Shown in pieces: positions 1 through 49,643 of a stretch of DNA of 49,643 bases. The DNA is taken from positions 1 to 49,643 of the forward strand of contig JAFWLM010000138.1 of the NCBI GenBank assembly GCA_017511045.1. Reading direction: 5' to 3'. Under the pieces are notes generated by a model. It made no database searches, was not told where the DNA came from, and was given only the letters and a program-made list of their open reading frames with translations. Position numbers and translations under genes: made by a program. Position 1 is the first letter of the stretch. Each line of letters opens with the position of its first letter. This stretch comes from Lachnospiraceae bacterium. GTDB taxonomy: Bacteria; Bacillota; Clostridia; Lachnospirales; Lachnospiraceae.

Positions 1-87
1 CAGGTCATCTATGCAGCTCTGGTCAGGCCAGAACTTAGGGACAGATTGATTTCAATTGCTAAGCAACAGCTGCTGCAGGCAGCTTAG
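1..87 (+). CDS. C-terminal fragment of an unidentified protein
   Basis: The first 28 codons of the window are open in frame 1 and end at a TAG at 85-87. The residues are Ala/Leu/Gln rich near the end (…KQQLLQAA). The fragment is too short to assign. It is followed within about 60 nt by repeats that look like insertion-sequence ends, so a transposase C-terminus is possible, but no diagnostic motif is present. It could equally be a chance open frame. Confidence 0.3.
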   Translation, partial: QVIYAALVRPELRDRLISIAKQQLLQAA

Positions 88-142
88 GTTTTCAAGGAGC
101 TATGCCTAAAGGCAATTTACACACAATAATGGACTTGACTAT

Positions 143-288
143 TTCATGAGAATTTGACCCATTGTTTACGGGATAAATCGTGGGTCAAAAATTCATGATA
201 GGCGCTATAGGCCCAAAGTATCTGAAAACAACATGTTTACTCGGAAAAATTGGGGGTCAAAATTTCATGAGCTGCGCTATAAGCCCAA
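143..288. repeat. IS-end-like repeats: two direct 35-bp copies and one partial inverted copy
   Basis: Two 35-nt direct repeats, 182-216 and 254-288, agree at 30 of 35 positions. Both start GGGTCAAAA and end in a GCTATA(A/G)GCCCAA block. A third, inverted partial copy (core TTCATGAGAATTTGACCC) lies at 143-160. Multiple subterminal repeats next to the 3' end of an open frame are typical of insertion-sequence ends (IS21-like elements carry several). No complete transposase is in the window, so the family is not established. The rest of 1-379 shows no gene. Confidence 0.45.
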
Positions 289-379
289 TTAACTAATTTG
301 AATAATTTTTTACTATACGAAATCATCCAAAAGCTTTATAATTGAACCAGTATTTTTGTGTGGCAAGAAAGGAAATTAT

Positions 380-1174
380 ATGTTTATTTTAGATCAGGAA
401 TTATGTATTCAGTGCGGCACTTGTGCAGAGGAATGCCCAAACGGCTGCCTGAAGATTGAAGACGATACTGTGAAACATGATCCGACCCGCTGTATGTGGT
501 GTGGGCACTGTCTGGCTGTATGTCCGCGTGATGCGATCATGATCGATGGCGATGGCTACAACGTTGAAGACGTAGAGGAGTTCCAGTTCTTCAAGAAGTC
601 CACACCGGACATGGTGCGCAGGGATATCATGATGCGCCGCAGCGTACGTCATTTTAATGATACTCCGGTAACAGATGACGAGATCAACCGCATTATCGAG
701 GCTGCAAAATATGCGCCGACGGCAAAGAACTGCCAGCACAATGCGCTTATGATCAAAAACGATCCGGAAGAGATCGCTGAACTCCGTAAAGATCTGTTTG
801 AGCAGCTTGGCGAGATCGGTAAAGGCATGATGCGTGATAAACCGGATGTTGCTGCTTTCTTCCTGATGAAATGCAGTGAGTTTGAAAACGAAGGAAAAGA
901 CGGTCTGTTCTATGATGCACCGCTCGTAATCGGCGTATTCTCCGACAGCGATGTGGATGGCTCTTTATGTGCCGCATACATGGGACAGGTAATTGAGTCC
1001 TTAGGACTTGGATTTACCTATCTGCTGCTTCCTACCCCTGCAATGAATACACCGCAGCTTCGCGAGAAATACAATATTCCGGAAGACCGCAAATGCGTAA
1101 TCTTCCTTACGATCGGAAACTATGATGCTGAGTATTTCTGCTCAGTGCCAAGAAAAGATGTACCGCTGCTGTAA
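380..1174 (+). CDS. Ferredoxin-nitroreductase fusion protein
   Basis: This 264-aa protein joins an N-terminal two-cluster ferredoxin to a nitroreductase-family flavoprotein domain. Cys9, 12, 15, 19 and Cys38, 41, 44, 48 form two CxxCxxCxxxC motifs, each able to hold part of two [4Fe-4S] clusters. From about residue 80 (MMRRSVRHF) the FMN-binding nitroreductase fold begins. The start at 380 is preferred to an upstream in-frame codon because AAGGAAA sits just before it and the family begins directly with the ferredoxin domain. Such fusions are common in clostridia and reduce unknown nitro, quinone or enone substrates in the cytoplasm with electrons from the Fe-S domain. The true substrate cannot be read here. 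It appears monocistronic; a TATAAT at 337-342 lacks a good -35. Confidence 0.85.
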   Translation: MFILDQELCIQCGTCAEECPNGCLKIEDDTVKHDPTRCMWCGHCLAVCPRDAIMIDGDGYNVEDVEEFQFFKKSTPDMVRRDIMMRRSVRHFNDTPVTDDEINRIIEAAKYAPTAKNCQHNALMIKNDPEEIAELRKDLFEQLGEIGKGMMRDKPDVAAFFLMKCSEFENEGKDGLFYDAPLVIGVFSDSDVDGSLCAAYMGQVIESLGLGFTYLLLPTPAMNTPQLREKYNIPEDRKCVIFLTIGNYDAEYFCSVPRKDVPLL

Positions 1175-1233
1175 GCTATAGCCAAAGCAGTCACTGACAC
1201 AACAAACGGACAGTAGAGCAAAAGAGGACATCA

Positions 1234-1929
1234 ATGATTTTTATCACCGGCGATACCCATCGACTGATGGATGTGCAGAAAATTGATATCGACAACTTCC
1301 CGGAGCAAAAACTCCTTACCCGTAATGATTATCTGATCATCTGCGGAGATTTTGGCGGTGTCTGGGGCGGTGAAGAAAAGGACGCGGACGTTCTGGATAT
1401 GCATGAATCCCGGAATTATACGACGCTTTTTGTTGCCGGCAATCATGAGAACTATGACGCGCTCAATTCCTATCCCGTCGAAATGTGGAACGGGGGCAAG
1501 ATCCACCGTATCCGCGAGCATGTGATCCATCTGATGAATGGTCAGGTCTATGAGATCGACGGCAGCCGCTTCTTTGTCATGGGCGGGGCAACAAGTGTCG
1601 ATAAGATCTGGCGTGAAGAAGGTGTAAGCTGGTGGCCGCAGGAAGAACCTTCTGAAGATGAGTTCAAGGAAGCGTTTGATAATCTTGCAGCGGTCCAGAA
1701 CAACATCAATTATGTCATCACGCATACACTTCCGGAAAAAGTCCGCGATATCGTTTTCTCTGTCTACAGTGACTATCTGAACTATGAAAGCGGAGTGGAG
1801 AAGTTCCTGAACCTGATCATGGAAAATATCTATTATGATAAATGGTACTGCGGACATATCCATATCGACCGCGAGTATCCGGAATACAAGATCCGGGTGC
1901 TATATAATGGAGTTGTGAAACTGAAATAA
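1234..1929 (+). CDS. Calcineurin-like metallophosphoesterase
   Basis: 231-aa cytoplasmic phosphoesterase. The metal-binding signatures are all visible in order: GDTH near the N-terminus, GDFGG near residue 37, GNHEN near residue 70, a later HT motif (VITHTLP) and GHIHID near the C-terminus. These residues hold the two-metal centre of calcineurin-like phosphoesterases. No signal peptide or membrane segment is seen. The substrate is unknown; related small proteins act on nucleotides or phosphoesters. It is 60 nt downstream of the nitroreductase gene and is followed by a strong terminator. Confidence 0.85.
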   Translation: MIFITGDTHRLMDVQKIDIDNFPEQKLLTRNDYLIICGDFGGVWGGEEKDADVLDMHESRNYTTLFVAGNHENYDALNSYPVEMWNGGKIHRIREHVIHLMNGQVYEIDGSRFFVMGGATSVDKIWREEGVSWWPQEEPSEDEFKEAFDNLAAVQNNINYVITHTLPEKVRDIVFSVYSDYLNYESGVEKFLNLIMENIYYDKWYCGHIHIDREYPEYKIRVLYNGVVKLK

Positions 1930-1935
1930 AGAATC

Positions 1936-1968
1936 AAAAAAAGAGATAACCGAAGTTATCTCTTTTTT
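1936..1968. terminator. Bidirectional terminator between phosphoesterase gene and tRNA-Glu
   Basis: Perfect stem AGAGATAAC / GTTATCTCT with loop CGAA, flanked by A-run on the left and T-run on the right. It works for the plus-strand phosphoesterase gene and, read on the minus strand, for the tRNA gene. Confidence 0.85.
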
Positions 1969-1971
1969 CAA

Positions 1972-2043
1972 CAGCTCGTACGAGAATTGAACTCGTGATT
2001 CCGCCTTGAGAGGGCGGCGTCTTAACCACTTGACCAACGAGCC
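1972..2043 (-). tRNA. tRNA-Glu (anticodon CUC)
   Basis: The reverse complement folds into a complete 72-nt cloverleaf. The acceptor stem is GGCTCGT / ACGAGCT, the D stem GTC/GAC, the anticodon stem CCGCC/GGCGG with loop CTCTCAA (anticodon CUC, reading GAG), and the T arm ACGAG-TTCAATT-CTCGT. The discriminator base is G. CCA is not encoded. The body resembles bacterial tRNA-Glu. A good promoter lies upstream on the same strand. Confidence 0.93.
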
Positions 2044-2063
2044 ATGCGCTTACGTGCTTTGCT

Positions 2064-2092
2064 AGTATAAAGGAAACCGCAGGAAAATTCAA
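2064..2092 (-). promoter_or_regulatory. Sigma-A-type promoter of tRNA-Glu
   Basis: On the minus strand: -35 TTGAAT (plus 2087-2092), 17-bp spacer, -10 TATACT (plus 2064-2069), about 20 nt before the mature tRNA 5' end. Confidence 0.75.
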
Positions 2093-2195
2093 GAACTATT
2101 TTTGACAGATTAAATCGACAGAATCAGCAGTATTGTATGTGGACACTTATAAAATGATATGTTAAAATTCCAAAGTTCCTATGTTCAAAAATACG

Positions 2196-2211
2196 TACTT
2201 TATATAAAGTA
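2196..2211. promoter_or_regulatory. 16-bp perfect palindrome upstream of MFS transporter gene
   Basis: TACTTTATATAAAGTA is a perfect palindrome 38 nt before the start codon at 2250. It contains -10-like sequence, so a repressor bound here would block transcription. The regulator is unknown. Confidence 0.4.
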
Positions 2212-2249
2212 GTTATTTTTCAATTAACAGTATTAAAAGGGAGTAAATC

Positions 2250-3560
2250 ATGAAAAAACCATTAAATCGTTGGGTGTATGCGATCGTCGGCGTTATCGTT
2301 CTTGTGTTTGCCGGCATGGTATACGCATGGACCGTTTTATCTGCACCGATTGCTGCAATGTATCCGGAATGGACCAAAGCGCAGCTTTCTCTGACTTTCA
2401 CCCTGGTTATGTTCTGCTTCTGTATTGGCGGATTTCTCGGTGGTGTTCTGTCGAAAAGAGTAAAACCATGGATCATACTGCTTCTTTCCGCAGTGTTGTT
2501 TATCCTGGGATTCTTTATCGCAAGCCGCGCAACATCCCTGATCGTTCTTTACATCGGCTTCGGTGTGCTTGCAGGATTTGGTTCGGGCTTTGCTTATAAT
2601 GCGGTCATGACGTTTGTCGGCAAATGGTTCCCTGACAGACAGGGACTGATCTCCGGTATCCTTCTTATGGGATTCGGTATCGGCGCATTCATTATCGGAA
2701 AAGTTTATACAGCACTGACTCCATCTGACGGAGGCCCGGCCTGGAGAACCTCATTCCTGATCCTGGGTATTATCACTGCAGTTATTGTTGCAGCTGCTAT
2801 GTTTTTCATTTATGCGCCGCCGGTTGACTGGCAGGCACCTGTATCGAAGAAAGCCACCGCAAAAAAAGCTGTACAGTCCTATGAAGAGATCAACACGATC
2901 ACGATGTTCAAGAGATCTTCTTTCTGGCTGTTCTTCATCTGGGCGACCTTCCTTTCTGCAGCTGGTCTGATGGTTGTTTCCCAGGGAACTCCGATGGCTA
3001 TGGAATCTATGCAGATTACTGCTGCAAACGCTACCGCAGCACAGATGGGCTCCATTGCAACGATCGTAGGTTTGATCTCCATTTTCAATGGTGTCGGACG
3101 TATCATCTTCGGTGCATTGTTTGATAAGATCGGACGTTTCTGGACGATGCTTCTTGGCGGTATCGTATTCATTGTTGCGATGTTATTAGTTATCTGGGCG
3201 CTGAAGGGACACAGCCAGGTGATCCTTGTAATCGCTTACATTGCTTCCGGAATGGGTTACGGCTGCGTTACCCCAACCAACTCGGCATTTGCCAGCAAGT
3301 TCTACGGCATGAAGAACTATCCGGTCAACCTGCCGATCATCAATATGAACCTGCTGATCGCATCCTTTGGTTCCACGATTGCTGGTGCAGTTTATGACTC
3401 AACCGGATCCTATGTTACCGTTATCATCCTGGTCATTGCACTGCTTGTTGTCGGTACGATCCTTTCCTTCTTTATCCGTCCGCCGAAGCACCCGCAGGGC
3501 TTAGAGACGGAAACGGTTGCAGAAGAGACTCCGGATGCACAGGCTGCCGCACAGGAGTAA
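2250..3560 (+). CDS. MFS transporter, oxalate/formate antiporter-like (OFA) family
   Basis: 436-aa integral membrane protein with about 12 hydrophobic segments and a charged central loop (about residues 195-215, rich in Lys). The N-terminal start (MKKPLNRWVYAIVGVIVLVFAGMVYAW) and the GKWFPDRQGLISGILLMGFG motif near residue 125-145 are shared with two further transporters at 4327 and 5674. This is the pattern of the oxalate:formate antiporter-like branch of the major facilitator superfamily. Members move small organic anions; in this setting an aromatic or organic acid is plausible, but the substrate cannot be read from sequence. AGGGAG lies 8 nt before the ATG. The TSCPD gene follows after 4 nt, so the two are probably cotranscribed. 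Confidence 0.85.
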   Translation: MKKPLNRWVYAIVGVIVLVFAGMVYAWTVLSAPIAAMYPEWTKAQLSLTFTLVMFCFCIGGFLGGVLSKRVKPWIILLLSAVLFILGFFIASRATSLIVLYIGFGVLAGFGSGFAYNAVMTFVGKWFPDRQGLISGILLMGFGIGAFIIGKVYTALTPSDGGPAWRTSFLILGIITAVIVAAAMFFIYAPPVDWQAPVSKKATAKKAVQSYEEINTITMFKRSSFWLFFIWATFLSAAGLMVVSQGTPMAMESMQITAANATAAQMGSIATIVGLISIFNGVGRIIFGALFDKIGRFWTMLLGGIVFIVAMLLVIWALKGHSQVILVIAYIASGMGYGCVTPTNSAFASKFYGMKNYPVNLPIINMNLLIASFGSTIAGAVYDSTGSYVTVIILVIALLVVGTILSFFIRPPKHPQGLETETVAEETPDAQAAAQE

Positions 3561-3564
3561 GATT

Positions 3565-3825
3565 ATGAGATATGTACATAAAAACAAAGGCGTATGCGCG
3601 ATCGCTGTTGCGTTTGATCTGAACGGAGATGTTGTTACGAATGTGGAATTCACAGGCGGATGCAACGGAAACCTGAAGGCTATCTCCAAACTGGTCGATG
3701 GCATGACAGTCGATGAGATCGAGGCGAAGCTGAAAGGAAATGAGTGCGGGATGAAAGGTACAAGCTGTGCCGATCAGTTCGCGATCGCAGTCCGCGAAGC
3801 TTATATGAAAGAGCAGGCACAATAG
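3565..3825 (+). CDS. TSCPD domain protein (TIGR03905-like)
   Basis: 86-aa protein with the conserved GGCNGNL segment and a GTSCADQ motif (the TSCPD signature). Cys residues in these segments suggest metal or Fe-S binding, but the biochemical function of the family is unknown. The start at 3565 is chosen because AGGAG at the end of the upstream transporter gene is correctly spaced and the conserved domain begins immediately; a longer in-frame reading from 3517 would overlap the transporter gene. Confidence 0.8.
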   Translation: MRYVHKNKGVCAIAVAFDLNGDVVTNVEFTGGCNGNLKAISKLVDGMTVDEIEAKLKGNECGMKGTSCADQFAIAVREAYMKEQAQ

Positions 3826-3859
3826 CTTAAAAAAAGATTATTTTCTCAACAGAAAATGA

Positions 3860-3888
3860 TTGACAAAGCATAGCCGCATCAGTATAAT
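3860..3888 (+). promoter_or_regulatory. Consensus promoter of rpmF
   Basis: TTGACA (3860-3865), exactly 17 bp, TATAAT (3883-3888). Both hexamers are perfect consensus. This gives rpmF its own strong promoter with a leader of about 55 nt. Confidence 0.88.
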
Positions 3889-3948
3889 TTCAAGGTACGG
3901 CTCAGGTGAGCTGTAGATGCTATGAATTGACAGGGAGGTGTACGCGAA

Positions 3949-4134
3949 ATGTCTATATGCCCAAAAAATAAAACATCTAAGGCCAGAAGAGACAAGAGAA
4001 GAGCGAATTGGAAAATGACAGCTCCGAATCTTGCAACCTGCCCGACATGTGGTGCTTTAGTAATGCCACACAGGGTCTGCAAGAGCTGTGGTTCATACAA
4101 TAAGCGCACGATCATCGCTCAGGAAGAGGCTTAA
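3949..4134 (+). CDS. rpmF: 50S ribosomal protein L32
   Basis: 61-aa basic protein with the L32 N-terminus (MSICPKNKTSKARRDKRRAN) and a zinc ribbon formed by Cys31, Cys34, Cys44 and Cys47, so it is the zinc-binding (C+) form. GGGAGGTG lies 8 nt before the ATG. It has its own consensus promoter and terminator. In many Firmicutes rpmF sits directly after a DUF177 gene and directly before plsX; here DUF177 is absent and plsX lies 25 kb downstream. Confidence 0.96.
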   Translation: MSICPKNKTSKARRDKRRANWKMTAPNLATCPTCGALVMPHRVCKSCGSYNKRTIIAQEEA

Positions 4135-4158
4135 GTTTTATATTAAAAAACATGTATG

Positions 4159-4187
4159 CAGGGAATCGAAAGATTCCCTGTTTTATT
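4159..4187 (+). terminator. Rho-independent terminator of rpmF
   Basis: Perfect stem CAGGGAATC / GATTCCCTG with loop GAAA, followed by TTTTATT. Confidence 0.9.
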
Positions 4188-4272
4188 GTGTAAGAAGCTC
4201 TTTTGAAGCGGGTTGTGGGTGACACCTGCATCCCGATATGATAAAATAAATTGGTTAAATGTATAATAATCA

Positions 4273-4296
4273 GTCAGGGTCAAAAGATACTCTGAC
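4273..4296. promoter_or_regulatory. Inverted repeat in the leader of the second-transhydroxylase operon
   Basis: GTCAGGGT (4273-4280) and ACTCTGAC (4289-4296) form an 8-bp dyad with one G-T pair, 30 nt before the start codon at 4327. A TATAAT lies just upstream at 4262-4267, but its -35 region is poor. The dyad could be an operator or a leader hairpin; no T-run follows, so it is not a terminator. Confidence 0.4.
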
Positions 4297-4326
4297 ATTT
4301 AGAAAGTAGGAAATAGGGAGCTCGTT

Positions 4327-5619
4327 ATGAAGAAAGCGTTACCGCGTTCTGTTTATGCCATTTTCGGCGTTATTGTTCTATTATTTGCGGGTCTTGTATA
4401 TGCATGGTCAACTTTTTCCAAACCGCTTACAAACATCTGGACACCGGGTGCTTTGACCTGGACTTCAACCATCGTTATGTGTGCCTTCTGTATCGGAGGT
4501 CTGATCAGCGGGCGAATGCAGAAACGAGGCATCAATCTGAAAGTGATCATGATCATCGGTGCAGTCCTGATGCTTGCCGGATTTGCTCTTTCGGGGCTTT
4601 TGGGAAACGCAACAGGTTCGATCCTGTTTATCTTTATCGGCTTCGGAGGCTTCGGAGGACTCGGTGCAGGTCTTGCTTATAACGTGATCTTAAGTGCTGT
4701 CGGCGCCTGGTTCCCGGATAAACAGGGACTGATCTCCGGCATCCTTCTTATGGGATTCGGCATCAGTTCATTTTTGATGGGTCTGCTGTATGCGGCAAAC
4801 GTGGATCAGATGGACGGAAAGGGCGGAATTCCCTGGTATATCTGTTTCTTAGCGATCGGCATCGGATGTTTTATCTTTATTACGATCGGGGCTTTGGTTG
4901 TAAGAAGACCCGGGCCGGAATTTGTTGCACCGGAACCGAAGCCGGGCAAAAAGAGAAAAAATACAACAGAGCCATATGAAGACGTTCCGACCACCAGCAT
5001 GGTGAAGAGAGCCAATTTCTGGCTGATGTTTATCTGGGCGACGATCACAACCGTTGCCGGTTTTGCAGTCGTATTTTTGGGTACACCGATTGCGACTGCA
5101 GCAGTGCCGACGCTGAACAACAGCGCAAGTCTGCTTGCCATGATCGTAGGCCTGATCTCCATCTTTAATGGAATCGGCAGGATCTTATTTGGAGCCCTGT
5201 TTGATAAGGCCGGATATAAGGTGACGCTGCTTGGTATCTGTATCTGCTTCATTGTGTCCATGGGACTGATTATTCTGGCAATGCTTACAGGAAGCCTGAT
5301 CTTCCTGATCATTGGCTATGTCACGACCGGTCTTGCCTTCGGAGGCGTTACGACCAGTCAGTCTGCATACTGCAATAAGATGTTCGGTGCAAAATATTAT
5401 GCGCAGAATCTTCCGATCATGATCCTGGTCATTCTGCCGGCATCCTTCGGAACCAAACTTGTGCAGGCAGTGCAGAGCAGCCTGGAGGGTGGCGGTATGT
5501 CGCCTACCGGAGCCTATATTGTTGTATTATGCGGCGTTGCTGCGATCTGCCTGATTGCAGGCATTATAGCGCTGTTTATTAAAAAACCTGTCACTGCAGA
5601 GCAGAAGGAACAGGCGTAA
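4327..5619 (+). CDS. MFS transporter, OFA-like (tandem copy A)
   Basis: 430-aa integral membrane protein of the oxalate/formate antiporter-like MFS branch with about 12 transmembrane segments. It contains the family motif WFPDKQGLISGILLMGFG near residues 128-145 and a Lys/Arg-rich central cytoplasmic loop (about residues 200-217). It is a close paralogue of the next gene: the stretch from YAANVDQMDG through the following helix is nearly identical in both. It is the first gene of an apparent six-gene unit with a transhydroxylase-like molybdoenzyme, which suggests import of the aromatic substrate or export of a product. The substrate is not determinable. A GGGAG ribosome site lies before the ATG. 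Confidence 0.85.
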   Translation: MKKALPRSVYAIFGVIVLLFAGLVYAWSTFSKPLTNIWTPGALTWTSTIVMCAFCIGGLISGRMQKRGINLKVIMIIGAVLMLAGFALSGLLGNATGSILFIFIGFGGFGGLGAGLAYNVILSAVGAWFPDKQGLISGILLMGFGISSFLMGLLYAANVDQMDGKGGIPWYICFLAIGIGCFIFITIGALVVRRPGPEFVAPEPKPGKKRKNTTEPYEDVPTTSMVKRANFWLMFIWATITTVAGFAVVFLGTPIATAAVPTLNNSASLLAMIVGLISIFNGIGRILFGALFDKAGYKVTLLGICICFIVSMGLIILAMLTGSLIFLIIGYVTTGLAFGGVTTSQSAYCNKMFGAKYYAQNLPIMILVILPASFGTKLVQAVQSSLEGGGMSPTGAYIVVLCGVAAICLIAGIIALFIKKPVTAEQKEQA

Positions 5620-5673
5620 GAAAAGACTGAAATATAATTAAACATAATTTTATATACATCAAAGGAGAGAAAC

Positions 5674-6966
5674 ATGAAAAAAAGCTTACCCCGTTCTGTT
5701 TATGCCGTCATGGGCGTGGTCGTACTGCTGTTTGCAGGACTCGTCTATGCATGGACCACTTTTTCAAAACCATTGGTGAATCTCTGGAGCCAGGATCTTC
5801 TTACCTGGACTTCCACGATCGTTATGGTCGCTTTCTGCCTGGGTGGTTTTTTCGGCGGACAGATGCAGAAAAAAGGTTTCAGTGTGAAACTGAACCTGAT
5901 CATTGCGGCTGTTTTGATGGTCGCCGGATTTGTGATTGCAGGTCTTGCCGGAAATGCGACCGGCTCGATCATTATCATCTATCTCGGCTTTGGCCTTCTT
6001 GGAGGCCTCGGTGCCGGACTTGCCTATAATGCGGTCCTGAGTGCTGTTTCCGGATGGTTTCCGGACAAACAGGGACTGATCTCCGGTATCCTGCTGATGG
6101 GATTCGGCATCAGTGCGTTCTTAATGGGTCTTTTATATGCGGCCAATGTAGACCAGATGGACGGAAAGGGTGGAATCCCCTGGTACATCTGCTTCCTTGC
6201 GATTGGTATCGGATGTTTTGTCTTTATCGTGCTTGGTGCGCTGGTCGTAAAGAAACCGGGCATTGACTTTGTAGCTCCTGCGCCGAAAGAAGGAAAAAAG
6301 AAAAAGAACACTACGGCTCCTTATGAAGAGCTGCCGCCTTCCCAGATGGTGAAACGCACAAGCTTCTGGCTGATGTTCGTTTGGGCAATTCTGGTATCCG
6401 TTGCGGGACTTGCAGTTATGTTCCTCGGAACCCCGATCGCTACCGCTGCGGTTCCGGCATTGAATGACAATGCGAGCCTTCTTGCGATCATCGTTGGTCT
6501 GATTTCCATCTTTAATGGAATCGGCCGTATCATCTTCGGCGGCATGTTTGATAAGATCGGATATAAGGCAACGCTTGTTACTGTCTGTGTGATGTTTATG
6601 ATCTCCATGGGCATCATTATCCTGGCACTTGTGACCGGAAGTCAGCTGATCCTCATCATTGCTTATATCGTAACGGGTCTTTCCTATGGCGGAGTAACTC
6701 CAAGTTCGTCCGCATTTGTCAATAAGTTTTACGGTGCGCGTAATTACGGTCAGAACCTGCCTCTGATTACGATGAACCTTCTGATCGCGTCCTTCGGAAC
6801 AAAACTGGTTCAGGCGGTACAGGGAGGACTGATGGCAGGAGGAATGAGCAATTCCGGCGCATATATCATTGTTTTAGCAGGTGTTGCTGCGATCTGTCTG
6901 ATTGCGGGAATCATCGCGCTGCTGATCAAAAAACCGAAAACTGCAGAAGTTGCAGAGCAGAAATAA
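5674..6966 (+). CDS. MFS transporter, OFA-like (tandem copy B)
   Basis: 430 aa, exactly the same length as the preceding gene and very similar along its whole length, so the pair arose by tandem duplication. About 12 transmembrane segments, the WFPDKQGLISG motif and a charged central loop with a Lys cluster (EGKKKKNTTAPYEE). It begins 54 nt after copy A with AGGAGAG at proper spacing. Differences concentrate in the C-terminal half: copy B has NKFYGARNYGQNLPLITMNLL where copy A has NKMFGAKYYAQNLPIMILVIL, which may reflect different substrates. It is probably cotranscribed with the molybdoenzyme genes downstream. Confidence 0.85.
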   Translation: MKKSLPRSVYAVMGVVVLLFAGLVYAWTTFSKPLVNLWSQDLLTWTSTIVMVAFCLGGFFGGQMQKKGFSVKLNLIIAAVLMVAGFVIAGLAGNATGSIIIIYLGFGLLGGLGAGLAYNAVLSAVSGWFPDKQGLISGILLMGFGISAFLMGLLYAANVDQMDGKGGIPWYICFLAIGIGCFVFIVLGALVVKKPGIDFVAPAPKEGKKKKNTTAPYEELPPSQMVKRTSFWLMFVWAILVSVAGLAVMFLGTPIATAAVPALNDNASLLAIIVGLISIFNGIGRIIFGGMFDKIGYKATLVTVCVMFMISMGIIILALVTGSQLILIIAYIVTGLSYGGVTPSSSAFVNKFYGARNYGQNLPLITMNLLIASFGTKLVQAVQGGLMAGGMSNSGAYIIVLAGVAAICLIAGIIALLIKKPKTAEVAEQK

Positions 6967-6999
6967 TATAGAAAAACTATACAATGGAGGGTATTCATT

Positions 7000-7980
7000 A
7001 TGGATGCAAAATTACAGGCTCGTTGTGATCGACAGATAGAAAATGAAAAAGCATTAAGAAATATGTCAACACTTGAATCCGAAGCTTCCGTCAAGGTCGG
7101 TTGTTTATTATATACTGCGCTCGATCTTCCTGTAAGTGACGATTCTGTTTATGAGTGCAAGAAGATTCTTGAAAATAAAGACGGATTCTTCTCTTATTTC
7201 CGTGGTGCACTGCAGTCTCTGCTTCTTCTGAGAATGGCTGTTTCTGAAAACCCGGAGACGTATATTGATTCGGTGATCGATATTTATCATAAACTGGAAA
7301 AGAACACCGGAATCACCGGTCTTTATTCCGTTCTTACGGCCGTTATCATTGCGGAACAGCATGGGGAGCAGGAGATCGATGCTGTCATCGCTCAGGTTGT
7401 TGAATTGTTCGGAAACATTAAAAAGAACCATCCGGACAGATCCAATATCTATGAACTTGCATATGTTGCACTGATGTATCTTTCCGGCAAAGCAGATGTC
7501 CGCTTAGAGGATGAAAAAGAAAAGATCTTCCTGGCATTAAGAGAAAAACTGCAGCTTCCGAATGATGCAGCTCGTGCGACCTCTCTTGTCCTTATGACCA
7601 ACAGTAAATCTGCAGAGATCAAGGTTGATGAGTTTGTTAAGTTCTATAACATGTTAAATGAAACAGGGCATGCGACAGGCAAAAACCAGTATATGTCCAT
7701 TTACGGTGCATTTGCGGATCTGATGTATCTCGAAGAACTGGGAGTTCCGGAAGGCGAGACGGTTAAGGCCATTGGAGAAGTCGATGATTATTTAAAGAAA
7801 AAGACAGGATATGGTGTATTCTCCATCAATAAAGATATGAGAAAGGTTCTTGCGGCAGCTTTGACACTTCAGCACTATACCATTGAGATCCCGAAAGAGA
7901 AAAATGCAGACTTTGCTCCGGAGATCTCGATCGAGCTGCTTCTCTTTATCGTATTGATGAGTCTTGTTGCAATCAATTAA
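7000..7980 (+). CDS. DUF4003-like protein of unknown function
   Basis: 326-aa, mostly alpha-helical soluble protein without cysteine-rich motifs or signal peptide. The overall pattern (repeated helical segments, LLLLRMAVSE, TGLYSVLTAVIIAE) resembles the DUF4003 family of Firmicutes, whose role is unknown. The C-terminus (about residues 308-326) is hydrophobic and could act as a membrane-associated tail. GGAGGG precedes the ATG at 7000. It lies 33 nt after the MFS gene and 36 nt before the molybdoenzyme gene, so it is likely in the same transcript and may help assemble or anchor that enzyme, which is inference from position only. Confidence 0.6.
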   Translation: MDAKLQARCDRQIENEKALRNMSTLESEASVKVGCLLYTALDLPVSDDSVYECKKILENKDGFFSYFRGALQSLLLLRMAVSENPETYIDSVIDIYHKLEKNTGITGLYSVLTAVIIAEQHGEQEIDAVIAQVVELFGNIKKNHPDRSNIYELAYVALMYLSGKADVRLEDEKEKIFLALREKLQLPNDAARATSLVLMTNSKSAEIKVDEFVKFYNMLNETGHATGKNQYMSIYGAFADLMYLEELGVPEGETVKAIGEVDDYLKKKTGYGVFSINKDMRKVLAAALTLQHYTIEIPKEKNADFAPEISIELLLFIVLMSLVAIN

Positions 7981-8016
7981 TACGTAATACTTCATAGGTA
8001 TTTCGGGGGTAACATC

Positions 8017-10761
8017 TTGGAAAAAAAGATTACGAACAAATATAAGAGATTGGTCAGTTTCAGTCTGATGGGTCCGGAGAGCGGTGCCTTATGCGAAGTT
8101 GACTGTGAAGACGGAAAGATCATCAGGATCAATCCCTATTCCTATGACAAGGAATATACCGATGCGAACTGTAATCCCTGGCATATGGAAGCACGGGGCA
8201 AAACCTTTGACCCGCCGAAACGTGTTAACATTACCCACATGGGCCTTTGCTATAAAACCAGGGTCTATTCTCCGAACCGCATCCTGTATCCGATGAAGCG
8301 GGTCGACTGGGATCCGGAAGGAGAACGTCATCCGGAGACACGCGGGATCAGCGGTTATGAACGGATCTCCTGGGAAGAAGCTGCGAAGATCTGTGCCAAT
8401 GAGATCAAGCGGATCAATAAGACCTATGCACCGGAAGCGATCCTCTGTGAATCCGATATGCATGGGGAAGGAAAGAATGTTGCTCCGTCTCACGGATGTC
8501 CGAACCGTATGTTCTCCCTGACCGGCGGTTATACCCAGCAGATGAGAAATATGGATTCCTGGGAAGGCTGGTACTGGGGCGCAAAACATGTCTGGGGCTG
8601 CGAACCTGTAGGCGAAATGGCGCCGCAGGCAAATCTGATCCCGGATATGGCAGAGAACAGTGACGGACTCTTCTTCTGGGGCTGCGACCCGGAAGTAACT
8701 CCGCTTGGATTCGGTATGAAAATGCCGACGCTTCTTTGCTATTGGTTCACCGAACTGGGGATCAAGAGCATCTATATCTGCCCGGATCTGAATTACGGGG
8801 CTGCGATCCATGCCGATAAATGGATCCCGGTGCTTCCGAATACGGATACCGCCTTGCAGCTTGCCATTGCTTATCAGTGGCTTACCAACGATACTTACGA
8901 TAAAGAATATATTGAAAAACATACCTACGGTTTTGATAAATTCAAAGCTTATGTTCTGGGCGAAGAGGACGGCATTCCGAAGACTCCGAAATGGGCGAGT
9001 GAAAAATGCGGTGTTCCTGTCTGGACGATTAAGGCCTTAGCTGATTACTGGGCTGAGAATAAAGTTTCGATCTGCCATGGCAACGGGGGAAGTTATATCC
9101 GTTCGCCTTATGCGACAGAACCGGCCCGGCTTGAAGTCATGCTGCTCGGAATGCAGGGACTTGGAAACCCGGGAGTTCATCAGTGCAAGCTGATTGAATG
9201 GAATATGTGGGCGGCGAATTATCCGCTGCCGTATACTCCGGAATTCGTGCCGGCCGTTCCTCATATCTGCGATGCGATCCGTACGGTACCCGGAGATATT
9301 CCTTCCAATATTAAAATGAGCCGTTTTCCGCTCTCTGATGCGCAGAAAGAACGGGCACCGGAGATCGTGGATCTGTTTGAAGTCCTTCCGGGTCCGAAGC
9401 AGTATATCCCGAGGTGTCTGGTTCAGACCGCGATCGTGGATAAACATGCGGAATGGATGGGCATGAGCTGCTTTGCAACCGCAGGAAATCCACGGCCGGG
9501 CAATAACCGCGTACCGACCGTCTATGATCAGTTCGAAAAGAACGTCTATCCGCGTCCGGGCATGAGCCGTATCCACATGATCTGGTCGACAGCTCCGTGT
9601 AATGTCACCTGCTGGAACGACGGCTTTAAATTCCAGAAAGCATACCGCGATCCGGAGATCGAGACCTTTGTGATCCAGCATCCATGGATGGAGAATGACT
9701 GCTATTTTGCTGACCTCCTTCTTCCGGTATGTACAAAGCATGAAATGCACGATATCGGCAACGATATGTCCAGCGGAACCTATGTATCTATTTATAAAGA
9801 GGAACCCTGTATCCCTCCGCGCGGGGAATCGGTATCCGATTTTGATGTCTGCGTGAAGGTGCTGGAGCAGTTCGGACCGGAATATGTTAAGGCATATACC
9901 GGAGATCTGAGCGAAGAAGAGCGCGTTCGCTTCTTCTATAAAGCATCCGGCTGCGAAGAAAGAATGAGTTTCGAAGAATGGAATGAAAAGAAGATCTTCG
10001 TCGTGCCTGTCAGCAAAGAGGCAAAAGATGCTGTTCCGGGACTTGGAGATTTTGCAAAGGATCCGGAAGAGTATCCGCTTGAGACCCCGACCGGTCTTTT
10101 GGAGTATTCTTCTTCCAATATTGAAAAATTCATGCCGGAAGATACCGAGCGTCCTCCTGTTCCTCATTGGGTGGAAAAAGGACCATGGCATGATGAACGT
10201 CTTTCCTCCGAACGGGCAGAAAAGTATCCGCTTTTGTGTATGTCTAACCATGGCAGATGGAGGATCCATGCACAGTGTGATGATATTCCATGGAGCAGAG
10301 AAGTCGAGACTATGAAGATCAAAGGTGAAGACGGTTATCTTTATGAGCCCTGCTGGCTGAATCCGAAAGAAGCAGAAAAACGTGGAATCAAGCACGGTGA
10401 TATCGTAAAAGTGTTCAATGAGCGTGGTATCGTCCTTTGCGGCGCTTATGTTACTGAGCGCCTGATCGAACAGACCTGCTACGTTGACCATGGTTCCCGT
10501 CTGGATCCGATCATTCCGGGCGAGGTCGACCGAGGCGGCGCAATCAACAACATTTCTCCGACCAATCCGATCGGCAAGAATTCCACCGGAATGGCGACCA
10601 GCGGATTCCTCTGTGATGTACAAAAAGTGACGGAAGAGGACTGGGCGGAATGGAAGAGCAAAGCTCCATGGGCATTCGAGCGTCATTATGATAAAGCCTT
10701 TGGCGTTTGTGTGGAAGGCTGGATGAAAGACTACGAGAACGGAGACAATTATCATGGCTAA
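8017..10761 (+). CDS. Transhydroxylase-like molybdopterin oxidoreductase, large subunit (second copy)
   Basis: 914-aa enzyme of the DMSO-reductase superfamily, related over its length to the pyrogallol transhydroxylase large subunit at 12564. Shared blocks are YPMKRVDWDP near residue 91, GISGYERISW near 110, the catalytic D180-S181-W182 triplet (SWEGWYWGA) matching the Asp-Ser-Trp whose serine binds Mo in the Pelobacter enzyme, and PGTDTAL-like cofactor segments. There is no N-terminal Cys motif for an Fe-S cluster, as in transhydroxylases. Start is TTG at 8017 behind GGGGGT. No Tat signal is present, so it is cytoplasmic. Its active-site surroundings differ from AthL, so the substrate is probably another polyhydroxybenzene; hydroxyhydroquinone or tetrahydroxybenzene are guesses. 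The stop overlaps the small-subunit start by 8 nt. Confidence 0.8.
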   Translation: MEKKITNKYKRLVSFSLMGPESGALCEVDCEDGKIIRINPYSYDKEYTDANCNPWHMEARGKTFDPPKRVNITHMGLCYKTRVYSPNRILYPMKRVDWDPEGERHPETRGISGYERISWEEAAKICANEIKRINKTYAPEAILCESDMHGEGKNVAPSHGCPNRMFSLTGGYTQQMRNMDSWEGWYWGAKHVWGCEPVGEMAPQANLIPDMAENSDGLFFWGCDPEVTPLGFGMKMPTLLCYWFTELGIKSIYICPDLNYGAAIHADKWIPVLPNTDTALQLAIAYQWLTNDTYDKEYIEKHTYGFDKFKAYVLGEEDGIPKTPKWASEKCGVPVWTIKALADYWAENKVSICHGNGGSYIRSPYATEPARLEVMLLGMQGLGNPGVHQCKLIEWNMWAANYPLPYTPEFVPAVPHICDAIRTVPGDIPSNIKMSRFPLSDAQKERAPEIVDLFEVLPGPKQYIPRCLVQTAIVDKHAEWMGMSCFATAGNPRPGNNRVPTVYDQFEKNVYPRPGMSRIHMIWSTAPCNVTCWNDGFKFQKAYRDPEIETFVIQHPWMENDCYFADLLLPVCTKHEMHDIGNDMSSGTYVSIYKEEPCIPPRGESVSDFDVCVKVLEQFGPEYVKAYTGDLSEEERVRFFYKASGCEERMSFEEWNEKKIFVVPVSKEAKDAVPGLGDFAKDPEEYPLETPTGLLEYSSSNIEKFMPEDTERPPVPHWVEKGPWHDERLSSERAEKYPLLCMSNHGRWRIHAQCDDIPWSREVETMKIKGEDGYLYEPCWLNPKEAEKRGIKHGDIVKVFNERGIVLCGAYVTERLIEQTCYVDHGSRLDPIIPGEVDRGGAINNISPTNPIGKNSTGMATSGFLCDVQKVTEEDWAEWKSKAPWAFERHYDKAFGVCVEGWMKDYENGDNYHG

Positions 10762-11572
10762 GGTATTTTGTATAGATGTCGCGAAATGCAGCGGCTGTTA
10801 TAACTGCCAGTTTGCTTGCAAGGATGAGCATTGCAACAACGAGTGGCTTCCCTATGCTGCGAAGCAGCCGATGACAGGACAGTTCTGGCTGGGGATCGAA
10901 GAACATGTGGAAGGATCCAAACCGAAGATCAAGATCCATTATGTCCCGGTACTCTGTAACCACTGTGAAGATCCGGCCTGCATGAAGGCAGCAAAGAACG
11001 GGGCAGTCTACAAACGGGAAGACGGTCTTGTGATCATTGATCCGGAAAAGGCAAAGGGACAGAAAGAGATCGCAGAAGCCTGTCCATATGGTGCTGTTTT
11101 CTGGAATGAGGAGCTTTCCCTGCCACAGAAATGTACGGGATGCGCCCATCTCCTTGAAGAGGGGAAGGTTCCGCGCTGCGTGGATGTCTGTCATACCGGT
11201 GCGATTCAGTTTGGTGAGGAAAGCGAGTTCGCGGATTTTATTGACGGTGCGTCAGTTCGTATCCCGGAATCCGGAACCGGGCCGAAGGTTTATTACCGCA
11301 ATATTCCGGGCCGCTTTATCGGAGGCACACTTTATGACCCGGTGGAAGAGGTCGTTGTCCGGAATGCGAAATGCACCCTCGTCCGGGGAGATAAAACCTG
11401 GGAGACGGAAACCGATATCTTCGGAGATTTCTGGTTCAAGGATCTTCCTCGTGGAAAATATGATCTTTCCATTGAAGCGGCCGGCTTTGAAGGACTTAGC
11501 TTTAAGGATATTGACACGGAAGAAAACAGCGTAAACCTCGGCGATCAGCCGATGAACCGGAAAAATCAATAA
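10754..11572 (+). CDS. Transhydroxylase-like small subunit with three [4Fe-4S] clusters (second copy)
   Basis: 272-aa electron-transfer subunit. Twelve cysteines fit three [4Fe-4S] clusters: Cys12, 15, 18, 22, Cys68, 71, 76, Cys110, Cys127, 130, and Cys142, 146. Residues from about 185 form a beta-rich transthyretin/carboxypeptidase-regulatory-like domain (GGTLYDP…ETDIFGDFWFKDLP), exactly as in the transhydroxylase small subunit. Compared with the copy at 15147 it has Ala instead of Cys after CPYG, which shows that Cys is not needed as a ligand. Its start overlaps the large-subunit stop, implying translational coupling and a 1:1 complex. Confidence 0.85.
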   Translation: MAKVFCIDVAKCSGCYNCQFACKDEHCNNEWLPYAAKQPMTGQFWLGIEEHVEGSKPKIKIHYVPVLCNHCEDPACMKAAKNGAVYKREDGLVIIDPEKAKGQKEIAEACPYGAVFWNEELSLPQKCTGCAHLLEEGKVPRCVDVCHTGAIQFGEESEFADFIDGASVRIPESGTGPKVYYRNIPGRFIGGTLYDPVEEVVVRNAKCTLVRGDKTWETETDIFGDFWFKDLPRGKYDLSIEAAGFEGLSFKDIDTEENSVNLGDQPMNRKNQ

Positions 11573-11632
11573 ATCTGTTTCCCGGCTCTTTCTGTCCGGG
11601 ATACATGCGAAAAGCACAATTAGGAGAACACC

Positions 11633-12370
11633 ATGACGATAAAGGAATTATATGATCAGATCCTTTCCGGATTTTACGGTCTCGAAGGGGCAGAGGCACT
11701 TCTTAAGGAAACTGTTACGGTAACAGCTTCCGAAGACCCTGAGGAAACACTGCGACCGGAAAATGAGCCTGTTTCCACGGTTTCCCGTCCGGAATACTGT
11801 GTCGCTGCGGAACTCTGCGGCGTAAAAGGAGAAGCATATACGGAAGAACCTTCTTCTTTCAACGGAACCTTGAATGAGGCGCTTGAGATCCAGCCGACAG
11901 AAAAAGGGATCAGTGCGGTAACGATTGCAGCTTTAAATGCCGCAATGAGCTATCTTGGACTGACCCCAGGCACCTTCCCGGAAGGAGAAGAGGCCAGGAT
12001 TTCCTATGCGGATGCGCTGTGCCGTTATGTGACAGAACATCACGGGAAAAATAACATTATCCTGGTCGGATATGACGGCTATCTGGTCAAACGCTTTGTG
12101 GATGAGGGACTGGAATTCTGGACAATGGATAAGGATCCTGCGAACATTACACAGAACCGTTTCCATCATGTGGTCGTCAATAATGCGAAAAGAAACCGGG
12201 AAAGCAGCTTTGTCTGGGGTAAATATTTCGTTGTGACCGGCAGTTCACTCTGCAACGGGACGATCCTCCATTATCTGAACAGCGGAAAAGAACTGCTGTT
12301 TTACGGGATCAGCTGTGCAGGAGCAGCAAAACTATTAGATCTTCCCTGGTTCTCTCCGGAGAATATCTGA
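11633..12370 (+). CDS. DUF4213/DUF364-like (putative metal-chelation domain) protein
   Basis: 245-aa protein. The C-terminal half has a Rossmann-like pattern with NIILVGYDG at 141-149 and TGSSLCNGT at 202-210, which matches the TG(S/T)xLxNGT motif of the DUF364 family (putative heavy-metal chelation domain). The N-terminal half would correspond to DUF4213. Family members occur next to metalloenzyme and metal-uptake genes, but no activity is proven. As last gene of the molybdoenzyme operon it could deliver molybdenum or a modified cofactor to the large subunit; this is inference from position. AGGAGA precedes the ATG and a terminator follows 45 nt after the stop. Confidence 0.65.
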   Translation: MTIKELYDQILSGFYGLEGAEALLKETVTVTASEDPEETLRPENEPVSTVSRPEYCVAAELCGVKGEAYTEEPSSFNGTLNEALEIQPTEKGISAVTIAALNAAMSYLGLTPGTFPEGEEARISYADALCRYVTEHHGKNNIILVGYDGYLVKRFVDEGLEFWTMDKDPANITQNRFHHVVVNNAKRNRESSFVWGKYFVVTGSSLCNGTILHYLNSGKELLFYGISCAGAAKLLDLPWFSPENI

Positions 12371-12414
12371 CCCTGCAGAGGCGGTCCTTTCTCCCTGCTT
12401 AAGACGGAATACAC

Positions 12415-12443
12415 GACGCGGATGTGATCCGCGTCTTTTTTTT
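12415..12443 (+). terminator. Rho-independent terminator of the second-transhydroxylase operon
   Basis: Perfect stem GACGCGGA / TCCGCGTC with loop TGTGA, followed by eight T residues. It separates the upstream operon from the athL transcription unit. Confidence 0.92.
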
Positions 12444-12477
12444 GTACAAATTATATAAAAAATCAACAAAATGACGC

Positions 12478-12508
12478 TTGACCTTGGAACAATTCCATAG
12501 TTTATAGT
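12478..12508 (+). promoter_or_regulatory. MerR-type promoter with 19-bp spacer upstream of athL
   Basis: -35 TTGACC (12478-12483), a 19-bp spacer, -10 TATAGT (12503-12508). The over-long spacer contains an imperfect dyad centred on GGAACAATTCC. This geometry is the hallmark of promoters activated by MerR-family regulators, which untwist a 19-bp spacer. A MerR-family gene lies within the same pathway cluster at 18243-19052. Confidence 0.65.
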
Positions 12509-12563
12509 TTAACTGTAGACAAATAGGGAATAAAAACTATTAATTTGTTAGGAGCGTGATTAT

Positions 12564-15131
12564 ATGGAAAAGGTATTTACCAATCTGACGACCGGAGGTC
12601 CTATTTCTGTGTATGTCGAAGACGGCAAGATCACCAGAGTCAGGCCTCTGCAGGTGCCCGAAGAGGATTATCCGAAGCCATGGACTGTCGAAGACAGGAA
12701 TGGTAAGAAGTATTCTCCACCGAAGGCAATGCGCGTTGCGCAGAACATTTTAGCTGAAAAGAACAGACTTTACAGCGAAGACCGTATCCTTTATCCGATG
12801 AAGCGTGTTGACTGGGATCCGGACGGCGAGCGTAATCCGCAGAACCGTGGTATTTCCGGCTACGAGCGTATCTCATGGGATGAGGCTGCAACGATCATCG
12901 CAAAAGAGATCGACCGCCTTGCACCGCGTGATGAGAACGGTGTTTTTGACGGACATCAGATCGCAGCTATCACCGGTTCCCATCATAACTGGGGAATCGT
13001 AGGCTACAAGATGGCTCCGTTCGGACGTTTCTTCTCAATGCTGAACTATACTCCGATCCTGGACAACCCGGATTCCTGGGAAGGCTGGATGTGGGGTGCA
13101 CCGCATATGTACGGTTTCTCCTGGCGTCTCGGTCAGCCGGAGCAGTTCGATCTTCTGCCGGATGCATTCAAAAATACCGACATGATCGTATTCTGGTCAA
13201 ATGACCCTGACTCCACACACGGAATCTATTCCGGTCAGGAGTCTAACATCTGGCGTGTATGGCTGAAGGAAATGGGAATGAAGTGCGTCTTCATCGATCC
13301 TTTCTACAACTATACCAACGCAGTCATGGATGGAACATGGTTTGCACCGCGTCCGGGAACGGATACCGCGCTTGCAGCAGCGATCGCATACCAGTGGATC
13401 ATCGATGATACCTATGATCATTTCTATATTGAAAACAGAACCGAAGGGTTTGAAGAATTCAAGGCATATATCCTCGGCGAGGAAGACGGAGTTCCGAAGA
13501 CCTGTGAGTGGGCGGCAGAGAAGACCGGTATCCCGGCACGCCGTATCCGCGCACTGGCTAAGGAATGGGCTTCCAAGCGTGTTGCTATCGCAGGCGGTGT
13601 CCGCGGTGGTGAAGGTTCTGCCTGCCGTACCGCATTCGGTACTGAGGAAGCTCGTCTGATCATTGCACTTGCTGCAATGCAGGGCTTCGGAAAACCGGGC
13701 GTTTCCATTTGGGGAACGACCATGGGAGCACCGGCAGACTACACCTGGTTCCCGGGCTATGCTGAGCCGGATTCCCAGATGGGCAAATCCCGTGCGGCAA
13801 ATATTAAGTATGCAGCATCAAGCACCACCCAGCGTCTGTATCGTCTGAATTATCCGGAAGACATCATGAACGGTCACGGAAAATTCATCGGTGAAGGTTT
13901 CTGCGGACAGGGCGTCCATCAGCAGTTCACCGAGCATGAGTATCCGATCGAAGGAAAGGTCAAAATGCTTTGGAGATACGGCGGATCCTTCATGGGAACC
14001 ATGACTGAGACCAACCGTTATGTACAGCTTTATCGTCATACAGGCGAGAATCAGCTCGACACCGTGATCAACCAGGACTGCTGGTTCGGCGGCGAGGCAA
14101 AATATGCGGATCTGATCCTTCCTGCATGCACCAACTTAGAGCGTAACGACCTTGGCGAGTGGTCCGTCGGCGGCGGATACACAACACATGCTGAGATCGG
14201 TAACAACTGGAGAGTTATCGTACGTGAGATGAAATGCGTAGAGCCGCTCGGCGAGTCCAAGAGCGACTATGAGATCTTCCAGGAAGTTGCTAAGAAACTC
14301 GGCGTCTGGGAGCAGTATACAGACGGCGGCAAGACCGAAGATGAATGGGCAGAGGCATTCTGGAACATTTCCGAACTCAGCAAACGCTGCAGCTGGGAAG
14401 AGTTCAATAAGAAGGGCTACTACATCGTTCCGGTACCGGAAGATTACGAAGAGCATCCGGCTTTCCGTTGGTACTATGAAGGCCGCGACTGCGATACTCA
14501 GGATTATCTGAACCCGAATCTGAAAGTGGAAAATAACATGAACACGATGGAGCCGACGGAGAAATCCAAAGAACTCGGTACCTTCTCCGGAAAACTCGAG
14601 TTCTCATCCCGCAGCTTAAAGCATTATATGCCGGATGATGAAGAGCGTCCGCTCGTTCCGCATTATATTCCGTCGTGGGAAGGCCATGAGACGGAGCTTT
14701 ATAAGAAATATCCGCTCCAGATCATCAGCCCGCATCCGCGTTTCAGCTTCCATACACATTATGATACCCATGCAAGCTGGATCGATGAGGTTCCGTGCCA
14801 CCGTATGATCATTAACGGATATGCATACTGGATCGCACGCATCAATCCGAAGGATGCAAAAGACCGTGGTATTAAGACAGGCGATATCATCGAGCTTTAC
14901 AATGATCGCGGAAGCGTCCTCTGCGCTGCAGACGTTACCTATCGTGTGCCGGAAGGAGTTATGCATTCCTATGGCTGCTCAGCGAAGTATGACCCGATCA
15001 CAACTGAGACCGGAGCAACGGACCGCGGCGGCTGCATCAACATTCTGACCAATAAGAGATGGCTGTCAAAGAATGTTCCGGGAATGGCTCCGAACTCCTG
15101 CCTGATCGAGTGCAGAAAATGGGAATGTTAA
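12564..15131 (+). CDS. athL: Pyrogallol-phloroglucinol transhydroxylase, large (molybdenum) subunit
   Basis: 855-aa molybdenum bis-MGD enzyme of the DMSO-reductase superfamily. The known enzyme converts pyrogallol to phloroglucinol using 1,2,3,5-tetrahydroxybenzene as co-substrate, with no net redox change. His140, Asp170, Ser171 and Trp172 lie at a constant offset of four from the Pelobacter residues His144, Asp174, Ser175 (the Mo ligand) and Trp176 as I recall them. The length fits the 875-aa reference. There is no N-terminal Fe-S Cys motif and no Tat signal, consistent with the cytoplasmic family. AGGAG precedes the ATG. The small subunit follows after 15 nt, and the reductase and ring-opening genes of phloroglucinol lie downstream, which strongly supports the substrate. 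A MerR-type promoter is upstream. Confidence 0.9.
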   Translation: MEKVFTNLTTGGPISVYVEDGKITRVRPLQVPEEDYPKPWTVEDRNGKKYSPPKAMRVAQNILAEKNRLYSEDRILYPMKRVDWDPDGERNPQNRGISGYERISWDEAATIIAKEIDRLAPRDENGVFDGHQIAAITGSHHNWGIVGYKMAPFGRFFSMLNYTPILDNPDSWEGWMWGAPHMYGFSWRLGQPEQFDLLPDAFKNTDMIVFWSNDPDSTHGIYSGQESNIWRVWLKEMGMKCVFIDPFYNYTNAVMDGTWFAPRPGTDTALAAAIAYQWIIDDTYDHFYIENRTEGFEEFKAYILGEEDGVPKTCEWAAEKTGIPARRIRALAKEWASKRVAIAGGVRGGEGSACRTAFGTEEARLIIALAAMQGFGKPGVSIWGTTMGAPADYTWFPGYAEPDSQMGKSRAANIKYAASSTTQRLYRLNYPEDIMNGHGKFIGEGFCGQGVHQQFTEHEYPIEGKVKMLWRYGGSFMGTMTETNRYVQLYRHTGENQLDTVINQDCWFGGEAKYADLILPACTNLERNDLGEWSVGGGYTTHAEIGNNWRVIVREMKCVEPLGESKSDYEIFQEVAKKLGVWEQYTDGGKTEDEWAEAFWNISELSKRCSWEEFNKKGYYIVPVPEDYEEHPAFRWYYEGRDCDTQDYLNPNLKVENNMNTMEPTEKSKELGTFSGKLEFSSRSLKHYMPDDEERPLVPHYIPSWEGHETELYKKYPLQIISPHPRFSFHTHYDTHASWIDEVPCHRMIINGYAYWIARINPKDAKDRGIKTGDIIELYNDRGSVLCAADVTYRVPEGVMHSYGCSAKYDPITTETGATDRGGCINILTNKRWLSKNVPGMAPNSCLIECRKWEC

Positions 15132-15146
15132 GGAAAGGGGAATACT

Positions 15147-15974
15147 ATGGCTAAATATGGTTTTATTATAGACGTTGACCGCTGCAATGGCTGCTACAGC
15201 TGCTTCCTTGCCTGCAAGGATGAGTGGATCGGCAACGATCACGGAGAATTAGGTGCAGCAACCGCAGAAGGTATGAACCTGATGCGTGTGAATGAGATCG
15301 AATATGGTACACACGATAAAGTGAAAGTAGACTATGTTCCGATCCCGTGCCAGCACTGCAAGAATGCTCCATGTATTGCTAAACGCCCGGATGCTTTTTA
15401 CGCACGTCCGGATGGACTGGTGATCTTAGATCCTGCAAAGAGTGCAGATAAAGATCTTCTTACAGCATGTCCTTATGGCTGTGTACAGTGGAATGAGGCA
15501 GCAGGCATCGCTCAGAAGTGCAACGGATGCGCACATATGCTGGATGCAGGCGAGAAACAGACAAGATGTTCTGAGTGCTGTCCGAACCAGGCCCTGATCT
15601 TCGGCGATCTGGATGATCCGGAAAGCGAGATCTCGAAGTTTGCAGCAGAGCATGCAGCAGAACTTGAAGACTTCCAGCCGGCATTCAAAGCCGACGGAGC
15701 AGTGAAGTATATGTATCTTCCGAAGCCGTTTATCTGCGGCGAAGTGACCTTTGAAGGCGAAGATGTCAAAGGCGCAAAGGTTACCGTGACATGTGACGAG
15801 TGCGGCAAAGAATATACCACGGAAACAGACTTCCTGGGTGACTTTGAGGTGCAGGGACTGCCGACCAACAAACCGTTTACGGTTAAGATCGAAGCAGAAG
15901 GATGCCAGCCGAAAGTACTCACATGCCGTACAGCAGGCAGCGTAAACTTCGGAGAGATCATTCTTGAAAAATAA
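15147..15974 (+). CDS. athS: Pyrogallol-phloroglucinol transhydroxylase, small Fe-S subunit
   Basis: 275 aa, almost exactly the size of the Pelobacter small subunit (274). Cysteines 13, 16, 19, 23, then 68, 71, 76, then 108, 125, 128, 141 and 145 are enough for three [4Fe-4S] clusters; Cys112 and Cys144 are extra. Residues from about 192 form the beta-barrel (transthyretin-like) C-terminal domain, with ETDFLGDFEVQGLP matching the same segment of the paralogue. The subunit pairs with AthL. AGGAAAGGGG lies just upstream of the ATG. A strong hairpin without T-run follows the stop codon. Confidence 0.9.
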   Translation: MAKYGFIIDVDRCNGCYSCFLACKDEWIGNDHGELGAATAEGMNLMRVNEIEYGTHDKVKVDYVPIPCQHCKNAPCIAKRPDAFYARPDGLVILDPAKSADKDLLTACPYGCVQWNEAAGIAQKCNGCAHMLDAGEKQTRCSECCPNQALIFGDLDDPESEISKFAAEHAAELEDFQPAFKADGAVKYMYLPKPFICGEVTFEGEDVKGAKVTVTCDECGKEYTTETDFLGDFEVQGLPTNKPFTVKIEAEGCQPKVLTCRTAGSVNFGEIILEK

Positions 15975-15985
15975 GAAATAAATGT

Positions 15986-16011
15986 GCAGCCTCGCGAAAA
16001 AGCGGGGCTGC
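15986..16011 (+). other. Intercistronic hairpin between athS and thiolase gene
   Basis: GCAGCCTCGC / GCGGGGCTGC, 10-bp stem with one G-T pair and a 6-nt loop. No T-run follows, so it is more likely an mRNA processing or stability element than a full terminator. Confidence 0.6.
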
Positions 16012-16059
16012 GGATTAAAAGTGATAATAAAACGTGACAATATGTCAATGGAGAGAAAA

Positions 16060-17307
16060 ATGAAAAATGCAGTTATTGTAGAAGCGTGCCGTACGGCAGT
16101 AGGAAATATGGGAGGCGCATTAAGACCGTTAAATGCAACGGATCTTGCCACCGCAGTGATCCGCGGCTGTATCGACCGAAGCGGAATCGACCCGAATGCA
16201 ATCGATGAGGTTATTTTAGGCCAGTGCCGCCAGACTTCAGATGAGCCGAACATTGCCCGTGTGGCAGCTCTGAAAGCAGGCATCTCCGAAAGCGCATCTG
16301 CACATACCGTCATGCGTCAGTGCGCAAGCGGTATGACCGCGATCCATAACGGAGCAATGCAGATCATGTGCGGACTTTCGGATGTCGTTGTGGCAGGTGG
16401 TACGGAAAGTATGTCCAATGCGGTATTTTATGTTCGTAATGCCCGCTGGGGCGTTGGAACTGGCACCACCCAGTTCGTTGATGCGCTGACCGAGGGACAG
16501 TTCTTCTCCCAGCCGAAGGAGACCTATGGTTCTTATAACATGGGCGCAACAGCAGAAAATGTTGCAGAACAGCTTGGCATTACGCGTGAGGAGCAGGATG
16601 CATTTGCACTGGCTTCCCAGCAGAAAGCAATCGCAGCGATCGATTCCGGTCGTTTTAAAGATGAAATCGTTCCGGTAACCGTTCCGCAGGGTCGCAAGAA
16701 AGACCCGATCGTTTTTGATACGGATGAGTTTCCGAGACGTGATTCCAGTATGGAAAAACTTGCGAAGCTGAAACCATGCTTCAATATCAAACATGATGAT
16801 GAGGGAAGATTGTTTAACGACAGTGCTTTGACCGGTACCGTCACAGCAGGTACTTCTTCCGGACGAAACGACGGGGCAAGTGCGGTGCTGCTTATGAGCG
16901 AAGAAAAAGCAAACGAGCTTGGACTGAAACCGCTTGCACGGATCATTGGAATGGGCACAGCAGGAAATGATCCTCGCTGCATGGGTCTCGGACCGGTTGC
17001 TGCAGTTCCGAAAGCACTGGAAAATGCCGGCATCAAAGAAGATGATATCCAGCTGATCGAATTGAATGAAGCATTCGCTGCTCAGTCCATCGGCTGCATC
17101 AAACAGCTTGGCTGGGAGAATAAGATGGACATCATCAATGTGAACGGTGGAGCAATCGCTTTAGGTCACCCGGTCGGATCCTCCGGATGCCGTATCATCG
17201 TAACGCTTATTCACGAGATGAAAAAACGCGGTCTGAAATACGGACTGGCAACGCTCTGCATCGCAGGCGGTATGGGCCAGGCAACCGTGATCGAGATGTG
17301 CGACTGA
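16060..17307 (+). CDS. thlA: Acetyl-CoA C-acetyltransferase (thiolase)
   Basis: 415-aa thiolase II. The acylated cysteine lies in VMRQCASGM (about residue 90), the catalytic His in GGAIALGHPVGSSG, and the second Cys in LCIAGGMGQ near the C-terminus. The enzyme interconverts two acetyl-CoA and acetoacetyl-CoA. In this cluster it would thiolyse the acetoacetyl-CoA released from triacetate, or run in the other direction to feed butyrate formation. The start at 16060 is preferred over the upstream in-frame codon at 15982 because GGAGAG lies five bases before it and thiolases begin MKNAVIVEACRT. It is about 20 residues longer than the commonest thiolases. Confidence 0.9.
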   Translation: MKNAVIVEACRTAVGNMGGALRPLNATDLATAVIRGCIDRSGIDPNAIDEVILGQCRQTSDEPNIARVAALKAGISESASAHTVMRQCASGMTAIHNGAMQIMCGLSDVVVAGGTESMSNAVFYVRNARWGVGTGTTQFVDALTEGQFFSQPKETYGSYNMGATAENVAEQLGITREEQDAFALASQQKAIAAIDSGRFKDEIVPVTVPQGRKKDPIVFDTDEFPRRDSSMEKLAKLKPCFNIKHDDEGRLFNDSALTGTVTAGTSSGRNDGASAVLLMSEEKANELGLKPLARIIGMGTAGNDPRCMGLGPVAAVPKALENAGIKEDDIQLIELNEAFAAQSIGCIKQLGWENKMDIINVNGGAIALGHPVGSSGCRIIVTLIHEMKKRGLKYGLATLCIAGGMGQATVIEMCD

Positions 17308-17378
17308 TCATCTCTCTGAACAGGAAAAGATATATTTAGAATGAAAAAAGGGGAAACCCTGAAAGGAGTGTAATAACC

Positions 17379-18179
17379 ATGGCAAACTATTTTGATTTGA
17401 CCGGAAAAACCGCAATTATCATCGGTGGAGCCGGCGGACTCGGACAACTTGTTGCGAAAGCATTTGCAGAGGCAGGCGCAAAGGTTGCAATTGCTTCCCG
17501 TACTGAGGAGAAACTGAAAGCTGCATGTGAGCAGCTCGCAGCAGAGACCGGAAAAGAATTTAAATACTATGTCTGCGATGCTACCAAAGAAGCGGACGTA
17601 GAAGCCTGTGCAGCAGCATTTGTGAAGGACTTCGGAAAGGTTGATATTCTGGTTAACTCACAGGGAATCAACAAAAAACACCCTGTCACCGAATTCCCGG
17701 TAGAAGAGTTTGAGCAGACCATGACCGCAAACGTCACTTCCATCATGCTGACCTGCAAACACTTCGGAAAATATATGATGGAGAACAAGTACGGAAAGAT
17801 CGTCAACGTAACATCCGTCCGCGGCAAGATCGCCACAAAAGGTCCTGGAAATGTTGCTTACTGCGCAAGCAAGGGAGCTCTTGATATGCTCACCAAGCAG
17901 CTGGCTTCCGAGTTTGGTCCGTATGGCATCACTGTAAACGGATTCGGACCGAACATCATGAAAACACCAATGATGAACAAGATCTTTGAAATGCGTGCGA
18001 ATGAAGCAGGCGTTACCGTTGAGAAATACCTTGAGATGCAGGCTGCAAACCTGCCGCTCCGCAGAATGTCCGATCCGGAAGACTGCGTAGGAACCGCACT
18101 GTTCCTTGCAGCACCGGCTTCTGACTTCCTGACAGGAAATATCCTGTATCCGGACGGCGGTCTGACTGCAATTGGTTAA
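17379..18179 (+). CDS. Phloroglucinol reductase (short-chain dehydrogenase/reductase family)
   Basis: 266-aa classical SDR. The dinucleotide motif is GGAGGLGQ (residues 16-23), followed by the NSQG motif near 93-96 and the catalytic Ser146, Tyr161 and Lys165 (YCASK). Phloroglucinol reductase (PGR), an NADPH-dependent SDR, reduces phloroglucinol to dihydrophloroglucinol. The general family could reduce many ketones; the assignment rests on neighbours: transhydroxylase and thiolase before it, cyclohydrolase, dehydrogenase and BKACE genes after it. AAGGAGTG lies before the ATG. No terminator with T-run is seen on the plus strand after the gene, and the regulator gene converges on it. Confidence 0.8.
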   Translation: MANYFDLTGKTAIIIGGAGGLGQLVAKAFAEAGAKVAIASRTEEKLKAACEQLAAETGKEFKYYVCDATKEADVEACAAAFVKDFGKVDILVNSQGINKKHPVTEFPVEEFEQTMTANVTSIMLTCKHFGKYMMENKYGKIVNVTSVRGKIATKGPGNVAYCASKGALDMLTKQLASEFGPYGITVNGFGPNIMKTPMMNKIFEMRANEAGVTVEKYLEMQAANLPLRRMSDPEDCVGTALFLAAPASDFLTGNILYPDGGLTAIG

Positions 18180-18183
18180 GCAA

Positions 18184-18215
18184 TAAAAAATCTCCGGCTC
18201 TTAAGGAGCCGGAGA
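18184..18215 (-). terminator. Terminator of the merR-family gene (minus strand)
   Basis: Stem CTCCGGCTC / GAGCCGGAG. Read on the minus strand the hairpin is followed by six T residues (plus-strand A-run at 18185-18190). On the plus strand there is no T-run, so it should stop the minus-strand transcript only. Confidence 0.75.
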
Positions 18216-18242
18216 AATGATAAACGTAATAAGACAAGCTGA

Positions 18243-19052
18243 TCAGTCTTTTGTAACAGGAAGCCAGACTTCGAAAAAACCGGTCAGTGCACCTTCATCG
18301 AGGACACTGCAGACAAGGTTGCCGCGTGCATTTCCGGAAGGCGTATATCCGTTTTCAGCTGCGTAGTCGAAAAGATAATCGATGTGTTTCGGAGAAAAGG
18401 CATTTTTGCCGGAACTTTTAAACACCGAGTGGATACATTCCACCTCCGGATGATGGATGAGGGGAGGTTTTACCAGAACCGAAAACTCCTCCACATATTC
18501 CATCGCAAGGGAAAAGCCCCAGGAATACTGGTGTCCGCCAACCCTTTCAGGATATAAAGGAATCTCGAAATAACGCTGCAGAAACGGCATATACTGAAGC
18601 CATTGCTTTGCAAGCTTCTGCATTTCCGGAGAGTTATCGTAGAAGGTATCATAGCGGTTGAAAAAGCAGACCACTTCCGGAGAGGGCGAAAGATCGCATT
18701 TACCGACCAGATCCCTGACACGGATGACCTGCTCACAATGCTGGCGGATCCTTCTAAGAAGAAGTTCCTGGTGATGGATCGAATCCATCAGTTCCGTTTG
18801 TTTTTCTTCGAGGACGGAGATGAGATCTCCGTAATAGCAGTCGGAGACCATGTAGGCAATCTGTGGAATGCCGAAACCGAAATTCTTGTACCAGAGACAG
18901 TCGATCAGAAAATTGATGTCCCAGGCATCATAATAACGATAGTCATTCTGCTTGTCTTTGGAAGGAGTAACAACACCCTTCTTTTCGTAGTAACGCAGAA
19001 GATCGGTTGAGATACCGAGGATATGCGCGACGTCGCCGATTTTATACTGCAT
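18243..19052 (-). CDS. MerR-family transcriptional regulator with GyrI-like effector domain
   Basis: 269-aa regulator. Residues 1 to about 70 form the MerR winged helix-turn-helix (MQYKIGDVAHILGISTDLLRYY, then YRYYD and a short coiled helix). From about residue 120 a GyrI/effector-binding-like domain follows, probably sensing an aromatic ligand. The start at 19052 is chosen because GGGAGG sits 7 nt upstream and MerR proteins begin at this motif; a longer in-frame reading to 19160 adds an unrelated N-terminus. It is transcribed against the surrounding pathway genes. It probably controls the 19-bp-spacer promoter at 12478 and, through a palindrome, its own promoter. Confidence 0.85.
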   Translation of the reverse strand: MQYKIGDVAHILGISTDLLRYYEKKGVVTPSKDKQNDYRYYDAWDINFLIDCLWYKNFGFGIPQIAYMVSDCYYGDLISVLEEKQTELMDSIHHQELLLRRIRQHCEQVIRVRDLVGKCDLSPSPEVVCFFNRYDTFYDNSPEMQKLAKQWLQYMPFLQRYFEIPLYPERVGGHQYSWGFSLAMEYVEEFSVLVKPPLIHHPEVECIHSVFKSSGKNAFSPKHIDYLFDYAAENGYTPSGNARGNLVCSVLDEGALTGFFEVWLPVTKD

Positions 19053-19095
19053 AGGGACCTCCCTTAAGCATTCATCTATGTTTGCTTCAGCATTG

Positions 19096-19124
19096 ATTAT
19101 AACGCAAGGACCCTTGAAAGTAAA
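19096..19124 (-). promoter_or_regulatory. Promoter and putative operator of the merR-family gene
   Basis: Minus strand: -35 TTTACT (plus 19119-19124), 17-bp spacer, -10 TATAAT (plus 19096-19101). The spacer holds the dyad CAAGG-N2-CCTTG (plus 19105-19116), which would let a bound regulator block or modulate its own gene. The CCTTG half-site also occurs in the athL promoter spacer region. Confidence 0.6.
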
Positions 19125-19131
19125 ATTTAAG

Positions 19132-19151
19132 CCGAAGGCAGATACCTTCGG
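19132..19151 (+). other. Hairpin in the 5' region of the cyclohydrolase gene
   Basis: Perfect 7-bp stem CCGAAGG / CCTTCGG with loop CAGATA, about 50 nt before the start codon at 19200. No T-run. It may be a leader RNA element or part of a regulatory site. Confidence 0.4.
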
Positions 19152-19199
19152 AAAGAGCATATATCAATCCATTGAAATAAAGAAAGTGAGGAAATAATT

Positions 19200-20132
19200 A
19201 TGGCATACATGCCCCTTGACAAAAGCAAACTGTATCTGGAAACCGAAAAAATGACGAAGATCTGGGATCTTAGCCAGCCTTGGGGTTGGGACACCCCGCT
19301 GTGGCCGTTCCCGGGCGCAAGAAGCGACCTGAACTTCCCGCGTGGACAGTATCTTGAGCGTTTCCACAAACGTACATGTACTTACACAGGTACCCTTCAT
19401 GCAGCAACCCACTGCGATGCTCCGAACCATACTCTTCATGAGGAAGAAGTTGACCGCGAGCGTTATGGATATACTCTTGCTGAAATGAAGCTGGAGCATG
19501 CGATCGGCACCGGCGTTATCGTCGACCTGACCTGGATGTATGACGAGTTCGAAGAAGCATGGAACAAAGCAAAAGGTGACCCGGCTAAAATGGGTGAGTG
19601 GGCAGAGACTCCGGATAAGAAAGGTGCGATCTGGCACATCATCACTCCGGAAGATGTTCAGAGAGGTCTTGACAAAGACGGACTTGAGATCCGCCCGAAC
19701 GACTTTGTCGTACTGAACACAGGTTTCCATCGTTATTGGAGAAAGAACAACGATAAATACTTCAACTATTATGCAGGAAACGGCCCGGAACTTGCTTACT
19801 GGCTGCTCTATGAGAAGAAGATCAAAGCAATCGCAGGAACCTACGGCGCATCCGACTCTCCGGTATGGCATTGCCCGGTGAAACAGGAAATGCCTTGGCT
19901 GGCAACCAACTATAAGCTTGCTACCGGCCGCGACATCGACGAGGATTATCCGGATTATGAGCCATGCCACCGTCTGTATGGACAGCATGGTCTGATGGCA
20001 ATCGAGAACGCCGGCGGCGATATCGATCAGGTTACCGGAAAGAGAATGATCCTTTGCGCATTCCCGTTCCGCTGCGAAGCAGCTGACGGCGGTATGGTAC
20101 GTCTCGTTGCTTGGGAAGAAGGCTCCTTCTAA
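19200..20132 (+). CDS. Dihydrophloroglucinol cyclohydrolase (cyclase/kynurenine formamidase-like family)
   Basis: 310-aa member of the cyclase (kynurenine-formamidase-like) metal-hydrolase family. The metal-binding signature is His67-x3-His71-x-Asp73-x3-His77 (LHAATHCDAPNH). The family hydrolyses cyclic or amide bonds; in the phloroglucinol pathway a member (DPGC) opens the dihydrophloroglucinol ring to (S)-3-hydroxy-5-oxohexanoate. It is flanked by the reductase upstream and the dehydrogenase and BKACE downstream, which supports that step. It is larger than typical 210-aa kynurenine formamidases. GTGAGG precedes the ATG at 19200. Confidence 0.82.
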   Translation: MAYMPLDKSKLYLETEKMTKIWDLSQPWGWDTPLWPFPGARSDLNFPRGQYLERFHKRTCTYTGTLHAATHCDAPNHTLHEEEVDRERYGYTLAEMKLEHAIGTGVIVDLTWMYDEFEEAWNKAKGDPAKMGEWAETPDKKGAIWHIITPEDVQRGLDKDGLEIRPNDFVVLNTGFHRYWRKNNDKYFNYYAGNGPELAYWLLYEKKIKAIAGTYGASDSPVWHCPVKQEMPWLATNYKLATGRDIDEDYPDYEPCHRLYGQHGLMAIENAGGDIDQVTGKRMILCAFPFRCEAADGGMVRLVAWEEGSF

Positions 20133-20159
20133 TAGCTAATAAATAAAGGAATCGTGTGT

Positions 20160-20189
20160 GACTGCGGAAGGCACCTGTCTTCCGCAGTC
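20160..20189 (+). other. Intercistronic hairpin between cyclohydrolase and dehydrogenase genes
   Basis: Perfect 11-bp stem GACTGCGGAAG / CTTCCGCAGTC with an 8-nt loop. No T-run follows. It resembles an mRNA stabilising or processing element. Confidence 0.65.
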
Positions 20190-20221
20190 CGCACGGAACT
20201 TGAAAGGACAGTTAAGGAAAA

Positions 20222-21187
20222 ATGAAAACATTATCCGATATTAAAAAGATTGCCGTGCTTGGAGCCGGAACAATGGGTCCGGGCATTGCACAGACATATG
20301 CAATGGGCGGATACGAGGTCACGATGTGGACCCGTTCTGAGGCTACCCGTGAAAAAGCACTTGCAGCATTAAAAACACAGCTGGAGACCTTTGCAGAAGA
20401 AGGCGAGATCGCAGCAGCCGATATTGATGCTGTTCTTGGACGCATCAGTTTTGCTTTGACAGTGGAAGAAGCTGTCAAAGACGCGGATTTCATCCAGGAA
20501 ACGATCGTGGAAAACCGTGAAGCGAAAGAAGCACTATATAAACAGCTTGCTGAGTGTGTGGATCCGGAGACGATCATTGCATCCAATACTTCTGCGATGA
20601 ATATTTTCGAAATCGTTCCGGAAGCTCTTCTGCCGCAGCAGATCATCTGTCACTGGTATGCGCCGCCTCATCTGATCCCGTTAGTTGAGGTCGTGAAAAG
20701 CGAGCAGGCACCGGATGAATATGCACAGATCGCGCTTGATCTGTTAAGAAAATGCGGTAAAACGGCAGTTCTGATGAAAAAGTTTATCCGCGGTTATATC
20801 GTAAACCGTCTGCAGCAGTGCCTGAACAGAGAAGTCTTTTATCTTCTGGATAACGGATACTGCGATGCTGAAGCCATCGACCTGGCTGCAAAGGCAAGCT
20901 TTATTCCGAGAGCCTGCGTGCTGGGACTCTGCAAACGTGCTGATTTCGGCGGTTTGGACATGACAGCAAATAACTATAAGAATAAGTCTTACACGATGCC
21001 TGAAAAAGGTGACGAAATGCCGGAAACCTTAAAAGAACTGGTTGAGGCCGGAAACCTCGGAATCAAGACCGGAAAAGGTTTTTATGATTATTCCGATACG
21101 GATATCGAGGCATTAAAAGAAAAACGTGATAAGCAGTTATTTGAAGTATTCCGTCTGGAAAAGAAATTCCTGAACGATCCGGTATAA
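20222..21187 (+). CDS. 3-hydroxy-5-oxohexanoate dehydrogenase (3-hydroxyacyl-CoA dehydrogenase family)
   Basis: 321-aa protein with an N-terminal Rossmann motif GAGTMGPGIAQ (residues 14-24), catalytic-type His144 in CHWYAPPHLIPLVEVV, and the C-terminal helical domain ending in GNLGIKTGKGFYDYS. It belongs to the 3-hydroxyacyl-CoA dehydrogenase family. In this cluster the expected reaction is NAD-dependent oxidation of (S)-3-hydroxy-5-oxohexanoate to triacetate (HOHDH). A conventional 3-hydroxybutyryl-CoA dehydrogenase is the alternative; however the motif HWYAPP instead of the usual HFFNP and the pathway context favour the free-acid substrate. AAGGA lies just before the ATG. Confidence 0.78.
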   Translation: MKTLSDIKKIAVLGAGTMGPGIAQTYAMGGYEVTMWTRSEATREKALAALKTQLETFAEEGEIAAADIDAVLGRISFALTVEEAVKDADFIQETIVENREAKEALYKQLAECVDPETIIASNTSAMNIFEIVPEALLPQQIICHWYAPPHLIPLVEVVKSEQAPDEYAQIALDLLRKCGKTAVLMKKFIRGYIVNRLQQCLNREVFYLLDNGYCDAEAIDLAAKASFIPRACVLGLCKRADFGGLDMTANNYKNKSYTMPEKGDEMPETLKELVEAGNLGIKTGKGFYDYSDTDIEALKEKRDKQLFEVFRLEKKFLNDPV

Positions 21188-21216
21188 GACGTTCAGTTTG
21201 AAAGGAAGACAATAAT

Positions 21217-22146
21217 ATGGCAAAAACAAACAAAGTAATGATTCAGGTCTGTCTCTGCGGAGCCGGCACTAAGAAAGCACAGGCACCGACAGTTCCGTAT
21301 ACGGCAGAAGAACTGGCTGACCAGATCGTAGAGTGCGCAAAAGCGGGTGCTTCCATTGCCCACATCCATGTACGCGAAGATAAAATGGTCGACGGCGAGA
21401 TGCAGATCGGATACAAATCCATGAGCCTTCAGAAATTCACGGAAGCTGTTGAAGTTACCCGTGAAAAATGCAAAGAGGCAGGAGTGGATATTATCATCAA
21501 CCTCACCACTTCAGGTGGAGAGTATGAAGATTTCAAACGTCTGCAGCATCTCGGTGCGCTGCGCCCGGAAATGTGCTCCTTTGATCCGAATACAGTCAAC
21601 TGGGCAAACAGCTACATCTTCGAAAACAGCCCGAGATTCTTAAATCTGCTGAGTCAGGAAGTTATCAAGTATGACATCAAACCGGAATTCGAAGCATTTG
21701 ATACCGGACATATCGACAGTGTCATGTACTATGTCAATAAATGGAACATTCCGAAGCCGCCCCACATTCAGTTCATTATGGGTGTCGGCGGAGCAATGCC
21801 GGGAACAGCAGAAAACCTTGCCTTCCTTGTTAACAAACTTCCGGAAGGTGCAACCTGGTCCGTTTCCGGTATCGGAAAAGCACACATGCCGATGATGCTT
21901 GCAGGACTGGCACTTGGCTGTGACGGCCTTCGTGTCGGACTGGAAGATAACATCATGTTCGGCAAGAATCCGGACGGCAGCAAGGACATTGCAACGAACG
22001 TACGTCTTGTACAGCGTGCAGTGGATCTTTGCAAACTTGCAGGCCGTGAGATCGCGACTGCGCAGGAAGCAAGAGAAATTTTAGGAATCACCAGAAACTG
22101 CCTGCGGGATGAAAAGACATATCCTGTCACTGTTTCTGAAAACTAA
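21217..22146 (+). CDS. Triacetate acetoacetate-lyase (BKACE family beta-keto acid cleavage enzyme)
   Basis: 309-aa enzyme of the beta-keto acid cleavage (BKACE, formerly DUF849) family. The Zn-binding HIH pair is His49 and His51 (AHIHVRED), and the conserved RVGLEDN segment lies near residue 235. BKACE enzymes cleave a beta-keto acid with acetyl-CoA to acetoacetate and a new acyl-CoA. With triacetate (3,5-dioxohexanoate) the products are acetoacetate and acetoacetyl-CoA, which links the ring-opening steps to the thiolase in this cluster. 3-keto-5-aminohexanoate cleavage (lysine fermentation) is the main alternative, but no other lysine-fermentation gene is present. Confidence 0.82.
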   Translation: MAKTNKVMIQVCLCGAGTKKAQAPTVPYTAEELADQIVECAKAGASIAHIHVREDKMVDGEMQIGYKSMSLQKFTEAVEVTREKCKEAGVDIIINLTTSGGEYEDFKRLQHLGALRPEMCSFDPNTVNWANSYIFENSPRFLNLLSQEVIKYDIKPEFEAFDTGHIDSVMYYVNKWNIPKPPHIQFIMGVGGAMPGTAENLAFLVNKLPEGATWSVSGIGKAHMPMMLAGLALGCDGLRVGLEDNIMFGKNPDGSKDIATNVRLVQRAVDLCKLAGREIATAQEAREILGITRNCLRDEKTYPVTVSEN

Positions 22147-22155
22147 AACAGAAAA

Positions 22156-22183
22156 GCTCCGGACGGCATGTGCTGTCCGGAGC
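22156..22183 (+). other. Intercistronic hairpin between BKACE and ptb genes
   Basis: GCTCCGGAC / GTCCGGAGC, perfect 9-bp GC-rich stem with a 10-nt loop and no T-run. It is the third such hairpin in the pathway transcript. Confidence 0.6.
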
Positions 22184-22198
22184 GCTGAGGGAATGAAT

Positions 22199-23110
22199 AT
22201 GATTCGATCAATGGAAGAATTAACGCAGGCTGCAGCAGCCAAAGGCCCACGCATGATGGCGGTCGCCTGTGCACAGGATGCACCGGTACTGGAAGCTGTA
22301 AAACTTGCCTGTGATAGAAACATAGTGATCCCGCTTCTGGTTGGAGATAAACAGAAGATCCTGGAAGAGGCAGAAAAAGCAGGCGTTGATGTCAGTGAAT
22401 GGGAGATCGTTGATATTCCGGACAAGACAGAAGCCTGCCAGACAGCGGCCAGACTTGCAGGAGAGGGGAAAGTCCAACTGATCATGAAAGGGATGGTCGA
22501 TACCTCGATCATCATGAAAGCAGTTCTTAATAAAGAATACGGACTGCGTAAAGAAGGCGTTTTAAGCCATGTCGGCGTGTTGGAAGTGGACGGCTTTGAC
22601 CACATGTTCGCAGTGACCGATTCCGCCCTCAATATTGCGCCGGATCTGGACGCAAAAGCCGCGATCGTAAATAACGCCGTGGAAGTGATGCATGCGATCG
22701 GAGTTGAAGAGCCTAAGGTCGCTGCACTGTGTGCCGTTGAGAAAGTCAACGAGAAAATGCAGTGCACCCTGGATGCGGCGGAACTCACAAAGATGAATCA
22801 GGAAGGAAAGATCACCGGATGTGTAGTGGAAGGACCGTTTGCCCTGGATAACGCTGTTTCGGCAGAGGCAGCAGCTCATAAGGGAGTATCCGGTTCCGTA
22901 GCCGGAAATGCCGATGTCCTTCTTGTTCCTGATATCGAGGCAGGAAACCTCCTGATCAAATCCATGGAGTATTTTGCAAAAGCGAAAAAGGCCGGAGTGA
23001 TCATGGGAGCGAAGATCCCGGTGGCTCTGACATCAAGAGCGACCAGTCCTGAATCCAAAATGTATACGATCGCTATCGCGAAGATCATTGCAGACAGCAG
23101 GGAGGTTTAA
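22199..23110 (+). CDS. ptb: Phosphate butyryltransferase
   Basis: 303-aa phosphate acyltransferase, close to the usual length of Ptb (about 300). It transfers the butyryl (or another short acyl) group from CoA to phosphate. Recognisable segments are the internal GMVDTSIIMKAVLNKEYGLR and the C-terminal GAKIPVALTSRATSPESKMYTI block. The ATG at 22199 is preferred over 22193 because GAGGG is 8 nt upstream of it. The kinase gene begins one base after the stop codon, so the pair is translationally linked. In this cluster it would recover ATP from butyryl-CoA derived from acetoacetyl-CoA. Confidence 0.9.
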   Translation: MIRSMEELTQAAAAKGPRMMAVACAQDAPVLEAVKLACDRNIVIPLLVGDKQKILEEAEKAGVDVSEWEIVDIPDKTEACQTAARLAGEGKVQLIMKGMVDTSIIMKAVLNKEYGLRKEGVLSHVGVLEVDGFDHMFAVTDSALNIAPDLDAKAAIVNNAVEVMHAIGVEEPKVAALCAVEKVNEKMQCTLDAAELTKMNQEGKITGCVVEGPFALDNAVSAEAAAHKGVSGSVAGNADVLLVPDIEAGNLLIKSMEYFAKAKKAGVIMGAKIPVALTSRATSPESKMYTIAIAKIIADSREV

Positions 23111-23111
23111 T

Positions 23112-24224
23112 ATGGCTAAACAGATAGTTGTTATTAACCCGGGATCGACCAGTACGAAGATTGCACTCTACATGGATGCGGAACAGGTTTTTTCCAAAAA
23201 TCTTGACCACAGTGCGGAAGAGTTATCCCGTTTTCCGGAGATCGCGGATCAGCTGGATTTCAGAAAAGAAGTGATCCTCAAGGCACTTGAGGCAGAGAAT
23301 GTTGATATCAGAAAAACAGATGCCTTTGCAGGACGGTGCACCGGACTTCTTCCGATGCCCGGCGGCGTATATGAGGTCAATGATCTGATGTTTCAGCACG
23401 CAAGCATCGGTATCGGCAGCAGACATGCAGGAAATCTGGGACCGATGATCGCGAAGGATTTTGCGGAAGAATTCGGGGGCAGAGCATTCTGCGTCAATCC
23501 GAGTTCTGTGGATGAGTTTATCTTAGATGCAAGACTTACCGGATTAAAAGATGAATTCCGTACCAGCAGAGGCCATCCGCTGAACCAGAAAGAAGTAGCA
23601 AGGCATTATGCTCTTGACGAGGGCAAAGACTACAATGATGTCAATGTCATCGTTGTTCATATGGGCGGCGGCATCTCCATCGGTGCGCATCAAAAAGGTA
23701 AGATCATCGATAATGTAGATTCTACTAGAGGTGAGGGCCGTATGGCGCCTACAAGGACGGGTACGATCCCCGCTGCGGACCTGGTTGAGATCTGCTTTTC
23801 CGGCAAGTATACCAGGATCCAGCTTTTGGATAAGATTATGAAGACCGGAGGATGGGTGGACCACCTCGGAACATCCAACGGCATCGAAGTTGGAGAGCGG
23901 ATCAAAAACGGCGACAAATATGCAGAGATCGTCTTTAACGCCACTGCATACCAGATCGCAAAAGACATCGGAGCCATGGCAGCAGCAATGGACGGAGAGG
24001 TGGATGCGATCCTTCTTACCGGAGGACTTGCATATTCGAAGCCGCTTGTAGAGCTCATTGAGCGTAAAGTCTCCTTTATCGCTCCGATCAGGCTGTATCC
24101 GGGCGAATTTGAGATGGAAGGTCTTGCCGCAGGCGCACTCCGCGTGCTGGAAGGACTGGAAGAGCCGAAGTCATACACCGGAGAGCCGGTATTTAAGGGA
24201 TTTGATGAATTGATAAAGGAATGA
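23112..24224 (+). CDS. buk: Butyrate kinase
   Basis: 370-aa member of the acetate/butyrate kinase (ASKHA) family, which makes ATP from butyryl phosphate. Visible motifs are the N-terminal phosphate loop VINPGSTSTKIALY, the central HMGGGISIGAHQKGK, and the C-terminal ILLTGGLAYS. It is slightly longer than typical Buk (about 355). The start follows GGAGG at the end of ptb, one base after the ptb stop. Acetate or isobutyrate may also be accepted, as is common in the family. Confidence 0.9.
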   Translation: MAKQIVVINPGSTSTKIALYMDAEQVFSKNLDHSAEELSRFPEIADQLDFRKEVILKALEAENVDIRKTDAFAGRCTGLLPMPGGVYEVNDLMFQHASIGIGSRHAGNLGPMIAKDFAEEFGGRAFCVNPSSVDEFILDARLTGLKDEFRTSRGHPLNQKEVARHYALDEGKDYNDVNVIVVHMGGGISIGAHQKGKIIDNVDSTRGEGRMAPTRTGTIPAADLVEICFSGKYTRIQLLDKIMKTGGWVDHLGTSNGIEVGERIKNGDKYAEIVFNATAYQIAKDIGAMAAAMDGEVDAILLTGGLAYSKPLVELIERKVSFIAPIRLYPGEFEMEGLAAGALRVLEGLEEPKSYTGEPVFKGFDELIKE

Positions 24225-24390
24225 AATTCCGTTTAAAGAGGGGATTGTAAGAAGAAAGACTGAAAAAACTGACTAAATAGAACGACAGAATAAATACGAC
24301 AAGAGGGATTAGACCAAATAACTGACTATACTGACTTACATTGTGAACCGAGAAGTTAAAAAAAGTATTATAAGTGAGGTGAATATCCTT

Positions 24391-25875
24391 ATGGATAAGA
24401 ATCAGATTCTGATCACAATCATCATCGTAGTTTATTTTATTATCACCGTTATTATAGGCCTCTTATCCGGCCGGAAGACAAAGAGTGCGGCAGCCTTTAC
24501 CGGTGTTGCACTCAGCACATTCGCAATCGTCTGTGCTTCGACCGGAGAGTGGCTGGGTGGAACCGCCACGACCGGTGTTTCCGAATACGGATTCCTGTAT
24601 GGATTGTCCGGATGGTGGTATACCATAGCAAACGGTATCGGCGTATTGTTCCTGGGACTGCTGTTTGCAAAATTGTTCCGTTCTCTTGAAACGGGAACGG
24701 TTCCGGGCATTATCGAAAAATTCTTCGGTGTGCATGCGCGCACTGTATCTTGTATTATCCTGACCATTGTTATGCTGGCGGTCGGCCTTTCACAGATGAT
24801 CGCAGCCGGAAAACTCGGAGAGAACCTGCTCGGTATTCCGTTCTGGATCTCCTGCGTTGCTTTTGCTGTGATATTTATTGTATATACACTGGCCGGCGGT
24901 ATGAACGCCGTGGCCTCGACGAACGTGCTCCATCTGATCGTCATGTACCTCGGCGTTATCGTTGCACTGGTTATCGCAGTTCACGGAGCAGGCGGAGTCA
25001 AAGGATTCACCTCGGGAATCACAGCTCTCGGCGCGATGGAAGGCGAGAAGAGCTTTTGGAATATGTTCTCAATCGGCGGCAGTAAGGTGTCAAGCTGGAT
25101 CATCGCATCTCTGCTTGGAGCCTGCACGGCACAGGCAGGCCTTCAGCCGGTCCTTGCAGCAAAGAGCGCAAAACAGGCGCGCAAGGCCTGCATCATCACG
25201 GCTTTCGTTGCGGCACCATTCGGTTTCTTTACGGCAATGCTTGGTATGGCAGCCCGTGTTATGTATGAAAACGGAGATCTTCTGGCAGGTGTTGATAAGG
25301 CGGTTGCAGCAAAGAGCGCACTGCCTCAGCTGATGCTTCACGGCATGCCGGCTATCGCAGGCGGTCTTGTCATGGCAGCGATCCTGGCAGCGGTTCTTTC
25401 CACTGTCAGCCCGATCATCCTTGCAGCCGGCACGATGGTAACACGCGATGTATATCAGCGTGTGATCAGACCGGACGCAAGTGACGAGAAAGTCCTGAAG
25501 ATGGGCCGTGTTACTACGGCAATCTCCGGTGTGATCTGCTGCGTCGGCGCGATCCTGCTTTGGAATTCCTCTACGATCCTTGAGCTTGTATATGCGGCGT
25601 ACTCCTTGCGAGGGGCATTGTTCATCGTCGTCCTGCTAGGTATCTATTGGAAGCGTGCAAGTGAGAGAGGCGCGATCTGGAGCATGATCTTTACTGCAGT
25701 CGTTGCGATCTCCTGGGTTGCGATCAAGATCATCACTGGAAGCTATCCGATCGTCATCGGCAGTTTTGCAGTCACAGAGACCTATGCCGCAGTTGTTGTT
25801 GCTTTCGTGACAATGATCATCTTCAGTCTGATCTTCCCGAATAAGGGAGACAAGGCCGAAGTGAAGGTATCATAA
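24391..25875 (+). CDS. Sodium:solute symporter (SSS) family transporter
   Basis: 494-aa integral membrane protein with about 13 hydrophobic segments. Typical SSS features are STGEWLGGTATTGVSEYGFLYG near the second helix, LETGTVPGIIEKFFG before the fourth, and the AGGMNAVASTNVLHLIVMYLG segment. The substrate is unknown. As last gene of the pathway unit it may import the aromatic substrate or carry acetate/butyrate. The ATG at 24391 is chosen because GAGGTG lies 9 nt upstream; the in-frame GTG at 24343 lacks a good ribosome site. The 166-nt gap after buk shows a weak TTGTGA-19-TATTAT promoter-like string but no gene. Confidence 0.85.
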   Translation: MDKNQILITIIIVVYFIITVIIGLLSGRKTKSAAAFTGVALSTFAIVCASTGEWLGGTATTGVSEYGFLYGLSGWWYTIANGIGVLFLGLLFAKLFRSLETGTVPGIIEKFFGVHARTVSCIILTIVMLAVGLSQMIAAGKLGENLLGIPFWISCVAFAVIFIVYTLAGGMNAVASTNVLHLIVMYLGVIVALVIAVHGAGGVKGFTSGITALGAMEGEKSFWNMFSIGGSKVSSWIIASLLGACTAQAGLQPVLAAKSAKQARKACIITAFVAAPFGFFTAMLGMAARVMYENGDLLAGVDKAVAAKSALPQLMLHGMPAIAGGLVMAAILAAVLSTVSPIILAAGTMVTRDVYQRVIRPDASDEKVLKMGRVTTAISGVICCVGAILLWNSSTILELVYAAYSLRGALFIVVLLGIYWKRASERGAIWSMIFTAVVAISWVAIKIITGSYPIVIGSFAVTETYAAVVVAFVTMIIFSLIFPNKGDKAEVKVS

Positions 25876-25934
25876 AAGAATCGCCACGATCCTGCGGCGA
25901 CAAATATAAAAGAGAAGAGAAGAAATATCTCCAT

Positions 25935-25963
25935 AAAAAAGGACCGGCCTTTGCCGGTCCTTT
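25935..25963. terminator. Bidirectional terminator between symporter gene and gdhA
   Basis: GGACCGGC / GCCGGTCC stem with loop CTTT, preceded by six A and followed by TTT. It closes the plus-strand pathway unit and the minus-strand gdhA unit. Confidence 0.88.
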
Positions 25964-25994
25964 GTATTGTATAAAGTTGAATCAATAGAGCCGA

Positions 25995-27504
<1,510 letters not shown>

Positions 27505-27507
27505 TAA

Positions 27508-29235
27508 TTAATTTCCGGGAGACGGCAAAAGATCAGAAAAACCGTTTTCTATATAGTTTTGGTATTCTGCCATCTGTTCAGGAAGATTGAATGTCCTTTC
27601 CTCGGTCGATTTATCGTTGACCTGATACTTAAATGCGACTTCCAGGTTCCAATCCGGCGTATCAGGGTTATCTAACAGCTGGTTGATGATCGTCCGGCAG
27701 ATGATCTCATTGAATAATTCTTTTTTATCCCTGATATTGACAGAGCGTGTTGAGAAACTGAAGGTGACTCCCTCATAAGTTTTACTCAGATTGTCGGTAT
27801 AGAGCTGAAATTCAGGGTCCATATATCGCAGTTCATCCCGGAGGGCTGTAATACGGTCATCATTTGCACGTTCTAACGGGGTGAAATCATAGGCTTTGCC
27901 TTTTATATGGATGCCGTCGGCTTCCACCGTGATCCCCCAAAACGGTTCGTCTGCGGCTTCTTCCATTTCACTCTTCAGTGCATATGAATCCATGCCAAGG
28001 TCCTCGATCGGTTTTAAGGGGAGAACCACCTCGTAATTCGGTAAACCGTTATCCAGTTCGATTCCGAGCATTTTTGAGGCATCCTCCACCGGAACGGAGC
28101 AGCGCTCGACATACCAGTAGGAATCCTGAACATAAGGAAGATCATAGCCGAATTCATAAGAGATGCCGTCTTTTCCTGTAAAGGAGTAATGCGTCCAGTC
28201 TCCGCTCACCGGGATATTCCGGGATTTCAGCAGATCATAAAAGTGTCCCATGGAAATATACTTGCTGTCAGAGCAGTATACTAGGTTCGGAATGAGGATC
28301 ATTTCATTCTGATCACGGATCTCGATCAGATCATTATTCCAGGAGATCAGGTTGCTGACCTCATCATCCGAAAAATCGGCGATCCGGTCTTTATTCCCGT
28401 AAAAGAGGCAATCTGCCAGATAGTTATACACAGGCCCGTTGTTATAGCTGTAATCGCCAAGGGCATAGAGTTTGTTATGCAGTTCGGCAAGGGAGGTCTC
28501 CGAGGTAAAAGAGACAGAGTAGTATTCATCCGCCAGGTAATCATCCGGGGAATTGTATTGCTTTTCAGCATAGGAATCATCCCAATAATCACCGCTGTCA
28601 TCGTAATCTGCAACATTTGAGGTAACACTGCCATTGGAAACTGCGTAATCTGAGCCTTCCCCGGAATCTTCGGAGCCTTCCCCGACAATATAATTGATCC
28701 GGAATGACATCTCCAAAAGTTTCGGATAGTTTCTTACATACGCCTGGAACCGTTCGACTTCAGGGAGAATATCCTCAAAGTCTTCTCGGTGATCCAGTTT
28801 TGTCTCAAAAGCTCCGGAGCTTAAGAAATAATCTGGCTTCTGTACCATGCGAAGATCGTCACTTTGTTGATATTCTTCTGAAAGGCGTTTGAAGATCTGT
28901 GCTTCCATATCATCCATCAGATAATTGTAAGACCAGAGACTATAGCTCGTGTGGTTGATGACATGAAAAACGAGCGGCTCATCAAATCCATAATCATTTG
29001 TTGTTACCGTCCACCATTCATCGGTATATCCTTCCGTATTCTCCTGCTTTTTCGGGCCGGAAACGATCCTGAAATCTCTAAGCTCCAGCTCTTCCCTGAG
29101 ATACTTAATGACGTCACGTTTTGTATAATCTTTCACGCAGCCGGAAAGAAGCCCCATGAGAAGTGCAACAGACAGAAGAAGAACGAGAACCTTCAAAATT
29201 GATTTCTTATTAGAAAGATTCAATGATTTTTTCAT
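27508..29235 (-). CDS. Large putative lipoprotein of unknown function
   Basis: 575-aa protein. The N-terminus has a Lys-rich head, a hydrophobic helix and the lipobox L30-S31-G32-C33, so it is exported and lipid-anchored to the outer face of the membrane. The remainder is acidic, rich in Asp, Tyr and Ser, with a low-complexity stretch around residues 185-225 (EGSEDSGEGSD and similar). No enzymatic motif is recognised. GGAGGGG precedes the ATG on the minus strand. The gdhA promoter begins only a few bases after its stop, with no terminator between, so some read-through into gdhA is possible. Confidence 0.75.
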   Translation of the reverse strand: MKKSLNLSNKKSILKVLVLLLSVALLMGLLSGCVKDYTKRDVIKYLREELELRDFRIVSGPKKQENTEGYTDEWWTVTTNDYGFDEPLVFHVINHTSYSLWSYNYLMDDMEAQIFKRLSEEYQQSDDLRMVQKPDYFLSSGAFETKLDHREDFEDILPEVERFQAYVRNYPKLLEMSFRINYIVGEGSEDSGEGSDYAVSNGSVTSNVADYDDSGDYWDDSYAEKQYNSPDDYLADEYYSVSFTSETSLAELHNKLYALGDYSYNNGPVYNYLADCLFYGNKDRIADFSDDEVSNLISWNNDLIEIRDQNEMILIPNLVYCSDSKYISMGHFYDLLKSRNIPVSGDWTHYSFTGKDGISYEFGYDLPYVQDSYWYVERCSVPVEDASKMLGIELDNGLPNYEVVLPLKPIEDLGMDSYALKSEMEEAADEPFWGITVEADGIHIKGKAYDFTPLERANDDRITALRDELRYMDPEFQLYTDNLSKTYEGVTFSFSTRSVNIRDKKELFNEIICRTIINQLLDNPDTPDWNLEVAFKYQVNDKSTEERTFNLPEQMAEYQNYIENGFSDLLPSPGN

Positions 29236-29368
29236 GATTTGCCCCTCCTAAATCGCAAAATAGACCCTAAATGTGACGAAAATGTGCCTGAAATCTGTCT
29301 TTTTCATGTTGGAGGGAAGGCAGAGTGATAACAGATCTGAATAACAGGATCTATGACGGAAGTTTCAG

Positions 29369-29397
29369 TTGATTATTAGCTCTGATTTTAGTAAAAT
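29369..29397 (+). promoter_or_regulatory. Putative promoter of the plsX-acpP-rnc-smc operon
   Basis: TTGATT (29369-29374), 17 bp, TAAAAT (29392-29397), about 75 nt before the plsX start. Nothing matching a known fatty-acid regulator (FapR) site was recognised in this intergenic stretch. Confidence 0.55.
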
Positions 29398-29473
29398 CTA
29401 CGGGTAATTTAACGGGAGGGGAGGAATCTGCCTTTCTGTTAAGTGTAGAAAACAAGGTAAGAGGGATATACCA

Positions 29474-30496
29474 TTGGAAGAGAACAAACAGATCACGATC
29501 GCCGTTGATGCAATGGGCGGAGACTTTGCCCCGGCAGAGACCGTAAAGGGTGCCGTCCTTGCAACTGAAGCCGATAAAGGCCTTTGTGTAAAGCTCTATG
29601 GAATTGAAGATCAGGTTCAGGCAGAGCTTGCTAAGCTTAGCTATGACGCAGACCGCGTTTTTGTTGTTCATGCGCCGGATGTGATCGAGACCTGTGAGTC
29701 GCCGGTCAAAGCAATCAAAGCCAAGAAAGAATCTTCCATGGTCAAAGCTCTCTATGCCGTAAAGAGCGGCGAGGCAGATGCCATTGTTTCCTGCGGCAAC
29801 ACGGGCGCGCTTCTTGTCGGCGGCCAGCTGATCGTAGGAAGGATCCGGGGAATCGAGCGTGCAGCATTAGCTTTTCTTGTTCCGTCCATGAAGGAGCCGG
29901 TCATGCTGATCGATGCCGGCGCGAATGTGGACTGCAGACCGGAGATGCTTCTTCAGTTTGCGCAGATGGGCTCTATTTATATGGAAGATGTCGTACACAG
30001 AACGTCTCCGAAGATTGGGCTTTTAAATATCGGTGAGGAAGAGGAGAAAGGCAATGCCCAGGTCAAGGCAACACTACCGCTTCTGAAAGAATGCGAGAGC
30101 ATAAACTTTGCAGGCAGTGTGCAGAGCCGTGAAATGACTGATGGCATTGTGGATGTTGTAGTTTGTGACGGATTTATCGGAAATACGATCCTGAAAACCT
30201 ACGAAGGCGTTGCAGCTTTCATGCTTCAGTCCTTAAAGACGACTTTCACCAACAGCGGCTTAAAGACCAAAATCGGTGCAGGGCTCATTAAAAGTGACCT
30301 GAAGAATATGCTGAAGCAGTTCTCTGTTGAGGAATATGGCGGAGCACCGATGCTCGGACTTAAGAACCTGGTCGTTAAGACCCATGGAAACTCTTATGCA
30401 CCTGAGATTCGCAATGCGATCCTTCAGTGCAGAGACTTCGTGGCAGCGGATATTGCGGCAAAGATCTCCGCAGCTCTCGGTACGGAACCTAAGTAA
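29474..30496 (+). CDS. plsX: Phosphate acyltransferase PlsX
   Basis: 340-aa enzyme that converts acyl-ACP and phosphate to acyl phosphate for phosphatidic acid synthesis. The conserved N-terminus AVDAMGGDFAP, the SCGNTGAL segment and the central GNI-type segments (LLNIGEEEEKGN) are present. It starts with TTG at 29474 behind GAGGG; the domain begins within ten residues, so no upstream ATG fits. acpP follows after 24 nt. The usual Firmicutes upstream neighbour rpmF is missing here and lies 25 kb away. Confidence 0.95.
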   Translation: MEENKQITIAVDAMGGDFAPAETVKGAVLATEADKGLCVKLYGIEDQVQAELAKLSYDADRVFVVHAPDVIETCESPVKAIKAKKESSMVKALYAVKSGEADAIVSCGNTGALLVGGQLIVGRIRGIERAALAFLVPSMKEPVMLIDAGANVDCRPEMLLQFAQMGSIYMEDVVHRTSPKIGLLNIGEEEEKGNAQVKATLPLLKECESINFAGSVQSREMTDGIVDVVVCDGFIGNTILKTYEGVAAFMLQSLKTTFTNSGLKTKIGAGLIKSDLKNMLKQFSVEEYGGAPMLGLKNLVVKTHGNSYAPEIRNAILQCRDFVAADIAAKISAALGTEPK

Positions 30497-30520
30497 GAAG
30501 TATTATAGAAAGAGGAAATT

Positions 30521-30748
30521 ATGGAATTTGAGAAAATTCAAAGTATCATTGCAGACGTTTTGAACGTGGACGCAGGAACGATCACATTGGATACCAGATT
30601 TATCGATGATCTTGGTGCTGATTCTCTTGACCTGTTCCAGATCGTTATGCAGATCGAGGATGAGTTCCAGATCCAGATCGATGACAGCGCAGCTGAAAAG
30701 ATCACGACCGTCGGCGATGCAGTGGAGGAGATTAAGAAAATCAATTAA
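30521..30748 (+). CDS. acpP: Acyl carrier protein
   Basis: 75-aa acidic four-helix carrier protein for fatty-acid synthesis. The phosphopantetheine attachment serine is Ser35 in the GADSLDLF motif. AGAGGAAA precedes the ATG. It stands between plsX and rnc, the standard operon position. Confidence 0.97.
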   Translation: MEFEKIQSIIADVLNVDAGTITLDTRFIDDLGADSLDLFQIVMQIEDEFQIQIDDSAAEKITTVGDAVEEIKKIN

Positions 30749-30750
30749 AT

Positions 30751-31440
30751 ATGGACTACTTGAATGAGTTTGAAGATATAATCGGTTATAGCTTCACCAA
30801 CCGTGAACTGCTTATCACCGCACTGACTCACAGTTCATTCGTCAATGAAAACAGATCGAAGGATCCTACGTTGGAAGACAACGAGAGATTCGAGTTCTTT
30901 GGTGACGCTATAATCGAGTTTTATATCAGCGAATATCTCTTTAATAAGTATGGAAGCTTCCCTGAGGGTGACATGACGAAGCTCAGGGCTTCTATGGTAT
31001 GCGAACAAAGTCTGGCGGAGTGTGCGAAGCAGATCCGTTTAGGCGAGTTTATGCGTATGGGTAAGGGCGAGGCTCTGTCCGGCGGACGGGAGCGCGCGTC
31101 CATTACTTCTGATGCGTTTGAAGCGCTTGTTGCAGCAATTTATCTGGACAGCGGTAACGATACCGCAGTCAGCAGGTTTATTGCGGAGCATCTGATCAAA
31201 GGGCTTGAGAACAAGACCCTGTTTTTCGATGCGAAGACCCGCCTTCAGGAGATCGCGCAGCAAAAAGGCAGCAACAGCCTTCGATATGAGCTGATCTCTG
31301 AAAGCGGACCTTCTCATAACAAGACCTTTGAGATCGCCGCGATCCTGAACGAAGAGGAAGTCGGGCGCGGAAAAGGGCATTCCAAGAAGGCGGCACAGCA
31401 GGCAGCAGCAGAAGAAGCAATTCGTAAACTGGAACAATAA
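30751..31440 (+). CDS. rnc: Ribonuclease III
   Basis: 229-aa double-stranded RNA endonuclease acting in rRNA and mRNA processing. The catalytic signature is NERFEFFGDAIIEFY (usually NERLEFLGDAVL), with the second acidic site in SDAFEALVAAIYLDSG, followed by a C-terminal double-stranded RNA-binding domain (from DAKTRLQE to KAAQQAAAEEAI). It starts 2 nt after the acpP stop, so it is translationally coupled and lacks a close ribosome site of its own. Confidence 0.95.
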   Translation: MDYLNEFEDIIGYSFTNRELLITALTHSSFVNENRSKDPTLEDNERFEFFGDAIIEFYISEYLFNKYGSFPEGDMTKLRASMVCEQSLAECAKQIRLGEFMRMGKGEALSGGRERASITSDAFEALVAAIYLDSGNDTAVSRFIAEHLIKGLENKTLFFDAKTRLQEIAQQKGSNSLRYELISESGPSHNKTFEIAAILNEEEVGRGKGHSKKAAQQAAAEEAIRKLEQ

Positions 31441-31481
31441 AACGAAGAGATATTGGATTATTACTACTGGAGAAATATAGA

Positions 31482-34400
31482 ATGTACTTAAAACGAGTTG
31501 AGATACAGGGATTTAAAAGTTTTGCGAAGAAAATCGTCTTTGATTTTCCGGACGGGATCACGGGCATCGTAGGTCCGAACGGTTCCGGAAAGAGTAACGT
31601 TGCGGATGCAGTGCGATGGGTCCTTGGCGAGCAGAAGATCAAGCAGCTCCGTGGATCCCGCATGGAGGATGTCATTTTTGCAGGTACGGCAAACCGGAAA
31701 CCACTTGGTTTTGCTTTTGTTGCGATCACCCTGGATAATTCCGACCACAAACTGAAACTGGACTTTGAAGAGGTGACGGTTTCAAGGCGGGTCTACCGCT
31801 CCGGTGAGAGTGAGTTTATGATCAACGGGTCTGTCTGCAGACTTCGTGATATTCATGAACTTTTTTATGACACCGGTATCGGAAAAGAAGGATATTCTAT
31901 CATCGGACAGGGTCAGATCGATAAGATCCTGCAGGGAAAGCCGGAAGAACGTCGTGAACTCTTTGATGAGGCAGCAGGTATCGTAAAATACAAAAAGAGA
32001 AAGACCATTGCGCTCAGAAAGCTGGAAAATGAGCGTCTGAATATTGCCCGCGTAAAAGATATTTTAGGCGAGCTGAACCGCCAGATCGGACCCCTGCGCC
32101 GTCAGAGCGAGGCTGCGGACAAATATGTCAAACTCCGTGAGGACTTAAAACGCTATGACATTAACCTGTTTTTGTATGAAAACGGTGATGTGAAGCAAAA
32201 GATCAAAGAATACCACGAGAAAGAGCGGATCGCATCTGAAGATCTCGAAGCCAGCCGCATCGAATTTGAAAACGCGAAGATCGAGTATGAACGCTTAAGT
32301 GAGAACATCCTTCAGCTTGATACGCAGATTGATAACTTAAAGAACCAGATCTCCCAGGGCGACATCATCAAGACCAACCTGGAAGGTCAGATCAAGCTGT
32401 TGGAAGAGCAGATCAACTCCGCAAATGATGCGGAAAGCCGGTTCCAGGTGCGTCTTGCTGAACTGACAGAATCGATCGAAAAAGCGGGTGCAGAGAAAGA
32501 GCGTATTGAGGCGGAGAAAGCACAGAACCAGAAAGCACTGACAGAAGCGGTAACAAAGGCTTCAGATCAGGACAGCCGCGTACTTGAGATCCAGAATGAA
32601 AATGAAGAGATCCGTCTGGAAATCGAAAAAGCCAAAGAGCGGATCATTGAGTTGGTCAATGCGAGAGGTGAGATCAATGCCCGCATGGAGCGTCTCGACG
32701 CTGTTTTAGAGCAGATCGCCCGCCGCAGAACGGAACTGAGCGAGAACTTAGAAAAATTCACTTCTGATAAAGACGCGCAGGCTGAGAAGGTCGCGAAACT
32801 CAAAGAAGAGTATGCAGATGCTGAAAGCACTGTGAAAGAGATGGAAGATGAGATCGCGAAGAAGCTTTCCGATCTTAAGGACGCCGATGCACAGGTTGCA
32901 AAGCTGAATTTAGAACTTGGTAATTCCAAACAGCAGTATGTGGAAAACCAGGCGAAACTGGATACGTTAAAGAATATCACAGAACGCTATGAGGGCTACG
33001 GAAACAGTATCCGCGAGGTCATGAAGCTCAAGGAAAAGAAACCGGGCATCCATGGTGTTGTTGCAGATATCATTAAAGTTGAAAAGAAGTACGAGTTCGC
33101 GATCGAAACAGCCCTTGGAGGAAGTATCCAGAACATTGTTACGGATACAGAGGCGACCGCAAAGGAAGCAATTGAGTATCTGAAGGCCAACAAGCTGGGA
33201 CGCGCGACCTTCCTTCCGTTAAAAGCAGTTACCGGAAGGGGAGAGTTTAAGAATGAAGCGGTCCTGGATGAGAATGGTGTTTTGGGACTTGCAAGCTCCT
33301 TAGTCAATGTAGAACCGAAGTACGAGGGCGTTGCCAAGTATCTTCTTGGTAAGATCGTAGTTTGTGATACGATCGACCATGCGCTGCTGATCGCTCGGAA
33401 ATACAACTATTCCCTGATCATCGTTACTTTAGAGGGTGAGCTCTTAAACCGCGGCGGTTCCCTGACCGGTGGAGCATTTAAGAATAAGTCCAATCTGTTA
33501 GGCCGTCGCCGTGAGATTGAAGAGATCGAGAAAATGCTTGTGACGCTGAAGGAAACACAGGAAGCCTGTGAAAAGAACATTGAGCTGATCACGGGACGCA
33601 AGGATATCTTAGAAAAAGAAATTTCTGATTCCCGCCGCGAGCTTCAGGAAAACCGGATCTATCTGAATACGGTTAAGATCAATCTGGAACAGGCCGAAGA
33701 GAAACAGGAAGAGATCCAGGACGGCGTTAATACGATTGAAAAAGAAAATAAAGATATTGAACAGCAGACTGAAGATATCCATACACAGAATACCTCGCTG
33801 AATGATGAGCTGGATTCTAATGCAAAAGAGAGCGACGCTGTAAAACAGAAGATCGTTGAGCTCGAAGAGACGCTTTCTGAAAAACGCGCGAAGGAAGCGG
33901 AAGAACTCCTGCTTGCGCAGAGCATGAAAGTGGATAATTCCCGCCTGACGGAACAGAGCAGCCACCTGATGAGCGAGCTGATCCGCGCGGAGAACAATCT
34001 GAAGGAGCTTGAGGAGAATCTTGAGACGCTGAAACGGAATAGCGAGAATTCCGCGAAGGTCGTTGAAGATAAGAACAACGAGATCGCTCAGATCCGGGTA
34101 TCGATCGCCGAGGCTGTTTCACAGCATGACACTCTGTCAGAGGAATTGGCGAAAGTCGAAGCGGAAAAAGAAGAACAGGCAGGCTCACACAGAGGCTTTA
34201 TCGACCTCCGTGAAGAATACTCAAGACGTGTGGCGGATCTTGATAAAGAGGTCTTCCGCTTAACATCTGCCCGTGAAAAACTGGAAGAACGATTTGAAAC
34301 CCGATCCAGCTACATCTGGGAAGAATATGAACTGACTTTTAACAATGCATTGCCATTGCGTGATGAGTCCTTGAATGATCCTGCAGAGATGAAGGAGAAC

Positions 34401-35048
34401 ATCAACTCACTGAAGACGCAGATCAGAGGACTCGGAACGATCAATGTCGGTGCAATCGAGGAGTATAAGGAAGTCAGCGAACGTCATGAATTCCTCTCAT
34501 CACAGTATGAAGACCTGCTGAAGGCCGAGGCGGACCTTGTAAAGATCATCCGCGAGCTGGATAAGCAGATGCGGGCGCAGTTCGAAACAGAGTTTAAGAA
34601 AATCCGTGAAGAGTTCGGCCGCGTGTTCAAGGAGATGTTCGGCGGTGGATACGGACGGATCGAACTCGAAGAGGATGTGGATATCTTAGATGCCGGCATC
34701 AGCATCATCGCGCAGCCGCCGGGAAAGAAACTGCAGAATATGCTGCAGCTTTCGGGTGGAGAGAAAGCGCTGACTGCGATTGCGGTGCTGTTTGCGATCC
34801 AGAACCTGAAACCGTCTCCGTTTTGTATCCTGGACGAGATTGAGGCGGCATTGGACGATGCGAACATCACCCGTTTTGCCGACTATCTGCATAAGCTCTC
34901 CCATGAGGTTCAGTTTATTGTCATCACCCACAGACGTGGTACGATGGAGGCTGCTGACCGTCTGTATGGTATCACCATGCAGGAGAAAGGTGTTTCAACG
35001 CTGATCTCCGTCGACCTGACAGACCTCAGCGAGGCGGACTTACAATAA
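31482..35048 (+). CDS. smc: Chromosome segregation ATPase SMC
   Basis: 1188-aa protein with the full SMC plan: N-terminal Walker A (GPNGSGKSN near residue 32), long coiled coil to about 500, hinge at about 500-660 (VVADIIKVEKKYEFAIETALGG and the following RATFLPL block), second coiled coil, then C-terminal signature LSGGEKALTAIA and Walker B FCILDEIEAALDD. The length matches bacterial SMC. It forms condensin with ScpAB to compact and segregate DNA. In many Firmicutes ftsY follows; here rnhB does. Confidence 0.97.
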   Translation: MYLKRVEIQGFKSFAKKIVFDFPDGITGIVGPNGSGKSNVADAVRWVLGEQKIKQLRGSRMEDVIFAGTANRKPLGFAFVAITLDNSDHKLKLDFEEVTVSRRVYRSGESEFMINGSVCRLRDIHELFYDTGIGKEGYSIIGQGQIDKILQGKPEERRELFDEAAGIVKYKKRKTIALRKLENERLNIARVKDILGELNRQIGPLRRQSEAADKYVKLREDLKRYDINLFLYENGDVKQKIKEYHEKERIASEDLEASRIEFENAKIEYERLSENILQLDTQIDNLKNQISQGDIIKTNLEGQIKLLEEQINSANDAESRFQVRLAELTESIEKAGAEKERIEAEKAQNQKALTEAVTKASDQDSRVLEIQNENEEIRLEIEKAKERIIELVNARGEINARMERLDAVLEQIARRRTELSENLEKFTSDKDAQAEKVAKLKEEYADAESTVKEMEDEIAKKLSDLKDADAQVAKLNLELGNSKQQYVENQAKLDTLKNITERYEGYGNSIREVMKLKEKKPGIHGVVADIIKVEKKYEFAIETALGGSIQNIVTDTEATAKEAIEYLKANKLGRATFLPLKAVTGRGEFKNEAVLDENGVLGLASSLVNVEPKYEGVAKYLLGKIVVCDTIDHALLIARKYNYSLIIVTLEGELLNRGGSLTGGAFKNKSNLLGRRREIEEIEKMLVTLKETQEACEKNIELITGRKDILEKEISDSRRELQENRIYLNTVKINLEQAEEKQEEIQDGVNTIEKENKDIEQQTEDIHTQNTSLNDELDSNAKESDAVKQKIVELEETLSEKRAKEAEELLLAQSMKVDNSRLTEQSSHLMSELIRAENNLKELEENLETLKRNSENSAKVVEDKNNEIAQIRVSIAEAVSQHDTLSEELAKVEAEKEEQAGSHRGFIDLREEYSRRVADLDKEVFRLTSAREKLEERFETRSSYIWEEYELTFNNALPLRDESLNDPAEMKENINSLKTQIRGLGTINVGAIEEYKEVSERHEFLSSQYEDLLKAEADLVKIIRELDKQMRAQFETEFKKIREEFGRVFKEMFGGGYGRIELEEDVDILDAGISIIAQPPGKKLQNMLQLSGGEKALTAIAVLFAIQNLKPSPFCILDEIEAALDDANITRFADYLHKLSHEVQFIVITHRRGTMEAADRLYGITMQEKGVSTLISVDLTDLSEADLQ

Positions 35049-35053
35049 TATTG

Positions 35054-35084
35054 ATGCCACTCTTTTTAAAGGGTGGCATTTTAT
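35054..35084 (+). terminator. Rho-independent terminator after smc
   Basis: ATGCCACTC / GGGTGGCAT stem (G-T pairs near the loop), loop of 8 nt, followed by TTTTAT. rnhB starts 33 nt later, so some read-through is likely needed or rnhB has its own weak promoter. Confidence 0.7.
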
Positions 35085-35116
35085 CATAGTTAAGAGATTA
35101 AGAGGTTCATTATCAT

Positions 35117-35797
35117 ATGACAAAAAAAGAAGAGGCGGAGTTAAAACGGCTGGAAAAACTGAAGAAAGAGCGCGAACGACTGGATCTCATGAAGGAATAT
35201 GAGAGAGCACATGCCGGCTGCATGTATATCTGCGGCATTGATGAAGCGGGCAGAGGCCCTTTCGCCGGTCCTGTCGTTGCGGCCGCGTGTATCTTAGACC
35301 TGGAAGATCCGGAAAAGGAGATCCTGTATCTGAACGATTCCAAAAAGCTTTCAGAAAAGAAGAGAGAAGTGCTCTTTGAGGAGATCAAAGAGAAGGCGGT
35401 CTCTTACGGTGTCGGGATCGTAGACAGCAAAACGATCGATGAGATCAATATCCTTCAGGCAACTTACCGTGCGATGCAGATGGCGATCGCACAACTGGAT
35501 CCGAAGGCGGACTTCGTTTTAGCGGATGCCGTCACGATTCCGGGAATCACGATCCCTCAGGAGGCGATCATTAAGGGCGATGCAAAGAGTGTCAGTATTG
35601 CGGCTGCCAGCATCATCGCCAAGGTGACCAGGGACCATATGATGTATGAATATGATAAGCTGTATCCGGAATATGGCTTTGCTTCCCACAAGGGATATGG
35701 CACGAAGGCGCATATCGAGGCCATTAAGAAGTATGGCATGCTCGATATTCACAGGCGTTCTTTCATACATTTTGAGACATTTGACCGGGAAGTGTAA
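35117..35797 (+). CDS. rnhB: Ribonuclease HII
   Basis: 226-aa enzyme that removes RNA from RNA-DNA hybrids and single ribonucleotides from DNA. The signature GIDEAGRGPFAGPVVAAA carries the first catalytic Asp-Glu, with the later Asp in FVLADAV and the C-terminal SHKGYGTKAH block. An extra N-terminal coiled, Lys/Glu-rich helix of about 30 residues precedes the domain, as in several Firmicutes. It is followed immediately by nested repeats. Confidence 0.95.
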   Translation: MTKKEEAELKRLEKLKKERERLDLMKEYERAHAGCMYICGIDEAGRGPFAGPVVAAACILDLEDPEKEILYLNDSKKLSEKKREVLFEEIKEKAVSYGVGIVDSKTIDEINILQATYRAMQMAIAQLDPKADFVLADAVTIPGITIPQEAIIKGDAKSVSIAAASIIAKVTRDHMMYEYDKLYPEYGFASHKGYGTKAHIEAIKKYGMLDIHRRSFIHFETFDREV

Positions 35798-35984
35798 GGC
35801 ACAAACGCGATTTTCGTGCTTTCTGGAAACCAGATGCACAATTATGACGGTTGTGCCTCCTGCGAGGCATGGATAAAGAGGCACAACTGGAATTTTCGTG
35901 CATAATCGTGAGAGCACATAAGGCACAAACGTAATTTTCGTGCATTCCGGAAACCAGATGCACATTTTTGACGATTGTGCCTCC
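35796..35984. repeat. Two 65-bp nested-palindrome repeats plus a partial third copy
   Basis: Copies at 35796-35860 and 35920-35984 are 65 nt each and agree at 58 positions. Each has outer arms AGGCACAA / TTGTGCCT, an inner pair of GTGC/GCAC, and a core CTGG-AAA-CCAG in the first copy, so each folds into a nested hairpin. A half copy (GGCACAA then ATTTTCGTGC) lies at 35879-35902 between them. The rest of this 315-nt intergenic stretch, up to 36112, holds only the AT-rich leader of the next gene. They may be a REP/MITE-like family or a terminator-like RNA element of rnhB. Confidence 0.8.
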
Positions 35985-36112
35985 TTTTGTAGAAATGTGC
36001 GATTTGAAAATAATTTTCCAATTTTCTTCAAAATAATTATAGATTTTACACAGTATCTATAATAAAATTAGCGTGTGTGTATGTGTTCTGACTTTATGAG
36101 GAGGATATCTTT

Positions 36113-36919
36113 ATGATCATTATTGGTGAAAAAATTAACGGTTCCATTCCTTCTGTAGCAAAAGCTATCGAAGAGAGAAATGCAGACTGGATCAGAGATC
36201 TGGCAAAAAAACAGGCAGAAGCAGGTTCTACATACATTGACGTATGTGCATCTGTTGATGAAGATATTGAAGTTGAAACATTACATTGGCTGATCGACCT
36301 TGTTCAGGAAGTTACTGACCTTCCGATCGCAGTTGACAGCCCGAGCCCGGATTCCATCCTTGGCGCTCTGCCGTTCTGCAACAAACCTGGTCTTGTAAAC
36401 TCCGTATCCGGTGAAGGTGACAAGATCGCTAAGATCTTCCCGGTTATCGCTGATACTGAGTGGGAATGCGTTGCTTTACTTTGTGATGATACAGGTATCC
36501 CGAAGAGTGCAGAAGACAGACTTCGTGTATTTGATCACATTATGGAAGAGGCTAAGAAGTACAACATCGATCCTAGCCGCCTCCACATTGACCCATTGGT
36601 TGAAATGCTTTGCACAACCGATGATGCTATGGAAAACCTTGCAAAAGTAATGAAGACGATCAAAGATCAGTATCCGACGATCCACATTACCGGTGCGGTT
36701 TCCAACATTTCCTTCAACCTTCCATACAGAAAGATCGTAAACCTTTGCTTCATGGTTCTTTCCATGAACGCAGGTCTTGACAGTGCGATCTTCGATCCGC
36801 TGAACAGAGACCTTATCGGTGCTGTATATGCAACCGAGGCTCTTCTGGGCATGGATGATTATTGTATGGAATACATCACAGCTTACAGAGACGAGTTATT
36901 CGGACCTATCAAAAGCTGA
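36113..36919 (+). CDS. Methyltetrahydrofolate:corrinoid protein methyltransferase (pterin-binding family)
   Basis: 268-aa TIM-barrel protein of the dihydropteroate-synthase-like methyltransferase family (AcsE/MtgA/MtvA type). Recognisable are the N-terminal GEKINGS, AGSTYIDVCAS near residue 38-48, AVDSPSPDSI near 75-84, and GAVSNISFNLPYRK near 195. It transfers a methyl group between tetrahydrofolate and a corrinoid protein. The corrinoid protein gene follows directly. No carbon monoxide dehydrogenase/acetyl-CoA synthase gene and no MttB-type substrate methyltransferase are in the window, so both the Wood-Ljungdahl and the methyl-donor-catabolism roles remain open. AGGAGG precedes the ATG. 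Confidence 0.85.
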   Translation: MIIIGEKINGSIPSVAKAIEERNADWIRDLAKKQAEAGSTYIDVCASVDEDIEVETLHWLIDLVQEVTDLPIAVDSPSPDSILGALPFCNKPGLVNSVSGEGDKIAKIFPVIADTEWECVALLCDDTGIPKSAEDRLRVFDHIMEEAKKYNIDPSRLHIDPLVEMLCTTDDAMENLAKVMKTIKDQYPTIHITGAVSNISFNLPYRKIVNLCFMVLSMNAGLDSAIFDPLNRDLIGAVYATEALLGMDDYCMEYITAYRDELFGPIKS

Positions 36920-36945
36920 GATTAAACGGTTGACTGATCTTGTCC

Positions 36946-36978
36946 TTAAGGCATAAGCCTTAATATAAAAATTTTTAT
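36946..36978 (+). other. Intercistronic hairpin and palindrome upstream of the corrinoid protein gene
   Basis: TTAAGGC-ATAA-GCCTTAA forms a perfect 7-bp hairpin (36946-36963), followed by the palindrome ATAAAAATTTTTAT (36965-36978). There is no terminator-type T-run directly after the first stem. It could set the relative expression of the two genes. Confidence 0.5.
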
Positions 36979-36997
36979 CTTATAGGAGGACAAAATT

Positions 36998-37627
36998 ATG
37001 TCAAAAATTGATGAGATTGCTCAGGCAGTCGAAGCTGGAAAAGCAAAAATCGTTCCTGGTTTAGTTGAGGAAGCTCTTGCTGAGGGTTGCGACCCGATGG
37101 AAATCCTTAACAAAGGTATGATCGATGCAATGGGTGTTGTTGGTGAGAAATTCAAAAACAACGAGATCTTCGTTCCGGAAATGCTTGTTGCAGCACGTGC
37201 TATGAAGAAAGGTGTTGAAGTTGTTAAACCGCACCTTGGAGCAGACAACAGCGCAACAATCGGAAAGATGATCATGGGAACCGTTGCTGGTGACCTTCAT
37301 GATATCGGTAAAAACCTTGTTATCATGATGATCGAATCCGCAGGTTTCGAAGTTGTTGACCTTGGTGTTGACGTTCCGATCGAGAAATTCGTTGAAGCAG
37401 CAGCTGATCCGGATGTTAAGATCGTAGGATGCTCCGCACTTCTTACAACAACTATGCCGGCACTTCGTGAGACTGTTGAAGCTCTTAACAAGGCTCCGAA
37501 CAGAGCACAGTTCAAGATCATGGTCGGTGGTGCTCCTGTAACCCAGGAATTCGCTGATGAGATCGGTGCTGATGTTTATACTGACGACGCTGCAGCAGCA
37601 GCTGAGGCAGCTAAAACCTTAGTTTAA
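36998..37627 (+). CDS. Corrinoid (B12-binding) protein of a methyltransferase system
   Basis: 209-aa methyl carrier with an N-terminal helical cap domain (residues 1 to about 85) and a Rossmann-like B12-binding domain. The lower axial histidine is His101 in DLHDIG (residues 99-104), followed by the SALLTTTM and VGGAPVT segments of MtgC/MttC-like proteins. It accepts a methyl group on cobalt and passes it to tetrahydrofolate through the upstream partner. The gene is followed by a strong terminator, so the two-gene set is complete in itself and lacks the substrate-specific MtxB enzyme. Confidence 0.9.
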   Translation: MSKIDEIAQAVEAGKAKIVPGLVEEALAEGCDPMEILNKGMIDAMGVVGEKFKNNEIFVPEMLVAARAMKKGVEVVKPHLGADNSATIGKMIMGTVAGDLHDIGKNLVIMMIESAGFEVVDLGVDVPIEKFVEAAADPDVKIVGCSALLTTTMPALRETVEALNKAPNRAQFKIMVGGAPVTQEFADEIGADVYTDDAAAAAEAAKTLV

Positions 37628-37652
37628 TCTTAAATCGAATCGATTTATTGAC

Positions 37653-37682
37653 GAAAAGGACGCTCGAAAGGGCGTCCTTTTC
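37653..37682. terminator. Terminator of the corrinoid protein operon
   Basis: GAAAAGGACGC / GCGTCCTTTTC, perfect 11-bp stem with an 8-nt loop. The A- and T-rich arms make it functional in both directions. Confidence 0.9.
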
Positions 37683-37684
37683 AC

Positions 37685-37794
37685 ATGCTTGGAAAATTGC
37701 TTTTAAGTATCTATTCCTGAGGGAGTAAAAGAGTCCCAACCGAAAAAACCAAGCATTTAGATTATGGTGATGCAGGGAAATTGCGGTTGGGACT
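37685..37794. other. Interleaved inverted repeats with pseudoknot topology
   Basis: ATGCTTGG (37685-37692) pairs with CCAAGCAT (37749-37756), and AGTCCCAACCG (37732-37742) pairs with CGGTTGGGACT (37784-37794). The arms are ordered A-B-A'-B', the arrangement of a pseudoknot or of two mutually exclusive hairpins. It lies between the terminator of the corrinoid operon and the 3' end of the flavodiiron gene. A small RNA or a conditional 3'-end structure of fprA is possible. Confidence 0.55.
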
Positions 37795-37825
37795 GTTTGA
37801 TTCAGTTTTATGTTACATTAGGTTG

Positions 37826-39013
37826 TTAAGCCAATTCCGCAACCAGTGCTTTGATCTGATCGCGGTTTGCGTCATTCATTGCGGACTTTATGGAGACGAT
37901 TGTGTCGCAATAGGTAAGGTTCGGGCATTTCTCCATGAGCTCTTTCATCACTGCGGCTGCTTTTGGTGCCCAGGTTCCGTTCTCCATCAGGCCAATCTTC
38001 TTGTTCTGGAAGTTGCTTGCGAGCATATGGTTAATAAAATCTTTCATGCATGGGAAGATGTCCATGTTATATGTCGTAGTTGCAAGCACCAGTCTGTCAT
38101 AGCGGAACGCGGAAGCGACCGCTTCACTGACATCGCATCTTGCAAGGTCAAAGCATGCAATCGGTGTATCCGGAGCAGCTGCCTTGAGTTCATCAATCAG
38201 AGTCATAACGGCTGCCTTTGTATGTCCATAAACAGAAGAGTAGCATACAGTGATGCCGGATTCTTCTGCGGTATAGCTTGACCATTTATCATAAAAATCA
38301 ATGTATTTACCCAAATCTTTTGTCAGGACCGGTCCGTGAAGCGGGCAGATCGTCTCGATCTCAAGACCAGCCGCTTTCTTTAAAACATTCTGAACCTGAA
38401 CGCCATATTTTCCTACAATACCGATATAGTAGCGGCGCGCATCATCAGCCCACGGCTCATCTTCAAATTCCGGAGAAACAGCGCAGCAGCCGTCTTTTAA
38501 CGGTGCACCAAATCGTCCGAAACCGTCAGCAGAGAAAAGGATCTTATCTGTTTTATCATAGGTCATGGTAACTTCCGGCCAGTGAACCATGGAAGCGGAG
38601 ATAAAGCAAAGCTCATGCTTACCAAGGTTTAAACTATCGCCTTCTTTGACCGCCATCTTTCTATCTTCATATCCGCATCCGAAGAACTGCTTCATCATGT
38701 TAAACGCCGGAGCAGAGGAAACGATCGTGGTTTCCGGGAACTTCTTTGCAAAGAGGTCGATGCTTGCGGAGTGGTCCGGCTCCATGTGCTGAACGATCAA
38801 ATAGTCAGGAGTCTTTCCTTCTAATACTTTATCCATGTTTGCAAACCACTCATCGGCGAAATCCTCGCCAACCGTGTCAAAGACCGCAATCTTCTCATCC
38901 ATAACAACATAGGAGTTGTAGGTCACGCCGGTTTTGATCGGATACTGGGACTCAAAGAGGTCGGTCACGTGGTCATTTACGCCAATGTACTTGATATCGT
39001 TGCTCATGCTCAT
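37826..39013 (-). CDS. fprA: Flavodiiron protein (A-type flavoprotein, FprA-like)
   Basis: 395-aa soluble enzyme with an N-terminal metallo-beta-lactamase-like diiron domain (H76-x-E78-x-D80-H81 in HMEPDHSAS, later His in SMVHWPE, Asp in SADGFG, His in LHGPV) and a C-terminal flavodoxin domain (YSSVYGHTKAA). Flavodiiron proteins reduce oxygen to water and/or nitric oxide, protecting strict anaerobes. This fits the neighbouring oxygen-labile corrinoid and Fe-S enzymes. It is transcribed divergently from folC across a 500-nt region with 44-bp repeats. AAAGGAC lies before the ATG on the minus strand. Confidence 0.93.
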   Translation of the reverse strand: MSMSNDIKYIGVNDHVTDLFESQYPIKTGVTYNSYVVMDEKIAVFDTVGEDFADEWFANMDKVLEGKTPDYLIVQHMEPDHSASIDLFAKKFPETTIVSSAPAFNMMKQFFGCGYEDRKMAVKEGDSLNLGKHELCFISASMVHWPEVTMTYDKTDKILFSADGFGRFGAPLKDGCCAVSPEFEDEPWADDARRYYIGIVGKYGVQVQNVLKKAAGLEIETICPLHGPVLTKDLGKYIDFYDKWSSYTAEESGITVCYSSVYGHTKAAVMTLIDELKAAAPDTPIACFDLARCDVSEAVASAFRYDRLVLATTTYNMDIFPCMKDFINHMLASNFQNKKIGLMENGTWAPKAAAVMKELMEKCPNLTYCDTIVSIKSAMNDANRDQIKALVAELA

Positions 39014-39048
39014 AATATATTTGTCCTTTCTATACTTAAAAATCTCAT

Positions 39049-39247
39049 TTTCTTGTTTATTGTTATCTAAACCCTATAGCGAACAAGAAAAGTGGAAAAT
39101 GCATCGTTTTACAGTTCTTAAAATAGTCAAAATCAACTGCAAAATATACGTTTTCTTGTTTGACCTTTGAAAAAGCCTAATACGAACAAGAAAATAGTAG
39201 TGTTTTCTTGTTAGCTATAGGGTTTGCTGAAACGCTAACAAGAAAAG
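39049..39247. repeat. Three 44-bp elements with identical 10-bp inverted ends
   Basis: Elements at 39049-39092, 39152-39195 and 39204-39247 are each exactly 44 nt, each begin TTTTCTTGTT and end AACAAGAAAA. The first and third share the internal block AAACCCTATAGC in opposite orientation (39070-39081 and 39214-39225). The second has a diverged interior (AAGCCTAATACG). They lie in the divergent promoter region of fprA and folC, so they may be operators for a repeat-binding regulator or a family of miniature elements. The remaining part to 39515 is AT-rich and also holds a 12-bp inverted repeat (TTTTTTTGGTAA, 39325-39336 with 39356-39367) but no gene. Confidence 0.85.
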
Positions 39248-39515
39248 TAAAAAAATAAATTTTTTTAATGTTTATTAACAATTTTCCTTACATATCTTAT
39301 AATAAAGTCATAGAAAAATGTAGTTTTTTTGGTAAGTTTTTAAGTAAAAACAATTTTACCAAAAAAATTAATATGTTCATAGAAAATAGTATTTTTTTTC
39401 TATAATATCTGTATTGTACAGTTACAGGTGCAAATTCTTTGCAAGCCGCTCGTAGTTGTATAATGCGTAAAATTTGGGAATACATACACACAATAACAAA
39501 TTTTAAAGAGGCATT

Positions 39516-40796
39516 ATGAATTACAACGAAACATTAGAGTATATCGCTAGTTATGTCTGGAAAGGCTCCGTTTTAGGACTTTCCCGTATTCGTGATTTAC
39601 TGGAAAAACTTGGGAATCCGCAGAAGGAACTAAAGTTTATCCACATCGCCGGAACAAACGGCAAAGGATCTACGGCTGCATTTCTCTCATCCATTTTAAA
39701 AGAATCCGGATATAAAGTGGGGCTTTTTACCTCCCCATATATTGAAGTGTTCAATGAACGGATGCAGATCGATAACGAAAATATCTCTAATGAAGAACTT
39801 GCAGAAATCACCACCTACATCAAACCTTTTGCTGACGCTTTAGAAGATCATCCGACCGAGTTTGAGCTGAATACCGCCATTTGTATGGAGTATTTTAAGC
39901 GCAACCAGTGTGATATCGTTGTCCTGGAAGTCGGCATGGGCGGAGAGCTGGATTCGACGAACATCATCGACAGCCCTGAAGCTGCTGTGATCACAGCCAT
40001 CGGTTTAGACCACACGGCAGAGCTTGGTGATACGATTGAAAAGATCGCAAAAACGAAATCCGGCATCATCAAAGAAGGCTGTTCAGCGGTCCTTTACAAA
40101 CAGGCAGATTCTGTAACGGACATCATCCGGCAGCGTTGCGATGAAGTAGGTGCTACGCTGGATATTTCCGAGCCGGAGAATGTTGAGTTTATAGATATGG
40201 ACATTGACGGCCAAAGATTCAACTATCCGGGATATGAGACGCTTCAGATCCCGCTGATTGGAAACTATCAGCTCGAGAATGTAGCGCTTGCGCTTAAGAC
40301 TGTGGACGTTATGAGACGGCGAGGATGGGATATTTCAAACGAGGCAGTAAAAGAAGGTCTGAAAAAGACCAAATGGCCTGGCCGTTTCGAGGTCGTTTTA
40401 AGAGATCCGATTTTTATCGTGGACGGAGCACACAATCCGCATGGAATCCGTGCAACGGCTAAGAGCTTAAAGGCAGTCTTCAAAGAGCAGAAAATTGTTT
40501 TCCTGTTTGGCGTTATGGCGGATAAGGATTATGACGATATGTTAGATCAGATCCTTCCGATGGCGCAGGAAGTCAATTGTGTAACCCCGAATAACCCAAG
40601 AGCATTGGCGGCTGATAAGCTTGCTGAGATCATCAGAGAGCGTGGCGTTCCTGCAACTCCTTTTGCAACGATCGGAGAAGCAGTGGATAGCGTCCTTGAA
40701 AAAGCAAAGGCTTTAGGCATCAGTGCTACAGCACTTGGCTCTTTATATATGATTGGTGATATCAAATCATATATAAAGAGCAAATTAAGACACTGA
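39516..40796 (+). CDS. folC: Folylpolyglutamate synthase / dihydrofolate synthase
   Basis: 426-aa Mur-ligase-family enzyme that adds glutamate to dihydropteroate and tetrahydrofolate. The ATP loop is HIAGTNGKGSTAAF near residue 44, the conserved EVGMGGELDSTN block lies at about 146, and the C-terminal domain has VDGAHNPHGIRA. AGAGG precedes the ATG. It lies with fhs and fchA in a folate/C1 group; polyglutamylation keeps folates bound to those enzymes. Confidence 0.93.
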   Translation: MNYNETLEYIASYVWKGSVLGLSRIRDLLEKLGNPQKELKFIHIAGTNGKGSTAAFLSSILKESGYKVGLFTSPYIEVFNERMQIDNENISNEELAEITTYIKPFADALEDHPTEFELNTAICMEYFKRNQCDIVVLEVGMGGELDSTNIIDSPEAAVITAIGLDHTAELGDTIEKIAKTKSGIIKEGCSAVLYKQADSVTDIIRQRCDEVGATLDISEPENVEFIDMDIDGQRFNYPGYETLQIPLIGNYQLENVALALKTVDVMRRRGWDISNEAVKEGLKKTKWPGRFEVVLRDPIFIVDGAHNPHGIRATAKSLKAVFKEQKIVFLFGVMADKDYDDMLDQILPMAQEVNCVTPNNPRALAADKLAEIIRERGVPATPFATIGEAVDSVLEKAKALGISATALGSLYMIGDIKSYIKSKLRH

Positions 40797-41041
40797 CAAG
40801 GTGTCAACTGTCACCCCGGAAACAGCAAGGACTGTTTATTACAGACGAGGATAACTGTATTTAGCAGCCAAAGATAGGAACAAAGAATAAAAGGGATGGC
40901 ATATTGCCTGAAATGGCATAAAGTAATCATTGGTTCATTAGATGAGTGATAAGGCTTTTCATCTGACGAGTACTCAATTTTCAGACGATATGCTTTAGCC
41001 TCATCTGAAAAAAAGTAATAAAAATAGTAAGGAGAATGGAT
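40797..41041 (+). other. Leader region of fhs with short inverted repeats
   Basis: 245 nt without a gene. It contains AGATGA (40940-40945) complementary to TCATCT (40959-40964) and repeated CATCTGA/TCAGACG strings near 40960-41010, so a folded leader is possible. No clear promoter hexamers and no recognisable tetrahydrofolate riboswitch were seen. Confidence 0.35.
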
Positions 41042-42724
41042 ATGGCAGAGTTTAAAACAGATATCGAGATTGCTCAGGAAGCACAGCCGCAGCACATCAG
41101 AGACATTGCTGCAAAAATCGGTCTTACCGAAGACGACATCGAGTACTATGGAAAGTACAAAGCTAAGGTTGACTACAACCTGCTTGCTACTCCACGTGCA
41201 GATGGCGTAAAACCGAAACTGATCCTTTGCACCGCGATCAACCCGACCCCGGCAGGCGAAGGAAAAACAACAACAACTGTAGGTGTTGGTGATGCACTTT
41301 CCAAACTTGGAAAGAAGACCGTTATCGCTTTAAGAGAGCCTTCTTTAGGACCTGTATTCGGTGTTAAGGGCGGCGCTGCAGGCGGCGGATATGCACAGGT
41401 CGTTCCGATGGAAGATATCAACCTTCACTTCACAGGTGACTTCCATGCAATCGGCGCAGCAAACAACCTGCTTGCTGCAATGGTAGACAACCACATTTAT
41501 CAGGGCAACGCTCTTGACATTGACCCGCGTCGTGTTGTTTGGAGAAGATGCGTTGATATGAATGACAGACAGCTTCGTAACGTTGTTGATGGTCTTGGCG
41601 GAAAAGCTAACGGCTATACAAGAGAAGACGGATTTGACATCACAGTTGCATCCGAAGTTATGGCTGCTTTCTGTCTGGCAACAGGACTGGATGACCTCAA
41701 AGAGCGTTTCTCCAGAATCGTTGTTGCATACAACAGAAGCGGTGAGCCTGTAACTGCAGGACAGATCAATGCACAGGGAGCTATGACAGCACTTCTTAAG
41801 GATGCGCTGAAACCGAACCTGGTTCAGACCCTGGAAGGAACCCCGGCATTCATCCATGGCGGCCCGTTCGCTAACATCGCACACGGCTGCAACTCTGTTA
41901 TGGCTACAAAGATGGCTCTTCACTTTGGTGATTATGTTGTTACCGAGGCTGGTTTCGGTGCTGACCTTGGTGCTGAGAAATTCATCGACATCAAGTGCCG
42001 TCTGACAGGACTTCGTCCGGACGCTGTTATCATCGTTGCTACAATCAAGGCTCTGAAATACAACGGTGGTGTTCCGAAGGCTGACGTAGGCAAAGAAAAC
42101 CTTGAAGCTCTTGAAGCAGGTCTTCCGAACCTCTTAAAGCATGTTGAGAACATTACTCAGGTATTCGGCCTTCCGGCTGTTGTTGCTCTTAACAGATTCG
42201 CTAACGATACTGATGCTGAGATCGAACTCGTAACTAAGAAGTGCGCTGAGCTCGGTGTTAACGTTAAGATGAGCGAAGTTTGGGGCAAAGGCGGCGACGG
42301 CGGTATCGAGCTTGCTGAAGAAGTTATCCGTCTTTGCGAGCAGCCGAACGACTTCAAATTCTCTTATGATGAGAACCTTTCCATCCGTGAGAAGATCGAA
42401 GCTATCGCTACTAAAGTTTATGGCGCTGACGGCGTAGATTTCGCTCCGAAGGCTGCAAAAGAGATCGACGAGCTTGAGAAATTCGGTTATGGCAATATGC
42501 CTGTCTGCATGGCTAAGACCCAGTATTCTCTGACTGATGATCAGACGAAACTCGGACGTCCGACAGGATTCCGTATCACGATCCGTCAGGTAACCGTTTC
42601 CGCAGGTGCTGGATTCGTTGTTGCTCTGACCGGCGAGATCATGAAGATGCCTGGACTTCCGAAAGTACCGGCAGCTGAGAAGATCGACGTTGACAACACA
42701 GGAAAGATTTCCGGTCTGTTCTAA
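41042..42724 (+). CDS. fhs: Formate-tetrahydrofolate ligase (formyl-THF synthetase)
   Basis: 560-aa enzyme that joins formate to tetrahydrofolate with ATP, first step of the methyl branch of the Wood-Ljungdahl pathway. Motifs: [20 protein letters not shown] (ATP loop, about residue 61), [36 protein letters not shown], and [10 protein letters not shown]. The start at 41042 is preferred over 41036 because AAGGAG then stands 7 nt upstream instead of abutting the codon. It is followed by structured RNA and fchA. It may serve formate assimilation, since formate is a usual co-substrate of this type of aromatic fermentation. Confidence 0.97.
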
Positions 42725-42933
42725 TAATTGCACGGCAATTATTAGAACGCTGCGCGAGCATTGCACACGGATTTGCATTTGAATGATGCTTCGCATCAGC
42801 AAATCCGGCGCGGGAAACGTACAACGTTTCCCATGTTAAGCAGACATTGGCAAAGACCAAAGCGCTGCGTGAACATTGTTTTTGAGTCATTACGACTTCA
42901 AAGGTGGCATGGCTCATTTGAGCCTGCCACCTT
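42721..42933 (+). other. Strongly structured intergenic RNA region between fhs and fchA
   Basis: Four consecutive stems: CTAATAATTGC/GCAATTATTAG (42721-42745, includes the fhs stop codon, 3-nt loop); GGATTTGC/GCAAATCC (42769-42776 with 42799-42806) enclosing TGATGC-TTC-GCATCA; GGGAAACGT/ACGTTTCCC (42812-42832, 3-nt loop); and AAGGTGGCATGGCTC with GAGCCTGCCACCTT (42901-42933). A 15-nt direct repeat (GCTGCG.GA.CATTG, 42749-42763 and 42864-42878) frames the middle. Only the last stem resembles a weak terminator. No gene of note lies inside. Confidence 0.7.
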
Positions 42934-42963
42934 ACTTATTTCTATTTGATTGGAGTGATTTAT

Positions 42964-43599
42964 ATGATCAGTCAGAAAACGTTACCTGATTTTGTCCAGG
43001 TTTTAGCTTCTAAGGAGCCGGTGCCGGGTGGCGGCGGAGCAGCTGCTTTGTGTGCTGCTGTCGGAACTGCTCTCGGAAACATGGTTGGATCCCTTACAGT
43101 CGGCAAAAAGAAATATGCCGAGGTGGAAGACCGTATCATCGAATTAAAAGCAAAATCTGATGCGCTGCAGACCAGATTCCTTCAGCTGATCGATGAGGAT
43201 GCTGCAGGCTTTGAGCCGCTTTCAAAAGCATACGGACTTCCGGCAAATACCGACGAGGAGAAAGCACATAAGAAACTCGTCCTAGAAGAGTGCAGTGTGG
43301 AAGCATGCAAAGTTCCGATGGAAATCATGGAACGCTGCTGTGAAGCGATCGATATCATCGAGGAATTTGCTGAGAAAGGTTCTGTTCTTGCAGTATCCGA
43401 TGCAGGATGCGGAGCTGTTACAGTGAAGTCTGCACTGTTTGCTGCCAGCCTTAATATTTTCATCAATACAAAAGGTATGGAGAACAGAGATAAGGCCAAA
43501 GAACTAAACGACAAGACAGAGAAGATGCTTGCAGACTATGGCAAAAAAGCAGACGCGATCTTTGATATGGTTGCGGCAAAGCTGAAACCTGCAGAATAA
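42964..43599 (+). CDS. fchA: Cyclodeaminase/cyclohydrolase family protein (methenyl-THF cyclohydrolase)
   Basis: 211-aa helical protein of the formiminotransferase-cyclodeaminase-like family. The N-terminal PVPGGGGAAALCAAVGTALGNMVGSLTVGK segment is diagnostic. In acetogens and other clostridia FchA hydrolyses 5,10-methenyl-THF to 10-formyl-THF or the reverse. Position after fhs supports that role. The start at 42964 is chosen because GGAG lies 8 nt upstream. Confidence 0.9.
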   Translation: MISQKTLPDFVQVLASKEPVPGGGGAAALCAAVGTALGNMVGSLTVGKKKYAEVEDRIIELKAKSDALQTRFLQLIDEDAAGFEPLSKAYGLPANTDEEKAHKKLVLEECSVEACKVPMEIMERCCEAIDIIEEFAEKGSVLAVSDAGCGAVTVKSALFAASLNIFINTKGMENRDKAKELNDKTEKMLADYGKKADAIFDMVAAKLKPAE

Positions 43600-43637
43600 G
43601 ATTTATCGATTAACAAAACACAGATTATATACGTCTA

Positions 43638-43675
43638 CTGCCCATGATTTCTTGTAAAGTCGTGGGCAGTTGTTT
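43638..43675 (+). terminator. Terminator after fchA
   Basis: CTGCCCATGA / TCGTGGGCAG (one G-T pair) with a 12-nt loop, followed by TTGTTTG. Confidence 0.7.
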
Positions 43676-43816
43676 GTAAAATTCCTTGTAAAAACTCAAA
43701 AAAAAAACCCAAGTTTAAAAAAAGCAATATCATTATAAAAAATTTCTAATATAAATAAGAAGAAGTTCTAAAAGTATTGGTTGCTTTTGTCAAAAAAAGG
43801 TGTATGATACTTAATT

Positions 43817-44677
43817 ATGAATAAGAAACAGAAGATCAGAGCCGGAATTATATTCGGTGTGGCATTTATTATATTACTCGCAGGATCCGTTATAACGGGG
43901 CTGGTCAAAAACGGACATAGTGAAGAGATTCAGGTCGTCATGCGTGACGCTGTTTTGCATGAGACTTTCAAGGTAAATCTCTTCGGGTTGATCGAAGTAA
44001 ACCCGGGTCTCATCTCCGCGTTTTGCGTCACGATCATCTTTCTTGTATTCTGTCTGATCGTCAGAATTTTCGTCATTCCTAAATTTAAAAAGATCCCCGG
44101 AAAATTTCAGATGTTCTTAGAGCAGATGGTGGATCTGTTCAGCAACATGGGCAAGAGCAATTCGCCTCATGCCTATAAGTTTGTAAGCGCCTATATCTTT
44201 GCAGCGGGCGCTTATATCTGCATCAGCACGATCTTCGAGCTCTTTGGTATTCAGGTTATGACGACAGCCGGCGTATCGGTTGCGCTTCCGGCTCCGCTTT
44301 CCGATATTAACGGAGCGGTCTGCATGGGCTGCCTTTCCTATCTGGTCATTATGGGCGGCGGTATCGCAAAGAATGGCATCAAGGGATTTGGAAAGACCTT
44401 AAAAGAGTTCTCACTTCCGATCTCCATGAGCTTCCGTCTTTTCGGCGCCATGCTTTCCGGTGCACTGGTTACGGAACTTGTTTATCATGCAACCGTCATG
44501 AGCTACGGCGTTCCTGTTATCGTAGGTGTTCTGTTTACCTTGCTGCACGCTTTGATCCAGGCCTATGTCCTTACCACTCTGGTATCGACCTACTTTGGTG
44601 AGGTAACAGAGAAGACGGTGAAAGTCCCGAAAGAGAAGAAGCCAAAGAAACAGAAGAAGAGTGCGCAGGCTGCATAA
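43817..44677 (+). CDS. atpB: F-type ATP synthase subunit a
   Basis: 286-aa membrane subunit forming the ion channel with the c ring. About five to six helices; the essential Arg is in SMSFRLFGAMLSG near residue 204. The C-terminus ends in a Lys-rich tail (KEKKPKKQKKSAQAA). No atpI precedes it. The start codon has only a distant AGGTG, so initiation may be weak or use a nearly leaderless transcript from the TATGAT-type sequence just upstream. Confidence 0.93.
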   Translation: MNKKQKIRAGIIFGVAFIILLAGSVITGLVKNGHSEEIQVVMRDAVLHETFKVNLFGLIEVNPGLISAFCVTIIFLVFCLIVRIFVIPKFKKIPGKFQMFLEQMVDLFSNMGKSNSPHAYKFVSAYIFAAGAYICISTIFELFGIQVMTTAGVSVALPAPLSDINGAVCMGCLSYLVIMGGGIAKNGIKGFGKTLKEFSLPISMSFRLFGAMLSGALVTELVYHATVMSYGVPVIVGVLFTLLHALIQAYVLTTLVSTYFGEVTEKTVKVPKEKKPKKQKKSAQAA

Positions 44678-44765
44678 CACAGCGCGGATATCATTCGTTC
44701 ATAACCGAACAACTTGTTCGGACAAATATATAAACAATAAGCGAAAAGCTTAGGAGGATAATTAA

Positions 44766-45155
<390 letters not shown>

Positions 45156-45170
45156 AGGCGGTAGCTGGAA

Positions 45171-45659
45171 ATGACTGGAGTTCCACTGAATTTAGATTGG
45201 CAGCAAATTTTGCTGCATCTCATGAATTTTGTGATCCTGTTTGCCATCCTGTATTTTCTGCTTTACAAACCGGTCCGAGGTTTTATGGATAAGCGTAAAG
45301 CCGCTTATCAGGAAATGGACGATCAGGCAAATCAGAATAAGCAGGAGGCTGAAGAGCTGAAAGCTCAATATGAACAGCAGCTTGCTGCGGCTGATGCCGA
45401 GATCGCCGAAAAGAAAGCGGCTGCAATTCATGCGGCGGAAGCGCGGGCAAAGGGAATCGAGCAGAAAGCACAGGACGAAGCTGCGGATATTATTTCCAAG
45501 GCAAAACGCCAGGCAGAGTCCGAGCGTGACCGCATTGTCGGCGAGGCCGGAGATACGATCACGGAAATGGCAAAAGAAGCAGCCGAGAAAGCTCTTTTCG
45601 GTACGACTTCCGATGCGTTCGATTCGTTCCTGAATATGGTAGAGGATGAAGCAAAATGA
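45171..45659 (+). CDS. atpF: F-type ATP synthase subunit b
   Basis: 162-aa stator subunit: one N-terminal membrane helix (LMNFVILFAILYFLLYKPV) and a long, Ala/Glu/Lys-rich coiled coil to the C-terminus. The length is normal and there is no fused delta sequence. Its TGA stop overlaps the ATG of the next gene (ATGA), so the two are translationally coupled. In a normal enzyme the C-terminus of b binds delta; here that domain is on alpha. Confidence 0.92.
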   Translation: MTGVPLNLDWQQILLHLMNFVILFAILYFLLYKPVRGFMDKRKAAYQEMDDQANQNKQEAEELKAQYEQQLAAADAEIAEKKAAAIHAAEARAKGIEQKAQDEAADIISKAKRQAESERDRIVGEAGDTITEMAKEAAEKALFGTTSDAFDSFLNMVEDEAK

Positions 45660-47398
45660 CAGATGAGATTCGTGCTGTTCTGTATTCCGATGTTCCGCCT
45701 TCTGCGGAGCAGGAAAGCAGATTTAAGCAGTTTTTAAAGAATAAATATGAACAGGAAGTTCCTTTCGAGTGGATCGAGGATACTTCCATTAAAGAGGGAT
45801 TTCAGCTTCGTGTCGGAGCTGAAGTTTATGATTGGAGCCGTGGAGGCGTCTTCAGACAGTTTGTGGATGCGTTTGCTGCCAGAAAGTACCGTGGCAGAGA
45901 TACGATCCCGCTGCTGAAAGAGGCTTTAGAAGACTGGGAGCTTGCAGCGCTTCCGGAAGAAGTCGGAACGGTTCTGACGGTTGGTGATGGTATCGCAGAG
46001 ATCGATGGCCTCGAAAATGCGGCATATGGCGAGATCCTGATCTTTGAATCAGGCGTTCGCGGTATGGTGCAGAGCTTAAAAGAAGATACCGTTGGCTGCA
46101 TTATTTTTGATGCTGATAACGATATCTCTGCCGGAACGAGCGTTAAGCGTTCCGGGAAAACAGCAAGCATGCCGGTTGGTGATGCCTTCTTAGGTCGTGT
46201 TGTTGACTCTTTAGGTGTTCCGATCGATGGCCTTGGCCCGATCGAAGCTGCGGATTATAACCCGATCGAGCGTCCGGCGCCTGGTATCATTGACAGACAG
46301 CCTGTCAATCAGCCGCTGAATACGGGTCTTTTGGTTATCGATTCCATGTTCCCAATCGGCCGCGGACAGAGAGAGTTGATCATTGGAGACCGCCAGACAG
46401 GAAAGACGGCGATCGCACTTGATGCGATCATCAACCAGAAAGATAAAAATTGTATTTGTATCTACGTTGCGATCGGACAGAAGACTGGCAGCGTCGTACA
46501 GCTGACAGAAACGCTCAGAAAACACGGCGCACTGGATTATTCCGTTGTCGTTGCTGCAAATGCCAGCGATTCGGATCCGCTCCAGTATATCGCGCCTTAT
46601 GCAGGCTGCGCACTTGCTGAGTATTTCATGGAGCAGGGAAAAGATGTCCTGATCATTTATGATGACCTTTCCAAGCATGCGGTTGCATACCGTGCAATCT
46701 CGCTGCTGCTTGAGCATCCGCCAGGACGTGAGGCATACCCTGGAGATATCTTCTATCTGCATTCCCGCCTGTTAGAGCGCAGTGCTCGTTTAAGCGAGGA
46801 AAAAGGCGGCGGAAGTATTACGGCTCTTCCAATCGTTGAAACGCAGGATGGAGATGTATCCGCGTATATCCCGACTAACATCATTTCCATTACTGACGGA
46901 CAGATCTACCTCGAAGAAAATCTCTTCTTCTCAGGTCAGAGACCGGCTGTTAATGTCGGACTTTCTGTCTCCCGTGTCGGCGGTGACGCACAGACAAAAG
47001 CGGTTAAAAAAGCGACGGGCTCTTTGCGTCTGGATCTTGCGCAGTACAGGGAAATGGAAGTCTTTACGAAGTTCTCCAGTGACTTGGACGATGCGACAAA
47101 GAATCAGCTTGAATACGGCATGGGACTGATGCGTATGCTTCGTCAGCCGCAGTACAAGCCATATTCGCAGCATCAGCAGGTCGTAATGCTGGTTAGTGCG
47201 ATCGCACATTGCATGCAGGGCATTCCGGCTGCAGACATTAATAAATTCACTGCGGAACTCAATACATCGTTTGAAGATGTACATGGAGAGATCTGCAGCG
47301 AGATCGATGAGACCGGTCAGTTAAGCGACGAGAATAAAGATGCGATCATCGAGTTTGCAACAAAGCTTGCAGAAAAATATAAACCGACGGAAGAGTAA
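45656..47398 (+). CDS. atpA: ATP synthase alpha subunit with N-terminal delta (OSCP) C-terminal domain fusion
   Basis: 580 aa, versus about 500 for alpha. Residues 1 to about 75 match the C-terminal domain of delta (RAVLYSDVPPSAEQ…RVGAEVYDWSRGG), and a canonical alpha follows from about residue 80 (EEVGTVLTVGDGIAEIDGL), with Walker A GDRQTGKT, DDLSKHAVAYRAISLLL and the C-terminal SVSRVGG block. The reading frame is continuous and there is no in-frame ATG with a good ribosome site at the alpha start, so it is a real fusion. No separate atpH exists: this gene directly overlaps atpF. The N-terminal domain of delta is missing. GTG at 45863 behind GGAGG (16 nt) could at best give weak internal initiation of plain alpha. 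Confidence 0.9.
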   Translation: MTDEIRAVLYSDVPPSAEQESRFKQFLKNKYEQEVPFEWIEDTSIKEGFQLRVGAEVYDWSRGGVFRQFVDAFAARKYRGRDTIPLLKEALEDWELAALPEEVGTVLTVGDGIAEIDGLENAAYGEILIFESGVRGMVQSLKEDTVGCIIFDADNDISAGTSVKRSGKTASMPVGDAFLGRVVDSLGVPIDGLGPIEAADYNPIERPAPGIIDRQPVNQPLNTGLLVIDSMFPIGRGQRELIIGDRQTGKTAIALDAIINQKDKNCICIYVAIGQKTGSVVQLTETLRKHGALDYSVVVAANASDSDPLQYIAPYAGCALAEYFMEQGKDVLIIYDDLSKHAVAYRAISLLLEHPPGREAYPGDIFYLHSRLLERSARLSEEKGGGSITALPIVETQDGDVSAYIPTNIISITDGQIYLEENLFFSGQRPAVNVGLSVSRVGGDAQTKAVKKATGSLRLDLAQYREMEVFTKFSSDLDDATKNQLEYGMGLMRMLRQPQYKPYSQHQQVVMLVSAIAHCMQGIPAADINKFTAELNTSFEDVHGEICSEIDETGQLSDENKDAIIEFATKLAEKYKPTEE

Positions 47399-47473
47399 AG
47401 GAAGGTCTTTCCTCAGCAAGAGGATATTGAGGTCAGAACAGTAGACATATTTTAAGGAGCGTTCATCTAGCAG

Positions 47474-49643
<2,170 letters not shown>

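Follow-up and report, generated by a model that had tools for sequence, protein, structure and literature searches.

Fusion of the delta C-terminal domain to the alpha subunit of F-type ATP synthases in Clostridia and its possible bearing on stalk number

INTRODUCTION

Textbook F-type ATP synthases possess one delta subunit and one stalk, and in the ordinary enzyme the delta N-terminal domain (NTD) fixes this single delta atop the alpha3beta3 ring. In a stretch of 49,643 nucleotides from a Lachnospiraceae bacterium (positions 1 to 49,643 of contig JAFWLM010000138.1, assembly GCA_017511045.1), referred to here as the window, the atp operon encodes an alpha subunit that starts with what reads as the C-terminal domain (CTD) of delta. 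This raises the question of how the stator is built when the b-binding domain is part of alpha, and how many stalks such an enzyme may carry.

RESULTS

The fused gene and its operon

The features of the operon are compiled in Table 1. The genes are arranged in the order a-c-b-alpha-gamma-beta; in the close relative L002, beta is followed by an epsilon gene. TIGR00962 covers residues 82 to 575 of the fused gene product with 726 bits (curated cut-off, 484.45), indicating that a full-length F-type alpha is present behind the N-terminal extension. The b protein has almost the median length of its CTD-fused counterparts (163 aa), and its gene, which the preliminary description had noted to overlap atpA directly, shares four bases with it.

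At its N terminus, the c subunit is extended by about 60 residues, a feature common to the clade of the window. c ORFs comprise at least 106 aa inside this clade and at most 93 aa outside, corresponding to one change on the alpha+beta tree described below; the longest c ORFs (217 to 445 aa) are probably due to start-codon choices. By our reading, the extension opens with a signal-like hydrophobic stretch in this clade of 41 rows. Directly upstream of the operon (window positions 41036 to 43599) lie genes for a formate-tetrahydrofolate ligase and a methenyltetrahydrofolate cyclohydrolase-like protein, the latter scoring below its NCBIfam cut-off; both are also found in L002. No RnfC scoring over its cut-off was retrieved from the genome of the window (G000, 81% complete).

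Table 1. Coordinates of the features of the atp operon in the window and of the gamma-beta frames in relatives
Feature	Position	Strand	Remarks
atpB (a), 286 aa	43817..44677	+	PF00119
atpE (c), 129 aa	44766..45155	+	PF00137 at residues 62-125
atpF (b), 162 aa	45171..45659	+	PF00430, E value 5.2e-17
FDSFL, C-terminal motif of b	45618..45632	+	b end expected to dock on delta CTD
ATGA, 4-base overlap of atpF stop with fused atpA start	45656..45659	+	
Fused atpA: delta CTD, linker, and complete alpha, 580 aa	45656..47398	+	
Delta (OSCP) CTD, residues 1-78 of the fusion	45656..45889	+	
Junction: linker and alpha N-terminal helix (IPLLKEALEDW), residues 79-101	45890..45958	+	Bounds are the analysts' choice
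Alpha body with nucleotide-binding domain	45959..47395	+	PF02874, PF00006, PF00306; TIGR00962
atpG (gamma)	47474..48379	+	PF00231
atpD (beta), cut by window end	48381..49643	+	ORF 48237-49643, open at 3' end; start methionine (48381) inferred
Gamma-beta frame	L154:7596-9956		
Gamma-beta frame	L161:6615-8999		
Gamma-beta frame	L233 (G688:C71:3500-15500)	-	

The extension corresponds to the b-binding part of delta

The delta CTD was recognized by both sequence and fold. The PF00213 match in the window is modest and begins at profile position 101, that is, the C-terminal b-binding part is present and the N-terminal six-helix part, which binds alpha, is absent, and the domain starts approximately where the NTD would have ended. 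The profile match and the fold thus bear out the earlier proposal that residues 1 to 75 are the CTD of delta, and the starting point of the match bears out that the NTD has been lost. Ten of ten further CTD-fused relatives matched PF00213 near positions 95 to 172 with E values below 0.01, five of them at or above the cut-off.

The full-length structure model had a mean pLDDT of 59.9, and its N-terminal part alone was used; the full-length prediction places a helix at residues 83 to 93 of the junction, where pLDDT is low. I84, P85, and W94 at the junction are invariant in all 14 rows of alignment A1. In comparison to L004, the dN/dS ratio was 0.22 for the delta domain and 0.07 for alpha, indicating that the domain is under purifying selection; in comparison to L003, dS was saturated.

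Between the window and L002, dS amounts to 0.113 in the delta domain and 0.626 in alpha. The tract of low divergence (44760 to 45950) is patchy and includes c and b in addition to the delta domain, and L003 shows no clear rise in third-position identity. Constraint at the synonymous sites of the domain was rejected on these grounds, recombination between close strains being a likelier cause than an additional coding or RNA function.

No separate delta is found in the assembled genome, and the fusion is not an artefact

A six-frame search of the window's genome, a draft assembly of 151 contigs that is 80.85% complete, revealed no further PF00213 match and a single alpha over the TIGR00962 cut-off. 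The absence of atpH claimed in the preliminary description consequently holds for the operon and for the assembled genome, from whose sequence, being 81% complete, a separate delta could be missing. Among the 14 genomes behind L002 to L015, the fused domain is the sole PF00213 match in 13, and the genome of L014 contains a second, full delta. Two single-contig genomes that are both 99% complete, G278 (3.6 Mb) and G024 (1.8 Mb), carry fused genes (L146 and L150) that match PF00213 at positions 98 to 171 and 102 to 157, respectively. Each of these genomes has one PF00213 match, which is weak (E values of 7.8e-6 and 2.3e-5) and listed without coordinates, and one match to the alpha profile A1, which detects ordinary alphas too; the A1 match is the fused gene. 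The delta-less arrangement is therefore not a gap of draft genomes.

An assembly of 151 contigs and a modest Pfam match are what might be seen if an assembly or sequencing error had joined two genes or if the operon were decaying. The same fusion is, however, present in 62 nonredundant loci, including these two single-contig genomes and Oscillibacter sp. ER4 (L005), the strain record of which is not labelled as a metagenome-assembled genome (MAG). Furthermore, 24 columns are invariant among the 14 rows of alignment A2, and alpha and gamma are intact in the window. These independent genomes refute an artefact, to which we assign a negligible probability, and they establish that the continuous frame stated in the preliminary description is real.

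Relatives form a graded series

The relatives of the window form a graded series in which (i) delta is separate, (ii) the whole delta is fused to alpha, (iii) the CTD only is fused, as in the window, or (iv) almost nothing of delta is left. At the class level, fused alphas without internal stops were found with profile A1 in at least 33 of 391 genomes, namely, in 29 and additionally in G015, G123, G003, and G338, which are more divergent. Within the family of the window, sampled with one genome per genus, 42 of 200 genomes had a fused alpha at E values up to 1e-25, a number that takes in CTD-only, whole-delta, and b-fused forms; two more pieces with short open frames were present in G547 and G490. 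The 101 annotated loci, from which L174 was left out, comprise 65 CTD-only, 22 whole-delta-fused, and 11 separate-delta loci, 2 loci without a delta domain, and 1 b-delta CTD-alpha locus. CTD-fused loci were defined by an N-terminal extension of at least 80 residues (87 to 154 were found) and the absence of a separate delta. The loci L002, L153, L166, L167, L178, L224, L225, and L174 were dropped before the nonredundant counts as near-identical or partial, as was L143 in the start scan.

Whole-delta fusions comprise 668 to 690 aa, and the alphas of the two domain-less loci, L156 and L169, have 530 and 522 aa. Our home-made delta profile misses many CTD-fused domains; a Pfam scan confirmed the whole-delta fusion of L165 and the triple fusion of L220, and it detected no PF00213 in either domain-less alpha. 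The N terminus of the latter two contains a short stretch that we read as aligned with the last delta helix. The genomes of both domain-less loci (G186 and G254) have a full-strength delta match, which lies on another contig in G186; in G254, no delta occurs within the stretch fetched around the locus, and the genome-wide match is without a listed position. Several genomes, for example G026 and G181, encode both a fused enzyme and an ordinary one whose delta is complete (L153/L177 and L152/L178, respectively). Where an ordinary operon coexists, delta could be borrowed from it.

Several loci showed individual peculiarities. (i) In L156, atpB is split into two ORFs (252-824 and 831-1121) in an operon without a delta domain, by decay or assembly error. 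(ii) At the beginning of the fused alpha frame L142:4226-6142, a repeat of some 21 residues occurs three times in tandem. (iii) Oscillibacter sp. ER4 has a second c-like gene upstream of atpB (L005:2560-2997). (iv) L176 (G372:C59:95000-106000) has a delta ORF of 348 aa with an extra C-terminal half in an otherwise ordinary operon.

Other fusions in relatives

In three genomes, gamma, a rotor subunit, and beta, a stator subunit, are encoded in one open frame of 786, 794, or 831 aa (Table 1). The linkers differ in length, with QNGG-like repeats in G688, and the operons also carry a fused alpha. In other genomes of the family of these loci, gamma and beta are separate or the situation is unclear. 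F1 with the gamma C terminus cross-linked to the bearing has been reported to rotate still (PMC3536650), so that a gamma-beta chain need not jam the enzyme.

In one genome, a single frame of 778 aa (L220:4156-6492) encodes b, delta CTD, and alpha, with matches to PF00430, PF00213, and the alpha domains. Unless alpha has another source, each head would then hold three b anchored in the membrane. The delta part of this chain contains a run of ten A near position 4893, where one A more or fewer would lead to a stop soon after.

Probable repeated loss of the N-terminal domain

In a quick alpha tree of 100 rows, a branch with an SH-aLRT support of 100 unites 88 rows in which all delta states are mixed. 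Outside this branch are L171 and L172/L173 (CTD) as well as L219 (whole delta), which look like independent fusions. Changes in the NTD were counted on a more careful alpha+beta tree (IQ-TREE, LG+G4) of 89 of 94 rows, which leaves out L012 and L148 (short beta) and L139, L143, and L207 (beta absent from the region retrieved); the two trees differ in some shallow placements. The presence of the NTD changes 11 times among the 83 ingroup rows (10 to 11 times across bootstrap trees), and at least 6 of these changes are forced by strongly supported branches. Shuffling of the labels resulted in 21 changes on average. Since the regain of a lost domain is unlikely, we read these changes as repeated losses after fusion.

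The state of delta, separate or fused, changes eight times over all 89 rows, at least five changes being forced, and the two states interleave, which reflects repeated fusion, splitting, or gene exchange. In the case of gene exchange, the count of NTD losses may be inflated and the true losses fewer. The subclade that contains the window has 41 rows (SH-aLRT, 99), none of which retains an NTD. Both domain-less loci nest inside this subclade and adjoin different CTD-fused relatives, amounting to two changes, one of which is forced by strong branches.

A motif at the end of b accompanies the delta domain

The C terminus of b normally binds the C terminus of delta (PMC6131620). Near the end of b, we found a motif described by the loose pattern hydrophobic-x-x-F-[L/I/A/V/E], which was written after seeing the sequences. 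It occurs in 61 of the 62 CTD-fused, 16 of the 18 whole-delta-fused, and all 10 separate-delta loci as well as in the one triple fusion; neither of the two domain-less loci has it. The association of motif and delta domain has a Fisher P value of 0.0024 over 92 loci, uncorrected for relatedness, and this contrast rests on the two domain-less loci, including L156 with its split atpB. The domain-less loci also have the shortest b proteins (153 and 155 aa), the medians elsewhere being 161 to 166 aa; one CTD-fused b has 155 aa as well.

Little support for a shorter alpha

The preliminary description had considered that a shorter alpha is also made. By internal initiation, slippage, or trimming, a head might then contain mixed alphas, with one long alpha replacing delta. 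We scanned 93 nonredundant loci for ATG, GTG, and TTG from 45 codons before to 12 codons after the start of the alpha core and found no conserved internal start at the delta-alpha junction. In the window, the junction contains one GTG that lacks a Shine-Dalgarno (SD)-like tetramer. Among the 62 CTD-fused loci, 6 have no start codon in this stretch, and in 40 none of the starts is accompanied by an SD-like tetramer. The remaining 16 possess such a tetramer at one start or more, which leaves some room for mixed alphas; the most frequent ATG position is common to 7 of the 62 loci. No start codon was found in the scanned stretch of 5 of the 18 whole-delta-fused loci. Runs of at least eight A are absent from all 80 CTD- and whole-delta-fused loci, and one such run was found in the triple fusion L220.

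In another part of the operon, the clade offers a plausible case of internal initiation: in all three gamma-beta loci, an in-frame ATG stands where beta begins, with anti-SD energies (-7.9, -5.6, and -5.0) that are weak to moderate. This suggests that an internal start is kept where a 1:3 stoichiometry is needed, as for gamma and beta, and not at the delta-alpha junction. The median SD strength at the alpha start was slightly higher for CTD-fused loci (-6.6, n = 62) than for ordinary clostridial ones (-6.0, n = 19 of the 30 loci L076 to L105) and lower for whole-delta-fused loci (-4.5, n = 18); these medians use the best of several starts, and more codons were looked over for the fused genes. 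SD strengths, considered as a possible hint of subunit stoichiometry, did not cleanly separate a, b, and alpha. Proteolytic trimming or other starts could still yield short alphas, but the lone GTG of the window, the loci devoid of start codons, the unconserved positions, and the lack of A-runs make a mixture of long and short alphas improbable.

DISCUSSION

A proposed stator with several docking sites

We conclude with considerable confidence that the operon of the window encodes a functional F-type ATP synthase whose delta is cut down to its b-binding CTD and fused to the alpha N terminus, that b docks on at least one of these clamps, and that two or three stalks are possible in principle. 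Given that alpha is the sole source of the domain and that a shorter alpha is not predicted, each F1 head would offer three equivalent docking sites for b. The C-terminal end of b would dock on one or more of them and thereby complete the stator. The early suggestion that this stator must be built differently is thus supported insofar as the b-binding domain is supplied by alpha alone. Since the clamp is covalently tied to alpha, the NTD would have become dispensable and hence been lost. Its loss would leave the threefold axis free, permitting in principle two or three stalks, each paired with an a subunit of its own.

All three alphas may carry the domain while a single b2 stalk and one a subunit assemble and two domains stay idle, the fusion then being a neutral or assembly-helping gene merger. 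To this we give nearly an even chance. The operon has a single a and a single b gene, and whole-delta-fused lineages exist (18 nonredundant loci); as the axis has no room for three NTDs, a fused head need not be multi-stalk. What speaks against idle domains is, in part, experimental. Ueno et al. (2025) removed residues 2 to 104 of the delta of Bacillus PS3 and fused the rest to alpha, which resulted in an active enzyme (PMC12229609). In this delta(105-178)-alpha enzyme, which also lacked the epsilon CTD, cryo-EM showed as many as three stalks and three a subunits, and SDS-PAGE indicated an average of two stalks, with a and b unchanged (PMC12229609). The window has the same layout. Three-stalk particles were very few in cryo-EM, as would suit a single stalk, and the authors blame loss during preparation (PMC12229609). 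They also found the delta NTD to limit the enzyme to a single stalk (PMC12229609). In accordance, the repeated loss of exactly the NTD is better explained if this domain is superfluous or in the way.

The same work reports an H+/ATP ratio of 5.8 versus 3.0, an equilibrium proton motive force (pmf) of 68 versus 133 mV at a Q of 2.5, and ATP-driven pumping below that of the wild type (PMC12229609). We hold, tentatively and at somewhat under an even chance, that the fused clostridial enzymes are natural multi-stalk synthases. Each head would bear two or three copies of the b2 stalk and of the a subunit, with an approximately doubled or tripled ion-to-ATP ratio, and this route would have been taken at least six times in one clostridial clade because NTD loss frees the threefold axis. 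If true, anaerobic Clostridia would make ATP at an ion motive force too low for an ordinary enzyme.

Novelty and meaning

Neither the natural fusion lacking the NTD nor the multi-stalk idea is new, since the Discussion of PMC12229609 states both. The clostridial series, the whole-delta intermediates, the domain-less forms, and the b-delta-alpha fusions were not found described in the open-access papers searched, bioRxiv preprints aside. The same applies to the gamma-beta fusions, for a search directed at fused delta and alpha and at the number of stalks. Nor did these papers report the breadth of the arrangement, its intermediates, or the repeated domain loss. The arrangement is real and widespread in Clostridia; it is of a very recently recognized kind and has unusually rich relatives. 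The question of whether natural multi-stalk ATP synthases exist can now be addressed in named strains, among them Oscillibacter sp. ER4, which is cultured, judging by its record, and close relatives that keep the NTD provide built-in controls.

Comparison with known systems

N-ATPases share the lack of a separate delta; their gene order is beta-epsilon-X-X-a-c-b-alpha-gamma (PMC11738941), which differs from that of the window, and their b is longer (PMC5706428). An N-ATPase was rejected, as the alpha of the window scored 606.3 bits against a TIGR03324 cut-off of 750.5 and the gene order differs too. V-type ATPases with three E/G stalks are made of different subunits, whereas the enzyme of the window is F-type. 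The mycobacterial b-delta fusion (for example, PDB 7jg5, chain d) likewise joins a stator subunit to delta, and its C-terminal part is among the matches obtained. In the mycobacterial type, delta is fused to b and present in one copy per enzyme; in the window, by contrast, b is encoded by a gene of its own, and a chain of b, delta CTD, and alpha was seen only in L220.

Acidaminococcus belongs to the Negativicutes. For A. fermentans, a natural delta-alpha fusion without the NTD has been described, to which the UniProt entries G4Q3K6 and A0A1I2C5T3 look similar, and the authors call a multi-stalk structure "highly likely" (PMC12229609). Compared by description only, this fusion agrees with that of the window in the joining of delta and alpha and in the missing NTD.

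The engineered PS3 delta-deltaN-alpha FoF1 (PDB 9jc1) was designed by hand, its epsilon CTD was removed, and its stalk number and H+/ATP ratio were measured; the clade of the window differs in the extended c subunit, and L002 keeps an epsilon of 156 aa. Both have in common that the NTD is removed, that the CTD is attached via a short linker to the alpha N terminus, and that a separate delta is lacking. The engineered chain (9jc1_I) has the same length as the window fusion, 580 aa, and it aligns with positions 6 to 572 of the profile of the relatives; for the others among the 60 listed PDB chains, the alignment begins at profile position 73 or later.
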